Below are positions 1-64,000 of a DNA stretch of 64,000 nt, piece by piece; positions within the stretch are counted from its first letter, which is position 1; each line of letters starts with the position of its first letter. The position numbers and the translations under genes are program-made. The stretch is from contig JAJZTS010000007.1 in assembly GCA_021848725.1 (NCBI GenBank), positions 1 through 64,000 of the forward strand, given 5' to 3'. The notes beneath the pieces are model-generated. The model was not told the DNA's origin, ran no database searches, and was given only the letters and a program-made list of their open reading frames with translations. The DNA comes from Pseudomonadota bacterium. GTDB lineage: Bacteria; Pseudomonadota; Gammaproteobacteria; Burkholderiales; Thiobacillaceae.

Positions 1-1153
1 GGACTGGTTTGCTGTTGGGAGCCGGCACAACCAGGGTCTGCGTATTGGCGACCTTGCCGCGCCACAACTTGATCGGATTGTGTTCCTTGAGCCAAGCCAA
101 GGACACGCCAAACTTGGCCGCGATTGTGCTCGCTAGCTCGCCGCGTTTGGCTTGATATTCCTGGAGCAGATTGCGGTTGCCCAGACGTTGTAGGTTGTAG
201 TGGAAGGTCTCGACCTTGTCGGCCGGCAACAGCAGCACCCCCGGGGTGTCGCTATGAATGACCTTGCGCTGGTAACCGGGGTTCAGCGACAGGAAGTTGT
301 CCAAGTCCATTTCGGCCAGCTTGGCGGCATGGCGTGCCTCCATCGGGCGATTGAGGGAAACCTGCATGAAATAGGGCTCGTTGGCGATGCTTTCCAATGC
401 GATACCGAATTGTTCGGGCTGTCGGATGATGTTTCGGACGGCAAGCAGTTTGGGCACGTAATGCCTGGTCTCGGTCGGCAGGTTCAGGCTGGCGAAATCG
501 GTGTCGAGGCCTTTGGCCTTGTTGCGGGCGATCGCGCGGGCGACGCAGCCCTCGCCACAGTTGTAAGCGGCCAGGGCGAGCTGCCAATCGTTGAACATGT
601 CATGCAGTTGCTGCAGGTAATCGAGCGCGGCATCGGTGGCCGCGAGAATATCTTTGCGGCCGTCATACCAAGGGTTTTGTTGCAGACCATAGATGCGGCC
701 GGTAGACGGGATGAACTGCCAGATACCGGAGGCCTTTTGCGGCGATTCTGCCAAGGGGTTGTAGGCGGACTCGATCATCGGCAGCAAGGCGATTTCCATC
801 GGCATGCCGCGTTTTTCGACTTCTTCCACGATATGGAACAGGTAGAGCCGGCTTCTTTCCACGGCGCGGGCGAGATAGCTGGGCCGGTCGGCATACCAGG
901 CCTCGTGGATATGCACGAGCTCGGGGCTGGTATCGGCCATGCTGAAACCGGCGCGAATGCGCTCCCACAGATCGACACGACTACCCGGTTCGTTGAGGCT
1001 GGAGGGGTGTGCCAGCGAGTAGCTGATCTTCAGGTCTGGAGCGGCCGTCGTTGGCTGTTTGGGGTCGCCAGCCTGTCCGGTCTGCGGCAAGGTAAGGCAA
1101 ATCGCGAGCAGGCCGGAGGCGAGAAAATGGCGGATTGCTGCTTTTGTTAGCAT
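1..1153 (-). CDS. mltD: Membrane-bound lytic murein transglycosylase D (3' end outside window)
   Basis: Cleaves the glycan strands of peptidoglycan in the periplasm. The ATG at 1153 opens a signal peptide (about residues 1-27, ending near TGQA). The SLT domain shows the catalytic Glu in MIESAYNP, followed by GIWQFIPSTGR and LAAYNCGEG, the usual family-1 transglycosylase blocks. After about residue 330 a LysM-like repeat begins (STIAAKFGVSLAWLKEHNP), consistent with the LysM tail of MltD. The reading frame runs off the left edge, so any further LysM repeats are unseen. It lies downstream of gloB on the same strand, 125 bp away, the same order as in Escherichia coli. Confidence 0.92.
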   Translation of the reverse strand, partial: MLTKAAIRHFLASGLLAICLTLPQTGQAGDPKQPTTAAPDLKISYSLAHPSSLNEPGSRVDLWERIRAGFSMADTSPELVHIHEAWYADRPSYLARAVERSRLYLFHIVEEVEKRGMPMEIALLPMIESAYNPLAESPQKASGIWQFIPSTGRIYGLQQNPWYDGRKDILAATDAALDYLQQLHDMFNDWQLALAAYNCGEGCVARAIARNKAKGLDTDFASLNLPTETRHYVPKLLAVRNIIRQPEQFGIALESIANEPYFMQVSLNRPMEARHAAKLAEMDLDNFLSLNPGYQRKVIHSDTPGVLLLPADKVETFHYNLQRLGNRNLLQEYQAKRGELASTIAAKFGVSLAWLKEHNPIKLWRGKVANTQTLVVPAPNSKPV

Positions 1154-1278
1154 TGGTTCAACATCAAGCCTTGCAGGCCATCTCCTTAAATTCGAGATTA
1201 TCGTTGAATTCGGATGTGTGCCACAAACCGATGGTTGCACCGCATTCTTAACTTAGTCCAGAAAAACAGCCGCCTAAT

Positions 1279-2049
1279 CTATTGTCTGTAATGGTTTTTC
1301 ATCTCTCGTACAACAGCGAACACCTCTTGGGGTGTGTTGAGCGAGCCTTGGGCATAGCGCTCTGCGGCTTGGCGTATGGCGGGCTCATGACAGCGGAGAA
1401 AGGGGTTGGTGGCGCGTTCCAGGGCGATGCTGCTCGGTAGGGTGGGCAAGCCCAGCGACCTTTGTTCCCGTGCTTGATGGTCGCGCTCAGCGAGTCGGGG
1501 ATTGCCTGGCTCGATGCTGAGCGCGAAGGCGATGTTGCCGAGTGTGTATTCGTGTGTGCAATAGACTTGGGTCTCGTCGGGCAGCGCGGCCAGCCGCTGC
1601 AGGGAATCATGCATTTGCGCGGGGGTGCCCTCGAAGAGGCGGCCGCAACCGCAGGCGAACAGGGTGTCGCCGCAAAACAGCAGGCCATGGCCGTGATAGG
1701 CGATATGGCCGCGTGTATGCCCTGGCACCGACATCACGTCAAACTCGGCTTCGATGGCAGGGATTGCCACGCGATCGCCCTCATCGACCAGCTGACTGAC
1801 ATGGGCAATGGTTTCCTGCGCCGGACCGTAGACCGGCACCGGGTAGTGATCGAGCAAGCCGGCGATGCCATCGACGTGGTCGCCATGATGGTGGGTGACG
1901 AGTATCGCGCTCAACTGCAGCTCGTGTCGCTGCATCCACGATAGAATGGGGGCCGTTTCGCCCGGGTCGACAACGGCGCAATGACCATCGCCGACGATGG
2001 CCCAAATATAGTTGTCTTCCAGGGCGGGAATGGCCTCGATGCGTAGCAT
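1279..2049 (-). CDS. gloB: Hydroxyacylglutathione hydrolase (glyoxalase II)
   Basis: Hydrolyses S-lactoylglutathione to D-lactate and glutathione, the second step of methylglyoxal detoxification, in the cytosol. It is a metallo-beta-lactamase fold with the dinuclear metal motif THHHGDHVDG, then PGHTRGH and CGDTLFACGCGRLFEG, and the late His in CTHEYT. The ATG at 2049 gives 256 residues beginning MLRIEAIPALEDNY, the usual GloB start. An upstream in-frame TTG at 2085 would add 12 residues without family support. It is divergent from the YafS-like gene, with 38 bp between the two start codons. Confidence 0.95.
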   Translation of the reverse strand: MLRIEAIPALEDNYIWAIVGDGHCAVVDPGETAPILSWMQRHELQLSAILVTHHHGDHVDGIAGLLDHYPVPVYGPAQETIAHVSQLVDEGDRVAIPAIEAEFDVMSVPGHTRGHIAYHGHGLLFCGDTLFACGCGRLFEGTPAQMHDSLQRLAALPDETQVYCTHEYTLGNIAFALSIEPGNPRLAERDHQAREQRSLGLPTLPSSIALERATNPFLRCHEPAIRQAAERYAQGSLNTPQEVFAVVREMKNHYRQ

Positions 2050-2087
2050 GCCGGCATTTTCATGAGTTAGCAGGAATAACGTCAACC

Positions 2088-2801
2088 ATGCAGGATTGGT
2101 TCGAAAGCGAGCTGGGGAGTTATGTCCTGGACAAGGAACGCGCCTGGTTCGATCAGGAGTGTGCCGATATCTTCGGCTTCAATGCAATGCAGGCGGGAAT
2201 GTGCTGGGTTGACCTATTGCAGGCGAATCGCATGCCCAATCGGTATTGCGCGGACCAAACCGACGGGCAACTGCACTGCCGTCCCGAGGCCTCGCCGTTG
2301 GCTAGCCAGAGCCTGGATTTACTCGCCTTGCCGCATGTCCTCGAATTCAGCGATTACCCGCATCAAGTCTTGCGCGAGGCGGAGCGGATATTACGGCCAG
2401 AGGGGCATCTGCTGATTGCCGGGTTTAATCCTTTGAGTCTATGGGGTTTGCGCCGAATGCTATGGCGCGGACGTGGCGGTTATCCGTGGCATGGCCGTTT
2501 TTTGCATTTGAGCCGGTTGAAGGATTGGCTGGCCCTGCTGGGGTTCGAGCTACAGGCTGGGCGCATGATTTGCTATGCGCCGCCCTTGAGGCAGGCGAAG
2601 TGGTTGCGCCGTTTTGCCTGTCTGGAAGCGGCAGGCGATCGCTGGTGGGCGTTGGGCGGTGGTGTCTATCTCTTGCATGCGGTCAAGCGCACGCCCGGGA
2701 TGCGTCTGATGACGCCGAAATGGCGCGAAGTGTGGCGGCCGGGCGCGAGCATCGTGCGGCCGGTTCCGAAAACGACATTGCATCGAGGTGGTGATGACTG
2801 A
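2088..2801 (+). CDS. yafS: YafS-like class I SAM-dependent methyltransferase
   Basis: A 237-residue protein with the second half of a Rossmann methyltransferase fold. It has [35 protein letters not shown], the type-11 methyltransferase pattern of an acidic strand followed by the motif around the post-strand helix. The N-terminal SAM-binding glycine loop is not recognisable, as is usual for YafS. The substrate is unknown. The position between gloB and rnhA is the same as yafS in E. coli, which is the main ground for the name. Its stop overlaps the rnhA start by 8 bp, so the two are probably co-translated. Confidence 0.75.
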
Positions 2802-3255
2802 ACGGCAAGACGGGGTGGTCGACGTCTACACCGATGGCGCTTGCAAAGGCAATCCCGGTCCCGGCGGTTGGGGGGCCTTGCTGCGCATCGGCGATCACGA
2901 GAAGGAATTGTTCGGCGGCGAGACCGATACGACTAACAATCGGATGGAACTGACTGCGGTGATCGAAGCCCTGCGCGTACTTAAGCGGGCCTGCAAGGTG
3001 CGGGTGCACACCGATTCGCAATATGTGCAGAAAGGCATCTCCGAGTGGCTGGCGAATTGGCGCCGGCGCGGCTGGCGCACCAGCGACGGCAAACCGGTGA
3101 AGAATCAGGATTTGTGGCAGGCCTTGGATGAGTTGGCTGGCGGGCACGAAATCGAATGGCGCTGGGTAAAGGGGCATGCTGGGCACCCGGAAAACGAGCG
3201 AGCCGATGCCTTGGCCAATAGAGGCGCCGGCCAAGCGCTGGGTGCAAACCGATGA
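2794..3255 (+). CDS. rnhA: Ribonuclease HI, with an altered C-terminal tail
   Basis: Degrades the RNA strand of RNA-DNA hybrids in the cytosol. The catalytic acidic residues lie in [37 protein letters not shown] and [12 protein letters not shown]. The ATG at 2794 is chosen over the GTG at 2788 because it fits the overlap with the upstream stop. The protein (153 residues) ends [13 protein letters not shown] 25-bp repeat of the NERADALA coding segment recurs 145 bp further on and leads in frame to a different tail (VSKGIGAA) whose stop overlaps the dnaQ start. The present end therefore looks like the product of a partial duplication. The catalytic core is intact. Confidence 0.95.
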
Positions 3256-3360
3256 CATCGGGCCGGGGTGGGTTTCGGTGCAGGCTAACGTGAGCATGGC
3301 GAACGTTAAGCTCGCGCATGCGAGCGGCCGGAACCAAAACGAGCGAGCCGATGCCTTGGC
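3191..3360 (+). repeat. 25-bp direct repeat, 145-bp period, at the rnhA 3' end
   Basis: The 25-bp sequence at 3191-3215 recurs exactly at 3336-3360. It encodes most of ENERADALA. The second copy is preceded by a diverged stretch reading AHASGRNQ in one frame, which resembles GHAGHPE upstream of the first copy. This suggests an old tandem duplication of the rnhA tail rather than an unrelated insertion. Collapsing one 145-bp period restores a gene that ends VSKGIGAA with a TAATG junction to dnaQ. No transposase or inverted ends are visible. Confidence 0.8.
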
Positions 3361-3396
3361 TAACCGGGGCGTATCGAAAGGAATAGGGGCGGCGTA

Positions 3397-4077
3397 ATGC
3401 GAAAAGTTGTATTGGATACCGAAACCACGGGCCTCGACCCCGCCCAGGGGCACCGCATTATCGAGATCGGTGCCTTGGAGATCGTGAACCGCCAGGTGAC
3501 CGGACGGAGTTTCCACGTTTATCTCAATCCGGATCGAGAGATCGATGCGGGTGCGATTGCCGTGCACGGATTGACCAATGAATTTCTCGCCGACAAGCCG
3601 CGCTTTCCCGATGTCGTCGACGATCTCGTCGCCTTCGTCGAGGAGGCCGAGTTGGTGATCCACAACGCACCATTCGATATGGGCTTCTTGAACGCCGAGT
3701 TGCGGATGCTCAGCCGACCGAAGTTGGAATCACGGTGTGCCGGGGTTCAAGATACCTTGAAAATGGCCAAGGATTTGCACCCGGGCCAGAAAAATAACCT
3801 CGATGCCTTATGCCGGCGTTATGAGGTGGACAATTCGGGCCGCACTTATCATGGCGCGCTGCTCGATGCCCAATTGCTGGCCGAGGTGTATTTGGCGATG
3901 ACGCGCGGCCAGGAATCGCTGGGCATCGAGACCATCAGTAACCATGCCGGTTCGAGCCGTAAGCTCAAAGAAGGGCTGGCATTGCGGGTGCTGACCCCGA
4001 GCGAGGCAGAGCTCGCGGCGCATGCCGACTACTTGGCCGCATTGTCCAAGGAATCGGGGGGGGCGCTTAATTGGTAG
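3397..4077 (+). CDS. dnaQ: DNA polymerase III epsilon subunit (3'-5' proofreading exonuclease)
   Basis: Proofreading exonuclease of the replicative polymerase. It is a DEDDh nuclease: ExoI is VLDTETTGLDP, ExoII is VIHNAPFDMGFLNAEL, and ExoIIIepsilon is the segment YHGALLDAQLLAEVYLAM with the general-base His. The C-terminal part (after about residue 180) corresponds to the alpha-binding tail. The start ATG overlaps a TAA at 3395-3397 that would have ended the unduplicated form of rnhA. The divergent rnhA-dnaQ pair of E. coli is here co-directional. The 3' end overlaps the convergent HMA gene by 11 bp. Confidence 0.95.
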   Translation: MRKVVLDTETTGLDPAQGHRIIEIGALEIVNRQVTGRSFHVYLNPDREIDAGAIAVHGLTNEFLADKPRFPDVVDDLVAFVEEAELVIHNAPFDMGFLNAELRMLSRPKLESRCAGVQDTLKMAKDLHPGQKNNLDALCRRYEVDNSGRTYHGALLDAQLLAEVYLAMTRGQESLGIETISNHAGSSRKLKEGLALRVLTPSEAELAAHADYLAALSKESGGALNW

Positions 4078-4279
4078 AGAGAACCTTATAACCGGCCGAC
4101 TCGATCGCTTCGCGCAGCGCCTCAAGCGTGCACTGCCCATCGTGACTGACTTGCACTTGGCCGCTGGCCAGGTCGACCTCGGTGGATTGAACGCCGGCCA
4201 AGTCGGAGAGCACACGTTTGACGCTGTTGACGCAACCCATGCAGCTCATGCCGCCCACTTGAAGAATCGTCGTTTGCAT
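4067..4279 (-). CDS. Small heavy-metal-associated (HMA) protein, CopZ-like copper chaperone
   Basis: A 70-residue single HMA domain with the metal-binding loop GGMSCMGCV (Cys 13 and 16) and the later segments GVQSTEVDLASGQVQV and AIESAGYKV. It fits a ferredoxin-like fold that carries Cu(I) to a P-type ATPase in the cytosol. The ATG at 4279 has AAGG about 7 bases upstream. An ATG at 4285 overlaps the flgN stop as ATGA and would add two residues. It follows flgM-flgN on the same strand. No copper ATPase is in the window, so the partner is unknown and the metal is inferred from the motif only. Confidence 0.85.
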   Translation of the reverse strand: MQTTILQVGGMSCMGCVNSVKRVLSDLAGVQSTEVDLASGQVQVSHDGQCTLEALREAIESAGYKVLSTN

Positions 4280-4281
4280 AG

Positions 4282-4740
4282 TCATGCCTTGTCTATGGTT
4301 CGAGTGTAAGCAAGCGAGCCATCGGATAAGCCATCTGGTCCATAAGTGCTGTTCTGGCGCGAGGCTGTCTGCAAGACTTCGATCGCCTTGTTGGTCTGCA
4401 GCAATTGCAGGCGGATCAAGGCGCCATTCTGTTCATTCAATTCTTTCGCGTTTTTACTCAAACGGCTGGCTAAGCGCCAAGCGTCGATCGTCGCTCGATC
4501 GCCTTGTTCGACCAGTCGTCCTTCCAGTGCAGCGCGGGAGGCACCGGGTAGGCCAACGGCATGGCATAGCTCATCCCATTGCTTGCCTAGGGTGGCGGTC
4601 ATGCGGTTTTTTTCGTCGAGGATATGGGCCAGCGCCTCGGGATCCTTTTGGGCAAGGCACTCGCTTTCGCGCCGCAATAAGGAAACGAAAGTCGCCAGGT
4701 TTTCCGCAATCGTCTCGATTCGAGTCAGAGTTGACGTCAT
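4282..4740 (-). CDS. flgN: Flagellar export chaperone FlgN
   Basis: Cytosolic chaperone that keeps the hook-filament junction proteins FlgK and FlgL export-competent. It is 152 residues, almost wholly helical, with the FlgN-family spread of a long N-terminal helix (LATFVSLLRRESECLAQKDPEAL) and a C-terminal helix with NEQNGALIRLQLLQTNKAIEVL. There is no catalytic motif, so identification rests on this pattern plus its place directly after flgM. The start overlaps the flgM stop (ATGA), so translation is probably coupled. It should be read from the sigma28-type promoter upstream of flgM. Confidence 0.9.
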   Translation of the reverse strand: MTSTLTRIETIAENLATFVSLLRRESECLAQKDPEALAHILDEKNRMTATLGKQWDELCHAVGLPGASRAALEGRLVEQGDRATIDAWRLASRLSKNAKELNEQNGALIRLQLLQTNKAIEVLQTASRQNSTYGPDGLSDGSLAYTRTIDKA

Positions 4741-5048
4741 TTTTTTACTTGGCGCCGCAGGTCCTCGACGATATCGCCCACCAGCCGCTCGGCAATCACA
4801 TCTTCATTGATGCCATAACGTCCTTCGGCGATGGCTTGGCGCATCGCCTCGACCTTGGGCATGTCCACGCCATCGAATCCGGATAAGTAAGCTTCGAGTT
4901 CCTGCAGTCGGGAGGAGATGCCGGTCAATTCGACATTGCTGTCACTGCTTGCGGCACTGCCGGTCTTCGAGGCCGTTCCTTTGCGGCGGCTTTTCGCGGT
5001 GTCGAGCCGTTGGCTATTTGCGGTGGGTGTTAGGCCGTCGATTTTCAT
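4737..5048 (-). CDS. flgM: Anti-sigma28 factor FlgM
   Basis: Binds and inhibits FliA (sigma28) until it is exported through the finished hook-basal body. The 103 residues have a disordered Ser/Thr/Lys-rich N-terminal half and the conserved sigma-binding C-terminal half (VEAMRQAIAEGRYGINEDVIAERLVGDI). The N-terminus MKIDGLTPT is typical. A good sigma28 promoter sits about 50 bp upstream of the ATG, so the inhibitor is made under the factor it inhibits. It is also downstream of flgA on the same strand and may be read from there as well. Confidence 0.95.
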   Translation of the reverse strand: MKIDGLTPTANSQRLDTAKSRRKGTASKTGSAASSDSNVELTGISSRLQELEAYLSGFDGVDMPKVEAMRQAIAEGRYGINEDVIAERLVGDIVEDLRRQVKK

Positions 5049-5094
5049 AGGGAACCGCCCGTTTGGCCGGCTAAAGATGACTTAATGTACACCA

Positions 5095-5121
5095 ATATCG
5101 GCGTAGAGCCTATCCAATTTA
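5095..5121 (-). promoter_or_regulatory. Sigma28 (FliA) promoter for flgMN
   Basis: On the minus strand the sequence reads TAAATTGG, 11 bases, GCCGATAT, against the FliA consensus TAAAGTTT-N11-GCCGATAA. The spacing is exact and 7 of 8 bases match in the -10 box. The -35 box overlaps the flgA stop codon. The -10 box ends 47 bp before the flgM ATG. Confidence 0.85.
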
Positions 5122-5829
5122 GAACTGGATTTGCAGCGTGCCGGCATCCGTCGCGACGCCTTGAAGGATTCGGCCATTGTTCGCCTTGCAACGGACGAGG
5201 TCGCCGGCCACCGCATTCGAGATCGCCGTGCATTCCTGGCTGACCGTATAGGTGGGTGTCTGCACCATGATGCGAACTTTTTGCCCGGCGCGGATCGCCA
5301 GCGGTTTTGTCAGCATATTGGGCGTCATCGCTTGGCCCGCTTGGATCGGCTGCTTGCTTACCAGGCCGACGGCTTGCTGCGGGTTGCGCAGGTAGTTGGC
5401 TGGATCGGCGCTAAGCGCGATCTCTCTGAGCTCGACGTCCCGTGGCTTGATCGTCTCGCGTGCGGCCAACGCTCTTCCGGCGACCAAGATCGGCCCGCGG
5501 AGCTCGATTTGATAGCCTAGATACAGCGCCCAAGGCTGTGGGGCCTCGCAGCGGACGCCAAGCGAACCCATGCCATAGAGATGGGCGCCGGGGGCCAGGC
5601 TGAATTCCAACTGGCGGCATTGATGAAGGCGCAGGCGCGGGTCGGGGGGGCGAATGTTGATCTGTGCTTGAAATTCGGGATAGCTGCGGCCGGCCTCCGA
5701 CTTCAGGTGTTCCGCCGCCATTTGGGTCATCTGTTCCAGCGACTGTGTTGGGATAGCCTCTTGTGCCAGGCTGGAATTGCCTAGAAGGAATAAAAGGCAG
5801 AGCATGCGTCTGCTGAGATAAAACGTCAT
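5119..5829 (-). CDS. flgA: Flagellar basal body P-ring formation chaperone FlgA
   Basis: Periplasmic chaperone for polymerisation of FlgI into the P ring. The 236 residues begin with a Sec signal peptide (cleavage near NSSLAQ, about residue 23). The C-terminal half is an SAF domain: VAGRALAARETIKPRDVELREI, then QAVGLVSKQPIQAGQAMTPNML and AIRAGQKVRIMVQTPTYTV. A pair of cysteines in the N-domain (HQCRQ and VRCEA) is typical. It is divergent from the diguanylate cyclase gene with 68 bp between the starts. No clear sigma54 or sigma28 box was found in that gap. Confidence 0.93.
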   Translation of the reverse strand: MTFYLSRRMLCLLFLLGNSSLAQEAIPTQSLEQMTQMAAEHLKSEAGRSYPEFQAQINIRPPDPRLRLHQCRQLEFSLAPGAHLYGMGSLGVRCEAPQPWALYLGYQIELRGPILVAGRALAARETIKPRDVELREIALSADPANYLRNPQQAVGLVSKQPIQAGQAMTPNMLTKPLAIRAGQKVRIMVQTPTYTVSQECTAISNAVAGDLVRCKANNGRILQGVATDAGTLQIQF

Positions 5830-5897
5830 GGCGATCTTGTTGGAGTGTGACTAGAATTTCAGCTTTAGCAAAACCCCTCTAGGATACGGCGATCTCG

Positions 5898-7502
5898 ATG
5901 GATCATCCAAGTCAACCGACCAATATTGCGCGCGATGCGCTCAAGTGGCTGACGCAACGCAAGTTGCCGCCTACGCCGGATAACTACCGGCGCGCCTATG
6001 CCGCGGTCTCGGGCGAAGAGGAAAAGTCGGCGCCTTGGCCGGAGGCGATTCGTACCCTGCTTGGGCAATGGGATATCCGGCATGTGGGTCTGCCGCAGGC
6101 CAAGAAGCGGGAAATGGTCGAGCGGGTATTGATCAACTTCGGCAATCAGCCGAGCGATTTGCACGAGAAGATCACGGCTTTGGCGCGTTCTTGGGCCGAA
6201 ACGCCGACCTCCAGGAAGGTGATGGAAGGCGAAGAGGAATTACCGGAACAGGAAGGTGAGGTGCCGGCAGAGGGTGCCGTGGTCGTGCCGACTGTCGGTT
6301 CCGAGGCGATGTCGAGCGAGCTTACGCAAGCCATGGTCGACAGCATCAAGGTCTTTGCTGCCGGCTGCGAGGCCTTGTGGCCGGACTTGGCCAAACGAGC
6401 GCAGCTATTGGCTCAAGAAGTCGAATCGACGCAGTTGTCGCAAGCCGGCCAGCAGATTAACGAGCTCGGGCGCTTGTGGCGCGAGTTCATCATCCGTGCC
6501 GAAGATAATGTGGAACTGCTCGATGGTTTGCGGCGAGTGGTGGCGTTGCTGTTCCGTAACGTCGGTGACATGTTCGCTGACGATCCGTGGATACGCCGCC
6601 AGATCGAGACCGTGCATGCGGTGGTCGGCGACAGCCTCAATTACCGCAGCATTTTCGACGCCGAGCGCACACTGGAGGAAGTGGTCAATCGGCAAAAGGC
6701 CTTGCAGATCAGTCTCCGAGAGGCCAAGACCCGGCTGAAGGGGTTGATTTCCACTTTCGTCGATCGGGTCGGTGAGCTGACCGAGACTACCGGCGAGCAG
6801 CATGAGCGTATTCAAATTTATGCCGACAAGATCGCTGCGGCGGACGATTTGGGTGAATTGAACGAGGTCATGGAAGGACTGACGGCCGAGATGGGCCGTA
6901 TGCGCGACCAGATGCGGGAAACGCATGGCGAGTTGCTCGATGCCCGCCAGCATGTCGAGCAGGCCGAGGGCCGCATTCGGGAGTTGGAGAGCGATCTGCA
7001 GGAAGCCGCCAACCTGGTACGTGAAGACCAGCTGACCAGCGCGCTCAACCGGCGCGGCATGGAAGAGGCCATGGAGCGAGAGCTGGCGCGTTCAGAACGC
7101 ATGACGGCGCCGTTGAGTCTGGCCTTGCTCGATATCGACCACTTCAAAAAGATCAACGACAGTTATGGCCATCAAGCGGGCGATCAAGCCCTGATCCATT
7201 TGTCCAAGGTGACCAAGCAGTTGCTGCGCCCAACGGATTCTCTAGGGCGTTGGGGGGGCGAAGAATTCCTGATCATGCTGCCGAACACCGATCTGACCGA
7301 GGCGGAACGCGTGATGCAGCGGTTGCAGCGCGAACTGACCAAAACCTTTTTCCTGCACAACAACGAACGCATCTTGATCACCTTCAGTGCCGGTGTGACC
7401 CAGCGGCAGCCGGGCGAGGAGCGGGATGTCTGGATCTCGCGTGCCGACAAGGCGATGTACCGTGCCAAGGCGATGGGCCGCAACCGGGTCGAGCGCGGCT
7501 GA
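5898..7502 (+). CDS. Diguanylate cyclase (GGDEF) with long helical N-terminal region
   Basis: Makes cyclic di-GMP from two GTP. The active-site GGEEF is at residues 453-457. It is preceded at the correct five-residue distance by an RPTD inhibitory site (444-447), so product feedback is expected. LLDIDHFKKINDSYGHQAGD and the C-terminal RADKAMYRAKAMGRNRV are standard GGDEF blocks. Residues 1-360 have no membrane segment and hold a small N-terminal module (about 1-75) and long coiled-coil-like helices (about 280-370). The enzyme should therefore be soluble. Its position between flgA and flgB suggests a role in motility control, which is an inference from context only. Confidence 0.9.
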   Translation: MDHPSQPTNIARDALKWLTQRKLPPTPDNYRRAYAAVSGEEEKSAPWPEAIRTLLGQWDIRHVGLPQAKKREMVERVLINFGNQPSDLHEKITALARSWAETPTSRKVMEGEEELPEQEGEVPAEGAVVVPTVGSEAMSSELTQAMVDSIKVFAAGCEALWPDLAKRAQLLAQEVESTQLSQAGQQINELGRLWREFIIRAEDNVELLDGLRRVVALLFRNVGDMFADDPWIRRQIETVHAVVGDSLNYRSIFDAERTLEEVVNRQKALQISLREAKTRLKGLISTFVDRVGELTETTGEQHERIQIYADKIAAADDLGELNEVMEGLTAEMGRMRDQMRETHGELLDARQHVEQAEGRIRELESDLQEAANLVREDQLTSALNRRGMEEAMERELARSERMTAPLSLALLDIDHFKKINDSYGHQAGDQALIHLSKVTKQLLRPTDSLGRWGGEEFLIMLPNTDLTEAERVMQRLQRELTKTFFLHNNERILITFSAGVTQRQPGEERDVWISRADKAMYRAKAMGRNRVERG

Positions 7503-7511
7503 TTCTCAAGA

Positions 7512-7530
7512 GGCGGCAATCTTTGCCGCC
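7512..7530 (+). terminator. Hairpin after the diguanylate cyclase gene
   Basis: An 8-bp perfect stem GGCGGCAA / TTGCCGCC with loop TCT lies 10 bp after the stop codon. No T-run follows directly. A second, weaker GGCAAA / TTTTGCC hairpin follows at about 7531-7547. It probably insulates the cyclase gene from the flgB promoter downstream. Confidence 0.5.
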
Positions 7531-7616
7531 GGCAAATCCGCTTTTGCCGCCTTGGGGTTGCCCGTCGCCCCACTAAAAACACAATAAATACAATACATTG
7601 CAAATATCCAAGGTCC

Positions 7617-7632
7617 TGGCATGGGCCTTGCT
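7617..7632 (+). promoter_or_regulatory. Sigma54 (RpoN) promoter of flgBCDEFG
   Basis: The sequence TGGCATGGGCCTTGCT matches the -24/-12 consensus TGGCACG-N4-TTGCW at all but one conserved position and has the required 10 bp between GG and GC. It ends 26 bp before the flgB start, leaving room for a short leader with AAGGAG. An enhancer-binding regulator (FlrC/FleQ type) would be needed; none is encoded in this window. Confidence 0.88.
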
Positions 7633-7658
7633 CTACTTGGTGCGGAAGGAGTCGCACC

Positions 7659-8066
7659 ATGCTAGGAAAACTCGATCAGGAATTGGCTTTTGTGCAGAGC
7701 GCGCTGGACCTGCGGGCGCGCCGCCAGGAATTGATTGCGGCGAATATCGCCAATGCCGACACGCCGAACTACAAGGCGCGCGATATCGATTTTCAAACGG
7801 CCCTACGCTCGGCGATGGGCGCCTCCGCAGGCCCGCTGGCCATGACCCGTACCGCGAGCAACCACCTCGCAGGGGTTGGCGGCTCGGGTGGCGGCGGCGC
7901 AGTGCAGTACCGCACCGCACTTCAACCCAGTTTGGATGGCAACACGGTCGACAGCGATGTCGAGCGTGCGCATTTTGCCGAGAACGCCATGCATTACCAG
8001 TTTCTGCTCGAGCGCGCACGCGGCACCTTCCGCACGATGGCTCAAGCCTTGGAGGCTAGCCGCTGA
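7659..8066 (+). CDS. flgB: Flagellar proximal rod protein FlgB
   Basis: One of the proximal rod subunits linking the MS ring to the distal rod in the periplasm. The 135 residues show the rod/hook N-terminal signature RRQELIAANIANADTPNYKARDIDF and a C-terminal helix region (NAMHYQFLLERARGTFRTMAQALE). It is the first gene of the sigma54-driven run, with AAGGAG upstream of the ATG. Its stop overlaps the flgC start by one base (TGATG). Confidence 0.96.
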   Translation: MLGKLDQELAFVQSALDLRARRQELIAANIANADTPNYKARDIDFQTALRSAMGASAGPLAMTRTASNHLAGVGGSGGGGAVQYRTALQPSLDGNTVDSDVERAHFAENAMHYQFLLERARGTFRTMAQALEASR

Positions 8067-8479
8067 TGTCCATGCTTAACGTCTTTCAAATTTCGGCCTC
8101 GGCGCTGAGCGCGCAATCCATGCGCTTGAACGCGGTGGCCAGTAATCTGGCCAATGCCGACTCGGCGACCTCGTCGACGGGCGAGGCGTACAAGGCCAAG
8201 CAGGTTGTGTTCGAGGCAGTGCCGGTCACGAAAAACGATCCCTTGGCGCAGGGTGTTCGAGTCAAAGAGGTGGTCGACGACAAATCGCCGCCGCGTATGG
8301 TCTACGACCCGAGCCATCCCTTGGCCGATTCGAAGGGCTATGTGACCTACCCGAACGTTGATGCGGTGGAGGAGATGGTCAACATGATCTCGGCCTCGCG
8401 CTCGTACCAAACCAATGCCGAGGTGATGTCCACGGCGAAAGATCTCATGCAGCGCACCCTAGCGCTGCTCCAGCCCTAA
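8066..8479 (+). CDS. flgC: Flagellar proximal rod protein FlgC
   Basis: Proximal rod subunit. The 137 residues carry the N-terminal MRLNAVASNLANADS motif and the C-terminal YVTYPNVDAVEEMVNMISASRSYQTNAEVM block common to FlgC, FlgF and FlgG. It is translationally coupled to flgB by a one-base overlap and followed 13 bp later by flgD. Confidence 0.96.
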   Translation: MSMLNVFQISASALSAQSMRLNAVASNLANADSATSSTGEAYKAKQVVFEAVPVTKNDPLAQGVRVKEVVDDKSPPRMVYDPSHPLADSKGYVTYPNVDAVEEMVNMISASRSYQTNAEVMSTAKDLMQRTLALLQP

Positions 8480-8492
8480 GGAGGAATGAATT

Positions 8493-9173
8493 ATGGCCAT
8501 CGACACTGCGAATAGCGCCGACCGGACCAGTTTGGTTAATGAGCTGAATGGGCAGAGCGGGACTAAGGTCGCCAAATCGGATGTGGCGGCGATGCAGGAT
8601 CGATTCATGACGTTGCTGACCACGCAGCTGAAGAACCAGGACCCGAACAATCCGCTCGACAACGCTCAGATGACATCGCAGTTGGCTCAGATGTCCACGG
8701 TAGAGGGCATCAGCAAGCTGAACGACAGCATCAGTGCCTTGTTGGATGGTTATAAATCCAGCCAGACCATGCAGGCGGCCTCGCTGATTGGCCATCAGGT
8801 GCTGGTCGATGGCGATACGCTGACCCTGAACAAGGCGCTCGGAGGCGGTGCGGTTGAGCTGAAGGGTAGCGTGGACAGCCTGAAGGTGAACATCCTCGAT
8901 GCCAATGGCCAGGTGGTCCGTACCTTGGATAAGGGGCCGCAGGCGGCCGGTGTGCAGTCGTTCATCTGGGACGGCAAGGACCAGAACGGGCAGCAGCTGG
9001 CAGACGGCCAATACAGCTTTACGGTCGAGGCCAGCAAGGGTGGCACCAAGGCCGATGCCACTGCCCTTGCGCTGGTTGGCGTAAGCAGTGTGGTCGTCAA
9101 CAATGGCGGCATCGAATTGCAAACGATTGGTCTGGGCTCGCGCCAGATGAGCCAAGTGCGGCAGATTTACTAA
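8493..9173 (+). CDS. flgD: Flagellar hook assembly scaffold FlgD
   Basis: Cap or scaffold that guides hook subunit (FlgE) polymerisation and is then discarded. The 226 residues include the conserved N-terminal DRFMTLLTTQLKNQDPNNPLDNAQMTSQLAQMSTVEGI and a C-terminal FlgD Ig-like/Tudor part (VRTLDKGPQAAGVQSFIWDGKDQNGQQLADGQYSF). AAGGAGG lies just upstream of the ATG. It lies in the flgB-flgG operon. Confidence 0.96.
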   Translation: MAIDTANSADRTSLVNELNGQSGTKVAKSDVAAMQDRFMTLLTTQLKNQDPNNPLDNAQMTSQLAQMSTVEGISKLNDSISALLDGYKSSQTMQAASLIGHQVLVDGDTLTLNKALGGGAVELKGSVDSLKVNILDANGQVVRTLDKGPQAAGVQSFIWDGKDQNGQQLADGQYSFTVEASKGGTKADATALALVGVSSVVVNNGGIELQTIGLGSRQMSQVRQIY

Positions 9174-9185
9174 GGAGGCAGGCAA

Positions 9186-10442
9186 ATGAGCTTTCAACAG
9201 GGTTTGAGCGGTCTTAAAGGCGCCAGCAGCAATCTGGATGTCATCAGCAACAACATTGCCAACTCCAGCACGGTTGGTTTCAAAACCTCGCAGTCGCAAT
9301 TTGCCGACGTCTATGCCTCCTCGGTTTATGGCACCTCTGCGCTCCAGGTCGGTATCGGTACTCAGGTCTCCGAAATCGCGCAACAATTTACCCAGGGTAA
9401 TGTCACCGTCACCAATAACCCGCTGGACATGGGGATCAGCGGCGAGGGTTTTTTCAAGCTGACGCCGCCCGGCAGTAATGCAATCTCCTATACCCGAAAT
9501 GGTCAATTCCACTTGGATGGGAATGGCTACATCGTCAACAGCACTGGCCAAATCCTGCAAGGCTGGTTGGCGAATGCGAGCGGCATCGTCGTGCCCGGCG
9601 CCACCAAGTCGCTGCAAATCGCATTTACGCCGGCGCCGCCGAAAACGACGTCGACCGCAACGCTAAGCGCGAACCTGGACGCCGGCGCGACGGTGCCGGC
9701 GGGTGCGATCAGTCCTTCCAATCCCTCCACCTATAACTGGTCGACCTCGATGACCGTCTATGACCAGTTGGGGGTGGCGAGCGGTCTGGTCTTCTATTTC
9801 AAGAAGACGGCATCGAATAGCTGGAACTTCGACATGTACGTCAACAATAACTTGGTGGTCGGCCCGCCCGGAGGCGCTGCGACGCCGACGCATACCATAA
9901 CCTTCAACACCAACGGCAGTGTCAACCAAATCGACGGCGCGGCAGCGGCGGCATTCAGCCCCACGATACCGGCGGCGACGCTGGGGAGCGGTGCGGCCGC
10001 GTTGACCTTCAGCCTGGACTTGACCGGTTTCACGCAATACGGCACGACGTTCGGCACCTCCCAGGTGACCCAAGATGGCTATTCTTCCGGCCGCATTGCC
10101 GGCCTAAGCGTGGCCAAGGACGGCACGATCCAGGGCCGCTACACCAATGGTCAGTCGCGCACCCTGGGCCAAGTCGTGTTGACCAGTTTCAACAACCCGC
10201 GCGGTTTGCTGCCCTTGGGCAATAACCAGTGGGCCAATACGCAGGCCGCTGGCGCGGCGGTGGAGAATACCCCAGGCAGCGGTGTCTTGGGCGTGCTGCA
10301 ATCGGGCTCGGTGGAAGAGTCCAACGTCGACCTCACCGCCGAATTGGTCAACATGATCGTCGCCCAGCGTTTGTATCAGGCCAATGCCCAATCCGTTCGG
10401 GCGCAGGACCAGCTCCTGCAAACCCTGGTCAACCTGCGTTAA
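9186..10442 (+). CDS. flgE: Flagellar hook protein FlgE
   Basis: Structural subunit of the hook outside the cell. The 418 residues have the rod/hook N-terminus (LKGASSNLDVISNNIANSSTVGFKTSQSQF) and C-terminus ([45 protein letters not shown]). Between them is a variable Ala/Thr/Pro-rich D1/D2 region. Length is normal. AAGGAGG precedes the start by 6 bases. The spacing to flgD is 12 bp, so it belongs to the same transcript. Confidence 0.96.
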   Translation: MSFQQGLSGLKGASSNLDVISNNIANSSTVGFKTSQSQFADVYASSVYGTSALQVGIGTQVSEIAQQFTQGNVTVTNNPLDMGISGEGFFKLTPPGSNAISYTRNGQFHLDGNGYIVNSTGQILQGWLANASGIVVPGATKSLQIAFTPAPPKTTSTATLSANLDAGATVPAGAISPSNPSTYNWSTSMTVYDQLGVASGLVFYFKKTASNSWNFDMYVNNNLVVGPPGGAATPTHTITFNTNGSVNQIDGAAAAAFSPTIPAATLGSGAAALTFSLDLTGFTQYGTTFGTSQVTQDGYSSGRIAGLSVAKDGTIQGRYTNGQSRTLGQVVLTSFNNPRGLLPLGNNQWANTQAAGAAVENTPGSGVLGVLQSGSVEESNVDLTAELVNMIVAQRLYQANAQSVRAQDQLLQTLVNLR

Positions 10443-10468
10443 CGGCAGACTAGGATTTAAGGGCATAT

Positions 10469-11200
10469 ATGGATCGTGCGCTCTACATCGCCATGACCGG
10501 GGCCAAGCAGGTGACCCTGCAACACGCCTCGGTTGCCAACAATTTGGCGAACGTAAATACCCAAGGCTACAAGGCACAGGAAGATCTGTTCCGGGCTTTG
10601 CCGGTGCAGGGCGATGGGGCAAAAACACGCGCCTTTGTCGTCGAGACATCGCCGCGTGCCGACTTCAGTCCAGGCCCTTTGCAGCAGACCGGTGCCGCGC
10701 TCGACCTCGCGGTGCGCGGTGAAGGCTGGCTGACCGTGCAGGGGCCTGATGGCCAGGAGGCCTACACCCGCATGGGTAAACTCCAGGTCAGCCCGGATGG
10801 GCAACTGCAGACCGCCACTGGTTTGATCGTAATGGGCGATGGTGGGCCGATTGCAGTGCCGCTCGACCAGGAGGTCAGTATCGGCGGTGACGGTACGGTA
10901 TCGACGGTATTGCCAGGGCAGGCGGCAGTGAGCACCGCGGGCCGCTTGAAGCTGGTCAACCCGCCGGCAGCCGACTTGACGCGCGGCGGCGATGGCCTGT
11001 TCCGCCTCCGCTCGGGAAATCCTGCGCCGGCAGATGCCAACGTGCGGCTGGTGACCGGAGCGTTGGAGATGAGTAACGTGAATCCCGCCAAATCGTTGGT
11101 GAGCATGATCGAACTTTCGCGCCAGTTCGATCTGCAAATGCGGGTCATCAGAACCGTGGACGAGAACGACCGTAGCGCTACCAAGGTACTCACGGTCTAA
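10469..11200 (+). CDS. flgF: Flagellar proximal rod protein FlgF
   Basis: Rod subunit beneath the distal rod. The 243 residues begin [36 protein letters not shown] and end with GALEMSNVNPAKSLVSMIELSRQFDLQMRVIRTVDENDRSA. The variant start MDRALYIAMTGA distinguishes FlgF from FlgG. It lies 26 bp after flgE and 14 bp before flgG. Confidence 0.95.
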   Translation: MDRALYIAMTGAKQVTLQHASVANNLANVNTQGYKAQEDLFRALPVQGDGAKTRAFVVETSPRADFSPGPLQQTGAALDLAVRGEGWLTVQGPDGQEAYTRMGKLQVSPDGQLQTATGLIVMGDGGPIAVPLDQEVSIGGDGTVSTVLPGQAAVSTAGRLKLVNPPAADLTRGGDGLFRLRSGNPAPADANVRLVTGALEMSNVNPAKSLVSMIELSRQFDLQMRVIRTVDENDRSATKVLTV

Positions 11201-11214
11201 GGAGAAACTAAACC

Positions 11215-11994
11215 ATGTTGCGTTCATTGCATATCGCCCGTACGGGCCTGGATGCCCAACAGACCCAGTTGGATGTCATTTCCAACAACCTGGCCAACGT
11301 CAACACCGTGGGTTTCAAGCGCGGCCAGGCCGTCTTCGAAGATCTGCTCTACCAGGTCATCCGCCAGCCCGGTGCGCAATCCTCGCAGCAGACCCAGATT
11401 CCCAGCGGTTTGCAATTGGGCGTAGGCGTCCAGACGGTGGCGACGGAGAAGCTGTTTGGCCAGGGTGGCGTGCAGCAAACGGAGAACCCGCTCGACGTGG
11501 CGATCAACGGCCGCGGTTTCTATCAAATTTTGATGCCGGACGGCTCGACTGCCTATACGCGGTCCGGTGCGTTCCAGGTCGATAGCCAGGGCATGCTGGT
11601 GACGTCCAGTGGCTATCAACTGCAACCTGCGATCACCATTCCATCGGATCTGCAAACTTTGACGATCGCGCGTGATGGCGTCGTCAGCGCGACCTTGTCG
11701 AATGGTACGGTTCAGCAACTGGGGCAAATCCAGCTGGCGAATTTTGTGAACCCGGCCGGCTTGCTGAGCACAGGCGAGAACCTGTTCACCGAAACGGCGG
11801 CTTCCGGTGCGCCGCAGGTCAACAACCCCGGCACCAATGGCTTGGGCGTTCTCAATCAGAAATTCACCGAATCCTCGAACGTCAACGTCGCAGAGGAGCT
11901 GGTGAACATGATCGTCGCGCAGCGCGCCTTCGAATTGAATTCAAGGGCGATTACGACGTCCGATCAGATGCTCCAGCGGCTCACCCAACTCTAA
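11215..11994 (+). CDS. flgG: Flagellar distal rod protein FlgG
   Basis: Forms the distal rod that passes through the P and L rings. The 259 residues begin [39 protein letters not shown] and end with [41 protein letters not shown], the highly conserved FlgG termini. It is the last gene before a strong hairpin at 12013, so it ends the sigma54-driven flgBCDEFG unit. Confidence 0.97.
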
Positions 11995-12012
11995 TCGCTC
12001 GAGTGCTGGCGG

Positions 12013-12042
12013 ATGGGCGGCAATTTTTGCCGCCCATTTATT
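12013..12042 (+). terminator. Rho-independent terminator after flgG
   Basis: An 11-bp perfect stem ATGGGCGGCAA / TTGCCGCCCAT with loop TTT is followed by TTATTT. It separates flgBCDEFG from flgHIJ, which has its own sigma54 promoter 76 bp further on. Confidence 0.85.
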
Positions 12043-12117
12043 TCCGGTCGCGCCACGAGCTTCATTGCTTATATTTTTTTCTTTGTTTATCAGTGTGTTG
12101 CTTGCTGTTTTCGGTTC

Positions 12118-12133
12118 TGGCATGGAGATTGCT
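12118..12133 (+). promoter_or_regulatory. Sigma54 (RpoN) promoter of flgHIJ
   Basis: TGGCATGGAGATTGCT fits the RpoN -24/-12 consensus with correct spacing. It shares the same one-base departure (CAT for CAC) as the flgB promoter. It lies 47 bp upstream of the flgH ATG and just after a terminator, which supports a separate transcript for flgHIJ. Confidence 0.85.
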
Positions 12134-12180
12134 GTGTCAAGGCTGTATTGCATTTTGCACGGATCGATAAGGCAGAGGGT

Positions 12181-12861
12181 ATGAAACAAAGATCAATCGC
12201 CGGGCTTTGCTTGTTGGTGCTGCCGCTCCTGCTCTTGGCGGCCTGCAGTAATGTGCCGTCGACCAATATCCGCCAGCCGTTCACGGCGGCACCTCAGCCC
12301 AAGCCTATGGCGGTGGAAAATTCCGGCTCCATCTTTCAGCCGGCCCGCGGTCTGGCGCTTTTCGAGGATCGCCGCGCACGCAATGTCGGCGATGTGTTGA
12401 CGGTCAATTTGGTCGAGAACACCACGGCCACGCGCGATTCGGCGACGACGGAGGATCGCAAGGCCTCGGCGACCATTAGCGTGCCGACGCCGAAGCTATT
12501 CGGAAAATCGCCGAACATCGGTACCACGGCGTGGTCGCCGGACTCGAGCTCGACGCAGGATTTCAAAGGCAACGATAGCAACTCCCATACGTTCAAGGGG
12601 GCGATCACCGTGACCGTGATCGAAGTGTTACCTAATGGGAATTTGCGCGTGTCGGGCGAGAAGCAGGTCGGCATAAACAATGACACCGAATATATCCGGT
12701 TGACGGGGGTGGTTGCGCCCAATTTGATTTCCGGCACAAACACCATCAATTCGACCCAACTTGCCGATGTGCAGCTTGAGTCGAAAAACACGCAAGGTCT
12801 GGATCAGGCGCAAGTGGCGAGCATGTTCGCTCGCTTTTTCCTGACCATGTTGCCGTTCTAA
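12181..12861 (+). CDS. flgH: Flagellar L-ring lipoprotein FlgH
   Basis: Outer-membrane lipoprotein that forms the L-ring bushing. The ATG at 12181 gives 226 residues beginning with a lipoprotein signal peptide and lipobox LLAAC (Cys 22). A longer open frame upstream runs through the promoter and is rejected. Typical FlgH blocks are ARNVGDVLTVNLVENTTATRDS, GAITVTVIEVLPNGNLRVSGEKQV and RLTGVVAPNLISGTNTINSTQLADVQL. It precedes flgI by 9 bp. Confidence 0.96.
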   Translation: MKQRSIAGLCLLVLPLLLLAACSNVPSTNIRQPFTAAPQPKPMAVENSGSIFQPARGLALFEDRRARNVGDVLTVNLVENTTATRDSATTEDRKASATISVPTPKLFGKSPNIGTTAWSPDSSSTQDFKGNDSNSHTFKGAITVTVIEVLPNGNLRVSGEKQVGINNDTEYIRLTGVVAPNLISGTNTINSTQLADVQLESKNTQGLDQAQVASMFARFFLTMLPF

Positions 12862-12870
12862 GGGGTGATC

Positions 12871-13968
12871 ATGCATAAGGTTCTGATTCTCCTCGTTGCG
12901 CTCGGCTTGACGGTATTCGATGCCCAGGCGGAACGCATCAAGGATATCGCCTCCGTTGCCGGCGTGCGCGACAACCAGTTGGTCGGGTACGGGCTGGTTG
13001 TGGGCTTGGACGGCACCGGTGACCAGACGACGTCGACTCCGTTCACGGTGCAGAGCCTAGCCTCGATGCTGGGGCAGTTGGGCGTGAACTTGCCACCCGG
13101 TCTCAGCCTGCAGCTCAAGAACGTGGCGGCCGTCATGGTGACGGGGACTTTGCCGCCCTTCGCCAAGCCGGGCCAGGCGATCGATGTGACGGTGTCGTCT
13201 ATGGGCAATGCCAAGAGCCTACGCGGTGGCACGCTGTTGATGACGCCGCTGAAAGGCGCGGACGGCCAGGTTTATGCGATGGCCCAAGGCAACCTCTTGG
13301 TCGGTGGCGCCGGTGCGTCGGCCGGCGGTAGCAGCCAACAGATCAACCATCTCTTGGCCGGCCGCATCCCTGCGGGTGCGACGGTCGAGCGCGCCGTGCA
13401 AAGCGCCTTGGGCCAGGGTGACTCGATTACCCTGGAATTGAACGACACCGACTTTACGACGGCCAGTCGGGTAACCGATGCGGTGGACCGCGTGTTCGGC
13501 CGCGGCAGTGCGCAGGCCTTGGATGGCAGGGTCGTGCAGATCAAGGCCCCGCTGGAGCCGAACAAGCGCGTCGCCTTTCTGTCCCAGTTGGAAAACATTC
13601 AGCTCAACCCTGGGCTGGCGTCGCCCAAGGTGATTCTCAACGCCCGGACCGGCTCGGTGGTCATGAACCAGTTGGTCGCACTGGACAAGTGCGCCGTGGC
13701 GCACGGCAATTTGGCCGTCACCATCACTGCCGAGCCGCAGGTGAGTCAGCCGGGTGCCTTTTCCGGCGGCCAAACCGTCGTGACGCAAAAGGCAGATATC
13801 CAGATCAAGAGCGAGAAGGGCGAGATGGTGGTCATGCCGGCCGCCGCTACCTTGGGCGACGTCGTCAAGGCGCTGAATGCGGTGGGTGCAACGCCGCAAG
13901 ACCTGTTGGCCATCTTGCAAGCGATGAAGGCGGCGGGTGCATTGAAGGCGGAGCTTGAAATCATATGA
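12871..13968 (+). CDS. flgI: Flagellar P-ring protein FlgI
   Basis: Periplasmic P-ring subunit. The ATG at 12871 is preferred over the GTG at 12865. It gives 365 residues with a signal peptide (cleavage near DAQA). Blocks include [55 protein letters not shown] and the C-terminal [39 protein letters not shown]. It has one cysteine in KCAVAHGNL. Its stop overlaps the flgJ start (ATGA). Confidence 0.96.
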
Positions 13969-14876
13969 TGCCGGCGACCACATCGCTTGCCGATAAACTG
14001 GCCTTCGATGTGCAAGGGGCAGATGCCCTGCGTGCCAAGGCGCGTGCCGGCGATGCGGCGGCCTTGAGCTCGACCGCGCATGAGTTCGAGGCGATGGTGG
14101 TCAATATGATGCTGAAGTCCATGCGTCAGACCCACTTCGATGACCAGAACGATGAATTGTTCGGCAGCCAGACGATGCAACTCTATCGCGACATGCTTGA
14201 CCAGCAATGGTCGCGCAAGGTCACCGAAAGCCGCGGCTTCGGCTTCGCCGACATGCTGCTGCGTCAGTTCAAGGCCCAGCAAACGAATCCAGCGGCCGGA
14301 GCGGATGTCGTGCCCCAGTCCGATGCTGGGCCTATTGCAGCGCCCCTCTCCGGTGCGGTTCGTGCCGACTCGGCGGTGACGGCCAAGAATGTCGCCGACT
14401 CGACCACGCCATCGGTCGCCGCCGATCTGCCGGAAGCCCAGTGCCAGTTTCTACAGCGCATGCGGCCATATGCCGATGCGGCCGCACAGCGGCTTGGGGT
14501 ACCGACTGAATATGTGCTGGCACATGCGGCGTTGGAATCGGGTTGGGGCCAGCGCGAAATCAAGCAGGCGGATGGCAGCCCTAGCCATAACTTATTCGGC
14601 ATCAAGGCCGGTAAGGGCTGGCAGGGCGGCATCGCACAAGTGCAGACCACAGAGTACCAATACGGCATACCTGTTAAGAAGCAAGAGCCCTTCCGCGCCT
14701 ATGGCAGTTATGCGCAGGCGTTCGACGATTACGCCAACTTGCTCGAGCGCCGCTATCCCGGTGCGATCGGCCAGGCGGATACGGTGGCTTTTTCACAAGG
14801 CCTGCAGCAGGCGGGCTATGCCAGCGATCCGGCCTATGGCGCAAAATTGAATCGCTTGATTCGGCAGTTGGCTTAA
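13965..14876 (+). CDS. flgJ: Peptidoglycan hydrolase / rod-assembly protein FlgJ
   Basis: Dual-domain FlgJ. The N-terminal rod-scaffold domain (about residues 1-100, with [19 protein letters not shown] and [15 protein letters not shown]) is joined by an Ala-rich linker (about 105-155) to a glucosaminidase-type domain. That domain has the catalytic Glu in [15 protein letters not shown] and the conserved [13 protein letters not shown]. It opens the murein layer for the growing rod. It is the last gene of flgHIJ and its 3' end carries the -35 box of the flgK promoter. Confidence 0.95.
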
Positions 14877-14899
14877 GTTCGTCGACGATTTGCCGATAA
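14873..14899 (+). promoter_or_regulatory. Sigma28 (FliA) promoter of flgKL
   Basis: TTAAGTTC, 11 bases, GCCGATAA matches the FliA consensus with a perfect -10 box and 6 of 8 bases in the -35 box. The -35 box overlaps the flgJ stop codon. The -10 box ends 21 bp before the flgK ATG. This places flgKL in the late class together with flgMN. Confidence 0.9.
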
Positions 14900-14920
14900 T
14901 GGTGCATTGAGGAGAAACAG

Positions 14921-16843
14921 ATGAGTGTGCTTAGCATCGGCCTTACAGGCTTGGCCGCCGCGCAGGCGGGACTACAGACCACGCAAAACAATATCTCCAA
15001 CGTCAATACGCAGGGGTATCACCGCCGCGAGGTGGTTTATGGCTCGAACATTCCTTCACCTTCGGGTACGAGCTTTCTTGGCGCCGGTGTCCATGTCGAA
15101 GAAGCGCGCGGTATTTATAGCCAATTCCTCGACGCCGAGGTATTGAGCACCCAATCGTTGGCAGAGCGCTATGGCAGCTATTCCACCCATGCGCTGACCC
15201 TGGACAAACTCTTGGGCGACCCGGGCACGGGTTTAAGCACGGCCGTTCAAACCTTCTTTTCCGCTGCCAATGAGGTGGCGAATTCGCCGACCTCCACTGC
15301 AGCGCGTCAGGCCCTGATTTCTTCCGGTAATACCTTGGTCACCCGTTTCCACAGCGTGCAATCCAATCTGGCGACCGTGCAGAAGGATATCAACGACGAG
15401 ATCAAGAGCTCGGTTACGCAGATCAACAATATCGCGGGACAGATCGCCAAACTCAATGGGCAGATTGCCGAGTTCCAGGCGATCAGTCAGCAGCCGGCAA
15501 ACGACTTGATCGACACCCGTTCCAAGCTGCTGGAAGATTTGAGCAAGATCGTCAATATCACGGTGCTGGATCAGAACGGGACGAGCAATGTGCTGATCGG
15601 CAATAGCCAGTCGCTGGTCCTGGGGGCGCAGGCATCCACCGTCACGACGGTGCAAGACCCGAATAGCCCGCAGGACGTTTTGCCCGCGCTGAAGACAGGG
15701 GGCGTGACGTTGCCGGCGATGGACACCAGCGTCATCTCGGGCGGTAATCTTGGCGGTTTGCTGGCGTTCAGAAAAGAAATTTTGGCGCCTGCCCAAAGCT
15801 CGGTCGATCGTTTGGCCTATGTCATGGCCCAGCAATTCAACGATATCCACAATGACGGCGCCGATATAAACGGCAATGTCAACGTGAATTTCTTTTCCTT
15901 CTCGGTGAATCAGCCGGCCTTGAATGCAAGCAATACCAGCGGTGTCGTTAACGTTTCGATTCCTACCACCGGCTACACCCAGGTGACGGATAGCGCTTAT
16001 ATCCTTAGCTATGACGGTGCCAACTACACCTTGACTCGCCAGTCCGACGGCGCCAGCACGACAGGCACCCTGGCGGCGGTGACCACAATCGGTGGTGTCA
16101 ATCAAGGCTTCACCTTGGCCGCCGGTGCGCCGGCGCCGGCGGCCGGCGATCGCTGGTTGATCCGGCCGATGAACGACACCGCGCGGACGCTCGATCTGGC
16201 AATCACCCAACCCAGCCAAGTGGCCGCCGCAACGCCGAGGCTGGACACCATCGCGACCGCGACCAATACCGGCACCGGCAGTATCGGCGCCGCCAGTTTT
16301 GTCGGCGCGGTGCCACCCTACAACACGAATACGCTGCAGACGGTTACCCTCACCTTTACTTCGCCTACGACCTTCGATGTCACCGGCACAGGCACGGGCA
16401 ACCCAGTCGGCGTGGCCTATGCGCCTCCGGGCCCGCAGGCCGTCACTTACAACGGTTGGACGCTGAATCTGTCCGGCGCGCCGGCGACGGGTGATACCTT
16501 CAACATCAAATACCAGGGTACCGGCGATAACAGCATCGCTTTGCAGTTCGCTAACCTGCAAACGAGCAGCACCAAGGTCGAAGGCACGATGACCTATGGC
16601 GGGGCTTATAACAAGCTGGTCAACTATGTGGCGAGTTTGGCGAACGATGCGAAAACCTCGGCCGATTCGCACGCGAGTTTGTTGAACGATGTCAAGGCTC
16701 AGCGTGATAGCGTGTCCGGGGTCAATATGGACGAAGAGGCAGCGAAGCTGATCCAATTCCAGCAGGCTTACCAGGCGGCGGCCCGTAGCATTCAGATTGC
16801 CAATAGCCTGTTTTCCGACCTGTTGTCGGCGGTCCAGCAGTAA
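14921..16843 (+). CDS. flgK: Flagellar hook-filament junction protein FlgK (HAP1)
   Basis: First junction protein between hook and filament, exported with FlgN as chaperone. The 640 residues have conserved ends (LAAAQAGLQTTQNNISNVNTQGYHRREVVYG at the start; VNMDEEAAKLIQFQQAYQAAARSIQIANSLFSDLLSAVQQ at the end) and a long variable Thr/Ala/Gly-rich centre (about 330-560). It is somewhat longer than the E. coli protein because of that centre. It is read from the sigma28 promoter just upstream. Confidence 0.95.
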   Translation: MSVLSIGLTGLAAAQAGLQTTQNNISNVNTQGYHRREVVYGSNIPSPSGTSFLGAGVHVEEARGIYSQFLDAEVLSTQSLAERYGSYSTHALTLDKLLGDPGTGLSTAVQTFFSAANEVANSPTSTAARQALISSGNTLVTRFHSVQSNLATVQKDINDEIKSSVTQINNIAGQIAKLNGQIAEFQAISQQPANDLIDTRSKLLEDLSKIVNITVLDQNGTSNVLIGNSQSLVLGAQASTVTTVQDPNSPQDVLPALKTGGVTLPAMDTSVISGGNLGGLLAFRKEILAPAQSSVDRLAYVMAQQFNDIHNDGADINGNVNVNFFSFSVNQPALNASNTSGVVNVSIPTTGYTQVTDSAYILSYDGANYTLTRQSDGASTTGTLAAVTTIGGVNQGFTLAAGAPAPAAGDRWLIRPMNDTARTLDLAITQPSQVAAATPRLDTIATATNTGTGSIGAASFVGAVPPYNTNTLQTVTLTFTSPTTFDVTGTGTGNPVGVAYAPPGPQAVTYNGWTLNLSGAPATGDTFNIKYQGTGDNSIALQFANLQTSSTKVEGTMTYGGAYNKLVNYVASLANDAKTSADSHASLLNDVKAQRDSVSGVNMDEEAAKLIQFQQAYQAAARSIQIANSLFSDLLSAVQQ

Positions 16844-16854
16844 GGAGATAAATT

Positions 16855-17817
16855 ATGCGCGTCGGTAGCCTGACCTATTATCAATCGAGTCTGCTCGGCA
16901 TGCAGCAGCAGCAGTCGAGCATAGCTAGACTGACCCAGCAGATTGCAGCGGACCAGAACATACTCCAGCCTGCGGATAATCCCGTGGACTCTGTGCGGGC
17001 CTTGAGCCTGTCCGATAGCATCGCAGTGCGCAGCCAGTATACCGAGAACCAAACCAAGGCCGAGGTCACTTTGAAGTACGAGCAGACCACGCTGAATGAG
17101 ATCAACCAGGCCATGTTGGATGTGCGCCAGATCCTGGTTCAGCTCTCGCCGAGCCAGGACAATGCGACGCGTGTCACGCTCTCCAGCCAGATCGGCGCGG
17201 CCTTCGATCGGCTTTATGCCTTGGCGAATACGCAAGACTCGGATGGCAATTACATCTTTTCCGGCGATAACGCGAAGGTGCAGCCCTACACAACCGTAAC
17301 CCCAGTCGGAACCGGGCCGAATTACACCAAGGTTGTGAACTATCAAGGCACACTGGGTACCAATACCGCGACCATCGAGGCGGGGCGCACGGTGCAAACC
17401 AATGATCCGGGCAGCAATATCTTCGGCAACGTCTTCGAGACCCTATACAACATCAAGCAAATCGTCGATGTGTCCGGTTTCGACCCGGAGACGAATTCCA
17501 AATTCTCGGGCGACGTCAACGATAGTTTTGCTTATACCCAGGCCGACATCACCACGGCCTTGAACAATCTTGATACCTCGATCCAGAAGGTCAGTGTGGT
17601 GACCAACCGGGTCGTCGGTGCCTTGGCCGATGTCGGCTCCGCCAAGACCACGACGACAGGTTATTTGAATCTGGACAAAGGGTCATTGTCCGATATCAAT
17701 ACGCTCGATCAGGCAGCGGCAATTGTTGAATTGCAAACCCGCCAGACCAGCCTCGAAGCCGCACAGCGGGCCTTCGCGCTGACTACAAGCACTTCCCTGT
17801 TCAGTTACCTCGCCTAA
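16855..17817 (+). CDS. flgL: Flagellar hook-filament junction protein FlgL (HAP3)
   Basis: Second junction protein, related to flagellin. The 320 residues begin MRVGSLTYYQSSLLGMQQQQSSIARLTQQIAADQNILQPADNPVDSVRAL and contain NTQDSDGNYIFSGDN. The C-terminal coiled-coil helix (IVELQTRQTSLEAAQRAFALTTSTSLFSYL) is flagellin-like. It follows flgK by 11 bp and ends at a shared hairpin with mfd. Confidence 0.95.
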   Translation: MRVGSLTYYQSSLLGMQQQQSSIARLTQQIAADQNILQPADNPVDSVRALSLSDSIAVRSQYTENQTKAEVTLKYEQTTLNEINQAMLDVRQILVQLSPSQDNATRVTLSSQIGAAFDRLYALANTQDSDGNYIFSGDNAKVQPYTTVTPVGTGPNYTKVVNYQGTLGTNTATIEAGRTVQTNDPGSNIFGNVFETLYNIKQIVDVSGFDPETNSKFSGDVNDSFAYTQADITTALNNLDTSIQKVSVVTNRVVGALADVGSAKTTTTGYLNLDKGSLSDINTLDQAAAIVELQTRQTSLEAAQRAFALTTSTSLFSYLA

Positions 17818-17854
17818 GGATTTCTTCAGAGACGGGTCTCGTGTAGACCTTTTA

Positions 17855-17879
17855 CGCCTGACCCGAATTGGGTCAGGCG
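17855..17879. terminator. Bidirectional hairpin between flgL and mfd
   Basis: A 10-bp perfect stem CGCCTGACCC / GGGTCAGGCG with loop GAATT sits between the convergent flgL and mfd genes. It is followed by GATTTCTT on the plus strand and by TAAAAGG on the minus strand. The mfd stop codon (TGA, 17873-17875) lies inside the stem. Confidence 0.75.
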
Positions 17880-20800
17880 ATTTCTTGTATGAGACCGCGC
17901 AACAGGGCCACGCGCTGTTCCAGGTTGTTCGAGGTCTTTTCCAGCTTGATCCGATCCTGCCCGGCCAGCTTGTATTCGCGCTTGGCCTGGATCAATTTGA
18001 TCAGCTTCATCGGGTCGATCGGCGGATCGGGCACGAACTGCACGGCGATGCTGTCGGGGCCGGCCTCGATTTTTCGGATGCCATAGGGGGCGGTCTCGAT
18101 CCGCAGCCGGTGGGTCTCCAACAGCGCGCGGGCCGGTTCCGGCAGCAGGCCGAAGCGGTCGATCAGCTCCTCGTGCAGGCCGTCCAGCTCTTCGGCATTG
18201 GCACAGTTGGCCAGGCGCTTGTATAGCACCAGCCGCTCGTGCACGTCGGCGCAGTAGCTGTCCGGCAGCAGGGCCGGGATGTGCAGGTTGATCTCGGCGG
18301 TGGCCGCCAACGGCGCCGCCACGTCCGGCTCCTTGCCAGCCTTGAGCGACTTCACCGCCTGGTTGAGCATGTCGTTGAACAGCGAGAAGCCGACCTCCTG
18401 CATCTCGCCGCTCTGGTCCTCGCCCAGCACCTCGCCGGCGCCGCGAATCTCCAGGTCGTGCATGGCCAGGTAAAAGCCCGAACCCAGCTCCTCCATGGAC
18501 TGGATCGCCTCCAGCCGTTTCTTGGCGGCCGGCGTGATCGCCGCCTTGTCGCCCGTGCCGCTGCCCGGCGGGGTCAAGAGATAGGCATAGGCCTGGTGGT
18601 GCGAGCGGCCGACCCGGCCGCGCAACTGGTGCAGCTGGGCCAGGCCGAACTTGTCGGCCCGGTGCATCAGGATGGTGTTGGCGGTCGGCACGTTGATGCC
18701 GGTTTCGATGATGGTGGTGCAGAGCAGCAGGTTGAAGCGCTGGTGGTAGAAGTCGCGCATCACGTGCTCCAGCTCGCGTTCCGGCATCTGGCCGTGGGCC
18801 ACCTCGATCCGCGCCTCGGGCAAGAGCTTGGCCAGCTTCTCGCGCATGGCCTGGATGGTCTCCACCTCGTTGTGCAGGAAGTAGATCTGGCCGCCGCGCT
18901 TCAGTTCGCGCAGGCAGGCCTCGCGGATCAGGCCGTCGGAGAAGGGCTGGACGAAGGTCTTGATCGCCAGGCGCTTCTGCGGTGCGGTGGCGATCACTGA
19001 GAAGTCGCGGATGCCTTCGAGCGACATCGCCAGGGTGCGCGGGATCGGCGTCGCGGTCAGGGTCAGCACGTCGACCTCGGCGCGCAGGGCCTTGAGCCGC
19101 TCCTTCTGCCGCACGCCGAAGCGGTGTTCCTCGTCGATGATGACCAGGCCCAGGTTCTTGAACTTCACATCCTCCGACAAGAGCTTGTGGGTGCCGATCG
19201 CCACGTCGATGCGGCCGGCCGCGAGGCCTTCCAGCGCGGCGTTCACCTCCTTGGCCGAGCGGAAGCGCGACAGCTCGGCCAGCTTCACCGGAAAGTCGGC
19301 GAAGCGGTCGGCGAAGGTCTGGAAGTGCTGCTCGGCCAACAGGGTGGTGGGGCAGAGCACCGCCACCTGGGCGCCGTCGGCCACCGCGACGAAGGCGGCG
19401 CGCAGCGCGACCTCGGTCTTGCCGAAGCCGACATCGCCGCAGACCAGGCGGTCCATGGGCTTGCCCGACTTCATGTCGCTTACCACCGCCTCGATGGCGG
19501 CCAGCTGGTCCGGCGTTTCCTCGAAGCCGAAGCCCTCGGCGAAGGCGTCGAGGTCGTGGCCCTTGACCAGGAAGGCGCGGCCCTGGCGCGCAGCGCGCTG
19601 GGCGTAGAGGTTGAGCAGCTCGGCCGCGGTGTCGCGCGCCTTCTCCATGGCGCGGCGCTTGGCCTTCTCCCACTGGCCGCTGCCCAGCTTGTGCAGCGGC
19701 GTGGTGTCCGGGTCGCCACCCATGTAGCGGGCGATCAGCTGCAACTGCGCCACCGGCACGTAGAGCTTGTCGCCGCCGGCATATTCCAGGGTGAGGAACT
19801 CGGTGTCGCCGTCGCCGTAGTCCATGCTGACCAGGCCGAGATAGCGGCCGATGCCGTGCTCGACATGCACCACCGGGTCGCCGATCTTCAGCTCCGACAG
19901 GTCGCGCAGCAGGCCCTCGATCTGGGTCGGTTTGCCGGCGCGCTGGCGCCGGGCCACGGCGCTGCGGGCATAGAGCTCGGTCTCGGTGAGGACGGTGAGC
20001 TTGTGCGTGCCCCCTCTCCAGCTCTCCCCCGCTTGCGGGGGAGAGGGACGCGGATGGTGCTGCGCGCTGTTGAGTTCGACGACGAAGCCGGCGGCGAGCG
20101 GGCCGGTGGTCAGCCAAAACTTCCCCTCTCCCTCCGGGAGAGGGGGTAGGGGTGAGGGAACAGCATTGGCGAGAGGGAAAGCCTTTCCTTCACCCCCGGC
20201 CCCTCCCCCAGAGGGGGAGGGGGAATTAGGCCAACCTTCACGCAACTCCGGCTTCAGTCCGTATTCGGCCAGGGCGTTGACCATGGTCTCGCGCCGGCCC
20301 AGGCTCTCGGCCACCAGTAGCGTCGTGCCGGCATGCGCGGCGAGGTGCGCTTTCAGCCGCTGGAACGGGTCCTCGGCCCGGCGCTCCACCTCCACCGCCG
20401 GCGCGGCGGCGAAGGGCAACACATTCCCCTCTCCCTCCGGGAGAGGGGATAGGGGTGAGGGAGCAGTATTGGTTACCGGTGCAGCCTTTCCCTCACCCCC
20501 GGCCCCTCCCCTGGGGGGGGAGGGGTGGCGGCCGCCGATCTCCACCCGGGCGAACGGCCGGATGTTGGCGAAGAAGGTGTCCGGCGTCAGGAACAGCGCC
20601 TCCGCTGCCAGCAGCGGCCGGTGCTTGTCGCCCTGCAGCAGGCGATGACGGCTCTGGGTGTCGCGCCAGAAGTTCTCCACCGCGGCCTGGATATCGCCTT
20701 GCAGCACCAGCGTGGTGCCGGCCGGTAGGTAATCGAACAAGGTGGCGGTGTCGTCGAAGAACAGCGGCAGGTAATACTCCACGCCGCCCGGTGCGAGGGC

Positions 20801-21538
20801 GTTGGACACGTCCTTGTAGACCTGGCTCTTGGACGGATCGCCCTCGAACCGGTCGCGGAAACTCTGGCGGAAATGGGTGATGCCGGCCTCGTCCAGCGGA
20901 AACTCGCGCGCCGGCAGCAGGCGAATCTCGGCGAGCTTGTACAGCGTGCGCTGGCTGTCCGGGTCGAAGGTGCGGATCGACTCCACCTCCTGGTCGAACA
21001 GGTCCAGGCGGAAGGGCAGTTGCACGCCCATGGGGAAGATGTCGATCAGGCCGCCGCGCACCGCGAACTCGCCCGGCGACAGCACCTGGTTGACATGACT
21101 GTAGCCGGCGTTGGCCAGCCGCGTGCGCAGGGCCTCGACGTCCACCTTGTCGCCCTGCTTGAGCAGGAAGGCGTGGGCGGCGAGGAAGGCCGGCGGCGCC
21201 AATCTTTGTGTGGCCGTCGCCGCCGGCGCGATCAGCACGTTCAATTTACCCTCGCTCGCCTGCCACAGCGCGGCCAGACGCTCGGACACCAGGTCCGGGT
21301 GCGGCGAGATCGGGTCGTAGGGCAGGGTCTCCCAGTCCGGGAACAGGCTCACCGCCAGTTGCGGCGCGAACCAGGCGATCTCCTCGGCCAGGCGGGCGGC
21401 ATCCTGCGCCGTTTCGGTCAGCACCAGCAGGGGCGCGGCCGCGGCATAGCCGGCCAGGACCAGGGCATCGGCCGAGCCGGGCAGGCGCGGCAGCCTCAGT
21501 CTCTGGGCCGGTGCGGGGAGGGGAGGCAAAACGGGCAT
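17873..21538 (-). CDS. mfd: Transcription-repair coupling factor Mfd, with REP-derived inserts
   Basis: ATP-dependent translocase that removes stalled RNA polymerase and recruits UvrA. The 1221 residues comprise a UvrB-like N-terminal region (ETLPYDPISPHPDLVSERL), an RNA-polymerase-interaction segment (IGDPVVHVEHGIGRYLG) and a RecG-like motor (GDVGFGKTEVALRAAF, DEEHRFGVRQKE, TATPIPRTLAMSL). A TRCF C-domain follows. It is about 70 residues longer than E. coli Mfd. The excess is three Gly/Pro/Glu-rich stretches at about residues 336-373, 437-473 and 494-510, each encoded by a REP-like palindromic DNA unit read in frame. Helicase motifs are intact and no stop is introduced, so the protein is probably functional. 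Confidence 0.95.
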   Translation of the reverse strand: MPVLPPLPAPAQRLRLPRLPGSADALVLAGYAAAAPLLVLTETAQDAARLAEEIAWFAPQLAVSLFPDWETLPYDPISPHPDLVSERLAALWQASEGKLNVLIAPAATATQRLAPPAFLAAHAFLLKQGDKVDVEALRTRLANAGYSHVNQVLSPGEFAVRGGLIDIFPMGVQLPFRLDLFDQEVESIRTFDPDSQRTLYKLAEIRLLPAREFPLDEAGITHFRQSFRDRFEGDPSKSQVYKDVSNALAPGGVEYYLPLFFDDTATLFDYLPAGTTLVLQGDIQAAVENFWRDTQSRHRLLQGDKHRPLLAAEALFLTPDTFFANIRPFARVEIGGRHPSPPRGGAGGEGKAAPVTNTAPSPLSPLPEGEGNVLPFAAAPAVEVERRAEDPFQRLKAHLAAHAGTTLLVAESLGRRETMVNALAEYGLKPELREGWPNSPSPSGGGAGGEGKAFPLANAVPSPLPPLPEGEGKFWLTTGPLAAGFVVELNSAQHHPRPSPPQAGESWRGGTHKLTVLTETELYARSAVARRQRAGKPTQIEGLLRDLSELKIGDPVVHVEHGIGRYLGLVSMDYGDGDTEFLTLEYAGGDKLYVPVAQLQLIARYMGGDPDTTPLHKLGSGQWEKAKRRAMEKARDTAAELLNLYAQRAARQGRAFLVKGHDLDAFAEGFGFEETPDQLAAIEAVVSDMKSGKPMDRLVCGDVGFGKTEVALRAAFVAVADGAQVAVLCPTTLLAEQHFQTFADRFADFPVKLAELSRFRSAKEVNAALEGLAAGRIDVAIGTHKLLSEDVKFKNLGLVIIDEEHRFGVRQKERLKALRAEVDVLTLTATPIPRTLAMSLEGIRDFSVIATAPQKRLAIKTFVQPFSDGLIREACLRELKRGGQIYFLHNEVETIQAMREKLAKLLPEARIEVAHGQMPERELEHVMRDFYHQRFNLLLCTTIIETGINVPTANTILMHRADKFGLAQLHQLRGRVGRSHHQAYAYLLTPPGSGTGDKAAITPAAKKRLEAIQSMEELGSGFYLAMHDLEIRGAGEVLGEDQSGEMQEVGFSLFNDMLNQAVKSLKAGKEPDVAAPLAATAEINLHIPALLPDSYCADVHERLVLYKRLANCANAEELDGLHEELIDRFGLLPEPARALLETHRLRIETAPYGIRKIEAGPDSIAVQFVPDPPIDPMKLIKLIQAKREYKLAGQDRIKLEKTSNNLEQRVALLRGLIQEIA
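20010..20052. repeat. REP-like palindromic unit C inside mfd
   Basis: The sequence is built around CTCTCCCCCGCTTGCGGGGGAG (here cited as positions 20022-20043). It is a near-perfect hairpin of the class CCCTCTCC...GGAGAGGG seen in the other units. It is read in frame within mfd as the peptide PSPPQAGESWRG. Confidence 0.8.
20121..20223. repeat. REP-like doublet B inside mfd
   Basis: This is a pair of GC-rich palindromes (CCCTCTCCCTCCGGGAGAGGG at its left, about 20123-20144, and CCCCTCCCCCAGAGGGGGAGGGG at its right) in opposite orientation, separated by about 45 bp. It is highly similar to doublet A at 20424. In the mfd frame it encodes a 34-residue peptide with the pattern GGGAGGEGKA...PSPLPPLPEGEG. 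Confidence 0.85.
20424..20526. repeat. REP-like doublet A inside mfd
   Basis: This is the second copy of the same doublet, with the left palindrome at about 20426-20447 and the right one at about 20499-20525. The encoded peptide follows PRGGAGGEGKA...PSPLSPLPEGEG. The central spacers of A and B differ while the palindromes are nearly identical, as expected for mobile BIME-like units rather than a simple tandem duplication. Confidence 0.85.
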
Positions 21539-21646
21539 CTAAGAACGATCTGAAAAGTACCGTCACGGCAGGGGCCTGGGCCGCAGCCGCAACAAAGGCC
21601 AAATTATCTCAGATCGAGTCGGCGCGGGGCTAGGTGCGGCCTGCCC

Positions 21647-22582
21647 TTAAAACCAAAACGCGGTGTCCTTCAGCAGGAATTCCTCGTGCGGCATGTAGTG
21701 CGAGCCGTCGCAGGAGAAGGTCAAGCTGACCATGCCGTTGAACAGATTGATCGAGGCCAGACGCAGATAAAAGGTCGGGTCGGTGAGGCGCAGGGCCCGC
21801 AGGGTGCTGAGAATCCGCTTGTTGTCACTCTGCGCGATTGCCGCATTGCCCGGGTAGGGGCGGCGTGGATAGACCAGGCAGATATCCGGATCGCTCAATG
21901 CCTCGTGGTCGAGGATGCGATAGCGGAACGGGTCATCCACGGTCCAGAGGGTGGCCTGGCTGCTGGAGAAATGGATCTGGCACTGAAACACCCCCCGGTC
22001 CGTCAGCAACTCTTCCAGGATGGACAAGGCCTGCTCCAGGTTGCCATCCATCGGGCTTTCCACTCGGCACTGTTGAAAGACGTGGCTGCGTATCGATGGA
22101 TCGCCTTTTACCTGGCGCCAATAACCGGGTTCTTCGTAGAGTTCTGCGGTGACCGGCAAGTTGCGCAGATCGAAGTCGGCGCCGAGATAGCCCCATGTCT
22201 GTGCATCCGAGCGCACGAGTTGCAAGGCCGTGAGCGACGGCCGGCGCGAAAGCTGGCTGATGTAGGCATCCGAGAGCAGGAAGCCCCAGGCCGGTACCGC
22301 CTCTTTCATGTAGGGGCGTTGGGAGCGGTCGCGGCCGAAATGCCCAGGCACGATGCCGTCATTCGCGATGTTGTCGCAGATCTGGATGCCATCGGTGCCC
22401 ATGCAGTAGAGGAAGGTGCAATGCGGGATGCCGTCGAAGCCTTGGGCAAGCACCTCGTTCAGCCGCGCGCGGTCGGGCCAGGCTTCGGTGCAGCGGCCCG
22501 CCAGGCGGGCCAGAGGATCATGCAGCATACGCGCAAGCTGTTCCCGCTGCAGATAGATACTGTCTTTCCAAAAAGCGTTCAT
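21647..22582 (-). CDS. Stand-alone PDC/Cache-type sensor domain protein
   Basis: Not assigned to a named gene. The 311 residues (ATG at 22582, with AGGTGG about 6 bases upstream) have no signal peptide or transmembrane segment. The central part resembles a PDC sensor: GRDRSQRPYMKEAVPAWGFLLSDAYIS followed by LTALQLVRSDAQTWGYLGADFDLRNLP, the pattern of Cache ligand pockets, where the RSQRPY stretch often contacts a ligand. No kinase, cyclase or methyl-acceptor domain is attached. A GTG at 22618 would add 12 residues but lacks a ribosome-binding site. The signal and partner are unknown. It lies downstream of the Gly-rich protein gene on the same strand. Confidence 0.7.
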   Translation of the reverse strand: MNAFWKDSIYLQREQLARMLHDPLARLAGRCTEAWPDRARLNEVLAQGFDGIPHCTFLYCMGTDGIQICDNIANDGIVPGHFGRDRSQRPYMKEAVPAWGFLLSDAYISQLSRRPSLTALQLVRSDAQTWGYLGADFDLRNLPVTAELYEEPGYWRQVKGDPSIRSHVFQQCRVESPMDGNLEQALSILEELLTDRGVFQCQIHFSSSQATLWTVDDPFRYRILDHEALSDPDICLVYPRRPYPGNAAIAQSDNKRILSTLRALRLTDPTFYLRLASINLFNGMVSLTFSCDGSHYMPHEEFLLKDTAFWF

Positions 22583-22847
22583 GTCGCCACCTGCGCGTCG
22601 GGGGATTGAAGAACTCACCTGGATATAAGCAAAGAAGATACCTACCCGTCGATTGGACAGGAATCGTCCGAGCTTGTTCGGGTACGGCGATAAAGAATTT
22701 GTATGGCGATCTGGAAGATCGAAGGTCGGCCTCGCCCAGATCGGGGCGGGCCTGGCGGCGGCTGGAAGGGGCGGGTGTGGGGAAGGGAGCGGGTACGCCC
22801 GTTTCGGGAGATGCCTGGCGTACCCTGGCGCAAGTTAACGGGATGGA

Positions 22848-23189
22848 TCAATAACCGCGCTGGCGGCCCGGCCCCATGCCGCCGCCGGGCCCCATCCCGC
22901 CGCCGGGGCTCATGCCCGGCCCAGGGCCGCTGCCGCGCGGCGGCGGTTCGGCTGGCAGGGTCTTGCCCTGGGCTTTGGCCCGCGCCACCATCGCGTCGTG
23001 GTGCTCTTGGCGCAGCTTGTCGCGCTCTTCCGGCGTATTGGCCGCGCGTATCTTGTTGCGGTAATCGGTGCGCTCCTGCGCCGTCATCAGTTGGCTGCCA
23101 TAAATCGGCTCATCGGCGGCCAGGGCCGGTGCGGCAGAAAGCATGAGGCCGAGCAACAGGCCGGCCATGGGCAATCGTTTGGCTTTCAT
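22848..23189 (-). CDS. Small exported protein with Gly/Pro/Met-rich tail
   Basis: Function not recognised. The 113 residues have a clear signal peptide (MKAKRLPMAGLLLGLMLSAAPALA), a charged helical middle (YGSQLMTAQERTDYRNKIRAANTPEERDKLRQEHHDAMVARAKAQG) and a disordered tail with GPGPGMSPGGGMGPGGGMGPG. The LMTxxERxxYR segment recurs in many small periplasmic proteins of betaproteobacteria. A perfect AAGGAG lies 7 bases before the ATG at 23189. The His and Met content could bind metal, but that is speculative. Confidence 0.75.
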   Translation of the reverse strand: MKAKRLPMAGLLLGLMLSAAPALAADEPIYGSQLMTAQERTDYRNKIRAANTPEERDKLRQEHHDAMVARAKAQGKTLPAEPPPRGSGPGPGMSPGGGMGPGGGMGPGRQRGY

Positions 23190-23300
23190 CGTCGACTCCT
23201 TGTGCAGATCATTCGGGACGGCGCGCCGTGTCCGTGCTGCGCCTTCACTCACTCTAGACGGAGCGGGGGAATCCGAAAGCCATGCTTTTTCTAAGGTCGC

Positions 23301-24578
23301 TTACTTGGCCTCTTGTTGATTCATCCACTTCAAGCGCTGGCACAAGCTGCCGACGATGCGGCGCGAGAACGGCGCGGAATAGCGCATGAGCTCTTCCAGC
23401 ATCTGCGGCGGCAGGGCCAGCACGATGACCTCGGTCTCGGCGACCACGGTGGCGGTGCGCGGCTCGTTCAACAGGTAGGCCATCTCGCCGAACAGCTCGC
23501 CTTGCTCGATGTGGCCGAGCGGCGTGCCCTCGGGGCCGCCCTTGTACAGCGCGACCCGGCCGGAATAGAGGTAGTAGCTCAGGTCGCCGGCCTCGCCTTC
23601 GCGGATGAGCACGCTGCCGGCGGGCAGGGGCTGGCCGTATTTGGCGAGCAGGCGGTTGGTGCTGCTGAAGGCCAAGTTTTCCAGGCGATTGGCGCCTTGG
23701 CCTTCGCGGCCGAGGAACAGGCGTTCCAAGGCGGCGACGTCGACCTTGGTCACGGCATACAGGCATTGCGCCCAGGCGAAGAAGGTGACGCTGATGAAAT
23801 AGATGCCGATCAGCACGAACACCACGCCGGCGAGCGAGCCGTAGACGGCGCGGTATTTCTCGGCGCTGAAGAAATGACCGAAGCCGATGGCGAGGACGAT
23901 CAGACTGAGCGCGGCCAGCGCGCTGACCCACAAGGTAGGACGCAACGGCGGCCGGCGCAGCGGCAGATGGCGGAAGGCGAAGAAGGTGAGGGCCCAGACG
24001 GTGAGCAGGGTGAACAGGCCGCTGGCCACCTGCAGGGCCTCGGCCCGGCCGGCGCCGAGCAGCGAGGGCTGGGCCAGGAATTCCAGCACGCCGCGGGCGG
24101 CGACGCCGAGCAGGATGAGCAGGAAGGCCAGCGGCACGATGAGCAGGGGAATGGCCCAGGACACCACGAAACGGCGCTTGCTGTCGGCCGGAAAGATCAC
24201 CCGGAAGGCGCTTTGCAGGGCATTGAGCAGGCCGCGCGAGGACAGCAGCAGGGTGAGCAGCCCGACGCCGCCGGCGGCGAGCCGGGCCTTTTCCGGCAGC
24301 ACGCCGAATTGGCGCAGGGTGTCGAGATGGAACTGGTCGTAGATGGCGGCCAGCAGGATGGAGCCGGCGGCCGAGGTCTCCGCCCAGCGCTCGATCAGGC
24401 CGATGGCGTAGAACGCAAGCATGATCAGCGGCGCGGCGGACAGCAGGAAATACAGCGACACCGCCGCCGCGTGGTTGAGCAGTTCGTTCTTGCTGAACAG
24501 GCGCCAGGTGGTCCAGCCGGTCTGCATCAGCCAGTCGAGCCGGTCGCGGTGCCGGGCGGGGGTTTTCGTGTCTGTCAT
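23301..24578 (-). CDS. YihY/UPF0761 inner-membrane protein fused to a cyclic-nucleotide-binding domain
   Basis: The 425 residues have two parts. Residues 1-285 match the YihY/BrkB family: an N-terminal segment LFSKNELLNHAAAVSLYFLLSAAPLIMLAFYAIGL and about six membrane helices up to VFVLIGIYFISVTFFAWAQCLYAV. Residues about 305-415 form a Crp-type cNMP-binding domain: LPAGSVLIREGEAGDLSYYLYSGRVALYKG, then the binding cassette LGHIEQGELFGEMAYLLNEPRTATVVAETEVIVLAL. The classic arginine of the phosphate cassette (GE...R-TA) is present. The fusion suggests a membrane protein gated by a nucleotide, which is an inference. It is divergent from the DUF1015 gene. The start could also be the ATG at 24584. 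Confidence 0.85.
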   Translation of the reverse strand: MTDTKTPARHRDRLDWLMQTGWTTWRLFSKNELLNHAAAVSLYFLLSAAPLIMLAFYAIGLIERWAETSAAGSILLAAIYDQFHLDTLRQFGVLPEKARLAAGGVGLLTLLLSSRGLLNALQSAFRVIFPADSKRRFVVSWAIPLLIVPLAFLLILLGVAARGVLEFLAQPSLLGAGRAEALQVASGLFTLLTVWALTFFAFRHLPLRRPPLRPTLWVSALAALSLIVLAIGFGHFFSAEKYRAVYGSLAGVVFVLIGIYFISVTFFAWAQCLYAVTKVDVAALERLFLGREGQGANRLENLAFSSTNRLLAKYGQPLPAGSVLIREGEAGDLSYYLYSGRVALYKGGPEGTPLGHIEQGELFGEMAYLLNEPRTATVVAETEVIVLALPPQMLEELMRYSAPFSRRIVGSLCQRLKWMNQQEAK

Positions 24579-24640
24579 GTGCATCAAACTAGCCGAAAGT
24601 GGGGGAAGGCGGCAAGAAAGGTAAAATACGGTTTTTTCGG

Positions 24641-24679
24641 CTGGATTGCTGTGGAGGCTTGGCCTCCTCGCAATGACAG
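24641..24679. repeat. REP-like imperfect palindrome in the YihY/DUF1015 divergent gap
   Basis: GGATTGCTGTGGAGGC, TTG, GCCTCCTCGCAATGAC forms an imperfect hairpin whose outer bases (ATTGC...GCAATGAC) match the dispersed repeat family GGATTGC...GCAATGAC common in bacterial intergenic regions. It lies 29 bp upstream of the DUF1015 start and may affect either transcript. Confidence 0.6.
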
Positions 24680-24707
24680 TTGTTGCATTCGTTCGATAGG
24701 AAGCCCT

Positions 24708-25946
24708 ATGTCGCTGATTCGCCCGTTTCCCGCCCTGCGTCCCGCCCACGGTCGCGCCCAGGAGGTCATCGCCCCGCCGTATGACGTGCTCAATACCGAG
24801 GAGGCCCGCGCGCTGGCCGAAGGCCGGCCTTGGAGCTTTCTGCACATCTCCAAGCCGGAGATCGATCTGCCGCCGGACACCGACCCCTATGCCGCGGCGG
24901 TCTATGCCAAGGCCGCCGAGAACCTGAAGAAGATGCTGGCCGCCGGCGTGCTCAAGCAGGACGAGCAGGCCTGCTACTACGCCTATCGCATCATCATGGG
25001 CGAGCACGTGCAGACCGGCCTGGTGGCCGCCGCCAGCGTGGCCGAGTACGACGTGAACCGCATCCGCAAGCACGAGTTCACCCGGCCGGACAAGGAAGAC
25101 GACCGCGTGCGCCAGGTCGAGGCCTTGAATGCCCAGACCGGCCCGGTGCTCTTGGCCTACCCGTGCCAGCCCGAGGTCGACAGCATCATCGCCGCCGCCA
25201 CCCAGGGCCACCCCGAGGCCGATGCCACCTCCGAAGCCGGCGTGCGCCATACCTTGTGGGTGATCCGCGACGCCAAGGCCATCGCCCGCCTGACCGAGCT
25301 GTTCGACGGCATGCATGCGATCTACATCGCCGACGGTCATCACCGCTCGGCCGCCGCCAGCCGTGTTTGCGCCGCGCGCAAGGCGGCCAACCCGAACCAT
25401 ACTGGCGACGAGGCCTACAACTATTTCCTGTCGGTGATCTTCCCCCACCACCAGATGAAGATCCTGGACTACAACCGGGTGATCAAGGATCTGAACGGTT
25501 TGTCCGAGGCCGACTTCCTGGCCAAGGTGGCGGCGAGTTTCAAGGTCGAGGACGCCGCCGCGGCGGTGCGGCCGGCCCGGCCGGGCGAGTTCGGTCTGTA
25601 CCTGGCCGGCAAGTGGCGCAAGCTCACGATCAAGCCCGAGCTGATCCCGGCCGACCCGGTCGGCCGGCTGGATGTCAGCCTGCTGCAGAACAACCTGATC
25701 GCGCCGATCCTCGGCATCGACGACCCGCGCCGCGACAAGCGCATCGACTTCGTCGGCGGCATTCGCGGCCTGCCCGAGCTGGAGAAGCGGGTGAACTCGG
25801 GCGAGATGAGGCTGGCCTTGTCGTTGCACGCCACCGGCATGGAAGACCTGATGGCGGTGGCCGACGCCAACGAGGTGATGCCGCCGAAATCCACTTGGTT
25901 CGAGCCCAAGCTGGCCGACGGCATGGCCTCGCACGTGCTGGGCTAA
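24708..25946 (+). CDS. DUF1015 family protein
   Basis: The family has no experimentally settled role that I can cite. The 412 residues begin MSLIRPFPALRPAHGRAQEVIAPPYDVLN, the DUF1015 N-terminal signature. They contain the conserved block MHAIYIADGHHRSAAASRVCA, whose DGHHR is ParB/Srx-like and suggests nucleotide handling. The C-terminus has LLQNNLIAPILGIDDPRRDKRIDFVGGIRG. There is no signal peptide or membrane segment, so it is cytosolic. It ends at a strong bidirectional hairpin. Start chosen at the ATG at 24708; the same frame is open further upstream but crosses a REP-like repeat and the divergent gene. Confidence 0.85.
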   Translation: MSLIRPFPALRPAHGRAQEVIAPPYDVLNTEEARALAEGRPWSFLHISKPEIDLPPDTDPYAAAVYAKAAENLKKMLAAGVLKQDEQACYYAYRIIMGEHVQTGLVAAASVAEYDVNRIRKHEFTRPDKEDDRVRQVEALNAQTGPVLLAYPCQPEVDSIIAAATQGHPEADATSEAGVRHTLWVIRDAKAIARLTELFDGMHAIYIADGHHRSAAASRVCAARKAANPNHTGDEAYNYFLSVIFPHHQMKILDYNRVIKDLNGLSEADFLAKVAASFKVEDAAAAVRPARPGEFGLYLAGKWRKLTIKPELIPADPVGRLDVSLLQNNLIAPILGIDDPRRDKRIDFVGGIRGLPELEKRVNSGEMRLALSLHATGMEDLMAVADANEVMPPKSTWFEPKLADGMASHVLG

Positions 25947-25971
25947 AATTGCGGTGCTTTACCGCATGTTC

Positions 25972-26008
25972 AAACGAAAAGGGCTGCTCATGGCAGCCCT
26001 TTTCGTTT
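25972..26008. terminator. Bidirectional terminator between DUF1015 and cytochrome c genes
   Basis: The stem AAACGAAAAGGGCTGC pairs with GCAGCCCTTTTCGTTT around a loop of about five bases. The A-run and T-run on the two arms make it work in both directions, serving the plus-strand DUF1015 gene and the minus-strand cytochrome gene that converge here. Confidence 0.92.
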
Positions 26009-26020
26009 GGCGTAGGCCGC

Positions 26021-26404
26021 TCAATGTTGTTGCGACAGGAAGGCGATCAGGTTGGCCCGCTGCTCGACATCACTGATGCCGCCGAAGCTCATGCGGGTGC
26101 CCGGCACCAATTTGCGCGGGTCTTCGAGAAAGGCGCCGAGCTTGTCCGGCGTCCAGGTCAGGCCGCTGCTGCGCAGGGCATCGGAGTAGCTATAGCCTGG
26201 GCTGCTGCCGGCAGGCCGGCCGATCATGGCGTTGAGCGGGGGCCCGAACTTGGTCTTGCCCGGCAGCAGGCTGTGGCACATGGCGCAGGACTGCTCGAAC
26301 TGTCGGGCACCCTGGGCGGCGTCCTCGGCCCGGCCGAGTTGAGGGGCCAAACACGCCGTCAAGGCCAACAGCGGGAGGAAGATATGGCGTTGCGCGGGCC
26401 TCAT
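26021..26404 (-). CDS. Periplasmic class I monohaem cytochrome c
   Basis: The 127 residues have a signal peptide (cleavage after GRA, about residue 26), the haem motif CAMCH (40-44) and a likely distal Met in PGTRMSF (Met 105). FGPPLNAMIGRPAGSSPGYSYSDALRSSGLTW and LVPGTRMSFGGISDVEQRANLIAFL match the soluble cytochrome c2/c550 type. It carries single electrons in the periplasm. It begins 10 bp after the porin-cytochrome gene on the same strand, so the two are almost certainly co-transcribed. The natural inference is that it takes electrons from, or gives them to, the outer-membrane protein. Confidence 0.9.
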   Translation of the reverse strand: MRPAQRHIFLPLLALTACLAPQLGRAEDAAQGARQFEQSCAMCHSLLPGKTKFGPPLNAMIGRPAGSSPGYSYSDALRSSGLTWTPDKLGAFLEDPRKLVPGTRMSFGGISDVEQRANLIAFLSQQH

Positions 26405-26413
26405 GCTTTCCCC

Positions 26414-27754
26414 TTAGAAGGCGGTCCAGATAAAGGCAAAGACGGTGTTGTTGTCCTTGGCGTTGCGGCCGGCCCCGTCGTAGTTGTGGCTGGCGCCCAT
26501 GAACTTGGAGTACAGGGTGTATTGCAGGCCCAGGCGCAGATTGGCCCACGACCCGCCCCACGAGTCTTCCTTGCCGAAGGGCGTCCAGTCGGCCTGGAGG
26601 GTTAGGCCGTCGGTATCCGGCTTGCCGTTGGCCGAGCCGTACAGCGTGGCATCGGCATCGCCGCGCGTGCTGAACAAGTTGGCGGAGAGGCCGTAGGTCT
26701 GATCGTAGTAATACGAGGCGATCAGGTCGTAGCGGTTCAGCTTGCCCTTCAGCGTGTTCGCGCCGCCGGCGGCGAAGGTGGCGTTGCGCTCTTGGCTCTC
26801 GTGTAGATAGCTGGCAGCCAGGCTGTAGGCGTTCTTGCCGGCCCGGTATTGGTAGGAGGCGTCGATGCCGATGTCGTCATAGCCGTCGCTCGGGCCGGCC
26901 ACCCGATCGGGCAGCAGCTTGGCGTTCATGCCGAACAGGCCCGCCGAATAAGCCGAGCCGCCGAGATCCTTGATGTAGCCCAGACGCCAGTAGGGGGCGG
27001 TGCCGTCGATCTTGCCGGCATCGGCACCGACGTTGACCTTGTCGAGGAAATCCTTGGACAGCGACTTGTAGCCGCCCAGTTCGGCATAGACGGCATTGTC
27101 CCAATAGCCGTAGGCGGTCACGCCGAGGGCTTGCTGGGCCAGCGTGCCGGCCAACAGCGGCGAGGCCGAGCCCGGCGCATATTCCGAGCTGGTGAAGGGG
27201 AAGCGCCAGGCGGGCAAGGTATTGAGCGGATCTTGCACGCTGGGATTGTTGTTCAGGCTGATGCCGAGCACGGCATCCTTGCCGGCGATGCGAGTCGGCA
27301 GTGCATACCGTACGTCGACATTGTCGAGCGCGGTCTTGTGGTCGATGCCGGAATAGGTGGCCTGCACGAAGGAGCCGACATGGTCGCTCAGTTTGCCGGC
27401 GAGGAAGGCCGACACCTCTTGCAGCGCGCCCTTGTTGTTGCCGATGTCCTGGTCTTTCTCGGTGTGGGTCCAGGAGGCCAGCGCCATGGCGGACAAGGGC
27501 ACGTTAGGCTGGCCATTGGAGGCGGTATAGCCTTCCAGTTTGAATTTCATGCCATAGGGCGTGAGCTGAGGGCCGAAGGCGCCGACGTGACAGGTTGCGC
27601 ACTCTTGACCGGTTTGGCGTTCGTAGCTCGGCAGGGCATGGGCTGGCAGGCTGGCGCCGGCCCAAAGAATCAAGGTGCCGATCAGCGTACCGGCGGCCTT
27701 CCACGGCTTTCGCATCAGCGCGTGGCTTAAAAGATGAGCGTGTTTATGCGGCAT
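26414..27754 (-). CDS. Outer-membrane porin with fused N-terminal monohaem cytochrome (Cyc2-like layout)
   Basis: The 446 residues begin with a signal peptide ending near PAHA (residue 40). A short haem segment ERQTGQECATCH follows (CATCH, 52-56) and continues VGAFGPQLTPYGMKFKLEGYT. The remaining 370 residues look like an outer-membrane beta-barrel: alternating aromatic/polar strands (NRYDLIASYYYDQTYGLSANLFST, WANLRLGLQYTLYSKFMG) and a terminal Phe. This is the architecture of Cyc2, the fused cytochrome-porin of iron oxidisers. Family membership was not tested by alignment, and homologues with other donors are possible. The ATG at 27754 is preferred; one at 27715 would also give a signal peptide. 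Confidence 0.85.
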   Translation of the reverse strand: MPHKHAHLLSHALMRKPWKAAGTLIGTLILWAGASLPAHALPSYERQTGQECATCHVGAFGPQLTPYGMKFKLEGYTASNGQPNVPLSAMALASWTHTEKDQDIGNNKGALQEVSAFLAGKLSDHVGSFVQATYSGIDHKTALDNVDVRYALPTRIAGKDAVLGISLNNNPSVQDPLNTLPAWRFPFTSSEYAPGSASPLLAGTLAQQALGVTAYGYWDNAVYAELGGYKSLSKDFLDKVNVGADAGKIDGTAPYWRLGYIKDLGGSAYSAGLFGMNAKLLPDRVAGPSDGYDDIGIDASYQYRAGKNAYSLAASYLHESQERNATFAAGGANTLKGKLNRYDLIASYYYDQTYGLSANLFSTRGDADATLYGSANGKPDTDGLTLQADWTPFGKEDSWGGSWANLRLGLQYTLYSKFMGASHNYDGAGRNAKDNNTVFAFIWTAF

Positions 27755-27902
27755 GGCTATCTCGCTATTTTTCGGTAAATCGATACGGGCGAGAGTGTAG
27801 GGAGAGATGTCAGGGCGTTGGTTTACGATTTGGTAAGAGGGGACGGTGTTCGGCTGTGGGATGAGTAGGCGGGCCGCTTGCCGGTGTCATGCCGGCGTCA
27901 AA

Positions 27903-27918
27903 CTTACATGACCGTAAG
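27903..27918. promoter_or_regulatory. Candidate response-regulator box in divergent promoter region
   Basis: CTTAC-N6-GTAAG lies in the 221-bp gap between the porin-cytochrome gene and the response-regulator gene, 58 bp upstream of the latter. Half-sites of this type and spacing are common for OmpR-family regulators of the metal-sensing branch. Autoregulation is likely. Control of the cytochrome genes as well is only an inference. Confidence 0.45.
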
Positions 27919-27975
27919 CTTGCCTTCAGGAATGGGCCGATAAACTCTAGCCGGTCGTTTTCCACGGGTCTGCCA

Positions 27976-28671
27976 ATGAAAAGTATCGCGCATCTGCTCC
28001 TGATTGAAGATGACGACAAGATTGCCTCTTTTGTCCTGCAGGGGTTGAGACAGGCCGGCTATACCGTCGATCATGCGGCCGATGGTGTGCAAGGCCTGGC
28101 CCAGCTGCGGGAGCGGGCCTACGACGCGGCCGTGGTCGACATCATGCTGCCGCACCTGGATGGGGTGTCCTTGGTCGAGCAGGCGCGTCAGGCCGGGGTG
28201 CGCAGCCCGATCATTTATTTGTCGGCCAAGCGCGAGGTCGAGGACCGCATTCGCGGTTTGCAGGCGGGGGGCGACGACTATTTGACCAAGCCCTTTGCCG
28301 CCTCTGAACTTTTGGCCCGAATTCAAGCCTTGATCCGCCGTTCGCAAGGCATGGCGGAGCCGGTGTGCCTGACGGTGGGCGATTTGGTGTTGGATTTGGC
28401 GCGCCGCCATGTCAGCCGCGCCGGTAAGGAAATCCTGCTGCAACCACGCGAGTTCCGACTGTTGGCTTATTTGATGCGGCATAGAGGCAACGTGGTGTCC
28501 AAGAGCATGCTGATCGAGCATGTCTGGGAATACAACTTCGACCCCGAGACCAGCGTCATCGAAACCACGATGAGCCGCTTGCGCGCCAAGCTCAGCGATG
28601 GATTCGCCGATAAGCCGGAACTGATTCGCACATTGCGCGGGGTCGGCTATGTATTAGAGTCTGTCTCATAA
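27976..28671 (+). CDS. OmpR-family two-component response regulator
   Basis: The 231 residues have a receiver domain (acidic pair in LLLIEDDDK, phosphoacceptor Asp 55 in VVDIMLPHLDG, Lys in DDYLTKPFAASELLARI) and a winged-helix DNA-binding domain (LQPREFRLLAYLMRHRGNVVSKSMLIEHVWEYNFDPETSVIETTMSRLRAKL). The sequence resembles the heavy-metal branch (CusR/CzcR/IrlR). The ATG at 27976 is the domain-consistent start. The last four residues (ESVS) and the stop codon come from the inserted repeat element at 28657. Removing the element restores an end VLDAAV that overlaps the kinase start by 14 bases. Confidence 0.93.
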   Translation: MKSIAHLLLIEDDDKIASFVLQGLRQAGYTVDHAADGVQGLAQLRERAYDAAVVDIMLPHLDGVSLVEQARQAGVRSPIIYLSAKREVEDRIRGLQAGGDDYLTKPFAASELLARIQALIRRSQGMAEPVCLTVGDLVLDLARRHVSRAGKEILLQPREFRLLAYLMRHRGNVVSKSMLIEHVWEYNFDPETSVIETTMSRLRAKLSDGFADKPELIRTLRGVGYVLESVS

Positions 28672-28922
28672 GATCCGACGGGCGCGACGGTGGCGATTTT
28701 GATACAGGCCGCGAAGCGCAACGCGCGGTTTGGTTATTCCAAACAAGGGGGGCGCGATAAAGGCATGTGGCAAAATCGCCCCGTCCCGAAGGGTTGCCGC
28801 CAGAAACGGCGTCTGCCGCGTTGCGGTGCTTGGCAATGGAACGACCACTGCTTTCGCACCGCGCCTTGCATCCATCCGTTTCTGACGGCAACGCGCTCCG
28901 TCGGATTTTATGAGACAGACTC
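28657..28922. mobile_element. 266-bp MITE-like element between regulator and kinase genes
   Basis: The element has 25-bp terminal inverted repeats (GAGTCTGTCTCATAA then G/A ATCCGACGG) differing at one base. It is flanked by a 3-bp duplication TTA (28654-28656 and 28923-28925). Both ends and the TNA-type target duplication fit the IS5 superfamily, which suggests mobilisation by an IS5-type transposase elsewhere. The interior has no transposase and the small open frames in it have no recognisable content. It contains a TTTGG/CCAAA hairpin near 28728-28743. Confidence 0.88.
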
Positions 28923-28926
28923 TTAG

Positions 28927-30327
28927 ATGCCGCGGTTTAATTCGCGCCGTTCCTTCGCGCTCAAACTGGCGTTGTTCTACGCGCTCTTCTTCGGCGTCAT
29001 CAGCGCGGGCGGCGTGGCCTTGCTGTATAACTTGGTACGCACGCACACCCTGAGCGAGGTCGACCAGGAACTGCTCGAGCGCAAGGAGGAGATCGGCCTG
29101 GCCGCGGCGCGTATCGGCCTGGCCGGTTTGCGCAGCGAGTTTTCGGCGGATTCCGAGGCCTTTGGCCGGCAGGACTATTTCATCCGCATGTTGGATCGCT
29201 CGGGCAACATCCTGGTCAGTTCCGACACCTCGGCCTGGCCACCGGCATTGTTGGCCAAGATCGATATTTCAGGCGACGACCCGCAGTTCTCCTATTTGCG
29301 GTTGCCGGATGCCCGCAGCAAGGCCCGTGTCCTGTCGGCCAGAATCGGTGACGACGCGATTCTACAGTTGGGCATCTCGCTCGAAGACAACGAGAATTTC
29401 CTGCGCCTGTTCCGGCGCTATGCCCTCATCATCGTCTTCAGCATGCTGACGCTGGGCACCCTGATCGGTTGGGCTTTGGCGCGCAAGGCCATGGCCGGGG
29501 TCGAAGCGGTCACCCGCACCGCCGCCGGGATCGCCGGTGGCAATTTCGCCCATCGCGTGGAGGCGGCCGGCTATGGCCGGGAGATTGACGATTTGGTCAG
29601 TACCTTCAACCGCATGGCGAGCCGGGTGCAAAGCCTGATGGAACAAATGCGCCAAGTGAACGACAACATCGCGCACGATCTGCGCAGCCCGCTTACCCGT
29701 ATCCGCGGCCTGGCCGAGGGGGCCGCGATGAATGGCGATTTGGGCCATGACGGCATCGAATTGGCCGGTAGCATCGTCGAGGAGTGCGACCGGCTGATCC
29801 AGATGATCAATACCATGCTCGATATCTCGGAAACCGAGGTGGGCATGCAAGGGCTTAGGTTGGAGGCGGTCGAGCCGGCACGCCTGGCGCGCGATGTGTT
29901 CGATCTATTCCAAGATGTCGCGCTCGACAAAGGCATTCATCTCAGCGCGGACATTCCATCCGTGACCGCGATTCAAGGCGACCGGCGCAAGTTGCAGCGA
30001 GCCTTGGCGAATTTGCTCGACAATGCCTTGAAGTACACGCCGAGCGACGGTGAAGTCAAGGTGTCGCTGACCGAGGACGCCGGTCGCATCGCCTGGGCCG
30101 TGCAAGACACTGGTCAGGGTATTGCGCCGGAAGATTTGCCGCATATCTTCGAGCGTTTTTATCGCGGCGACCGCAGCCGCCATTTGGCCGGTAGCGGGTT
30201 GGGCTTAAGCCTGGTCCGCGCCATCGCGCGGGCGCATGGGGGCGAGGTCAGTGTCGAAAGCCGGTTTGGGCAGGGCAGCGTGTTCACGATGACCTTGCCG
30301 AAGCAGGCTGAGGGCCGGGCACACTAA
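28927..30327 (+). CDS. Two-component sensor histidine kinase
   Basis: Inner-membrane kinase partner of the upstream regulator. The 466 residues have TM1 (about 12-35), a periplasmic sensor (about 36-162), TM2 (about 163-185), HAMP, HisKA with His 250 in NIAHDLRSPLTRIRG, and an HATPase_c domain (N box LANLLDNALKYTPSDG; G boxes DTGQGIAPEDLPHIFERFYRGD and GSGLGLSLV). The periplasmic domain has no metal-binding cluster that I can see, so the signal is unknown. The start codon ATG at 28927 lies 2 bp beyond the element's target duplication, so the native ribosome-binding site, which would have lain in the regulator gene, is now displaced. Confidence 0.93.
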   Translation: MPRFNSRRSFALKLALFYALFFGVISAGGVALLYNLVRTHTLSEVDQELLERKEEIGLAAARIGLAGLRSEFSADSEAFGRQDYFIRMLDRSGNILVSSDTSAWPPALLAKIDISGDDPQFSYLRLPDARSKARVLSARIGDDAILQLGISLEDNENFLRLFRRYALIIVFSMLTLGTLIGWALARKAMAGVEAVTRTAAGIAGGNFAHRVEAAGYGREIDDLVSTFNRMASRVQSLMEQMRQVNDNIAHDLRSPLTRIRGLAEGAAMNGDLGHDGIELAGSIVEECDRLIQMINTMLDISETEVGMQGLRLEAVEPARLARDVFDLFQDVALDKGIHLSADIPSVTAIQGDRRKLQRALANLLDNALKYTPSDGEVKVSLTEDAGRIAWAVQDTGQGIAPEDLPHIFERFYRGDRSRHLAGSGLGLSLVRAIARAHGGEVSVESRFGQGSVFTMTLPKQAEGRAH

Positions 30328-30361
30328 CGACGAGACTCGGCGGTCCGCCCGCCTGTAAGCC

Positions 30362-31447
30362 TTACGCCCGATGCATGGCGACCGGGATGCGATGGGCGCC
30401 GAAGGGCGGCGCGAACTTCTGAAAACGGCCGGCGATGGCTGTGCCGCACTGCGGGCAATGGCCGTCATCGGTCAGGCGATACTCGGGGATTTCATACCAA
30501 TCGCGTACGATCAGCGACGCCTTGCAGGACGGGCAGAAGGTGGTGCCACCCTCACGGTCGTGCACATTGCCGGTGTACACGTAATGCAGGCCGGTCTGCA
30601 TGGCGGTTTGGCGGGCGCGGCTCAGGGTTTCGCTCGGCGTCGGCGGCAGGTGCATCAGCTTGTAGTCGGGGTGGAAGGCGGTGAAGTGCAACGGCACGTC
30701 CGGCCCCAATTCCTTCAATACCCAGTCGCTCAGGCGCTTAATCTCGTCGTCGGAGTCGTTCAGGGTCGGGATCAGCAGCGTGGTGATCTCGAACCAAACC
30801 TGGGTCTCGCGCTTGAGATAGACCAGGGTATCGAGAATCGGCTGCAAATGGCCGCCGCAGTAGCTCACGTAGAAGTCGTCGGTAAAGCCCTTGAGATCGA
30901 CGTTGGCGGCGTCCATCTTGGCGTAGAACTCGTGCCGCGGCGCGTCGTGGATAAAGCCGGCGGTGACCGCCACGCTTTTGATGTCCAGCTTGTGGCAGGC
31001 ATCGGCGGTGTCCATCGCGTATTCGGCGAAGGGCACCGGGTCGTTGTAGGTGTAGGCCACACTCTTGCAGTGCATGCGCTTGGCCGTGGCCGCGATCTCG
31101 TCCGGGCCGGCGGCATCGGCCAGCCGATCGAAGTCCTTGGATTTGGAGATGTCCCAGTTCTGGCAGAACTTGCAGGCCAGGTTGCAGCCGGCGGTGCCGA
31201 ACGAGAAGACCGAAGTGCCGGGGTAAAAATGGTTGAGCGGTTTCTTCTCGATCGGGTCGACGCAGAAACCTGAACTGCGGCCGTAGGTGGTCAAGATCAT
31301 CTTGCCGCCTTCCATGCGGCGGACGAAACAGGCGCCGCGCTGGCCTTCGTGCAGCTTGCAGTCGCGTGGACAGAGATCGCATTGGATGCGGCCATCGTCC
31401 AAGGCATGCCACCAGCGTCCTAAATAGTCGCTCTCTGGAACGCTCAT
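30362..31447 (-). CDS. amrS: AmmeMemoRadiSam system radical SAM enzyme
   Basis: The 361 residues carry the radical SAM cluster motif CNLACKFC (Cys 88, 92, 95) in GTAGCNLACKFCQNWDIS. This resembles pyruvate-formate-lyase-activating enzymes. Extra cysteines lie N-terminal (CDLCPRDC...GAC, 23-40), and a zinc-ribbon-like C-terminal part follows (FCPSCKASLI...HCPQCGT). The substrate is unknown. Its start overlaps the AMMECR1 stop (ATGA), and the gene is last in the three-gene operon. The symbol is a descriptive family label rather than an established name in this organism. Confidence 0.9.
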   Translation of the reverse strand: MSVPESDYLGRWWHALDDGRIQCDLCPRDCKLHEGQRGACFVRRMEGGKMILTTYGRSSGFCVDPIEKKPLNHFYPGTSVFSFGTAGCNLACKFCQNWDISKSKDFDRLADAAGPDEIAATAKRMHCKSVAYTYNDPVPFAEYAMDTADACHKLDIKSVAVTAGFIHDAPRHEFYAKMDAANVDLKGFTDDFYVSYCGGHLQPILDTLVYLKRETQVWFEITTLLIPTLNDSDDEIKRLSDWVLKELGPDVPLHFTAFHPDYKLMHLPPTPSETLSRARQTAMQTGLHYVYTGNVHDREGGTTFCPSCKASLIVRDWYEIPEYRLTDDGHCPQCGTAIAGRFQKFAPPFGAHRIPVAMHRA

Positions 31448-32004
31448 GTCTCTCCCTCCTTGAATTTTTCCACGGTGTAGCGATAGAGCCGGATGCCTTC
31501 GCTCCAATAATAAGCGGGTAGGCCGGCCTTGATCATCAGATGGGCAAGAAACTGCTCGGGTTCCGGCAGTTGTTCCCAAACTTGCGGCAAAAAGGTGGCG
31601 CGGTGCGGGCCGTATTCGAGAATGATGCCGTCGATGCCAGGCCGGAATTGGCGCAAGGCATCCTCCCGGTCGGTGAACTGGATCGGCTCGGCCGCGGAGA
31701 GGATGGAAACCTCCACGCGGGTATCGGCCAATTCGGCTGCTGTCAGTGGCGGAAAGCGCGGGTCGTCGAAGGCGGCGGCGCGGGCATTGACTTCGACGTC
31801 TTCGCCCAAGGTGCGGCGTGCCTCCAATGAGCCGATGCAGCCGCGCAATTTGTCATGTTGGGTCAGGGTGACGAAGACGGCGCCGGGTTGATCCAGCCAA
31901 TCGGCCTCGGTCGGTTCGGTTGCGTTTTGGCCCAGCCGCTGCGCGATCGCGGTCCGCGCCAAGCGGAGCAGCGTCTCGCCTCGGGTCTTGTCTTTAGTCG
32001 GCAT
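31444..32004 (-). CDS. amrA: AmmeMemoRadiSam system protein A (AMMECR1 domain)
   Basis: The 186 residues match the AMMECR1 family, with its invariant LRGCIGS (residues 53-59) in TLTQHDKLRGCIGSLEA, DPRFPPLTAAELADTRVEVSIL and the C-terminal WSEGIRLYRYTVEKF. It has no signal peptide. The biochemical activity of the family is not established. It overlaps memo upstream by 11 bp and the radical SAM gene downstream by 4 bp. Confidence 0.92.
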   Translation of the reverse strand: MPTKDKTRGETLLRLARTAIAQRLGQNATEPTEADWLDQPGAVFVTLTQHDKLRGCIGSLEARRTLGEDVEVNARAAAFDDPRFPPLTAAELADTRVEVSILSAAEPIQFTDREDALRQFRPGIDGIILEYGPHRATFLPQVWEQLPEPEQFLAHLMIKAGLPAYYWSEGIRLYRYTVEKFKEGET

Positions 32005-32794
32005 GCGCGGGTTCCACCATCGCGATGGCAGCGTAGCCGACGACTTGCTGCTTGTCGCCTGCGGTATCGCCGGAGTTGCGCAGATCGAGCAGTTTGGCGG
32101 TCAAGCCACGGCGCCGCGCCGCGAGCAACAGGCCGTTCAAGGCATGGGCGCCGCAGGCCTGCTCGCCGACCAGGTTGGTGTCGAACTCAAGGATGTGCTG
32201 GACGGTTTCTCGGTCGATGTCTTGTGCGGTCGAGTAGGGCAGGTAATGGGACAGATCGGAACTGATCACAATCAAAGTTTCTTCGCCGCCCCAGAGTTTC
32301 TCGAGCACCTCGGCCACATCCGCCGCGCTGGCGCTGCCGACGGCGAGCGGCACAAGCGAAAAATTGTCGAGCACGGTTTGCAGGAACGGGAGGTGGACCT
32401 CCAGCGAGTGTTCCAAGGCATGGGCCGCGGGGTTGACCTCGACCTGGGGCAGGTTGCGGATGGCCTGCATGGCCTCTCGGTCGAGCGGAATCGGGCCAAG
32501 CGGGGTTTCGAAATTGTCCGCCCCCGGCAGGGCGAGGCTTTGTACCCAGACCCGATGGACCGGTCCCAAGAGCACGACGCGCCGGATCAGCGCATGCTGG
32601 GAAGCGAGGGCGGCATAGGCGGAGGCGGCAATCGGGCCGGAATAGATATAGCCGGCATGCGGCGCGATGAGCACCTTGGGCCGCAGGGCGCTGGGAGGTG
32701 CCTCGCTGAGTAGGCGCTTGACGTCGTGCGCCAGTTCGGCGGCATCGCCCGGATAAAAGGTGCCGGCGACGGCAGCGTGTCGAACTAATTGCAT
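31994..32794 (-). CDS. amrB: AmmeMemoRadiSam system protein B (Memo family)
   Basis: The 266 residues are of the Memo fold, related to class III extradiol dioxygenases. The presumed metal ligands are conserved: APHAGYIYSG (His 46), GPVHR (His 80) and SSDLSHY (His 183). A conserved Cys follows in EQACGAHA (Cys 214). Human MEMO1 binds metal with the equivalent His and Cys residues. It is the first gene of the operon. It is divergent from ispD with 76 bp between the starts, so the promoter must lie there. Confidence 0.92.
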   Translation of the reverse strand: MQLVRHAAVAGTFYPGDAAELAHDVKRLLSEAPPSALRPKVLIAPHAGYIYSGPIAASAYAALASQHALIRRVVLLGPVHRVWVQSLALPGADNFETPLGPIPLDREAMQAIRNLPQVEVNPAAHALEHSLEVHLPFLQTVLDNFSLVPLAVGSASAADVAEVLEKLWGGEETLIVISSDLSHYLPYSTAQDIDRETVQHILEFDTNLVGEQACGAHALNGLLLAARRRGLTAKLLDLRNSGDTAGDKQQVVGYAAIAMVEPAHAD

Positions 32795-32870
32795 TTTTTT
32801 CTCCCACCTGCGAGCAGGACGAAATTCATGACTTAAACTTAGCGCACTTTAGCGACAACCACTACCGAAG

Positions 32871-33551
32871 ATGGCACTCAATTTTGCCTTGCTCCCCGCC
32901 GCCGGGGTCGGCGCCCGCATGGGCGCGAATGGCCCGAAGCAATATCTGATTATCAACGGTAGGCCCCTGATTTGGCATGCGATTCAGGCCTTCGAACGCC
33001 ATGCCGCGATCCGCCGTGTCTACGTCGTGTTATCGGCCGCCGATACGCAGTGGGACGCACATGACTGGAGCCGCTTCGACAAGTTGGCCGTGCTGCGCTG
33101 CGGCGGTGAGACGCGGGCCGAGAGCGTGTTGAACGGCTTGGAAGCGATTGCCGGTGAAGTGGCCGAGCAAGATTGGATGCTGGTGCACGATGCAGCCCGA
33201 CCTTGTTTATCGCAGGGCCTATTGGACAAGCTCTTGGCCGAGTTGGCCGAGGATGCGGTCGGCGGCATTCTGGCTGCGCCGGTTGCCGATACCCTGAAGC
33301 GCGAGGGTCAAGGCCGGCGTATCCACGAGACCGTATCGCGCGCGGGATTGTGGGGGGCGCAAACGCCACAGATGTTCCGCTATGGCTTGCTGCGCGAGGC
33401 CCTACGCCGGGCTGGCAGCGAGGTGACCGACGAGGCCTCGGCCGTCGAGCGGCTGGGTTTGTCGCCGCTGCTGGTGGAGAGCGATGCCAGCAACTTGAAG
33501 GTGACCTTTCCATATGACCTGGAAGTGGCCGCCTGGCTGTTGCAGCGCTGA
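32871..33551 (+). CDS. ispD: 2-C-methyl-D-erythritol 4-phosphate cytidylyltransferase
   Basis: Third step of the MEP isoprenoid pathway: CTP plus MEP gives CDP-ME. The 226 residues show the nucleotide-binding LPAAGVGARMGANGPKQYLIINGRPLI, the catalytic Lys in KQY, VHDAARPCLS and TPQMFRYGLL, and the C-terminal KVTFPYDLEVA. The usual partner ispF is not next to it; the next gene is relA on the other strand. Confidence 0.96.
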   Translation: MALNFALLPAAGVGARMGANGPKQYLIINGRPLIWHAIQAFERHAAIRRVYVVLSAADTQWDAHDWSRFDKLAVLRCGGETRAESVLNGLEAIAGEVAEQDWMLVHDAARPCLSQGLLDKLLAELAEDAVGGILAAPVADTLKREGQGRRIHETVSRAGLWGAQTPQMFRYGLLREALRRAGSEVTDEASAVERLGLSPLLVESDASNLKVTFPYDLEVAAWLLQR

Positions 33552-33557
33552 GCCGGC

Positions 33558-35720
33558 TTATTTCCGTCTGGCCTGATACACGCCACGGATATGGGCGAGC
33601 CGGCCCAGGCAGCGCGAGAGCTGGCCGATGTCGCGCACCTCGGCGGTGAATTCCATGCGTGCCTCGCCGTCGTGCGACAGCGTGTTGACCCGCACCACGT
33701 TGAGTTTCTCCTGAACGAAGATTTCGGTGATGTCCTTGAGCAGGCCGGCGCGGTCGTGCGCCAAAATCTCGATGTCGACCGCGAACACCTGATCGCCGGC
33801 CTGACCCCAGTCGGCCTGCAGTAGCCTGGATTGGCGCGACTCGGGCAGGCGGGCGACGACCTTGCAGTCGGCCCGGTGGATGGTGACGCCGCGGCCCTGC
33901 GTGGTGTAGCCGACGATGGGCTCGGGCGGCGCCGGTTTGCAGCAGCCGGCCAGGGTGGTCAGCATGCCGGCCTCGCCTTCGATCAGCACGCCGGACGGTG
34001 AGGCCTTGCTCTTGCGCCGGCCGAGCAAGGGTTTCGGCGGGGCCGGTTGAAACTCGTCCTGCAAGGCCTTGGCCAAGCCGCCGCTGCCGAGATCGCCACG
34101 GCCGAGCGCGGCGAACAGCTCGTCCAGTTTGGCGAACTTCAGCCGGGTGGCGAGTTTTTCCAGATTGACGTTGTGCAGGCCCAAGCGATGGATCTCCCGC
34201 TCCAACAGATCGCGGCCTTCCTGGATATGGGTATCGATGTCCTGCTGGCGGAACCATTGGCGCACCTTGGCCTGGGCGCGCGAGGTCTTCAGGAAGCCGA
34301 CCGCCGGGTTGAGCCAGTCGCGGCTGGGGCCGCCTTCCTTGACCGTCAGGATCTCCACCCGCTGGCCGCTCTTGAGCGCGGTGTCGAGCGGTACCAGCAC
34401 ACCGTCGACCTTGGCGCCGCGGCAGCGATGGCCCAGTTCGGTGTGCACGGCGTAGGCGAAGTCGACCGGCGTCGCGCCGGCGGCCAGGGCGACGACGCGG
34501 CCTTGCGGGGTCAGCGCAAAGACCTCGTCGTGGAACAGTTCGTTCTTGAACTGCTCGGCCAGTTCCGCGCTGTCGGCCAGTTCGTTTTTCCAGGCCAGCA
34601 CTTGGCGCAGCCAGGCGATCTTTTCTTGCAAGCGTTCGCCGCCACTGCCGCCTTCCTTGTAGCGCCAGTGGGCGGCCATGCCCAGCTCGGCCTCCTGGTG
34701 CATCTCGGCCGTGCGAATCTGCACCTCCAGCGCTTTGTCCTCCGGGCCGATCACCGCGGTGTGTAGTGAGCGGTAGCCGTTGCCCTTGGGCCGCGAGACA
34801 TAGTCGTCGAACTGGCCGGGGATAGGCTGCCACAAGTGATGGACCAGGCCGAGTACGTGATAGCAATCCTTGACGTCCTGCACCAGCACGCGCACCGCCC
34901 GCACGTCGTAGACCTCGTCGAAGGACAGGTGCTTCTTGCGCATCTTATTCAGGATGCTGGCGATGTGCTTGGGCCGGCCGGTGATGGATGCGTTATTGAT
35001 ACCGGCGCCGGCCAATTCGCCACCGAGCGTTTGAATGACGTGTTCGATATAGCCCTCGCGCTCGATGCGCTTTTCATCCAGGTGTTTGGCGATCTGTTTG
35101 TAGGTATCGGGTTCCAGGTAGCGGCAGGCCAGGTCTTCCAATTCCCACTTCAATTGCCAGACGCCCAGCCGGTTGGCGAGCGGGGCATAGAGTTCGCGTG
35201 TTTCCAGTGCGGCTTGGCGGCGCTGGGTCTCGTCGCCCTTGGCCAGCTCGCGCAAGGCGCAGGCGCGGTCGGCCAGTTTGATCAGCACGACGCGGATGTC
35301 GTCGGTCATGGCCAGCAGCATCTGGCGCAAGGCCTCGCTTTGGCCACCCTCGACCGGGCTGTCCGACAGCAGGCGGTCCATGCGCGCCAGGCTCAGGCAG
35401 CCGTGCACGAGTCGGTTGACTGCGGTGCCGAAGGCGGGAGTCAGTTGATCCGGTTTGAGCTGATGCTCGGGCAGGCCGGCAAGCAGCGCGGCGGTGACGG
35501 TGTCGGCATCGAGGCCCATGCCCGCCAGCTGCACGGCGGTGGCCAAGGCGTGCTCGCTCAGCGGGACGCCGCTGTCGGCGGCCAGCTCTGGGCCATGTTC
35601 GAGCAGATAGCCGATGGCATGCCGGAGGCGCGCAATCTGATCCGCGCCGTAGCGCTCGGCGGCTTGGCTGAGCCAGCCTTCCGCGTCGCGGGCTGCGTGG
35701 CTCAGGGCATGGGTAACCAC
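33558..35720 (-). CDS. relA: (p)ppGpp synthetase RelA
   Basis: Ribosome-associated alarmone synthetase of the stringent response. The 720 residues have a degenerate N-terminal hydrolase region: where SpoT has an HDxxED metal site this protein has AALLAGLPEHQLKPD, so no hydrolysis is expected. The synthetase domain is intact (YDVRAVRVLVQDVKDCYHVLGLVH, DYVSRPKGNGYRSLHTAV, EVQIRTAEMHQEAELGMAAHWRYKEG). TGS (VFALTPQGRVVALAAGATPVDFAYAVH) and ACT domains follow. It starts with GTG at 35720, 5 bp after bamD ends, and looks co-transcribed with bamD. Confidence 0.93.
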   Translation of the reverse strand: MVTHALSHAARDAEGWLSQAAERYGADQIARLRHAIGYLLEHGPELAADSGVPLSEHALATAVQLAGMGLDADTVTAALLAGLPEHQLKPDQLTPAFGTAVNRLVHGCLSLARMDRLLSDSPVEGGQSEALRQMLLAMTDDIRVVLIKLADRACALRELAKGDETQRRQAALETRELYAPLANRLGVWQLKWELEDLACRYLEPDTYKQIAKHLDEKRIEREGYIEHVIQTLGGELAGAGINNASITGRPKHIASILNKMRKKHLSFDEVYDVRAVRVLVQDVKDCYHVLGLVHHLWQPIPGQFDDYVSRPKGNGYRSLHTAVIGPEDKALEVQIRTAEMHQEAELGMAAHWRYKEGGSGGERLQEKIAWLRQVLAWKNELADSAELAEQFKNELFHDEVFALTPQGRVVALAAGATPVDFAYAVHTELGHRCRGAKVDGVLVPLDTALKSGQRVEILTVKEGGPSRDWLNPAVGFLKTSRAQAKVRQWFRQQDIDTHIQEGRDLLEREIHRLGLHNVNLEKLATRLKFAKLDELFAALGRGDLGSGGLAKALQDEFQPAPPKPLLGRRKSKASPSGVLIEGEAGMLTTLAGCCKPAPPEPIVGYTTQGRGVTIHRADCKVVARLPESRQSRLLQADWGQAGDQVFAVDIEILAHDRAGLLKDITEIFVQEKLNVVRVNTLSHDGEARMEFTAEVRDIGQLSRCLGRLAHIRGVYQARRK

Positions 35721-35724
35721 GGGC

Positions 35725-36513
35725 TTACCAGAACTTCCACCAGGCCTTGTCTTCGCGGTTGGCCTTGCCCGTCAGATAAGTGCTGTTCGGAAAGTTTTGC
35801 TGCAACACCCGCAAGGCGTCTTTGCTCAGGTCGTTCAGGTTCATCGCCTGATAACTTTGGGCCATCAGGTACAACGCCTCTTCCAGTGCCGGCGCTTGCG
35901 GGTAATGCTCCAAAACGTATTTGGCCCGATTGACCGCGGCGACATAGGCGCCACGCTTGTTGTAGTAACGCGCTACATGGACCTCGTGCGAGGCCAGGGC
36001 GTTGACCAGGTACTTCATGCGTGCGGTGGCATCCGGTGTGTATTTACTGCTTGGGTAGCGGGTGACCAGTTCCTTGAACGTCTCGAAGGCCTCGCGCGCG
36101 GCGCGCGGGTCGCGCTCGCTCATGTCCTGGTCGCCCAGGCTGGCGAACAGGCTTTGATCCTCGATGAAGTTGGCCAGGCCCTTCAGGTAATAGGCGTAGT
36201 CGACATGTTCGTGGTTCGGGTGCAATTTGATGAAGCGGTCGCAGGCCGCGATGGCCGAGACCGGTTCGCTGTCCTTGTAATAGGCGTAGGCGACTTCGAG
36301 CTGGGCTTGCTGGGCGTAGGGACCGTAGGGGTAGCGGGCCTCCAGCTTTTCGAATAGCTCGACAGCCTTGGTGTAGTTGTCATCCTGCAGTTCGGCCTTG
36401 GCGGCGCTGTATAGCTTGGAGGCCGACCAGCCTTTGGTTTCATCGACTTGTTCGGGCAGCAGGCTGCAGCCGGTGAGGAGGGTGAGGAGTAAAGCGGCTA
36501 AAATCCGGTTCAT
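35725..36513 (-). CDS. bamD: Outer membrane protein assembly factor BamD
   Basis: Lipoprotein of the BAM complex that inserts beta-barrels. The ATG at 36513 has AGGA about 8 bases upstream and gives 262 residues with lipobox LLTGC (Cys 16). An ATG at 36522 is also in frame. Five TPR-like repeats follow: LYSAAKAELQDDNYTKAVELFEKLEARYPYGPYAQQAQLEVAYAYYK, then DRFIKLHPNHEHVDYAYYLKG and ETFKELVTRYPSSKYTPDATARM. It is divergent from rluD with 44 bp between starts, the same arrangement as in E. coli (yfiO/rluD). Confidence 0.95.
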   Translation of the reverse strand: MNRILAALLLTLLTGCSLLPEQVDETKGWSASKLYSAAKAELQDDNYTKAVELFEKLEARYPYGPYAQQAQLEVAYAYYKDSEPVSAIAACDRFIKLHPNHEHVDYAYYLKGLANFIEDQSLFASLGDQDMSERDPRAAREAFETFKELVTRYPSSKYTPDATARMKYLVNALASHEVHVARYYNKRGAYVAAVNRAKYVLEHYPQAPALEEALYLMAQSYQAMNLNDLSKDALRVLQQNFPNSTYLTGKANREDKAWWKFW

Positions 36514-36557
36514 TGACTTCATCCTGACGAGTTCGCCGGATTATAACCGGCCCGGCC

Positions 36558-37472
36558 ATGAGCCAGACTATTACCCTGACGATACCCATCGAGCATGCCG
36601 GCAAACGCTTGGACCAGAGCCTGGCCGAGTTGCTGCCGGACTATTCGCGTAGCCGCATCCAGTCCTGGTGCGACGAGGAATTGGTGCATATGGACGGCCG
36701 TGCCGTTGGGCGCAAACACAAGGTCTGGGGCGGCGAGACCGTCATGCTGCAGCCGCAGGCCCATCCCTCCGAGCAACCTTATCAGGCCGAGGCCATCGCG
36801 CTCGACATCGTTTACGAGGATGCCGACGTGCTGGTGCTGAACAAGCCGGTGGGCCTGGTCACCCATCCCGGTGCCGGCAATTGGGAGGGGACCTTGCTCA
36901 ACGCCTTGTTGCACCATGCGCCGCAATTGGCCGAGGTGCCTCGGGCCGGCATCGTGCATCGGCTCGACAAAGACACCTCAGGCCTGATGGTGGTGGCCAA
37001 GACCCTGGCTGCGCAGACCAAGCTGGTGCGCGAGTTGCAGGCGCGCACGGTGAGACGGACCTATTGGGCGGTGGCCATCGGCGAACTGGCGCAGGATGCG
37101 GGCGAGATCAAGGCGCCGATCGGCCGCCACCCGACCCAGCGGACCAAGATGGCGGTGGTGGAGTCGGGCAAACCGGCGCTGACCCGCTACAAGGTGCTCA
37201 AGCGTTATCCCGGCGCGACCTGGGTCGAGTGCCAATTGGCCACCGGCCGCACCCACCAGATTCGGGTGCACCTGGCACACTTGGGCCATCCGCTCTTGGG
37301 CGATGCGGTCTATGCCGGGCATAAGCGCAGCCGTTGGGATTTCCACCGTCAGGCCCTGCACGCGGTGCGCCTGGGCTTCGATCACCCGGCAAGCGGTGAG
37401 GCCATGGTATTCGAGGCGCTGCCGCCGGACGACTTCAAACAACTCTTGGAGGCCCTCGATGCTGCCGAATGA
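36558..37472 (+). CDS. rluD: 23S rRNA pseudouridine synthase RluD
   Basis: Converts uridines of helix 69 (1911, 1915, 1917 in E. coli numbering) to pseudouridine. The 304 residues have an N-terminal S4 RNA-binding domain (KRLDQSLAELLPDYSRSRIQSWCDEELV) and the catalytic Asp 137 in VHRLDKDTSGLMVVAKT, then CQLATGRTHQIRVHLAHLGHPLLGD. It is followed by pgeF with a 14-bp overlap. Confidence 0.94.
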   Translation: MSQTITLTIPIEHAGKRLDQSLAELLPDYSRSRIQSWCDEELVHMDGRAVGRKHKVWGGETVMLQPQAHPSEQPYQAEAIALDIVYEDADVLVLNKPVGLVTHPGAGNWEGTLLNALLHHAPQLAEVPRAGIVHRLDKDTSGLMVVAKTLAAQTKLVRELQARTVRRTYWAVAIGELAQDAGEIKAPIGRHPTQRTKMAVVESGKPALTRYKVLKRYPGATWVECQLATGRTHQIRVHLAHLGHPLLGDAVYAGHKRSRWDFHRQALHAVRLGFDHPASGEAMVFEALPPDDFKQLLEALDAAE

Positions 37473-38214
37473 ATGGCTCAAGCCGGATTGGCCTGCACCG
37501 GCGAACGTGCGCGGGTTCATGACCACGCGCTCGGGCGGTGTCAGCCAAGCCCCCTATGCCAGCTTCAATTTGGCGGCCCATGTCGGCGACGATGCCCTGA
37601 GCGTGGCGGAGAACCGTTCGATTCTGCGGCGGCATTTGCCGGCCGAGCCGCTATGGCTCACGCAAGTGCATGGCGATCGGGTGGCCGAGGCCGGGGTCGA
37701 TGCCGAGGGCACCGAGGCCGATGCCAGCGTCGCCCGAGCGCCGGGCCAAGTCTGCGTAGTGATGACTGCCGATTGCCTGCCGGTGCTGTTCTGCGATGCC
37801 GCGGGTACGGTGGTGGCAGCGGCCCATGCCGGCTGGCGCGGTCTGGCCGGTGGTGTGCTGGAGCGCACAGTCGAGGCCATGCGGGTGCCGCCGGCCACCA
37901 TCATGGCTTGGTTGGGCGTGGCCATCGGCCCGGACAATTTCGAGGTCGGGCCCGAGGTGCGCGAGGCCTTCATCGCGCACGATCCCTTGGCAGGCACCGC
38001 CTTCCGGCCGGCGCTGCCCGGCACCCTGGACGAGGCGCCGCACAAGTGGCTGGCCGACATCTATGCCCTGGCGCATATTCGGTTGGCGCGCCTCGGCGTG
38101 ACCCAGGTCTATGGCGGTGGCCTGTGCACGCTGCGCGATGCCCAGCGCTTCTATTCCTATCGCCGTGAGCAGAAGACCGGGCGCATGGCTAGCTTGATAT
38201 GGCTAGCGGAATAG
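37459..38214 (+). CDS. pgeF: Peptidoglycan editing factor PgeF (YfiH family)
   Basis: Cytosolic enzyme of the multicopper polyphenol oxidase (DUF152) fold that corrects misincorporated residues in murein precursors. The 251 residues contain FMTTRSGGVSQAPYASFNLAAHVGD, QVHGDRV, MTADCLPVLFCD, AAAHAGWRGLAGGV and GGGLCTLRDAQRFYSYRRE; the His and Cys of these blocks form the metal site. The ATG at 37459 lies inside rluD, implying coupled translation. rluD-pgeF order is widely conserved. Confidence 0.94.
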   Translation: MLPNEWLKPDWPAPANVRGFMTTRSGGVSQAPYASFNLAAHVGDDALSVAENRSILRRHLPAEPLWLTQVHGDRVAEAGVDAEGTEADASVARAPGQVCVVMTADCLPVLFCDAAGTVVAAAHAGWRGLAGGVLERTVEAMRVPPATIMAWLGVAIGPDNFEVGPEVREAFIAHDPLAGTAFRPALPGTLDEAPHKWLADIYALAHIRLARLGVTQVYGGGLCTLRDAQRFYSYRREQKTGRMASLIWLAE

Positions 38215-38279
38215 GCTGGGCTGTCGCTCTTCGGTAGAATCCCATCCCTTAGCTTCTGCGAAATGCGGATAAGGATTCG

Positions 38280-39065
38280 ATGACTACCCTGGCTTGGATT
38301 TTGATCGCCGGCGCGGCCGGCGGCGTGCTGTCGGTGCTGTTCGCCTCGATCGCGCTGAAGGCCCGTGTGGAGTGGGTGCCGGTGATGGTGAGCTATGCCA
38401 TCGGCGCCTTGCTCGGCGCGGCCTTTCTCGAAGTGCTGCCGCATGCGCTGGAACTGACCGGCGATTTCCAGAAGCTCGGCATGAGCGTGCTGGCCGGCAT
38501 CATGCTGTTCTTCCTGCTGGAAAAGCTGGTGCTGTGGCGCCATTGCCATGTGGAGACCTGCGAGGCGCACGGTACCCATGCCCCGGCCCACGACCATGGC
38601 CGCTCCGGGCTGATGATCACCATCGGCGACACCATGCACAACTTCGTCGATGGCGTCATCATTGCCGCTGCATTTCTAGTCGACATCAAGCTCGGCGTGG
38701 TGACCACCGTGGCCATCGTGGCCCATGAGATTCCGCAGGAGATGGGCGATTTCGTGATCCTGCTGCACTCCGGCTATAGCCGGCGCAAGGCGCTGATTTT
38801 CAACCTGGTCAGTAGCTTGGCGACCCTGATCGGCGGTGTTTTGGGCTATTACGCCTTGGCCCCCATGCAGCAGGCGATGGCCTACATCCTGGCCTTTGCC
38901 GCCGCGGGCATGATCTACGTGGCGGTGGCCGACCTGATCCCGGGGCTGCACAAGCGGGTGGAGCTGGCCCACACCGGGTTACAGATCGCGTTGATCCTGG
39001 CTGGGGTGCTGACTGTCTGGTTGGTCGGCGGCTGGGCGGAGAGCTGGTTTGGCGTGTCGGCCTAA
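38280..39065 (+). CDS. ZIP family metal transporter
   Basis: Inner-membrane uptake (or facilitated) transporter for divalent metals such as Zn or Fe. The 261 residues form about eight membrane helices. The ZIP metal-site motifs are MHNFVDGVIIAAAF in TM4 and VAIVAHEIPQEMGDF in TM5. A His-rich loop (HCHVETCEAHGTHAPAHDHG) sits between TM3 and TM4, as expected for metal handling. Specificity cannot be read from sequence. Confidence 0.92.
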   Translation: MTTLAWILIAGAAGGVLSVLFASIALKARVEWVPVMVSYAIGALLGAAFLEVLPHALELTGDFQKLGMSVLAGIMLFFLLEKLVLWRHCHVETCEAHGTHAPAHDHGRSGLMITIGDTMHNFVDGVIIAAAFLVDIKLGVVTTVAIVAHEIPQEMGDFVILLHSGYSRRKALIFNLVSSLATLIGGVLGYYALAPMQQAMAYILAFAAAGMIYVAVADLIPGLHKRVELAHTGLQIALILAGVLTVWLVGGWAESWFGVSA

Positions 39066-39200
39066 TGCTTTACGCAGTAGCCAGAGCGGGATGACGCCGA
39101 GACCGAAGAAGACGGCCAAGCCGGACCAGATGCTATCCGCGGTGATGGTCATCATCAGGATGATGTAGCCGTAACCGATGGCGGTGATTAGGAAATACAT
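38979..39200 (-). CDS. Small two-helix membrane protein
   Basis: A 73-residue hypothetical with two hydrophobic helices (about 2-20 and 25-42: FLITAIGYGYIILMMTITA and WSGLAVFFGLGVIPLWLL) and a charged, Pro/Gln-rich tail. Similar short proteins seem to occur in betaproteobacteria, which supports translation. Its 3' part overlaps the end of the ZIP gene by 87 bp on the opposite strand. No ribosome-binding site is evident. Function unknown. Confidence 0.55.
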   Translation of the reverse strand: MYFLITAIGYGYIILMMTITADSIWSGLAVFFGLGVIPLWLLRKALGRHAKPALRPAADQPDSQHPSQDQRDL

Positions 39201-39306
39201 ATAGTGCGTCGTTAGCTTGATGCCAGGCCAAAATTATCGCGCGCCTTCCTGATCGAGTGAACTTTTAATCGCGGGGCGGCTCGGTGCCTGACCCACGAAC
39301 TTTTGA

Positions 39307-40626
39307 ATGAATATGCAGACCCTTCCCAAAATCGGCTTCGTTTCGCTTGGTTGTCCTAAAAATTCGTACGACTCCGAACGCATCCTCACCCAGCTTCGGG
39401 CCGAGGGTTATCTCATTGTGCCGACCTACGACGACGCCGACCTGGTGGTGGTCAACACCTGCGGCTTCATCGACTCGGCGGTGGAGGAGAGCCTGGACGC
39501 CATCGGCGAGGCGCTGCGCGAGAACGGCAAGGTCATCGTCACCGGCTGCCTGGGCGCGCGCGAGGGCGTGGTCGAGACCGCCCATCCGCAGGTGCTGGCG
39601 GTGACCGGGCCGCACGCGACCGAGGCGGTGATGGCGGCGGTGCACGCGCACCTGCCCAAGCCGCACGATCCCTACACCGATCTGGTGCCGCCCGGCGGCT
39701 TGAAGCTGACGCCGCGGCACTATGCCTATCTGAAGATCTCCGAGGGCTGCAATCACCGCTGCACCTTCTGCATCATCCCGGCCTTGCGCGGCGACCTGGT
39801 CAGCCGGCCGGTGGGCGAGGTGCTGCAGGAGGCCGAGGCCCTGGCCAAGGCGGGGGTAAAAGAGCTCTTGATCGTGTCGCAGGACACCTCGGCTTACGGC
39901 GTGGACCTGAAATACCGCACCGGCTTCTGGGGTGGCCGGCCGGTCAAGACCCGGCTGCTGGAACTGGCCCAAGCCCTGGGCGAGCTGGGCATCTGGGTGC
40001 GGTTGCATTACGTCTACCCCTATCCCAGCGTCGACGACGTCGTGCCGTTGATGGCAGAGGGGAAAATCCTGCCCTATCTCGATATTCCGTTCCAGCACGC
40101 CTCCGCCCGCATCCTCAAGGCGATGAAGCGGCCGGCGGCGGCGGAGAACACCCTGCGCCGGATCGAACAGTGGCGCGAGGTCTGCCCGGAACTGGTCATT
40201 CGCAGCACCTTCATTACCGGCTTCCCCGGCGAGACCGAGGACGATTTCGATGAGTTGCTCGACTTCCTGCAGGCGGCCCAGCTCGACCGCGTTGGCGCCT
40301 TCACCTATTCGCCGGTGCACGGCGCGGCGGCCAACGCCTTGCCCGATCCGGTGGACGAGGACGTGAAGTCGGACCGCCTGGCGCGGCTGATGGACGTGCA
40401 GGCCGACATCAGCGCGGAGAAGCTGCGCCGTCGGCGCGGCCAGGAGTTGACTGTGCTGATCGACGAGGTGGCCGGCGGCCGAGCCGTGGGCCGCAGCTAT
40501 GCCGACGCGCCGGAGATCGACGGCGTCGTCCATATCGCCCAGGGCGCCGGGCTTAAGGTCGGCGATTTCGTCCGGGTGAAGGTCACCCGCACCGACGATT
40601 ACGACCTGTGGGGTAAGCCGCTATGA
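39307..40626 (+). CDS. rimO: Ribosomal protein S12 methylthiotransferase RimO
   Basis: Radical SAM enzyme that methylthiolates Asp 88/89 of ribosomal protein S12. The 439 residues have the N-terminal UPF0004 cluster domain ([40 protein letters not shown] supplying three Cys), the radical SAM motif CNHRCTFC and a C-terminal TRAM domain. A second ATG six bases on would drop two residues. The stop overlaps the nudJ start (ATGA). Confidence 0.95.
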
Positions 40627-41087
40627 GCGAAACCATCTGGAAACCGCACGTGGTGGTGGCCGCCATCGTCGAGCGCGACGGCCGTTTCCTGCTGGTCGAA
40701 GAGGAGACCGACGAGGGTGTGCGCTTCAACCAGCCGGCCGGCCATCTGGAGGAGGGCGAGACCCTGTGTGATGCGGTGCGGCGCGAGGTGATGGAGGAGA
40801 CCGCCCATCGCTTCGAGCCCGAGGCCTTGCTCGGCGTCTATCGCTGGCGCCATCCGAACAAGGGCCGCACCTACCTGCGCTTCGCCTTCCTCGGCCAGAC
40901 CACCGGCCACGAGCCGGAGCGCGCCCTGGACACCGGCATCCTGCGCGCGGTCTGGCTGACGCCGGCCGAGATCGAGGCGGTGCGCGAGCGCCACCGCAGC
41001 CCGCTGATCCAGCGCTGTATCGCGGACTACCGGCGCGGCCAGCGCTTTCCGCTGGACCTGATCACGGAACTGATCGAGGGCGCATGA
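40623..41087 (+). CDS. nudJ: Nudix hydrolase NudJ
   Basis: Hydrolyses nucleoside and thiamine pyrophosphates in the E. coli homologue. The 154 residues carry the Nudix box [27 protein letters not shown]. The order nudJ-mnmA with a 4-base overlap is the same as in E. coli, which supports the specific name over a generic Nudix call. Confidence 0.9.
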
Positions 41088-42154
41088 GCCGCATTGTGGT
41101 CGGCCTCTCCGGCGGCGTCGATTCGGCCGTCACCGCCTGGCTGCTGAAGCAGGAGGGGCACGAGGTGGTCGGCGTGTTCATGAAGAACTGGGAGGCCGAC
41201 GATCTCGAAGACGACTGCCCGATCGAGCAGGACTTCAAGGACGTGCTGGCGGTGGGTGAGGTGCTCGGCATCGAGATCGAGCTGGTGAATTTCAGTCGCG
41301 AATACCAGGATCGGGTGTTCGCCTACTTCCTCCAGGAATACCAGGCCGGGCGCACGCCCAACCCGGACGTGCTGTGCAATGCCGAGATCAAATTCAAGGC
41401 CTTTCTCGACCACGCGCTGACCCTGAAGGCGGACTTCATTGCCACCGGCCACTATGCCCGGCTCGACAGCGAGGCGCCCAAGCGCAAGCTCATGAAGGCG
41501 GTCGACCTCAACAAGGACCAGAGCTACTTCCTCTATCGCCTGCAGCAGCACCAGATCGCCCGCGCCCTGTTTCCGCTGGGCGGCTTGCCCAAGCCCGAGG
41601 TGCGCGCCCTGGCGCAAAAGGCCGGGCTGCCCAATTACGCCAAGAAGGACAGCACCGGCATCTGTTTCATCGGCGAGCGGCCGTTCCGCGAGTTTCTTCA
41701 GCGCTTCTTGCCGACCCAGCCGGGCGTGATGCGCACGCCCGAGGGTCGGGTCATCGGCGAGCACCTGGGCCTGATGTATTACACCCTGGGCCAGCGTCAG
41801 GGGCTGGGCATCGGCGGGGTGAAGGGGGCGGAGGAGGGGGTGCCCTGGTTCGTCGCCGGCAAGGATATGGCCAAGAACGAGCTCATCGTGGTCCAGGGTC
41901 ACGACCACCCGCTGCTCCTGAGTTCGGAGCTGTCAGCGCATGACCTCAGTTGGGTCGGTCCGGCACCCGAGGCTGGTTGCCGCTACGGGGCCAAGACCCG
42001 CTACCGGCAGCAGGATGCCACCTGCACCTTGGAAGCGTTATCAGACGGCCATTTGAAATTGGTGTTCGACGAGCCGCAGTGGGCGGTGACGCCGGGGCAG
42101 TCGGTCGTGCTCTATGACGGCGAGGCCTGCCTCGGTGGCGGGATAATTATCTAG
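41084..42154 (+). CDS. mnmA: tRNA-specific 2-thiouridylase MnmA
   Basis: Thiolates U34 of tRNA-Lys, -Glu and -Gln using sulfur from the Tus relay. The 356 residues have the PP-loop [16 protein letters not shown], the two catalytic cysteines (TPNPDVLCN and [16 protein letters not shown]) and ATGHYARL. It overlaps nudJ upstream (ATGA) and the convergent GST gene downstream by 4 bp. Confidence 0.96.
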
Positions 42155-42801
42155 GCGGCCGGCGGTACGGTCTCTTTGAACGCTGGCCGTTCCATCAGCC
42201 GATCATACAGTTCGGCCAGATTGGGGTGGCTGCGGCGCCAGTCGATCTCGTCCTTGTAGCGTAGGTCCAGATAACCCAGGGCACAGCCGACGCCGATGTC
42301 GGCCAGGCTGTAGCCCTCGCCGTGGCACCAGTCGCGCTGGCCGAGTTCTTCGCTCATTTCTTCCAGCGCGGCGATAACTTTTTTCATTTGTCGCACGATC
42401 CAGGTCTTGTCTTGCTGCTTGGCCGGCCGCTTGCGCTCCAGGAAGATCAGGGCGGCGGCATCGCATAAGCCATCGGCCAAGGCCTCCCAGCGCTTCACCG
42501 CAATGCGGGCGCGGGCGTCCTTGGGCAGCAGGTGGCTGACCGGGCTGATGCCATCGAGGTATTCGACGATGACGCGGGAATCGAAGATGCTCTTGCCGTC
42601 TTCTGGCACCCAGACCGGCACTTTGCCCAAGGGGTTGTGCTTGGGTACTTGGGTATCGTCGTTCCAGGGAATATCGACGACCAATTCGTATTCGATACGT
42701 TTCTCGGCAGCCACGATACGCACCTTGCGCGCGAACGGGCTGGTCAAGGAAGCGATCAGCTTGGTTTTGGGGTTGGCATTACTGGTTTTTTTGGCAGCCA
42801 T
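42151..42801 (-). CDS. Glutathione S-transferase family protein
   Basis: The 216 residues have a thioredoxin-fold N-domain ([33 protein letters not shown], then [28 protein letters not shown], where the conserved cis-Pro and ES/DS pair bind glutathione) and a helical C-domain ([25 protein letters not shown]). A Ser in the SPFARK loop is the likely catalytic residue. The first 15 residues ([15 protein letters not shown]) are an unusual Lys-rich leader. Substrate unknown. Confidence 0.9.
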
Positions 42802-42833
42802 TTAGATTCTATCGACAACGATTCAGTTACACC

Positions 42834-42873
42834 GTGACCGAAGGTCTGCGCAAGTCGCTTGCTTATCGGTCAC
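42834..42873. terminator. Long hairpin between gltX and GST genes
   Basis: GTGACCGA pairs with TCGGTCAC, and GCAAG-TCG-CTTGC forms an inner stem, giving a branched or bulged 40-base hairpin downstream of gltX on the minus strand. No T-run follows, so intrinsic termination is uncertain. It may instead be a 3'-end or repeat structure. Confidence 0.4.
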
Positions 42874-42932
42874 GCCCGCTATGGATCGTGAGGGCGCTAT
42901 TCTACCGGGCTTGTCTGAAGAAGGGTTAGTGT

Positions 42933-44351
42933 TCAGTTCGCTTGTACCACAGCCATGGTGTGCGGCCATGCCGCCTCAAATCGGTGCATGGTTTCTTTCC
43001 GCCCCAGCAGTTCCAGAGTCAGGTCCAGCGAGGGGGTCTGTGCTGTGCCGAACAGCACCAGTCGAAGCGGAATGCCGATTTGTCCCAGCTTGAGCCCGAA
43101 TGCTTTGGCGGTGTCCTTGAGCAATTGATTGATACTCGATGCTTCCCAGTCGATGCCAGCTATATCGGTTTTCAATTTCTCTATGGCAGGCAGCGCCTCG
43201 GTTGTCAGTTTGGCCTTGAGTTCTTCGACGGCAGGCTCTGTTTGGCGGAAGAAGATGTGGCAGGCATCGGCCAACTCTTCGATGGTCGCCACGCGTTCTT
43301 TCAGTAGCGCCATCAGCTTAACCAACTCGGGGCCGCCATCCAGTTCGATCCCTTGTTTGTGCAGAAAAGGCAACACTAAACCAGCCAGTCGATCATTGTC
43401 GGCCTCCTTGATGTATTGCTGGTTCAGCCAGGCGAGTTTCTCCTGATCGAAGCGGGCCGGCGAGTGGCTGACATGGCCGGCATCGAACCATTCGACGAAC
43501 TGCTGCATGCTGAACTTCTCGTCGTCGCCGTGCCCCCAGCCCAGACGGGCCAGATAGTTGAGCAGGGCCTCGGGTAGGTAGCCGTCCTCCTGGTATTGCA
43601 GCACCGACACCGCACCGTGCCGCTTGGACAAGCGCTCGCCGTCGTGGCCGAGGATCATCGGCACATGGGCGTAAATGGGGATGGGTGCGCCCAGGGCCTG
43701 CAGGATGTTGATTTGGCGCGGCGTGTTGTTGACGTGGTCGTCGCCGCGGATGACGTGACTGATGCCCATGTCCCAGTCGTCGATCACCACGCCGAAGTTG
43801 TAGGTCGGGATGCCGTCGCCGCGCATCAGCACCAGATCGTCCAATTCGCTGTTGGCCACCGTGATGGTGCCCTTGATCATGTCGTTGAAGCTGACCGCGC
43901 CGTCGCGTGGGGTCTTGAACCGCAGCACTGGCTGTACCCCGGCTGGGGGCTGCGGCAGAGTCTTGCTCGGCTCTGGCCGCCAGCGCCCGTCGTAGCGGGG
44001 TTTCTCGCCACGGGCGCGCTGCTCCTCGCGCATGGCATCCAATTCTTCCTTGCTGGCATAGCACCAGTAGGCCTTGCCCTCGTCGAGTAGGCGCTGCGCG
44101 ATCTCTCTGTAGCGATCGAGCCGTTTCATCTGATAGAAGGGGCCTTCATCCCAATCGATGCCTAGCCAAGCCATGCCTTCCAAGATGGCGCGTTCGGATT
44201 CCAGGGTCGACCGCTCTTGATCGGTATCCTCGATGCGCAGGATGAACTGGCCGCCTAACTTTCGTGCATAGGCCCAGGAGAACAGCGCGGTACGGGCGCC
44301 GCCGATGTGCAGATAGCCGGTCGGGGAGGGGGCGAAGCGGGTGCGAACCAT
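42933..44351 (-). CDS. gltX: Glutamyl-tRNA synthetase
   Basis: Charges tRNA-Glu. The 472 residues show the HIGH-type signature FAPSPTGYLHIGGARTALFSW, the conserved IRGDDHVNNTPRQINI and the KMSKS-type signature GERLSKRHGAVS. The C-terminal anticodon-binding domain is complete. The next plus-strand feature upstream is a tRNA-Val gene, with 123 bp between. Confidence 0.96.
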   Translation of the reverse strand: MVRTRFAPSPTGYLHIGGARTALFSWAYARKLGGQFILRIEDTDQERSTLESERAILEGMAWLGIDWDEGPFYQMKRLDRYREIAQRLLDEGKAYWCYASKEELDAMREEQRARGEKPRYDGRWRPEPSKTLPQPPAGVQPVLRFKTPRDGAVSFNDMIKGTITVANSELDDLVLMRGDGIPTYNFGVVIDDWDMGISHVIRGDDHVNNTPRQINILQALGAPIPIYAHVPMILGHDGERLSKRHGAVSVLQYQEDGYLPEALLNYLARLGWGHGDDEKFSMQQFVEWFDAGHVSHSPARFDQEKLAWLNQQYIKEADNDRLAGLVLPFLHKQGIELDGGPELVKLMALLKERVATIEELADACHIFFRQTEPAVEELKAKLTTEALPAIEKLKTDIAGIDWEASSINQLLKDTAKAFGLKLGQIGIPLRLVLFGTAQTPSLDLTLELLGRKETMHRFEAAWPHTMAVVQAN

Positions 44352-44474
44352 GATGAAGGAAGAATAGGGATCAAAGAGGCCGCAATTCTACCGGAGGCCC
44401 AGCTTTACCCCAATGCAGGCAAGAAAAAGCTTTTGACCGCGTAAGGGCCTGTGGGTAGAATTGCGGCCTCTTTC

Positions 44475-44549
44475 GGGCAGCTAGCTCAGCGGTAGAGCAC
44501 CGCCTTCACACGGCGGGGGTCACAGGTTCGAACCCTGTGCTGCCCACCA
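44475..44549 (+). tRNA. tRNA-Val (anticodon CAC)
   Basis: A full cloverleaf can be folded: acceptor GGGCAGC / GCTGCCC, D arm with TAGCTCAGCGGTAGAGCA, anticodon stem CCGCC / GGCGG around loop TTCACAC with anticodon CAC, T arm ACAGG-TTCGAAC-CCTGT, and an encoded CCA at 44547-44549. It reads GUG codons. Confidence 0.97.
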
Positions 44550-44584
44550 AATCCCTTCGCCCCTATTCTTGATGGCTGGCTGTC

Positions 44585-44947
44585 TCAAGCAGTCGCGTCG
44601 ATTGCTCGCGCTGCATTCTCGGCCTTGATGATTTCCAGTTCGCCCCTTGCGGGGATTTGGTAAAGCAGTACGTCGGATGTGCCCAGCACCTTCATGACTT
44701 CTCGGCTATTTTCGTAGACAAAATTGGTATACGCATCCGTGCTGCTGGCGGGTCTGTCGATCGCCGCTTGGCGATCTGATTGGCGCAATGTGCTTTGCGT
44801 ATTGGGCGAGTCGGAATTTTGGTTGGATGTGGTTGTATTGTTTACATCGCGCGCAGGAACAGTGTGCGCAACGGCGATAGCATTCCCACCTACGTTTTGC
44901 GTTAGGTTCAGGGCACTAAGGCTGGCGACCTGGCTGTTAATCTCCAT
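44585..44947 (-). CDS. Hypothetical protein, Asn/Ser/Thr-rich
   Basis: Function not recognised. The 120 residues (ATG at 44947, weak GGAAAG upstream; an ATG at 44989 would add 14) have a disordered polar first half with many Asn, Ser, Thr and Gln. The C-terminal part is better ordered (DAYTNFVYENSREVMKVLGTSDVLLYQIPARGELEIIKAENAARAI). No signal peptide, membrane segment or known motif is present. GC content is lower than the neighbours. It lies in the pocket between two tRNA genes, downstream of a second small gene of similar composition. Confidence 0.55.
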   Translation of the reverse strand: MEINSQVASLSALNLTQNVGGNAIAVAHTVPARDVNNTTTSNQNSDSPNTQSTLRQSDRQAAIDRPASSTDAYTNFVYENSREVMKVLGTSDVLLYQIPARGELEIIKAENAARAIDATA

Positions 44948-45065
44948 AGCTTTCCGGCTGTTAGACAAGAACGCTTGGTTCATTACCATTGTAGCTATGT
45001 CATAAAAGATAAATAACCAAGAAATCCGGGTTACAGCCTAGTAAAAAAGTACTATACGCGTTTGC

Positions 45066-45349
45066 TTAATAAGCTACTGACTTAGCAACTTGCTGGTAGG
45101 CGGCAATGGCTTTGTTGCTCGGCTGAACGAGTGACTGCTGCGGAGTCGTGCTCGTGGCAGCCACTGCAGTGTCGGCACCGTCTGATGCAAGTTGCTTCGC
45201 TTGTTGACTGATCTGCACCTTGTCTTGGGGTGCGCTTTGATTGACTTGAGTCGGGTTGCCCCGCGTCTGCGTACGAGGTGGTGTGAGTTGCCTCGTGGAT
45301 AAATCAACTGCCGGCGTGGCGTTCAGGTTGTTGATCGAATCGACACCAT
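45066..45349 (-). pseudogene. Small hypothetical gene, frameshifted directly after its start codon
   Basis: The ATG at 45349 has AAGGA seven bases upstream, but its own frame stops after eight codons. Two bases over, a 93-codon open frame reads VDSINNLNATPAVDLSTRQL and ends ...KAIAAYQQVAKSVAY. It contains DKVQISQQAKQLASDG, similar in pattern to small flagellar or FlgM-like proteins. Removing one GT from the GTGT after the ATG joins start and frame as M-V-D-S-I-N-N. No ATG, GTG or TTG opens the long frame near this point. This is either a real frameshift, a contingency site or a sequence error. Function unknown. Confidence 0.5.
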
Positions 45350-45530
45350 GACGTGTCCTTCCCTGAAAAATCCGGCAAGCAATAACTGAAAACTCACTTA
45401 TTATTAGGCAGCCTGCGTAATGCCGAACCGAAGGGCACGCAGCGTTTCGCTGTCCCGCCGCCCGGCCAGCCACGCCGTGGCCAAGCCCGCAACAATTGCG
45501 GAGCGGCCTGCGTTTTGCGGAGCAAAAACA

Positions 45531-45556
45531 AAAGGCCCGCATCGCTGCGGGCCTTT
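45531..45556 (-). terminator. Rho-independent terminator of tRNA-Asn
   Basis: The stem AAAGGCCCGC / GCGGGCCTTT has a six-base loop. On the minus strand it is followed by TGTTTTTG. It begins 8 bp beyond the 3' end of the minus-strand tRNA-Asn gene. Confidence 0.9.
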
Positions 45557-45563
45557 CTGTATC

Positions 45564-45639
45564 TGGCTCCCCGACCTGGACTTGAACCAGGGACCTGCGG
45601 ATTAACAGTCCGTCGCTCTACCGACTGAGCTATCGGGGA
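45564..45639 (-). tRNA. tRNA-Asn (anticodon GTT)
   Basis: On the minus strand the acceptor TCCCCGA pairs with TCGGGGA. The D arm is TAGCTCAGTCGGTAGAGC, the anticodon loop is CTGTTAA with anticodon GTT, and the T arm is CCTGG-TTCAAGT-CCAGG. The discriminator is G and CCA is encoded. The molecule is 76 bases. Confidence 0.97.
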
Positions 45640-45690
45640 ATTGAAAGACCGCGATGATACAAACGGCGCGGTTTTCGGTCAATATAATCT

Positions 45691-46881
45691 TTACTTCAAA
45701 GCGTTTGCGATGCGATCGAGTGCCTTCTCCAGATTCTGCATCGAGGTGGCGAAGGACAGACGGATATAGCCCTCGGCGCCGAAAGCCGAGCCGGGCACCA
45801 CCGCGACGTCGTGGTCGAGCAGGTACTGACTCAAAGCCATATCAGTCTTGGCCGTGAGTTTGCCGGCGGCGAACAGGCTGTCGATGGCGCCGCGCATGTC
45901 GGGGAAGGCATAGAAGGCGCCACCGCTTTCCACGCATTTCACGCCGGGCATGGCGTTCAGGCTGTCGACCACGAAGCGATGGCGCTCCTTGAATGCGGCC
46001 AGCATGGGCTGGATGCAGGATTGGTCGCCGTTGAGCGCAGCCTCGGCCGCTACTTGCGAGATCGAGGTGGGGTTGGAGGTGCTCTGCGACTGGATATTCT
46101 CCATGGCCGCGATCAGCTCGGTCGGTCCGGCGTTATAGCCGATGCGCCAGCCGGTCATGGCATAGGCCTTGGACACGCCGTTGAGCACCACGGTGCGCTC
46201 ATACAGATCGGGACAGGCATTGAGGATGTTGACGAAGGGCGTGTCGAGCAGGCGGATGTGTTCATACATGTCGTCGGTGGCGATCAGCACCTTGGGGTGC
46301 TTGCGCAGCACCTCGCCCAGGGCCTTGAGTTCGTCCAGGCTGTAGAGGGCGCCGGTCGGGTTGGACGGGCTGTTGATCACCAGCATCCGGGTGCGCGCGG
46401 TGATGGCCTTCTCCAACTGGGCCGGGCTGAGCTTGAAACCCTGCTCGATGCCGGCCTCGACGATCACCGGCTTGCCGTCGGCCAGGATCACGATGTCCGG
46501 GTAGGACACCCAGTAAGGTGCCGGGATGATCACTTCGTCGCCCGGGTTAATGGTGGCCTGGACCAGGTTGTAGAAGCCCTGCTTGCCGCCGCAGGAGACC
46601 AGGATCTGCTTGGCGCTGTAGTCCAGGCCGTTTTCCCGCTTGAACTTGGCGGCGATGGCCTGTTTCAGGCCGGGCGTGCCGCCGACGGCGGTGTATTTGG
46701 TGAAGCCCTGGTCGATGGCCGCGATAGCCGCCGCCTTGATGTGCTGCGGGGTATCGAAATCGGGCTCGCCCACGCCCAGGCCGATGATGTCGCGGCCGTC
46801 GGCCTTGAGCTTGGCGGCCAGAGCCGACACGGCCAAGGTAGGGGAGGGTTTGATGTTCTTGACGCGGTTGGAGAGTTCCAA
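45691..46881 (-). CDS. aspC: Aspartate aminotransferase (class I, subgroup Ib)
   Basis: PLP enzyme exchanging amino groups between aspartate and 2-oxoglutarate. The 396 residues have SNPTGALY, the PLP Schiff-base Lys in NGVSKAYAMTGWRIGY, and the substrate carboxylate Arg near the end (YIRLSFATS). The start appears to be TTG (46881) with AAGG about 8 bases upstream; it yields MELSNRVKNIKPSPTLAV, the expected N-terminus. It is divergent from uvrB, 83 bp apart. Confidence 0.92.
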   Translation of the reverse strand: MELSNRVKNIKPSPTLAVSALAAKLKADGRDIIGLGVGEPDFDTPQHIKAAAIAAIDQGFTKYTAVGGTPGLKQAIAAKFKRENGLDYSAKQILVSCGGKQGFYNLVQATINPGDEVIIPAPYWVSYPDIVILADGKPVIVEAGIEQGFKLSPAQLEKAITARTRMLVINSPSNPTGALYSLDELKALGEVLRKHPKVLIATDDMYEHIRLLDTPFVNILNACPDLYERTVVLNGVSKAYAMTGWRIGYNAGPTELIAAMENIQSQSTSNPTSISQVAAEAALNGDQSCIQPMLAAFKERHRFVVDSLNAMPGVKCVESGGAFYAFPDMRGAIDSLFAAGKLTAKTDMALSQYLLDHDVAVVPGSAFGAEGYIRLSFATSMQNLEKALDRIANALK

Positions 46882-46964
46882 GATGGGGCCTTTTGCAAAT
46901 CGTCGCGCGTGAGCTGGGTTCGACCTGATAACATTGTTCGGTTTTCGCGCGCGAAATTCTACCC

Positions 46965-49037
46965 GTGATCGTCACCTTCCCCAATAGCCCTTTTGAGTTG
47001 CACCAGCCATTCGAGCCCTCTGGCGATCAGCCGGCCGCGATCGAACAGCTGGTGGCCGGCATTGAGCAGGGCATGCGCTGCCAGACCCTGCTCGGGGTGA
47101 CCGGCTCGGGCAAGACCTACACCATGGCCAACGTCATCGCCCGGCTTGGCCGGGCGGCCTTCGTCATGGCGCCGAACAAGACCCTGGCGGCCCAGCTTTA
47201 TTCGGAATTTCGCGAGTTTTTCCCGAACAACGCGGTCGAGTATTTCGTTTCCTATTACGACTACTACCAGCCGGAGGCCTATGTTCCGGCCCGCGACCTG
47301 TTCATCGAGAAGGACTCCAGCATCAACGAGCACATCGAGCAGATGCGTTTGTCGGCGACCAAGGCCCTGCTGGAGCGGCCGGACTGCGTGATCGTGGCCA
47401 CCGTGTCGGCCATCTACGGCATCGGCGACCCGTCGGAATACCACCACATGATCCTGCACCTCAGGCAGGGCGATAAGGTGCCCCAGCGCGAGGTGATCCG
47501 CCGGCTGTCCGAGATGCAGTACCAGCGCAACGAGCTGGAGTTCAAGCGCGGGGTGTTCCGGGTGCGCGGCGATGTGATCGACATCTTTCCGGCGGAAAAC
47601 GCCGAGACCGCGGTGCGGCTGTCGCTGTTCGACGACGAGGTGGAGACCATCTCGGTGTTCGACCCGTTGACCGGCCAGGTGCTGCACAAGGTGCCGCGGT
47701 TCACGGTCTACCCGTCCAGCCATTACGTGACCCCGCGCGCGACCACGCTGCGGGCGATCGAGGGTATCAAGCTCGAGCTGGCCGAGCGGATCAAGTTCTA
47801 TGCCGACAACATCAAGCTGGTCGAGGCCCAGCGTATCGAGCAGCGCACCCGGTTCGATCTGGAGATGCTGTCCGAGTTGGGCTTCTGCAAGGGCATCGAG
47901 AACTATTCCCGCTATCTGTCCGGCCGCAAGCCGGGCGAGCCGCCGCCGACCCTGATCGATTACCTGCCGGCCGACGCCCTGATGTTCCTCGACGAGTCGC
48001 ACGTCACCGTGCCCCAGGTCGGCGCGATGTACAAGGGCGACCGGGCGCGTAAGGAGAATCTGGTCAACTACGGCTTCCGCCTGCCATCGGCCATGGACAA
48101 CCGGCCGCTGCGTTTCGACGAATTCGAAAAAATGATGCGCCAGACCGTGTTCGTTTCGGCCACGCCCGGCCCCTACGAAGCCGAGCATCAGCAGCAAGTG
48201 GTGGAGCAGGTGGTGCGGCCGACCGGGCTGATCGACCCCGTGGTGATCGTGCGGCCAGTGACGACCCAGGTCGACGACCTGATGAGCGAGATCAACCTCA
48301 GGGTGGCGCAAGGCGAGCGGGTCATGGTCACCACCCTGACCAAGCGCATGGCCGAAGACCTGACCGAGTACTATGCCGACCACGGCATCAAGGTCCGCTA
48401 CCTGCACTCGGACATCGATACCGTGGAGCGGGTGGAGATCCTACGCGACCTGCGCCTGGGGCTGTTCGACGTGCTGGTCGGCATCAATCTGTTGCGCGAA
48501 GGCCTGGACATCCCCGAGGTCTCGCTGGTGGCCATTCTGGACGCGGACAAGGAAGGCTTCCTGCGCTCCGAGCGCTCGTTGATCCAGACTATCGGCCGCG
48601 CGGCGCGGCACCTCAACGGCACCGCCATCCTCTATGCCGACGAGATCACCAACTCCATGCGCCGGGCCATGGACGAGACCCGCCGTCGGCGTGAAAAGCA
48701 GACGGCGTACAACCAGGCCCACGGCATCGTGCCCAAGGGCGTGCAGAAGCGGATCAAGGACATCATCGACGGCGTCTACGACATCGAAGAGGCCGAAAAG
48801 GCCCTGCACGTGGCGCAGGAGCGCGCGCACTACAAGAAGTTGGGCGAGAAAGAGGTCACCCGCGAGATCAAGCGGCTGGAGAAGGAGATGATGGAGGCCG
48901 CGCGCAACCTCGAATTCGAGAAAGCGGCCGGCCTACGCGACCAACTGCATGCGCTGAAGAAATTGATGTTCGGCGTGGAGGAACACGACGCCGAAGCGGG
49001 GCTTGCCGCCCCGGCCGCGCGACCGGCGAAGCGTTAG
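46965..49037 (+). CDS. uvrB: Excinuclease ABC subunit UvrB
   Basis: Damage-verifying helicase of nucleotide excision repair. The 690 residues contain Walker [15 protein letters not shown], the beta-hairpin region ([22 protein letters not shown]), DESHVTVPQ, the SF2 motif VI segment [19 protein letters not shown] and a C-terminal UVR domain ([21 protein letters not shown]). It starts with GTG at 46965; no strong ribosome-binding site is seen. The end overlaps the convergent DsrC-like gene by 4 bp. Confidence 0.96.
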
Positions 49038-49369
49038 CCCGTGCTCCAGGCGCGCGGCCGCTTCATCCCGGCGATCTTGCAGGCCTGCTTCACGTAGCCA
49101 TAGGGAAACAGCTCGAACAGTTTGTTGCGCGAGCCCGGCCCGAGTTTTTCGCTCAAGTGCTTAATGACGAAGCGGGCGTCGGCGGCGATCTGGTGTTCCT
49201 CGTAATACTCCCGCATGAAGCGGATGGCATCCCAGTGATCCTCGGTGAGCTGGATGTTCTCGCGGCGGGCCAGTTCTTCGGCCACGGCCTCGTTCCAGTC
49301 TTTCGGCTCCACGAGATAGCCTTCCTCGTCGAGGGGCGGCAGGTCGATTACGACGGCTTGCATATCCAT
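49034..49369 (-). CDS. DsrC/TusE-family protein lacking the terminal cysteine
   Basis: The 111 residues match DsrC along their length: [50 protein letters not shown], then [31 protein letters not shown]. Active DsrC has two C-terminal Cys ten residues apart, the last being penultimate. Here the first (in QACKIAG) is kept, but the tail reads PRAWSTG with Trp where the terminal Cys belongs. It therefore cannot form the intramolecular disulfide or carry a trisulfide in the usual way. Regulatory roles have been proposed for such Cys-deficient paralogues. It is divergent from a MarR gene with palindromes between. Confidence 0.88.
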
Positions 49370-49453
49370 GGTGTCATCTCCTTATCCAGCTAATCAGGTT
49401 TTTTACCTAGGTCGTCGACAAGTGCAAACAATAAGTTACAGCTTAATATATCA

Positions 49454-49491
49454 CAGATTGATATTATCAATATTTGATATATATCAATCTG
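49454..49491. promoter_or_regulatory. Tandem palindromes, likely MarR operators
   Basis: Two adjacent perfect palindromes lie in an AT-rich gap: ATTGATA-T-TATCAAT (49457-49471) and TTGATATATATCAA (49474-49487). The whole is bracketed by CAGATTGATAT / ATATCAATCTG (49454-49464 and 49481-49491). Such 14-15-bp inverted repeats are the usual binding sites of MarR dimers. The centre lies about 40 bp upstream of the marR ATG and about 100 bp upstream of the DsrC-like start, so both genes could be controlled. Confidence 0.75.
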
Positions 49492-49514
49492 GCTAAAGCG
49501 GCTAGCATTGCCTT

Positions 49515-49949
49515 ATGCCAAGCAAGACCATGACCAAAAAGGAATTCGAAACCCTGTCTCATTTCCGCTATCAACTGCGGCGATTCTTGCGTTTTAGCGA
49601 GTCGGCGACGCGGAAGAAGGGGGTCACCCACCTGCAATACCTGCTGTTGCTGCATCTCAAGGGCTTTCAAGGGCGCGAATGGGCGACGGTGGGAGAGCTG
49701 GCCGAGCGGCTACAGGCCCATCACCACGGGGTGGTCGCCCTGGTCTCGCGTTGCGAGAAGCTGGATCTGGTGCGGCGGGAGCCGGGGCGCCATGACCGGC
49801 GCGAGGTGGAGGTGCATCTGACGCCGAAGGGCGAGAAGCTGGTCGAAGGTCTGGCCCGATTGCATCGCGACGAACTGTTGACCCTACAGGGCATCTTCAA
49901 GGTGCCAAGCGCGGAGGAGTTGTCGGCGCCGCAAGAGAACGAGCCTTAG
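49515..49949 (+). CDS. MarR-family transcriptional regulator
   Basis: The 144 residues form a winged helix: ATVGELAERLQAHHHGVVALVSRCEKLDLVRREPGRHDRREVEVHLTPKGEKLVEGL, with the wing motif DRREVEVHLT typical of MarR. The N-terminal part (LSHFRYQLRRFLRFSE) is a dimerisation helix. No sensing cysteine is present, so the ligand is unknown. The divergent partner is a DsrC-like protein; a sulfur or redox cue is a reasonable but untested guess. Confidence 0.9.
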   Translation: MPSKTMTKKEFETLSHFRYQLRRFLRFSESATRKKGVTHLQYLLLLHLKGFQGREWATVGELAERLQAHHHGVVALVSRCEKLDLVRREPGRHDRREVEVHLTPKGEKLVEGLARLHRDELLTLQGIFKVPSAEELSAPQENEP

Positions 49950-49986
49950 TCCTATAATCGCCGGTTTTCGATCGGCGGGTTTTTCG

Positions 49987-50472
49987 ATGAATCAAGACAG
50001 CAAGGTCTCGGTGCTCTTCGTCTGCATGGGCAATATTTGTCGTTCGCCTACGGCCGAAGGCGTGTTTCGGCGCCTAGTCGTGGAAGAAGGGCTGGCGCAT
50101 CGGGTCGAGATCGATTCGGCCGGTACCCACGACTATCACATCGGTAAGCCGCCCGATCGGCGCGCCCAAGCTGCCGCTGCGGGACGCGGTTACGACCTGT
50201 CACCGCTGCGTGGCCGGCAAGTTACGCAGCGCGATTTCTCCGAGTTCGATTACGTGCTGGCTATGGACCGCGACAACTTGGCCAATCTGCAACGCCTCTG
50301 TCCGAGTGAACAGAGGCACAAGCTGCGGCTGTTCCTCTCGTTTAGCGAACGATTCAAGGATCAAGAGGTGCCCGACCCCTATTACGGCGGGGCGCAAGGC
50401 TTCGATCTGGTGCTGGATATGGTGGAAAACGCCGCCCGGGGCCTGTTGCAGGCGATCCGGACGGGCGTTTGA
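49987..50472 (+). CDS. Low-molecular-weight protein-tyrosine phosphatase
   Basis: The 161 residues have the P-loop VCMGNICRSP (nucleophile Cys 13, Arg 19) at the N-terminus and the general-acid Asp in VPDPYYGG, in the correct order and distance for the LMW-PTP family. It is cytosolic. No tyrosine kinase or exopolysaccharide gene is adjacent, so the substrate is unknown. It follows the marR gene by 37 bp. Confidence 0.92.
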   Translation: MNQDSKVSVLFVCMGNICRSPTAEGVFRRLVVEEGLAHRVEIDSAGTHDYHIGKPPDRRAQAAAAGRGYDLSPLRGRQVTQRDFSEFDYVLAMDRDNLANLQRLCPSEQRHKLRLFLSFSERFKDQEVPDPYYGGAQGFDLVLDMVENAARGLLQAIRTGV

Positions 50473-50501
50473 GTTGATACAGCCCTAGCTAGGGGCTGGG
50501 T

Positions 50502-53150
50502 TCAGGCGTTGGCTTGATCCGGCGAGCCGTCGGTCTTGGTTTCCACCATGACCAGCGGTTCGGCAGCAGCGGTTTCCTGGTTGTGTGCCGGACGGGGCCG
50601 CCGACGCGGCTGTTCGGCCTGGGTTGTGGACGGCTCGGCAGAATTTCCGCTGGCAGTGGCCTTGGTTTCCACCATCATCAACGGTTCGGCAGGTGCAGCC
50701 TCCACTTTCGGACGGGGGCGACGGCGGCGCTGACCATGACCTTCACCGGCCGAGGTGGCCTCGGCCGCAGGGGCGGCGCTACCGCGGGTTTCCACCAATT
50801 CCAGGCCGGCTTGGCCGAGGTTTGGGGCCGGTATGTTGAGGGCAGCGGGGGCCGCAGGCTTCGGCTCGGGTTTGACTGTAGCGACAGGCGCCGGGACCGC
50901 TGGGGCCAAGGCTTCGGGTGCTGGTTTGGCCTCTACAGCCGGTTCCACCATTACAACGATGGGCGCGGTCGGTGCGCTTGCCTCGGCGATCGCGGCTTCG
51001 GTCGGAGCGGCAACGTGTTGCTCACCAGCAGTCTCGGTTTCCGGCCGGCCCTCGCCGCGACGGCCACGGCCGCGACGGCGGCGACCGCGACCTTCGCGTT
51101 CCTGGCTGGTCTCGGTGGTGGGTGCTTCTGCGGCTTGTTGCTGCGGAGCGGGGACGGCCTGGGGCTCGCGCGGTGCGCGTTCGGCGCGCTCCTGACGTTC
51201 ACGCCGTTCGGGGCGCTCGGCGCGTTCGCCACGCTCTTGGCGCTCGCCACGTTCCTGCCGCTCACTCCGGGCCTGGCGCTCGGCGCGCTCAGGACGTTCG
51301 CCGCGCTCAGCGCGTTCGCCGCGTTCCTGGCGTTCGCCGCGCTCGCGGCGGCCACGACCTTCGCGACCTTCAGCTTGGCGGCCACGACGGCCTTCACCAC
51401 GGTCACGCCGGCCTTCGGCCTTCTTGGTTTGGGGCTTCGCTTCGGGCTCGGCTTCCAGACCGCGCAGCCAGCCGAAGATGCGGCCGAATAGGCCGGGCTT
51501 GGTCGGCTCGACGGCCTTGGTCGTCGGCATCGGTGCCGGTTGCGACGGGGTAATGCCCTGAACCATGGGCTGCACCCGCTCGGCCTTGGCTTCGCCCAGG
51601 CCAGCCGGGGTTTCTTCTTCGGCCGGCTTTTCCATCATCTGGTAGCTGGGCAGCACGGTTTCGGTGAGGTTCAGCTGGTCGTGGCGCAGGCGCTGCAGGA
51701 CATAGCGTGGCGTTTCGAAGTGGATGTTCGGAATCAGGATGATCTCGACCTTGTGCCGGGCCTCGATGTTGAGGATGTCGGTCCGCTTCTCGTTGAGCAG
51801 GAAGGTGGCGACCTCGACCGGGGTCTGCAAGTGGACGGCGCCGGTGTTTTCCTTCATCGCCTCTTCCTGCAGCATGCGCAGCAAGTGCAGGGCGAAGGAC
51901 TCGGTGCCACGGACATGGCCGGTACCGGCGCAGCGCGGGCAGGTCACATAGCTGGTCTCGCCCAGCGAGGGTTGCAGGCGCTGACGCGACAACTCCAGCA
52001 GGCCGAAGCGGGAGATCTTGCCCAACTGGATGCGGGCGCGGTCGTGGCGCAGCGAGTCGCGCAGGCGGTCTTCCACCTCGCGCTGATTCTTTGGGCTTTC
52101 CATGTCGATGAAGTCGATCACAATCAAGCCGCCCAGGTCGCGCAGGCGCATCTGGCGGGCGACTTCTTCGGCCGCTTCCAGGTTGGTGTTGAAGGCGGTC
52201 TGTTCGATGTCGGCGCCGCGGGTGGCCTGGGCCGAGTTCACGTCGATGGCGACCAACGCCTCGGTGTGGTCGATCACGATGGCGCCGCCGGAGGGCAGGG
52301 GCACCGTGCGCGAATAGGCGTTTTCGATCTGGTGTTCGATCTGGAAGCGGGAGAACACCGGCACGCTGTCGGTGTACAACTTCACCCGGTTGACGTTGTT
52401 CGGCATCACATGGGCCATGAACTGACGGGCCTGCTCGTAGATGGCCGGGGTGTCGATCAAGATCTCGCCGATGTCCGGCGTGAAGTAATCGCGAATGGCG
52501 CGGATCACCAGGCTGGATTCCTGATAGATCAGGAAGGCGCCGCGCTGCGACTTGGCGGCCGAATCGATGGCCTGCCACAGTTGCATCAGGTAGTTGAGGT
52601 CCCATTGCAGTTCCTCGACCGAGCGGCCGATGCCGGCCGTGCGGGCGATCAGACTCATGCCGTTGGGCACTTCCAGTTGGGCCATCGCGTCGCGCAGTTC
52701 GTTGCGATCTTCACCCTCGATCCGGCGGGAGACCCCGCCGCCGCGCGGGTTGTTCGGCATCAGCACCAGATAGCGGCCGGCCAGGCTGACGAAATTGGTC
52801 AGGGCCGCGCCCTTGGTGCCGCGCTCGTCCTTCTCGACCTGGACCACGAGTTCCTGGCCTTCCTTGAGGAAGTCCTGGATGCGGCCGCGACTGAAGTCGC
52901 CGCTTTCGGCACCGGCTAGGGCCGAACGAGCGATTTCCTTGAATGGGAGGAAGCCGTGGCGCTCGGCGCCGTAATCGACGAAGCAGGCTTCCAGGCTGGG
53001 TTCAACGCGGGTGACGACGCCTTTGTAGATGTTGCCTTTGCGTTGTTCTTTGGTGGCGGATTCAATGTCGAGGTCGATGAGTTTCTGACCTTCGACAATG
53101 GCGACGCGCAATTCTTCCGCCTGCGTCGCATTGAATAACATGCGTTTCAT
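50502..53150 (-). CDS. rne: Ribonuclease E
   Basis: Principal mRNA-decay and RNA-processing endonuclease. The 882 residues begin [31 protein letters not shown]. They have the S1 domain ([32 protein letters not shown]), the catalytic DNase I-like Asp residues around [10 protein letters not shown] and LIVIDFIDM, and the zinc-link [10 protein letters not shown]. Beyond about residue 540 the tail is disordered: an Arg/Glu-rich RERQERGER tract (about 580-680), a Pro/Ala-rich stretch and, at the end, repeated RRRPRP and L-MVETK elements that may be RNA- or partner-binding microdomains. It has a long leader. Confidence 0.95.
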
Positions 53151-53628
53151 TTTTTACCCCTGCGCCGTGCGCCCCGGGGCGATAAACCCGCTGCGCGCAT
53201 ACTCGCGGCAGCGAAGCGAGCAGAGGATCAGCAGACTGGTTGGTTTCGGTCTTGTACTGTCACATGCATGTTCTTGGGTCTATCTTCAACCCGCCGGCCA
53301 GGCCGTCGGGTGCAATCCGGGTACGAGTTGCGCTATCAAATACGTTACCATTGGCTCCGGCCGCTCTTTCTGGACGTTCTCCTCGATCTGGTCGAGGGCT
53401 ACGCGCAGTTGCGCCGAAGCTCCATTTTCACTTTTTTGGGTACCCGACTTAACCGTGCGCTCCGAGCGAACTTCTTTTAATGCGAATCGCGCTCGTAAGA
53501 CAGCTAGGCACTGCGAGGTCGAGGACCCGAAGCCGGAAAGTGAGCAACCGGCACTTTCCGCTCGGCCTGGGCAGGTTCTTCAACGCCCCTCTGGCTGGCT
53601 GTGAAAGCGCAAAAAGTATAACAGTGAA
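53151..53628. other. Long divergent region between rne and rluC (rne leader)
   Basis: This 478-bp gap has no gene I can support. It should hold the two divergent promoters and, next to rne, a long 5' untranslated leader; in E. coli the rne leader mediates autoregulation by RNase E. The short open frames here overlap one another and have no recognisable content. A hairpin at 53534-53560 is listed separately. Confidence 0.6.
53534..53560 (-). promoter_or_regulatory. Stem-loop in the presumed rne leader
   Basis: A 9-bp perfect stem CGGAAAGTG / CACTTTCCG encloses a nine-base loop (CCGGTTGCT on the minus strand). It lies about 384 bases upstream of the rne start, a distance comparable to the E. 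coli leader length, so it could sit near the 5' end of the rne mRNA. Whether it is transcribed with rne is not shown. Confidence 0.4.
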
Positions 53629-54639
53629 ATGAAAGACTTAGGTAACAAAGCTGCAAAAAAACTTGGCAATACGCCGAAAGAGGGAAACCCGCGTCCGCCG
53701 GCCCAAGTTGCCAAGGTCAGGATTGGGGCGGAAGAGGCCGGTCAACGCCTAGATAACTTCTTGTTCCGTAAGCTGAAAGGGGTGCCAAAGACCCGCATCT
53801 ATCGCATGTGCCGCGAGGGCGAGGTCAGGGTGAACGGCAAGCGGATCGAGCCGGCCTATCGTCTGGCCGAGGGTGACGAAGTGCGTATTCCGCCGGTGCG
53901 GGTGGCCGAGCGGCCGGACAAGGCGCCGGTGCGGGTGACCAAGTCCCTGCTCGACCGGGTGATCTATCGCGACGATAGCCTACTGGTCATCGACAAGCCG
54001 CCTGGCATGGCCGTGCACGGCGGTAGTGGGGTCAGCCAGGGGGTGATCGAGCAGTTACGGGTGGAGTTGCCCGAGGCTCGATTTTTGGAGTTGGCTCATC
54101 GTTTGGATCGGGAGACCTCCGGCGTGCTGGTGCTGGCCCTCAAGCGCTCGGCCTTGGTCGAACTGCACCGCATGCTGCGCGAGGGCGAGACCCGCAAGTG
54201 TTACCTGACCTTGGCCGTCGGGCATTGGCGCGACCCAGTGCGCAATGTCCGGCTGGCTTTGAAAAAATACGTGACTGGGGACGGCGAGCGCCGGGTCGCC
54301 GCCCAGGAGGATGGGCAGGCCGCCCATACCATCTTCCGCCTGGTCGAGCACTATCCCGGCTTCAGCCTGCTTGAGGCCGAGCTGAAGACCGGCCGTACCC
54401 ACCAAATCCGGGTCCACTTGGCGACGCTCAAACACCCCATCGCCGGCGACGACAAATATGGCGATTTCGACTTGAACAAGCGATTGAAATCCCTGGGGCT
54501 CAAACGCATGTTCCTGCACTCGGCTTCGCTGGAGCTCAAGCACCCCTTGACCGGCAAGCCGCTCAAATTGCAGGCGCCGTTGCCGACCGACCTCAAACAA
54601 TTTCTGGAATCATTGAAGATGGAATCCCAAGTTGGCTAA
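53629..54639 (+). CDS. rluC: 23S rRNA pseudouridine synthase RluC
   Basis: Modifies uridines 955, 2504 and 2580 (E. coli numbering). The 336 residues have a basic leader, an S4 domain (GQRLDNFLFRKLKGVPKTRIYRMCREGEVRVNGKRIEPAYRLAEGDEVRIPP), the catalytic HRLDRETSGVLVLALK and the C-terminal LKTGRTHQIRVHLATLKHPIAGDDKYGD. The divergent placement next to rne is conserved in many proteobacteria. It overlaps the HAD gene by 8 bp. Confidence 0.94.
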   Translation: MKDLGNKAAKKLGNTPKEGNPRPPAQVAKVRIGAEEAGQRLDNFLFRKLKGVPKTRIYRMCREGEVRVNGKRIEPAYRLAEGDEVRIPPVRVAERPDKAPVRVTKSLLDRVIYRDDSLLVIDKPPGMAVHGGSGVSQGVIEQLRVELPEARFLELAHRLDRETSGVLVLALKRSALVELHRMLREGETRKCYLTLAVGHWRDPVRNVRLALKKYVTGDGERRVAAQEDGQAAHTIFRLVEHYPGFSLLEAELKTGRTHQIRVHLATLKHPIAGDDKYGDFDLNKRLKSLGLKRMFLHSASLELKHPLTGKPLKLQAPLPTDLKQFLESLKMESQVG

Positions 54640-55288
54640 ACGTTTCGACCTGCTCATTTTCGACTGGGATGGCACCCTCATGGACTCGGCCGGCGCCATT
54701 GTGGCCAGCATCCAAGCGGCCTGCGCCGACATCGGTTGGCCGGTGCCCAGCCGCGAGGCGGCCAGCCATATCATCGGCCTTGGCCTCAAGGAGGCCATCC
54801 TCGCTTTGTTTCCGGATATGCCGGAGGCGGAGCATCTGCGTTTGGCCGAACGTTACCGCTACCATTTTCTGGCCCAGGACCACGCTATCCCGCTATTCGA
54901 CGGCGCTGAACGGCTCATTGCCGAACTGCACGACCGCGGTTTTTTGCTGGCCGTGGCGACCGGCAAGGCTCGGCGGGGCTTGATTCGAGCCTTCGAGCAC
55001 AGCGGCTTGGCACGTTATTTCCATGCCTCGCGCACCGCCGACGAGACCTTTTCCAAGCCGAATCCGACCATGTTGATCGAGTTGCTCGACGAATTGATGG
55101 TCGAAAAGGATAAGGCCTTGATGATCGGCGATACCAGCCACGATCTGTTGATGGCACAGAACGCCGGCCTGCCTTCACTGGCGGCGGGCTATGGCGCGCA
55201 TCCGGCCGAAAGCCTGCACGCCTATCAACCGCTCGCTGTTTGCCAGCGCTTCGAGGACTTGGCCGAATGGTTGAAAGCGAACGCCTGA
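54632..55288 (+). CDS. HAD-family hydrolase (phosphoglycolate-phosphatase-like)
   Basis: The 218 residues contain the HAD motifs: I is IFDWDGTLMDS (nucleophile and acid Asp), II is VATGKA, III is Lys in FSKPNP, and IV is MIGDTSHDLLMAQNAG. The cap domain is the small helical type of Gph/Pgp proteins. The start is TTG (54632), inside the rluC end, with no alternative ATG. It is followed by the Rieske gene with a 22-bp overlap. The substrate is not determined. Confidence 0.9.
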   Translation: MAKRFDLLIFDWDGTLMDSAGAIVASIQAACADIGWPVPSREAASHIIGLGLKEAILALFPDMPEAEHLRLAERYRYHFLAQDHAIPLFDGAERLIAELHDRGFLLAVATGKARRGLIRAFEHSGLARYFHASRTADETFSKPNPTMLIELLDELMVEKDKALMIGDTSHDLLMAQNAGLPSLAAGYGAHPAESLHAYQPLAVCQRFEDLAEWLKANA

Positions 55289-55638
55289 TCTGCGCCTCGA
55301 ACGCGTTGGAAGAGGGCGGCCCCGGCGTGCGCTTCGAAGTGCATTGGGGCGGCCAGATGATGCCTGCCTTTGCGATCCGCTTTCGGGGCGGGGCTTATGG
55401 CTATCTCAATCGCTGTGGCCATGTCCCGGTGGAGCTGGATTTCCAGCCCGGCGAGTTTTTCGACACGAGCCGGTTATACTTGATCTGCGCGACGCACGGC
55501 GCCTTGTATGACCCGGCGTCGGGTGCCTGTTTGGGCGGGCGCTGTGCCGGGCGAGGCCTGGTCCGGCTCGATGTGACCGAGCACGATGGTGCGGTTTATC
55601 TAAAGGAATTAAGCAAGCATGGCAGAAGGGCAGGATAA
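55267..55638 (+). CDS. Small Rieske [2Fe-2S] protein
   Basis: The 123 residues are a stand-alone Rieske domain with CGH (Cys 50, His 52) and CATH (Cys 74, His 77), followed by GALYDPASGACLGGRCAGRGL. There is no signal peptide or membrane anchor, so it is cytosolic and of the ferredoxin-like group. Overlaps with the HAD gene (22 bp) and with sppA (20 bp) show tight coupling in an rluC-HAD-Rieske-sppA operon. Its electron partner is unknown. Confidence 0.9.
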   Translation: MVESERLICASNALEEGGPGVRFEVHWGGQMMPAFAIRFRGGAYGYLNRCGHVPVELDFQPGEFFDTSRLYLICATHGALYDPASGACLGGRCAGRGLVRLDVTEHDGAVYLKELSKHGRRAG

Positions 55639-56554
55639 CTGGGAGCGCGACGCGCTCGAACGTTTGCTGTTCGAGCAGCTCAAGGAACAGCGCAAGGCGC
55701 GGCGTTGGGCTATTTTCTTTCGCTCGCTTTTCTTCGTCTGGTTGTTTTTGCTGCTCATGATGTTCGTCGCCCATGAGGACGGCGAACTGACAACCGGCCC
55801 GCATACGGCCTTGATCAACATTCAAGGCGAGATCGGCGGCAACGATGTGAATGCCGACGATATTTTGGCTGCCCTCAACAATGCCTTCGAAGACAAGCGC
55901 AGCAAGGCTGTGGTCTTGCGCATCAATAGCCCGGGCGGCAGTCCGGTCACGGCCGGCATCATTTATGACGAAATCCGCCGCTTGCGTACCAAAAACCCGA
56001 ATATCCCCATCTATGCCGTCGTGGAAGATATCTGCGCCTCGGGCGGCTATTACATCGCGGCGGCGGCCGACAGGATCTACGTGGATAAGGCCTCGCTGGT
56101 CGGTTCTATCGGTGTGCTGATGGATGGCTTTGGTTTTACCGAGGGGATGAAGAAGCTTGGCGTAGAACGACGTCTGTTGACCGCAGGGGAGAACAAGGGT
56201 TTCCTCGATCCCTTCTCACCGGAAGACCCTAGACAAGTGGCCCATGCCAAGGCCATGCTGGCCGAGATCCATCAGCAGTTCATCCAGGCTGTGCGCCAAG
56301 GCCGTGGCAAGCGCTTGCATGAGACCCCGGACATGTTCAGCGGTTTGGTTTGGAACGGTGCCAAGAGTGTCGAGCTTGGCTTGGCTGACGGCCTGGGCAG
56401 TCTCGATTATGTCGCGCGCGAGGTGGTCAAGGCCGAGGACATCCTCGATTTCACCCCGCAGGAAAATCTGGCCGACCGTCTGGCCAGGCGCTTGGGTACC
56501 GCCATTGGCGATGCGGTGCGGCCCTGGGTCAAGGAGCCATTGTCACTACATTGA
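55619..56554 (+). CDS. sppA: Signal peptide peptidase SppA (S49, short form)
   Basis: Membrane-anchored protease that degrades cleaved signal peptides. The 311 residues have one N-terminal membrane helix (about 31-51) and the S49 core: RINSPGGSPV, the nucleophile Ser 141 in ICASGGYYIAAAADRIY, GSIGVLM, and the likely general-base Lys 193 in TAGENKGFLDPF. This is the half-length type with both catalytic residues in one copy. It is the last gene of the overlapping operon starting with rluC. Confidence 0.93.
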   Translation: MAEGQDNWERDALERLLFEQLKEQRKARRWAIFFRSLFFVWLFLLLMMFVAHEDGELTTGPHTALINIQGEIGGNDVNADDILAALNNAFEDKRSKAVVLRINSPGGSPVTAGIIYDEIRRLRTKNPNIPIYAVVEDICASGGYYIAAAADRIYVDKASLVGSIGVLMDGFGFTEGMKKLGVERRLLTAGENKGFLDPFSPEDPRQVAHAKAMLAEIHQQFIQAVRQGRGKRLHETPDMFSGLVWNGAKSVELGLADGLGSLDYVAREVVKAEDILDFTPQENLADRLARRLGTAIGDAVRPWVKEPLSLH

Positions 56555-56615
56555 TGGCCAGCCTCAGGGCGGTTGGTTTTGGGTCAAATTTGGCTGGTCT
56601 TGAAGAATCGTTGAT

Positions 56616-57731
56616 ATGGCAAGCTCGCTTTCGGCCGTGTTCTATCGGCACAATCTCCTTGACCTGATTTATACGCGCAACCACTCGCGCGATTTCTGCG
56701 CAATCCGTGGTGATTACTTCACGACCCGGATGCGTCTGATGGCCACGGTATTCGCCGTTTTGGCCACCTTATGGCTGGCGATCGACTATCTATTTCTCGA
56801 TCCGGCCTACCAGCAGCCCATTAGTCTGCTGCGTGCCGCGGTGGCTGGCCTCTATGCTTGGATGGCCATACGGCCGGTTAGGCAGCATGACTTGCGGGCG
56901 GCGCATCTCTATCTGGTTGCCTTTGTTTCCTTCGCCTCCGTGTTCTATATCGGGGCGCGTCAAATCATGCCCCACGCCGAAATGGCCGACGCTATGTTGG
57001 TCGGTTACTACTTTCTGCCCTTTTTGCTGGTGTCGATGTTGGCCTTGTTCCCGATGACCGTGGTGGAGTCGGTCGGTTATTTGCTGGCGATTGGCGCCCT
57101 GTTCTGGGGGCATGAATGGCTGGTGGGGGACATGCATGACATTGTGACCCTTGGCAATGCCTGGCTACTGGGCATGATGGCCTTGATGGCGGTCTGGGCT
57201 CAGCTTTCCCAATTGCATATGCTGCTTAGGCTTTATCGAGAGGCGACGCACGATGTGCTGACCGGGTTGACCAATCGTCGTGCGCTCATGAATGGCTTGC
57301 AGCATGAGGTTCAGATTGCGCACCAGACACGGCAGCCTTTGAGTGTATTGCTCATGGACCTTGACCACTTCAAGCGGATCAACGATGTTCATGGCCACAT
57401 TATGGGCGATGCGGTGCTGCGGCAGTTCGGTGCGCTGCTGGCCGAAGTCATTCATGCGCCCAGTGTGGCCGCACGATTCGGCGGCGAGGAATTTTTCGCG
57501 GTGCTACCGGATATGCCCAAGCCGGATGCCATGGCGGTGGCTGAAACGATACGCGAGCGCTGTGCAGCGCTCGTCGTCGATAGCCCGATGGGTGAGCGCA
57601 TTCCGGTCACCGTCAGTATCGGTGTGGCGCAGTTGAACGCCAATGAGGCTACCTCGCAGTTGATCTGCCGGGTCGATGAAGTGCTCTACCGAGCCAAAGA
57701 GGGCGGCCGTAATTCGGTCAGTGTGGCTTGA
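56616..57731 (+). CDS. Membrane diguanylate cyclase (GGDEF) without inhibitory site
   Basis: The 371 residues have about six membrane helices between residues 40 and 200 forming a MASE-like sensor. A GGDEF domain follows, with LLMDLDHFKRINDVHGHIMGD and the active-site GGEEF at 289-293. The position five residues before GGEEF lacks RxxD (it reads HAPS), so product inhibition through the I-site is not expected, unlike the other cyclase in this window. Signal unknown. It starts 61 bp after sppA and is followed at 7 bp by a Rof-like gene. Confidence 0.9.
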   Translation: MASSLSAVFYRHNLLDLIYTRNHSRDFCAIRGDYFTTRMRLMATVFAVLATLWLAIDYLFLDPAYQQPISLLRAAVAGLYAWMAIRPVRQHDLRAAHLYLVAFVSFASVFYIGARQIMPHAEMADAMLVGYYFLPFLLVSMLALFPMTVVESVGYLLAIGALFWGHEWLVGDMHDIVTLGNAWLLGMMALMAVWAQLSQLHMLLRLYREATHDVLTGLTNRRALMNGLQHEVQIAHQTRQPLSVLLMDLDHFKRINDVHGHIMGDAVLRQFGALLAEVIHAPSVAARFGGEEFFAVLPDMPKPDAMAVAETIRERCAALVVDSPMGERIPVTVSIGVAQLNANEATSQLICRVDEVLYRAKEGGRNSVSVA

Positions 57732-57738
57732 GGCTGGC

Positions 57739-57972
57739 GTGAGCGACTACATCCCCATACCCTGTGCGTTTCATGAGCAACTCGAGTTCGCCGTCTTGCG
57801 CCGGCAACGTTTGCAGCTGCGCTATCTGAGCGACACGGGCGAGATCGAGGCCGTCGTGTTGCCGCTGGATGTGGCTACCCGCGATAGCGCCGAATGGCTG
57901 ACCTGCCAGTTGGGCGATGGCCACGTCCTGACGCTGCGCCTGGATCGACTGCGCAGCGCTCGACCGGCCTGA
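57739..57972 (+). CDS. rof: Rof-like Rho-binding antiterminator
   Basis: The 77 residues from the GTG at 57739 (GAGG five bases upstream) fit the Rof/YaeO family pattern: DYIPIPCAFHEQLEFAVLRRQRLQLRYLSDTGEIEAVVLPLDVATRDSAEWL, ending LTLRLDRLRSARPA. E. coli Rof binds Rho and inhibits termination. The start is chosen because the family begins near the Y-x-PI-x-C segment. It is close to the cyclase stop (7 bp) and ends just before the grpE sigma32 promoter. Identification is by pattern only. Confidence 0.72.
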   Translation: MSDYIPIPCAFHEQLEFAVLRRQRLQLRYLSDTGEIEAVVLPLDVATRDSAEWLTCQLGDGHVLTLRLDRLRSARPA

Positions 57973-57987
57973 GTCTTTCGTTGCCCC

Positions 57988-58015
57988 CTTGAAATTCCGC
58001 TGGGTGCCCCCATTC
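57988..58015 (+). promoter_or_regulatory. Sigma32 (RpoH) heat-shock promoter of grpE
   Basis: CTTGAAA, 13 bases, CCCCATTC closely matches the RpoH consensus CTTGAAA-N11-16-CCCCATNT. It ends 32 bp before the grpE ATG and lies after the Rof-like gene stop. Confidence 0.88.
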
Positions 58016-58047
58016 CCTACGCAGGTTTATTGCGAGGGCGCTTATAA

Positions 58048-58560
58048 ATGCAACAAGAACAGAACACCCCCGAGGCTGCCGCCGAGGGAGAGAACAAGGA
58101 AGTCACCCCCAGCCTGGAAGAGATGCTGCGCCTGGCCGAACTCAAGGCCGAGGAGCACCACGACGCCTGGCTGCGGGCCAAGGCCGAGACCGAGAACGTG
58201 CGCCGCCGGGGCGTGGAAGAGGCCGACAAAGCACGCAAGTTTGCGGCCGAGAAGTTCGCCGGCGAATTGCTGGCGGTGAAGGACAGCCTGGAGGCCGCAT
58301 TGGCCACCGGCGACAACGCCACGTTGGAGACGCTGAAGAGCGGCGTGGAACTGACCCTGCGTCAGCTGGTCGCCGCCTTCGAGAAACACAACCTGATTGA
58401 AATCAATCCGTTGGGCCAAAAATTCGATCCCAATCTGCATCAGGCCATCGGTATGGTCGAAGGCGAGGGCGAGGCCAATACCGTCGCCGTCGTGTTGCAG
58501 AAGGGCTACCAGTTGAACGAGCGCGTGCTGCGTCCGGCCCTGGTCCAGGTTTTCAAGTAA
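58048..58560 (+). CDS. grpE: Nucleotide exchange factor GrpE
   Basis: Releases ADP from DnaK. The 170 residues have an acidic, disordered start, a long coiled-coil helix (about 23-80, with [27 protein letters not shown]) and the C-terminal beta domain ([50 protein letters not shown]). It is preceded by a sigma32 promoter and followed 68 bp later by dnaK, which has its own. Confidence 0.95.
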
Positions 58561-58565
58561 GCCCT

Positions 58566-58593
58566 CTTGAAGTCCAGGCTTTTAACCGCATAT
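58566..58593 (+). promoter_or_regulatory. Second sigma32-type promoter, upstream of dnaK
   Basis: CTTGAAG, 13 bases, CCGCATAT matches the RpoH consensus at 6 of 7 and 7 of 8 positions, with the same spacer as the grpE promoter. It ends 35 bp before the dnaK start and begins 6 bp after the grpE stop. Confidence 0.75.
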
Positions 58594-58628
58594 CCGCGAC
58601 AGTCGAACTAATTTTGTAAGGAATAATC

Positions 58629-60548
<1,920 letters not shown>

Positions 60549-60637
60549 GGTTAAACCGGACACCTTCGGTGCCGTTTTAACTGGCCGGGTTCAAGCGGGC
60601 GTCGCCCCTTAACCCGGCCTTTTCGATTGGGATGGGC

Positions 60638-61759
60638 ATGGCGAAACGGGATTACTACGAGGTGCTTGGCGTTGCCAAAAGCGCTTCCGAAGACGAACTG
60701 AAAAAGGCCTACCGCAAGCTGGCCATGAAGTATCACCCGGACCGCAACCCGGGTAACCACGAGGCCGAGGAGCACTTCAAGGAGGTCAAGGAGGCCTACG
60801 AGGTGCTGACCGATCCGCAGAAGCGGGCGGCCTACGACCAGTACGGCCATGCCGGCGTCGACCCCTCGATGGCCGGGGCCGGCGGCGCCGGCTATGGCAA
60901 TTTCGCCGATGCCTTCTCCGATATCTTCGGCGATATCTTCGGCGGCGGTGGCGGCGGGCGACGCAGCCAGGTCTATCGCGGTGCCGACCTGCGCTACAAC
61001 CTGGAGATCTCGCTGGAAGAGGCCGCGCGCGGCACCGAGACCAAGATCCGCATCCCGGTGATGAGCGAATGCGAGCATTGCGGCGGCAGCGGCGCGAAGA
61101 AGGGCAGCGAGCCGGCCACCTGTCCGACCTGCGGCGGCCATGGCCAGGTGCGTATGCAGCAGGGCTTCTTCTCCATCCAGCAGACCTGCCCGCATTGCAA
61201 TGGCAGCGGCCGGGTCATCACCGATCCCTGCGGTCATTGCCATGGCAACGGCCGGATCAAGAAGCACAAGACCCTGTCGGTCAACATCCCGGCCGGGGTC
61301 AACGAAGGCGACCGGATCAGGTTGTCAGGCGAGGGCGAGGCCGGCATCAACGGCGGCCCGCCGGGGGATCTATATGTGCTGATCCACCTGAAGGCGCATC
61401 CCGTTTTCCAGCGCGACCACAACGACTTGCATTGCGAGATGCCGGTTTCTTACGCAACAGCGGCCTTGGGTGGCGAGGTCACCATCCCGACCCTGGATGG
61501 CCAGGCCAGTATCAAAATCCCGGCCGAAACCCAGACCGGCAAGATATTCCGCCTACGCGGCAAGGGCATCAAGGGCGTGCGCAGCGATAGCCACGGCGAC
61601 CTGCTGTGCCACGTGGTGGTGGAGACCCCGGTCAGCCTGACCGAGCGGCAGAAGGAACTGCTGCGCGAGTTCGATGCAATCAGCCGCGAGCATGAAGGCA
61701 AGCACAACCCCAAAGCCAAGGGCTTTATGGACAAGGTGAAAGAATTTTTCAGTGCCTGA
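60638..61759 (+). CDS. dnaJ: Chaperone DnaJ (type A Hsp40)
   Basis: Stimulates the DnaK ATPase and delivers substrates. The 373 residues have the J domain ([41 protein letters not shown] included), a G/F linker ([16 protein letters not shown]), four CxxCxGxG zinc repeats ([32 protein letters not shown]) and two C-terminal beta domains. The ATG at 60638 gives MAKRDYYE; one at 60632 adds two residues. The stop lies in the loop/arm of a long hairpin. Confidence 0.97.
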
Positions 61760-61775
61760 AAATTCTTTCACCTTG
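61732..61775 (+). terminator. 17-bp stem spanning the end of dnaJ
   Basis: The arms 61732-61748 and 61759-61775 are perfectly complementary (17 bp, core GGTGAAAGAATTTT / AAAATTCTTTCACC) around a ten-base loop. The first arm is coding (KVKEFF) and the stop codon TGA begins in the loop and ends in the second arm. There is no T-run after it, so it may act as a 3'-end protector or as a Rho-assisted end rather than as an intrinsic terminator. Confidence 0.65.
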
Positions 61776-61931
61776 CAATGCGGGTACTTGTGCCCCTTGG
61801 GGTGAACTTGTCGTGTCGATAAGTTAAGCCGCGAAGCGCCGGTCGAACCCACAAAGTTTCATCCAGGCGTAAAGAGATTGTTATCCAGGCTTGCGACACT
61901 GCGCGCTCCATCCTGTTTCGTGGAGCGGATC

Positions 61932-62138
61932 ATGCAAGTCAAGGTCGTTTTGGGTTCTGTGGAATTGGTCGATCGCAAGCATGCTATCGCCAAGTTGACC
62001 AATGGCCGTTATGCGGTCGGCCAACTCAGCCCCGGCATGCGCGTTGCCGAGAATGAACAGTTCGATTGTCTGGACGCCGCTTTCGATCACTGGTGCGAGA
62101 CATTCCCTGCCGTGGCCTCGCATCAGAAAGCGGCCTGA
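61932..62138 (+). CDS. Small hypothetical protein
   Basis: Function not recognised. The 68 residues from the ATG at 61932 (GGAGCGG upstream) include VKVVLGSVELVDRKHAIAKLTNGRYAVGQLSPGMRVAENEQFDCLDAAFDHWCETF. They look like a small beta-rich domain with a short helix; there is no signal or membrane segment. Codon use is similar to neighbours. It could be a chance frame, but the ribosome-binding site and composition favour a real gene. Confidence 0.5.
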   Translation: MQVKVVLGSVELVDRKHAIAKLTNGRYAVGQLSPGMRVAENEQFDCLDAAFDHWCETFPAVASHQKAA

Positions 62139-62278
62139 TCGGCCGGGGCGCGAAGGCCCTATCGGCAGCGGAGTGCTGGGATAAACTTACCATTCGACGC
62201 GGCCCTATGCAGCATGCGGCCGCTGTGTGGCCGTGCAACAATCCGTGCTCTTGATACGAACACGGAAGAGACTAAGCC

Positions 62279-63580
62279 ATGCCCCCGAGCATCGAGATTG
62301 CGCGCCGCGATAAATCGAATACCCGGCAGATCGCCGTCATCGCGACGTTGATCGGAGCGGCGCTGGCCAGTTCGCCGGCTTTGGCCACCAACGGCATCAA
62401 CCTGATCGGCTTCGGTGCCGAATCGACGCTGATGGCCGGGGCCGATGTCGCTGTGGCCCGGGATACCGGCGCCCTTAACACCAATCCGGCCGGCTTGACC
62501 CAGATCCACGGCCAGGCGTTCGACGCCTTCGGCTCGGCCTTGCGGACCTTCGATCTGGTGCATAAAGATGCCCTTGGCAACGAGGTGCATGCCACCAACC
62601 GTTACACCTTCCTGGGTGGCGGCGGTTATGCCAAGACGCTGGCCGACCAGCCCTGCGTGGCGGGGGTGGGCCTGTTCGCCCAGGGTGGCGCGGGCGGCAT
62701 TTTCCAGAACGTCCGTACCGCCTTCGGCAGCCGCGACGAACTGTCCTCGCTGTTCGGTATCGCCAAAGTCATCCCCGGCGTCGGTTGCCGGATCAACGAC
62801 GCGCTGTCCTTGGGCGCGAGCATCGGCATCGTCTATGCCGGCATCGATCAGAAGATGTTCCCGGCCACATCCAATGCGGTGGCGCCGTTCGCCGGTTTCT
62901 ACCTCAAGGGCGCGTCGGCGCTGAAGGCAGGGTTTAAGTTGGGTGCCCAGTATCGCGTCAATTCCGCGCTGACGCTGGGTGCGACTTATACCGAGAAGAC
63001 CGAACTGCCGCTGACGGGGGGCACGCTGGTGGCCAATTATTCGGCCCTGGGTCTGGGTCAGGTGAAATATGCCGACGCCAGCGTGGACGGCTTCGCTTTG
63101 CCGCGTGAGATCGCGCTCGGTCTTGCGCTCAGGCCAGCCGATCGCTGGCTATTGTCGTTCAAGCTCGATTGGGTCAACTGGGCGGATGCGATCAAGTCCG
63201 CGACCATACGCGCCACCCGGCCCAGTAACGGCGCGGCACCGGCCGTATATGAACTGGCGACGCCGGCGGATTGGAACGACCAATGGGTGATCGCATCGGC
63301 GTTGGCCTATGACTGGGATAGGCGCACCACGCTTTATCTAGGCCACAATTACGGCAAGAACCCGATCCCCGCGCAGAACTCCAGCCCGCTGTTGGCGGGC
63401 ATTTTGGAGCACCACCTCACCCTGGGCATGGCCCGGCAAGTCACGCCGGAGTGGAAGCTGACCGGCGGGCTGGAATACATGCTGCCGGTCAAGGTCGATT
63501 ATGCCAACCCCTTGTTCGGCAACGCCGAGGTGCGCAACGAGGCCTTGACCTACCACGTCATGCTGAGCCGCCGCTGGTAG
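62279..63580 (+). CDS. FadL/OmpP1-family outer-membrane channel
   Basis: Outer-membrane beta-barrel for hydrophobic compounds (long-chain fatty acids or aromatics in characterised members). The 433 residues have a signal peptide with a long n-region (cleavage near PALA, about 37). The FadL N-terminal hatch signature follows: TNGINLIGFGAESTLMAGADVAVARDTGALNTNPAGL. Amphipathic strands continue to the terminal YHVMLSRRW. The substrate is not predictable. The 3' end overlaps the convergent membrane-protein gene by 23 bp. Confidence 0.9.
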   Translation: MPPSIEIARRDKSNTRQIAVIATLIGAALASSPALATNGINLIGFGAESTLMAGADVAVARDTGALNTNPAGLTQIHGQAFDAFGSALRTFDLVHKDALGNEVHATNRYTFLGGGGYAKTLADQPCVAGVGLFAQGGAGGIFQNVRTAFGSRDELSSLFGIAKVIPGVGCRINDALSLGASIGIVYAGIDQKMFPATSNAVAPFAGFYLKGASALKAGFKLGAQYRVNSALTLGATYTEKTELPLTGGTLVANYSALGLGQVKYADASVDGFALPREIALGLALRPADRWLLSFKLDWVNWADAIKSATIRATRPSNGAAPAVYELATPADWNDQWVIASALAYDWDRRTTLYLGHNYGKNPIPAQNSSPLLAGILEHHLTLGMARQVTPEWKLTGGLEYMLPVKVDYANPLFGNAEVRNEALTYHVMLSRRW

Positions 63581-64000
63581 GCGGCAGGTCGTCGCGCTGG
63601 AGCAGCTTGGTATCGAAGCCGAACACCTGGCCGGCCCAGATGAACATCACCCAGGCCAGTAGGCCGAAGGGCAGGTAGCCGGCATAGCCGAGCAGCGGCA
63701 TTTCGGCACAGATGTGGATGACATTGACGTAGGGCACGTCATACATCCAGTAGTTCGGATTGGTGATCGGCAGCGTGGGGTGGGCGCTGCCCCAGTTCCA
63801 CAATTCCCAGAAGAAGCCGTTGAACAGGGCCGACAGCGCCATCAGCACCATCGGGCTCCAGTTGCCGCGCGTCAGTTCGCTGAACGGGGTGGGGATGCCC
63901 AAGCGGATCAAACTACCAGAGAATACCGCGAGCGTGCCCATCCACATCACCCAGAACAGCGGGTAGGGGAAGAATACCATCGCGAAGATCAACGCGAGTC
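63558..64000 (-). CDS. C-terminal part of an unrecognised polytopic membrane protein (start outside window)
   Basis: Not recognised. The frame enters from the right edge with LALIFAMVFF and continues for about 147 residues with at least three hydrophobic helices (FVMWMGTLAVFSGS-like segment near the edge; MVLMALSALFNGFFWELWNW; YAGYLPFGLLAWVMFIWAGQVFG). It carries many aromatic residues and a PNYWMYDVPYVNV loop. The frame has no certain start inside the window; the ATG at 63980 would fall inside a helix. It is convergent with the FadL-family gene. Confidence 0.7.
   Translation of the reverse strand, partial: LALIFAMVFFPYPLFWVMWMGTLAVFSGSLIRLGIPTPFSELTRGNWSPMVLMALSALFNGFFWELWNWGSAHPTLPITNPNYWMYDVPYVNVIHICAEMPLLGYAGYLPFGLLAWVMFIWAGQVFGFDTKLLQRDDLPPTSGGSA

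Follow-up and report, generated by a model that had tools for sequence, protein, structure and literature searches.

A Cyc2-family cytochrome-porin from a poorly studied branch and its monohaem cytochrome partner in a Thiobacillaceae genome

Results and discussion

Organisation of the locus

The locus lies in a 64,000-nucleotide stretch of contig JAJZTS010000007.1 (assembly GCA_021848725.1, Thiobacillaceae), referred to below as the window. Two cytochrome genes on the minus strand face a two-component system across a divergent intergenic region:

26021..26404, minus strand: P0002, exported class I monohaem cytochrome c of 127 aa with the haem site CAMCH (PF00034, 3.8e-08)
26414..27754, minus strand: P0001, Cyc2-family fused monohaem cytochrome-porin of 446 aa, assigned from sequence and an AlphaFold2 model; signal peptide 1-40, haem plug about 41-86 with CATCH at 52-56, predicted 16-stranded barrel 87-446
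27755..27975, no strand: divergent intergenic region with the inverted repeat CTTACatgaccGTAAG
27976..28671, plus strand: response regulator of the OmpR/PhoB type (PF00072, PF00486), divergent from P0001; relative L001 shows this arrangement too
28657..28922, no strand: MITE-like element of 266 bp with terminal inverted repeats (GAGTCTGTCTCATAAR...) and a TTA target duplication
28927..30327, plus strand: sensor histidine kinase (HAMP, HisKA, HATPase_c)

A preliminary description of this DNA had noted a 446-residue protein with a signal peptide, a single CATCH motif within 16 residues of the mature N-terminus and a beta-barrel-like region ending in Phe. All of these features were recovered. The open reading frame at 26414-27754 encodes a typical signal peptide with an A-H-A cleavage site, followed by LPSYERQTGQECATCH; the sole haem site CATCH (residues 52-56) occupies mature residues 12-16 if Ala40 precedes the cut; and Phe446 terminates a barrel of 16 strands in the AlphaFold2 model. 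The small exported monohaem cytochrome downstream and the divergent two-component system, composed of an OmpR-type regulator and a HAMP/HisKA/HATPase kinase, had likewise been described correctly. Only the spacing between the cytochrome genes, given as ten bases, required correction, as 9 bases separate the stop codon of P0001 from the next ATG.

The regulator start was set at the first Met, as in the 93%-identical relative L001, within a longest open reading frame that begins at 27889. The sister genome has conserved the inverted repeat CTTACatgaccGTAAG, which might serve as a site for the regulator. OmpR-type regulators were found upstream in 8 of 28 loci, corresponding to 0.10 per kb versus 0.0036 per kb elsewhere in the flanks (about 28-fold). 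The 266-bp MITE-like element is inserted at the regulator-kinase junction, where it has replaced the last residues of the regulator (VLESVS versus VLDAAV in L001) and has pushed apart two genes that in L001 overlap; the same-genus genome G043 contains many related copies. This element is a neighbour of the conduit and lies outside it. Elsewhere in the window, positions 23301-24587 (minus strand) encode a BrkB/YihY-type membrane protein fused to a cyclic-nucleotide-binding domain.

Cyc2 motif and predicted barrel of P0001

Searches of Pfam and NCBIfam with P0001 returned no matching model. PDB sequence searches with P0001 and with a family profile yielded no relative, and no solved Cyc2 was found by sequence. 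The published Cyc2 signature comprises AxPxFAR[QK][TY] upstream of CxxCH and PxL downstream (PMC8406198). P0001 displays this motif as A40-LP-S-Y-E-R-Q-T48...C52ATCH56...P62QL64, with two departures, Phe to Tyr and Ala to Glu (Glu45). Residue 45 is Ala in most members, and the latter exchange is a counterpoint to the function proposed below; close relatives, e.g. L002 and L008, match the motif exactly, and the signature is present throughout the relatives of P0001. Size and export are also those of the Cyc2 family, as the protein is exported, exceeds 365 aa (446 aa) and carries one CxxCH near its N-terminus. Across 104 aligned sequences, A40, P42, Q47, C52, C55, H56, G68, F71, G120 and G127 were invariant and P62, L64, K72, R257 and D298 nearly so, conservation upstream of the haem site being partly by construction because the rows were chosen by the Cyc2 motif. 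P0001 keeps the superfamily-wide residues A40, P42, Q47, C52, C55, H56, P62, L64, G68, F71 and K72. Met90, retained at about 90% in the clade of P0001 and its relatives and not in the Cluster 1-like set, could be a distal haem ligand.

Every full-length relative that was read contains CxxCH, and two loci that failed the motif filter (L030, frameshifted; L086, at a contig edge) still keep it. An ordinary porin with a chance CxxCH was therefore rejected, because the motif is retained by all full-length relatives that were read. Also among the loci that failed the filter, two 5'-truncated cyc2 copies devoid of the haem domain were observed in L029 (near 8001-8935) and L031 (near 5421-5975); in L029, monohaem and tetrahaem genes still follow downstream.

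An AlphaFold2 model of P0001, built on a 29-row alignment (mean pLDDT 81.2, pTM 0.78), showed three short helices between residues 43 and 73 and then exactly 16 strands (87-445). Comparison with solved structures, for which Foldseek was run too, gave OmpC as the best match (Z 22.8, 302 residues, 3.7 Å), alongside OprO (Z 22.5) and OprP (Z 22.0), and the alignment of the model with 16-stranded porins covered almost all of the mature protein. Cyc2PV-1 itself was modelled on OprO and OprP, and the 16-stranded OprO/OprP-like barrel characteristic of the Cyc2 family is predicted for P0001 as well. The barrel anticipated in the preliminary description is thus present in the model, with matches to porin folds.

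Relatives and tree placement

A scan of the contigs of the genome collection retrieved 31 loci encoding relatives of P0001 at 40-93% identity, among them loci from Thiobacillus, Azospira, Derxia, Paucibacter, Novimethylophilus, Rhodanobacter, Rhodopila and Magnetococcales. Profile matches were obtained in 93 of 399 genomes of the same order, a count that takes in Cluster 1-like proteins too, and in 88 of 398 genomes of the phylum.

A tree of 101 sequences resolved three large clades, as published for Cyc2. As the tree set was assembled without the reference Cyc2 of Acidithiobacillus ferrooxidans, we infer the cluster names of these clades from motifs and distribution. The first clade, with plugs of the type AIPAFARQTG...CHFQSFP, includes sequences from nearly all genomes of coded family f79 and from many of f25 and f38. 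It would correspond to Cluster 1, because every lineage of the Zetaproteobacteria has been reported to possess Cluster 1 cyc2, and some also Cluster 3 (PMC7029218). The Cluster 1-like rows, whose identity was taken from coded families and motif, formed a separate clade (100/98 support) that excludes P0001. The second clade (AIPVFARKYG...CHTMFPKL), to which extra copies in coded family f79 belong, may be read as Cluster 3. The third unites AVPSFARQTG...FPELTPFGR proteins, linked to a dihaem Cyc1-like gene, with the group of P0001, and probably represents Cluster 2, in which P0001 is putatively placed.

Within the third clade, P0001 belongs to a subclade of 34 rows (40 in a first tree) that share the haem loop H-xxx[FY]G-PxL (92/84 support). 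In P0001 this loop reads H-xxxFG-PQL and is two residues longer. When the loop residues were removed, the long-loop subclade was still recovered as one group, with weak support (66% SH-aLRT). P0001 thus fell among proteins with conserved CxxCH and AxPxF.RQTG, and not in a porin family in which CxxCH is not conserved. Motif, 16-strand OprO/OprP-like model and tree placement agree with the Cyc2-type porin-plus-cytochrome layout suggested at the outset: P0001 is a typical member of the Cyc2 family from a poorly studied branch.

The partner cytochrome P0002

P0002-type proteins keep CxxCH and an invariant Met105. The closest PDB entries were a cytochrome cy fused to CcoP (6xkx, 7.7e-41) and 1hro (1.2e-34), and by this comparison P0002 resembles cytochromes cy, c2 and mitochondrial c. 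Such cytochromes are donors to cytochrome oxidases, so the likeness points to electron delivery to oxidases.

A homologue of P0002 adjoins the gene in 31 of the 40 members of the long-loop subclade in the first tree, in most cases as the next gene downstream (overlapping it or up to about 30 bases away). Among the remaining members of the third clade, a dihaem Cyc1-like gene takes this place in 20 of 33, and few have a P0002-like neighbour (L033, L076 and, on the other side, L025). Partner states, monohaem versus dihaem, require three changes on the tree among 58 scored rows, absences being less certain than presences because flanks are short in some loci. Repeated co-evolution of loop type with partner type was considered and rejected: the loop arises once on the tree, so its link with the partner is in effect a single evolutionary event. 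Cytochrome neighbours of cyc2 are already known from the literature, a mono- or dihaem cytochrome gene being reported as frequent beside cyc2 in Acetobacteraceae (PMC10715153).

Two further loci are of note. In L127 (G166:C62, 5308-7021), the gene downstream of a long-loop Cyc2 relative appears by eye to encode a small cupredoxin rather than a cytochrome, possibly a third partner type. L033, a plasmid of Acidithiobacillus ferrooxidans YQ-N3 (CP084173), carries a Cyc2-like gene with a P0002-like cytochrome gene downstream; the match scores of this Cyc2-like gene equal those of the copy on the Acidiphilium cryptum plasmid NC_009469, which suggests horizontal spread.

Genome context

Single searches of the window's own genome revealed form I- and form II-like RuBisCO genes with LysR-type regulators, and SoxB is encoded as well; genes for carbon fixation and thiosulfate oxidation are thus supported by sequence. 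Absences are provisional, as the assembly is about 89% complete. No MtrB/PioB homologue was found in it, and a neighbouring decahaem conduit was rejected for this reason. A search for narG gave no match above the cut-off, so that nitrate-dependent oxidation through Nar is not supported.

The P0001-P0002 pair is absent from two same-genus genomes, in which the slot between a DUF1015 gene and a radical-SAM gene is occupied by a different operon of about 6 kb. Its absence from both marks the pair as an accessory trait, and the replacement of the slot in congeners, together with the gene arrangement kept in the near relative L001, indicates an exchangeable cassette. In L005, L021, L028 and L044 the same cluster also holds a NapC/NirT-type tetrahaem gene (PF03264 confirmed in three, L044 by similarity); no NapC gene lies beside the window pair. 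Inspection by eye of eight neighbourhoods of selected relatives revealed no obvious rus operon (cup, cox), sought as an anchor for Cluster 2.

Proposed function and alternatives

Family membership, barrel topology, haem site, export signals and a conserved partner are supported by the sequence and the computed model. On balance we favour, as fairly likely, a role for P0001 as the conduit by which electrons from the oxidation of Fe(II) enter the cell of a lithoautotroph that is a facultative sulfur oxidiser. From the analogy to Cyc2 proteins already tested, we infer a donor, a direction of flow and a transfer to P0002: dissolved Fe(II), or some other small soluble donor like it, would enter the P0001 pore from outside and reduce the plug haem, and the electron would then move on to P0002, the soluble class I cytochrome c encoded alongside. 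P0002 would then shuttle through the periplasm to a haem-copper oxidase, and its electrons may also be driven uphill towards bc1 and NADH to support CO2 fixation. Regulation of the pair probably falls to the divergent two-component system. Growth on ferrous iron has a precedent in Sulfuriferula, betaproteobacterial sulfur oxidisers that carry Cluster 2 cyc2 (PMC12285272). As counterpoints to a role in iron oxidation, the pair is an accessory trait, many relatives of P0001 occur in lineages of heterotrophs (Paucibacter, Derxia, Caballeronia), and function outside Cluster 1 is treated as context-dependent (PMC10734462, PMC8406198). No member of the long-loop subclade is known to have been characterised biochemically, and donors other than iron are conceivable.

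The alternative that fares best retains a Cyc2-type conduit with another purpose or direction, such as electron uptake from a different soluble donor, from a mineral or from an electrode, or the dumping of electrons onto Fe(III). A paralogous Cyc2 of acidithiobacilli has been described as acting in ferric iron reduction (PMC10715153), and the electrode-oxidising Tenderia appears in the published Cyc2 tree (PMC7029218). The subclade is also found in many lineages that are not known to us as iron oxidisers, and the NapC/NirT-type family, represented beside the pair in four relatives, can link to quinones either way. Fe(II) oxidation has nevertheless been the outcome for every Cyc2 protein tested to date, one from each cluster (PMC8406198, PMC7029218); moreover, P0002 is of the oxidase-donor type, and the genome resembles iron-growing Sulfuriferula in encoding carbon fixation and thiosulfate oxidation. 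We therefore regard another purpose or direction as rather unlikely, if well worth considering.

It is doubtful, and a little more so, that the long-haem-loop subclade represents a functionally distinct Cyc2 lineage, in which the haem mouth would have co-evolved with a mitochondrial-type cytochrome c, not a c4-type Cyc1, and which would have acquired a NapC-type quinone link in some members. Very improbable, finally, is a mainly diffusion or redox-sensing porin whose haem would signal via the adjacent two-component system instead of carrying respiratory current: the predicted barrel closely resembles general porins and OmpR-type regulators are enriched upstream about 28-fold (8 of 28 loci), but the two-component neighbour is missing at most loci, the haem plug is better conserved than the pore, and the conserved neighbour is a soluble electron carrier.

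Cyc2 is a widely used marker of bacterial iron oxidation, with a function that is well supported for Cluster 1 only. The branch of P0001 is common and has a consistent partner gene. Because cultured strains such as Derxia gummosa DSM 723 and Novimethylophilus kurashikiensis La2-4 carry it, its meaning for iron oxidation is directly testable. If the branch does stand for iron oxidation, current counts of iron use among sulfur oxidisers and heterotrophs are too low; otherwise, reliance on cyc2 leads to an overestimate of iron oxidation in metagenomes. A distinct lineage, if real, would imply that electrons taken up at the outer membrane pass directly to oxidases or quinones in many Proteobacteria that have so far escaped notice as users of extracellular electrons.

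Comparison with known systems

The P0001-P0002 finding is sound but expected; its interest lies in a branch that has been studied little and in the dedicated monohaem partner. Like Cyc2PV-1 of Mariprofundus ferrooxydans, Cyc2 of Acidithiobacillus ferrooxidans and Cyt572 of Leptospirillum, P0001 possesses a signal peptide, one CxxCH near the mature N-terminus, the AxPxF.RQT and PxL motif, a predicted 16-stranded OprO/OprP-like barrel and a length above 400 aa. It differs from known Cyc2 proteins in its position outside the Cluster 1-like and Cluster 3-like clades and in Glu45 for the usual Ala. The haem loop H-xxxFG-PxL places five residues before PxL, as opposed to three or four in many other Cyc2 proteins, and in the barrel the sequence alignment with Cluster 1 is poor, with profile matches that end at about position 130-160.

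With the cyc2-cyc1 pairs of the rus operon (Acidithiobacillus and relatives), the locus shares a gene for a periplasmic c-type cytochrome immediately downstream of the one for the cytochrome-porin. P0002, however, is a monohaem class I cytochrome of the c2/cy/mitochondrial type, whereas Cyc1 is a dihaem c4-type protein, and the cup, cox and rusticyanin genes of the rus operon are absent beside P0001-P0002. In Sideroxydans lithotrophicus, the Mto route proceeds via MtoAB-PmcA-ImoA (PMC13390432). P0001 is a monohaem fused porin, in contrast to the Mto porin with its decahaem cytochrome, and unlike in the PmcA/ImoA route no NapC/NirT tetrahaem gene lies beside P0002. Both systems nonetheless combine an outer-membrane conduit with a periplasmic monohaem cytochrome, and in four relatives of P0001 an ImoA-like NapC/NirT tetrahaem gene is clustered with the pair, an arrangement that recalls the Mto route with Cyc2 standing in for MtoAB.
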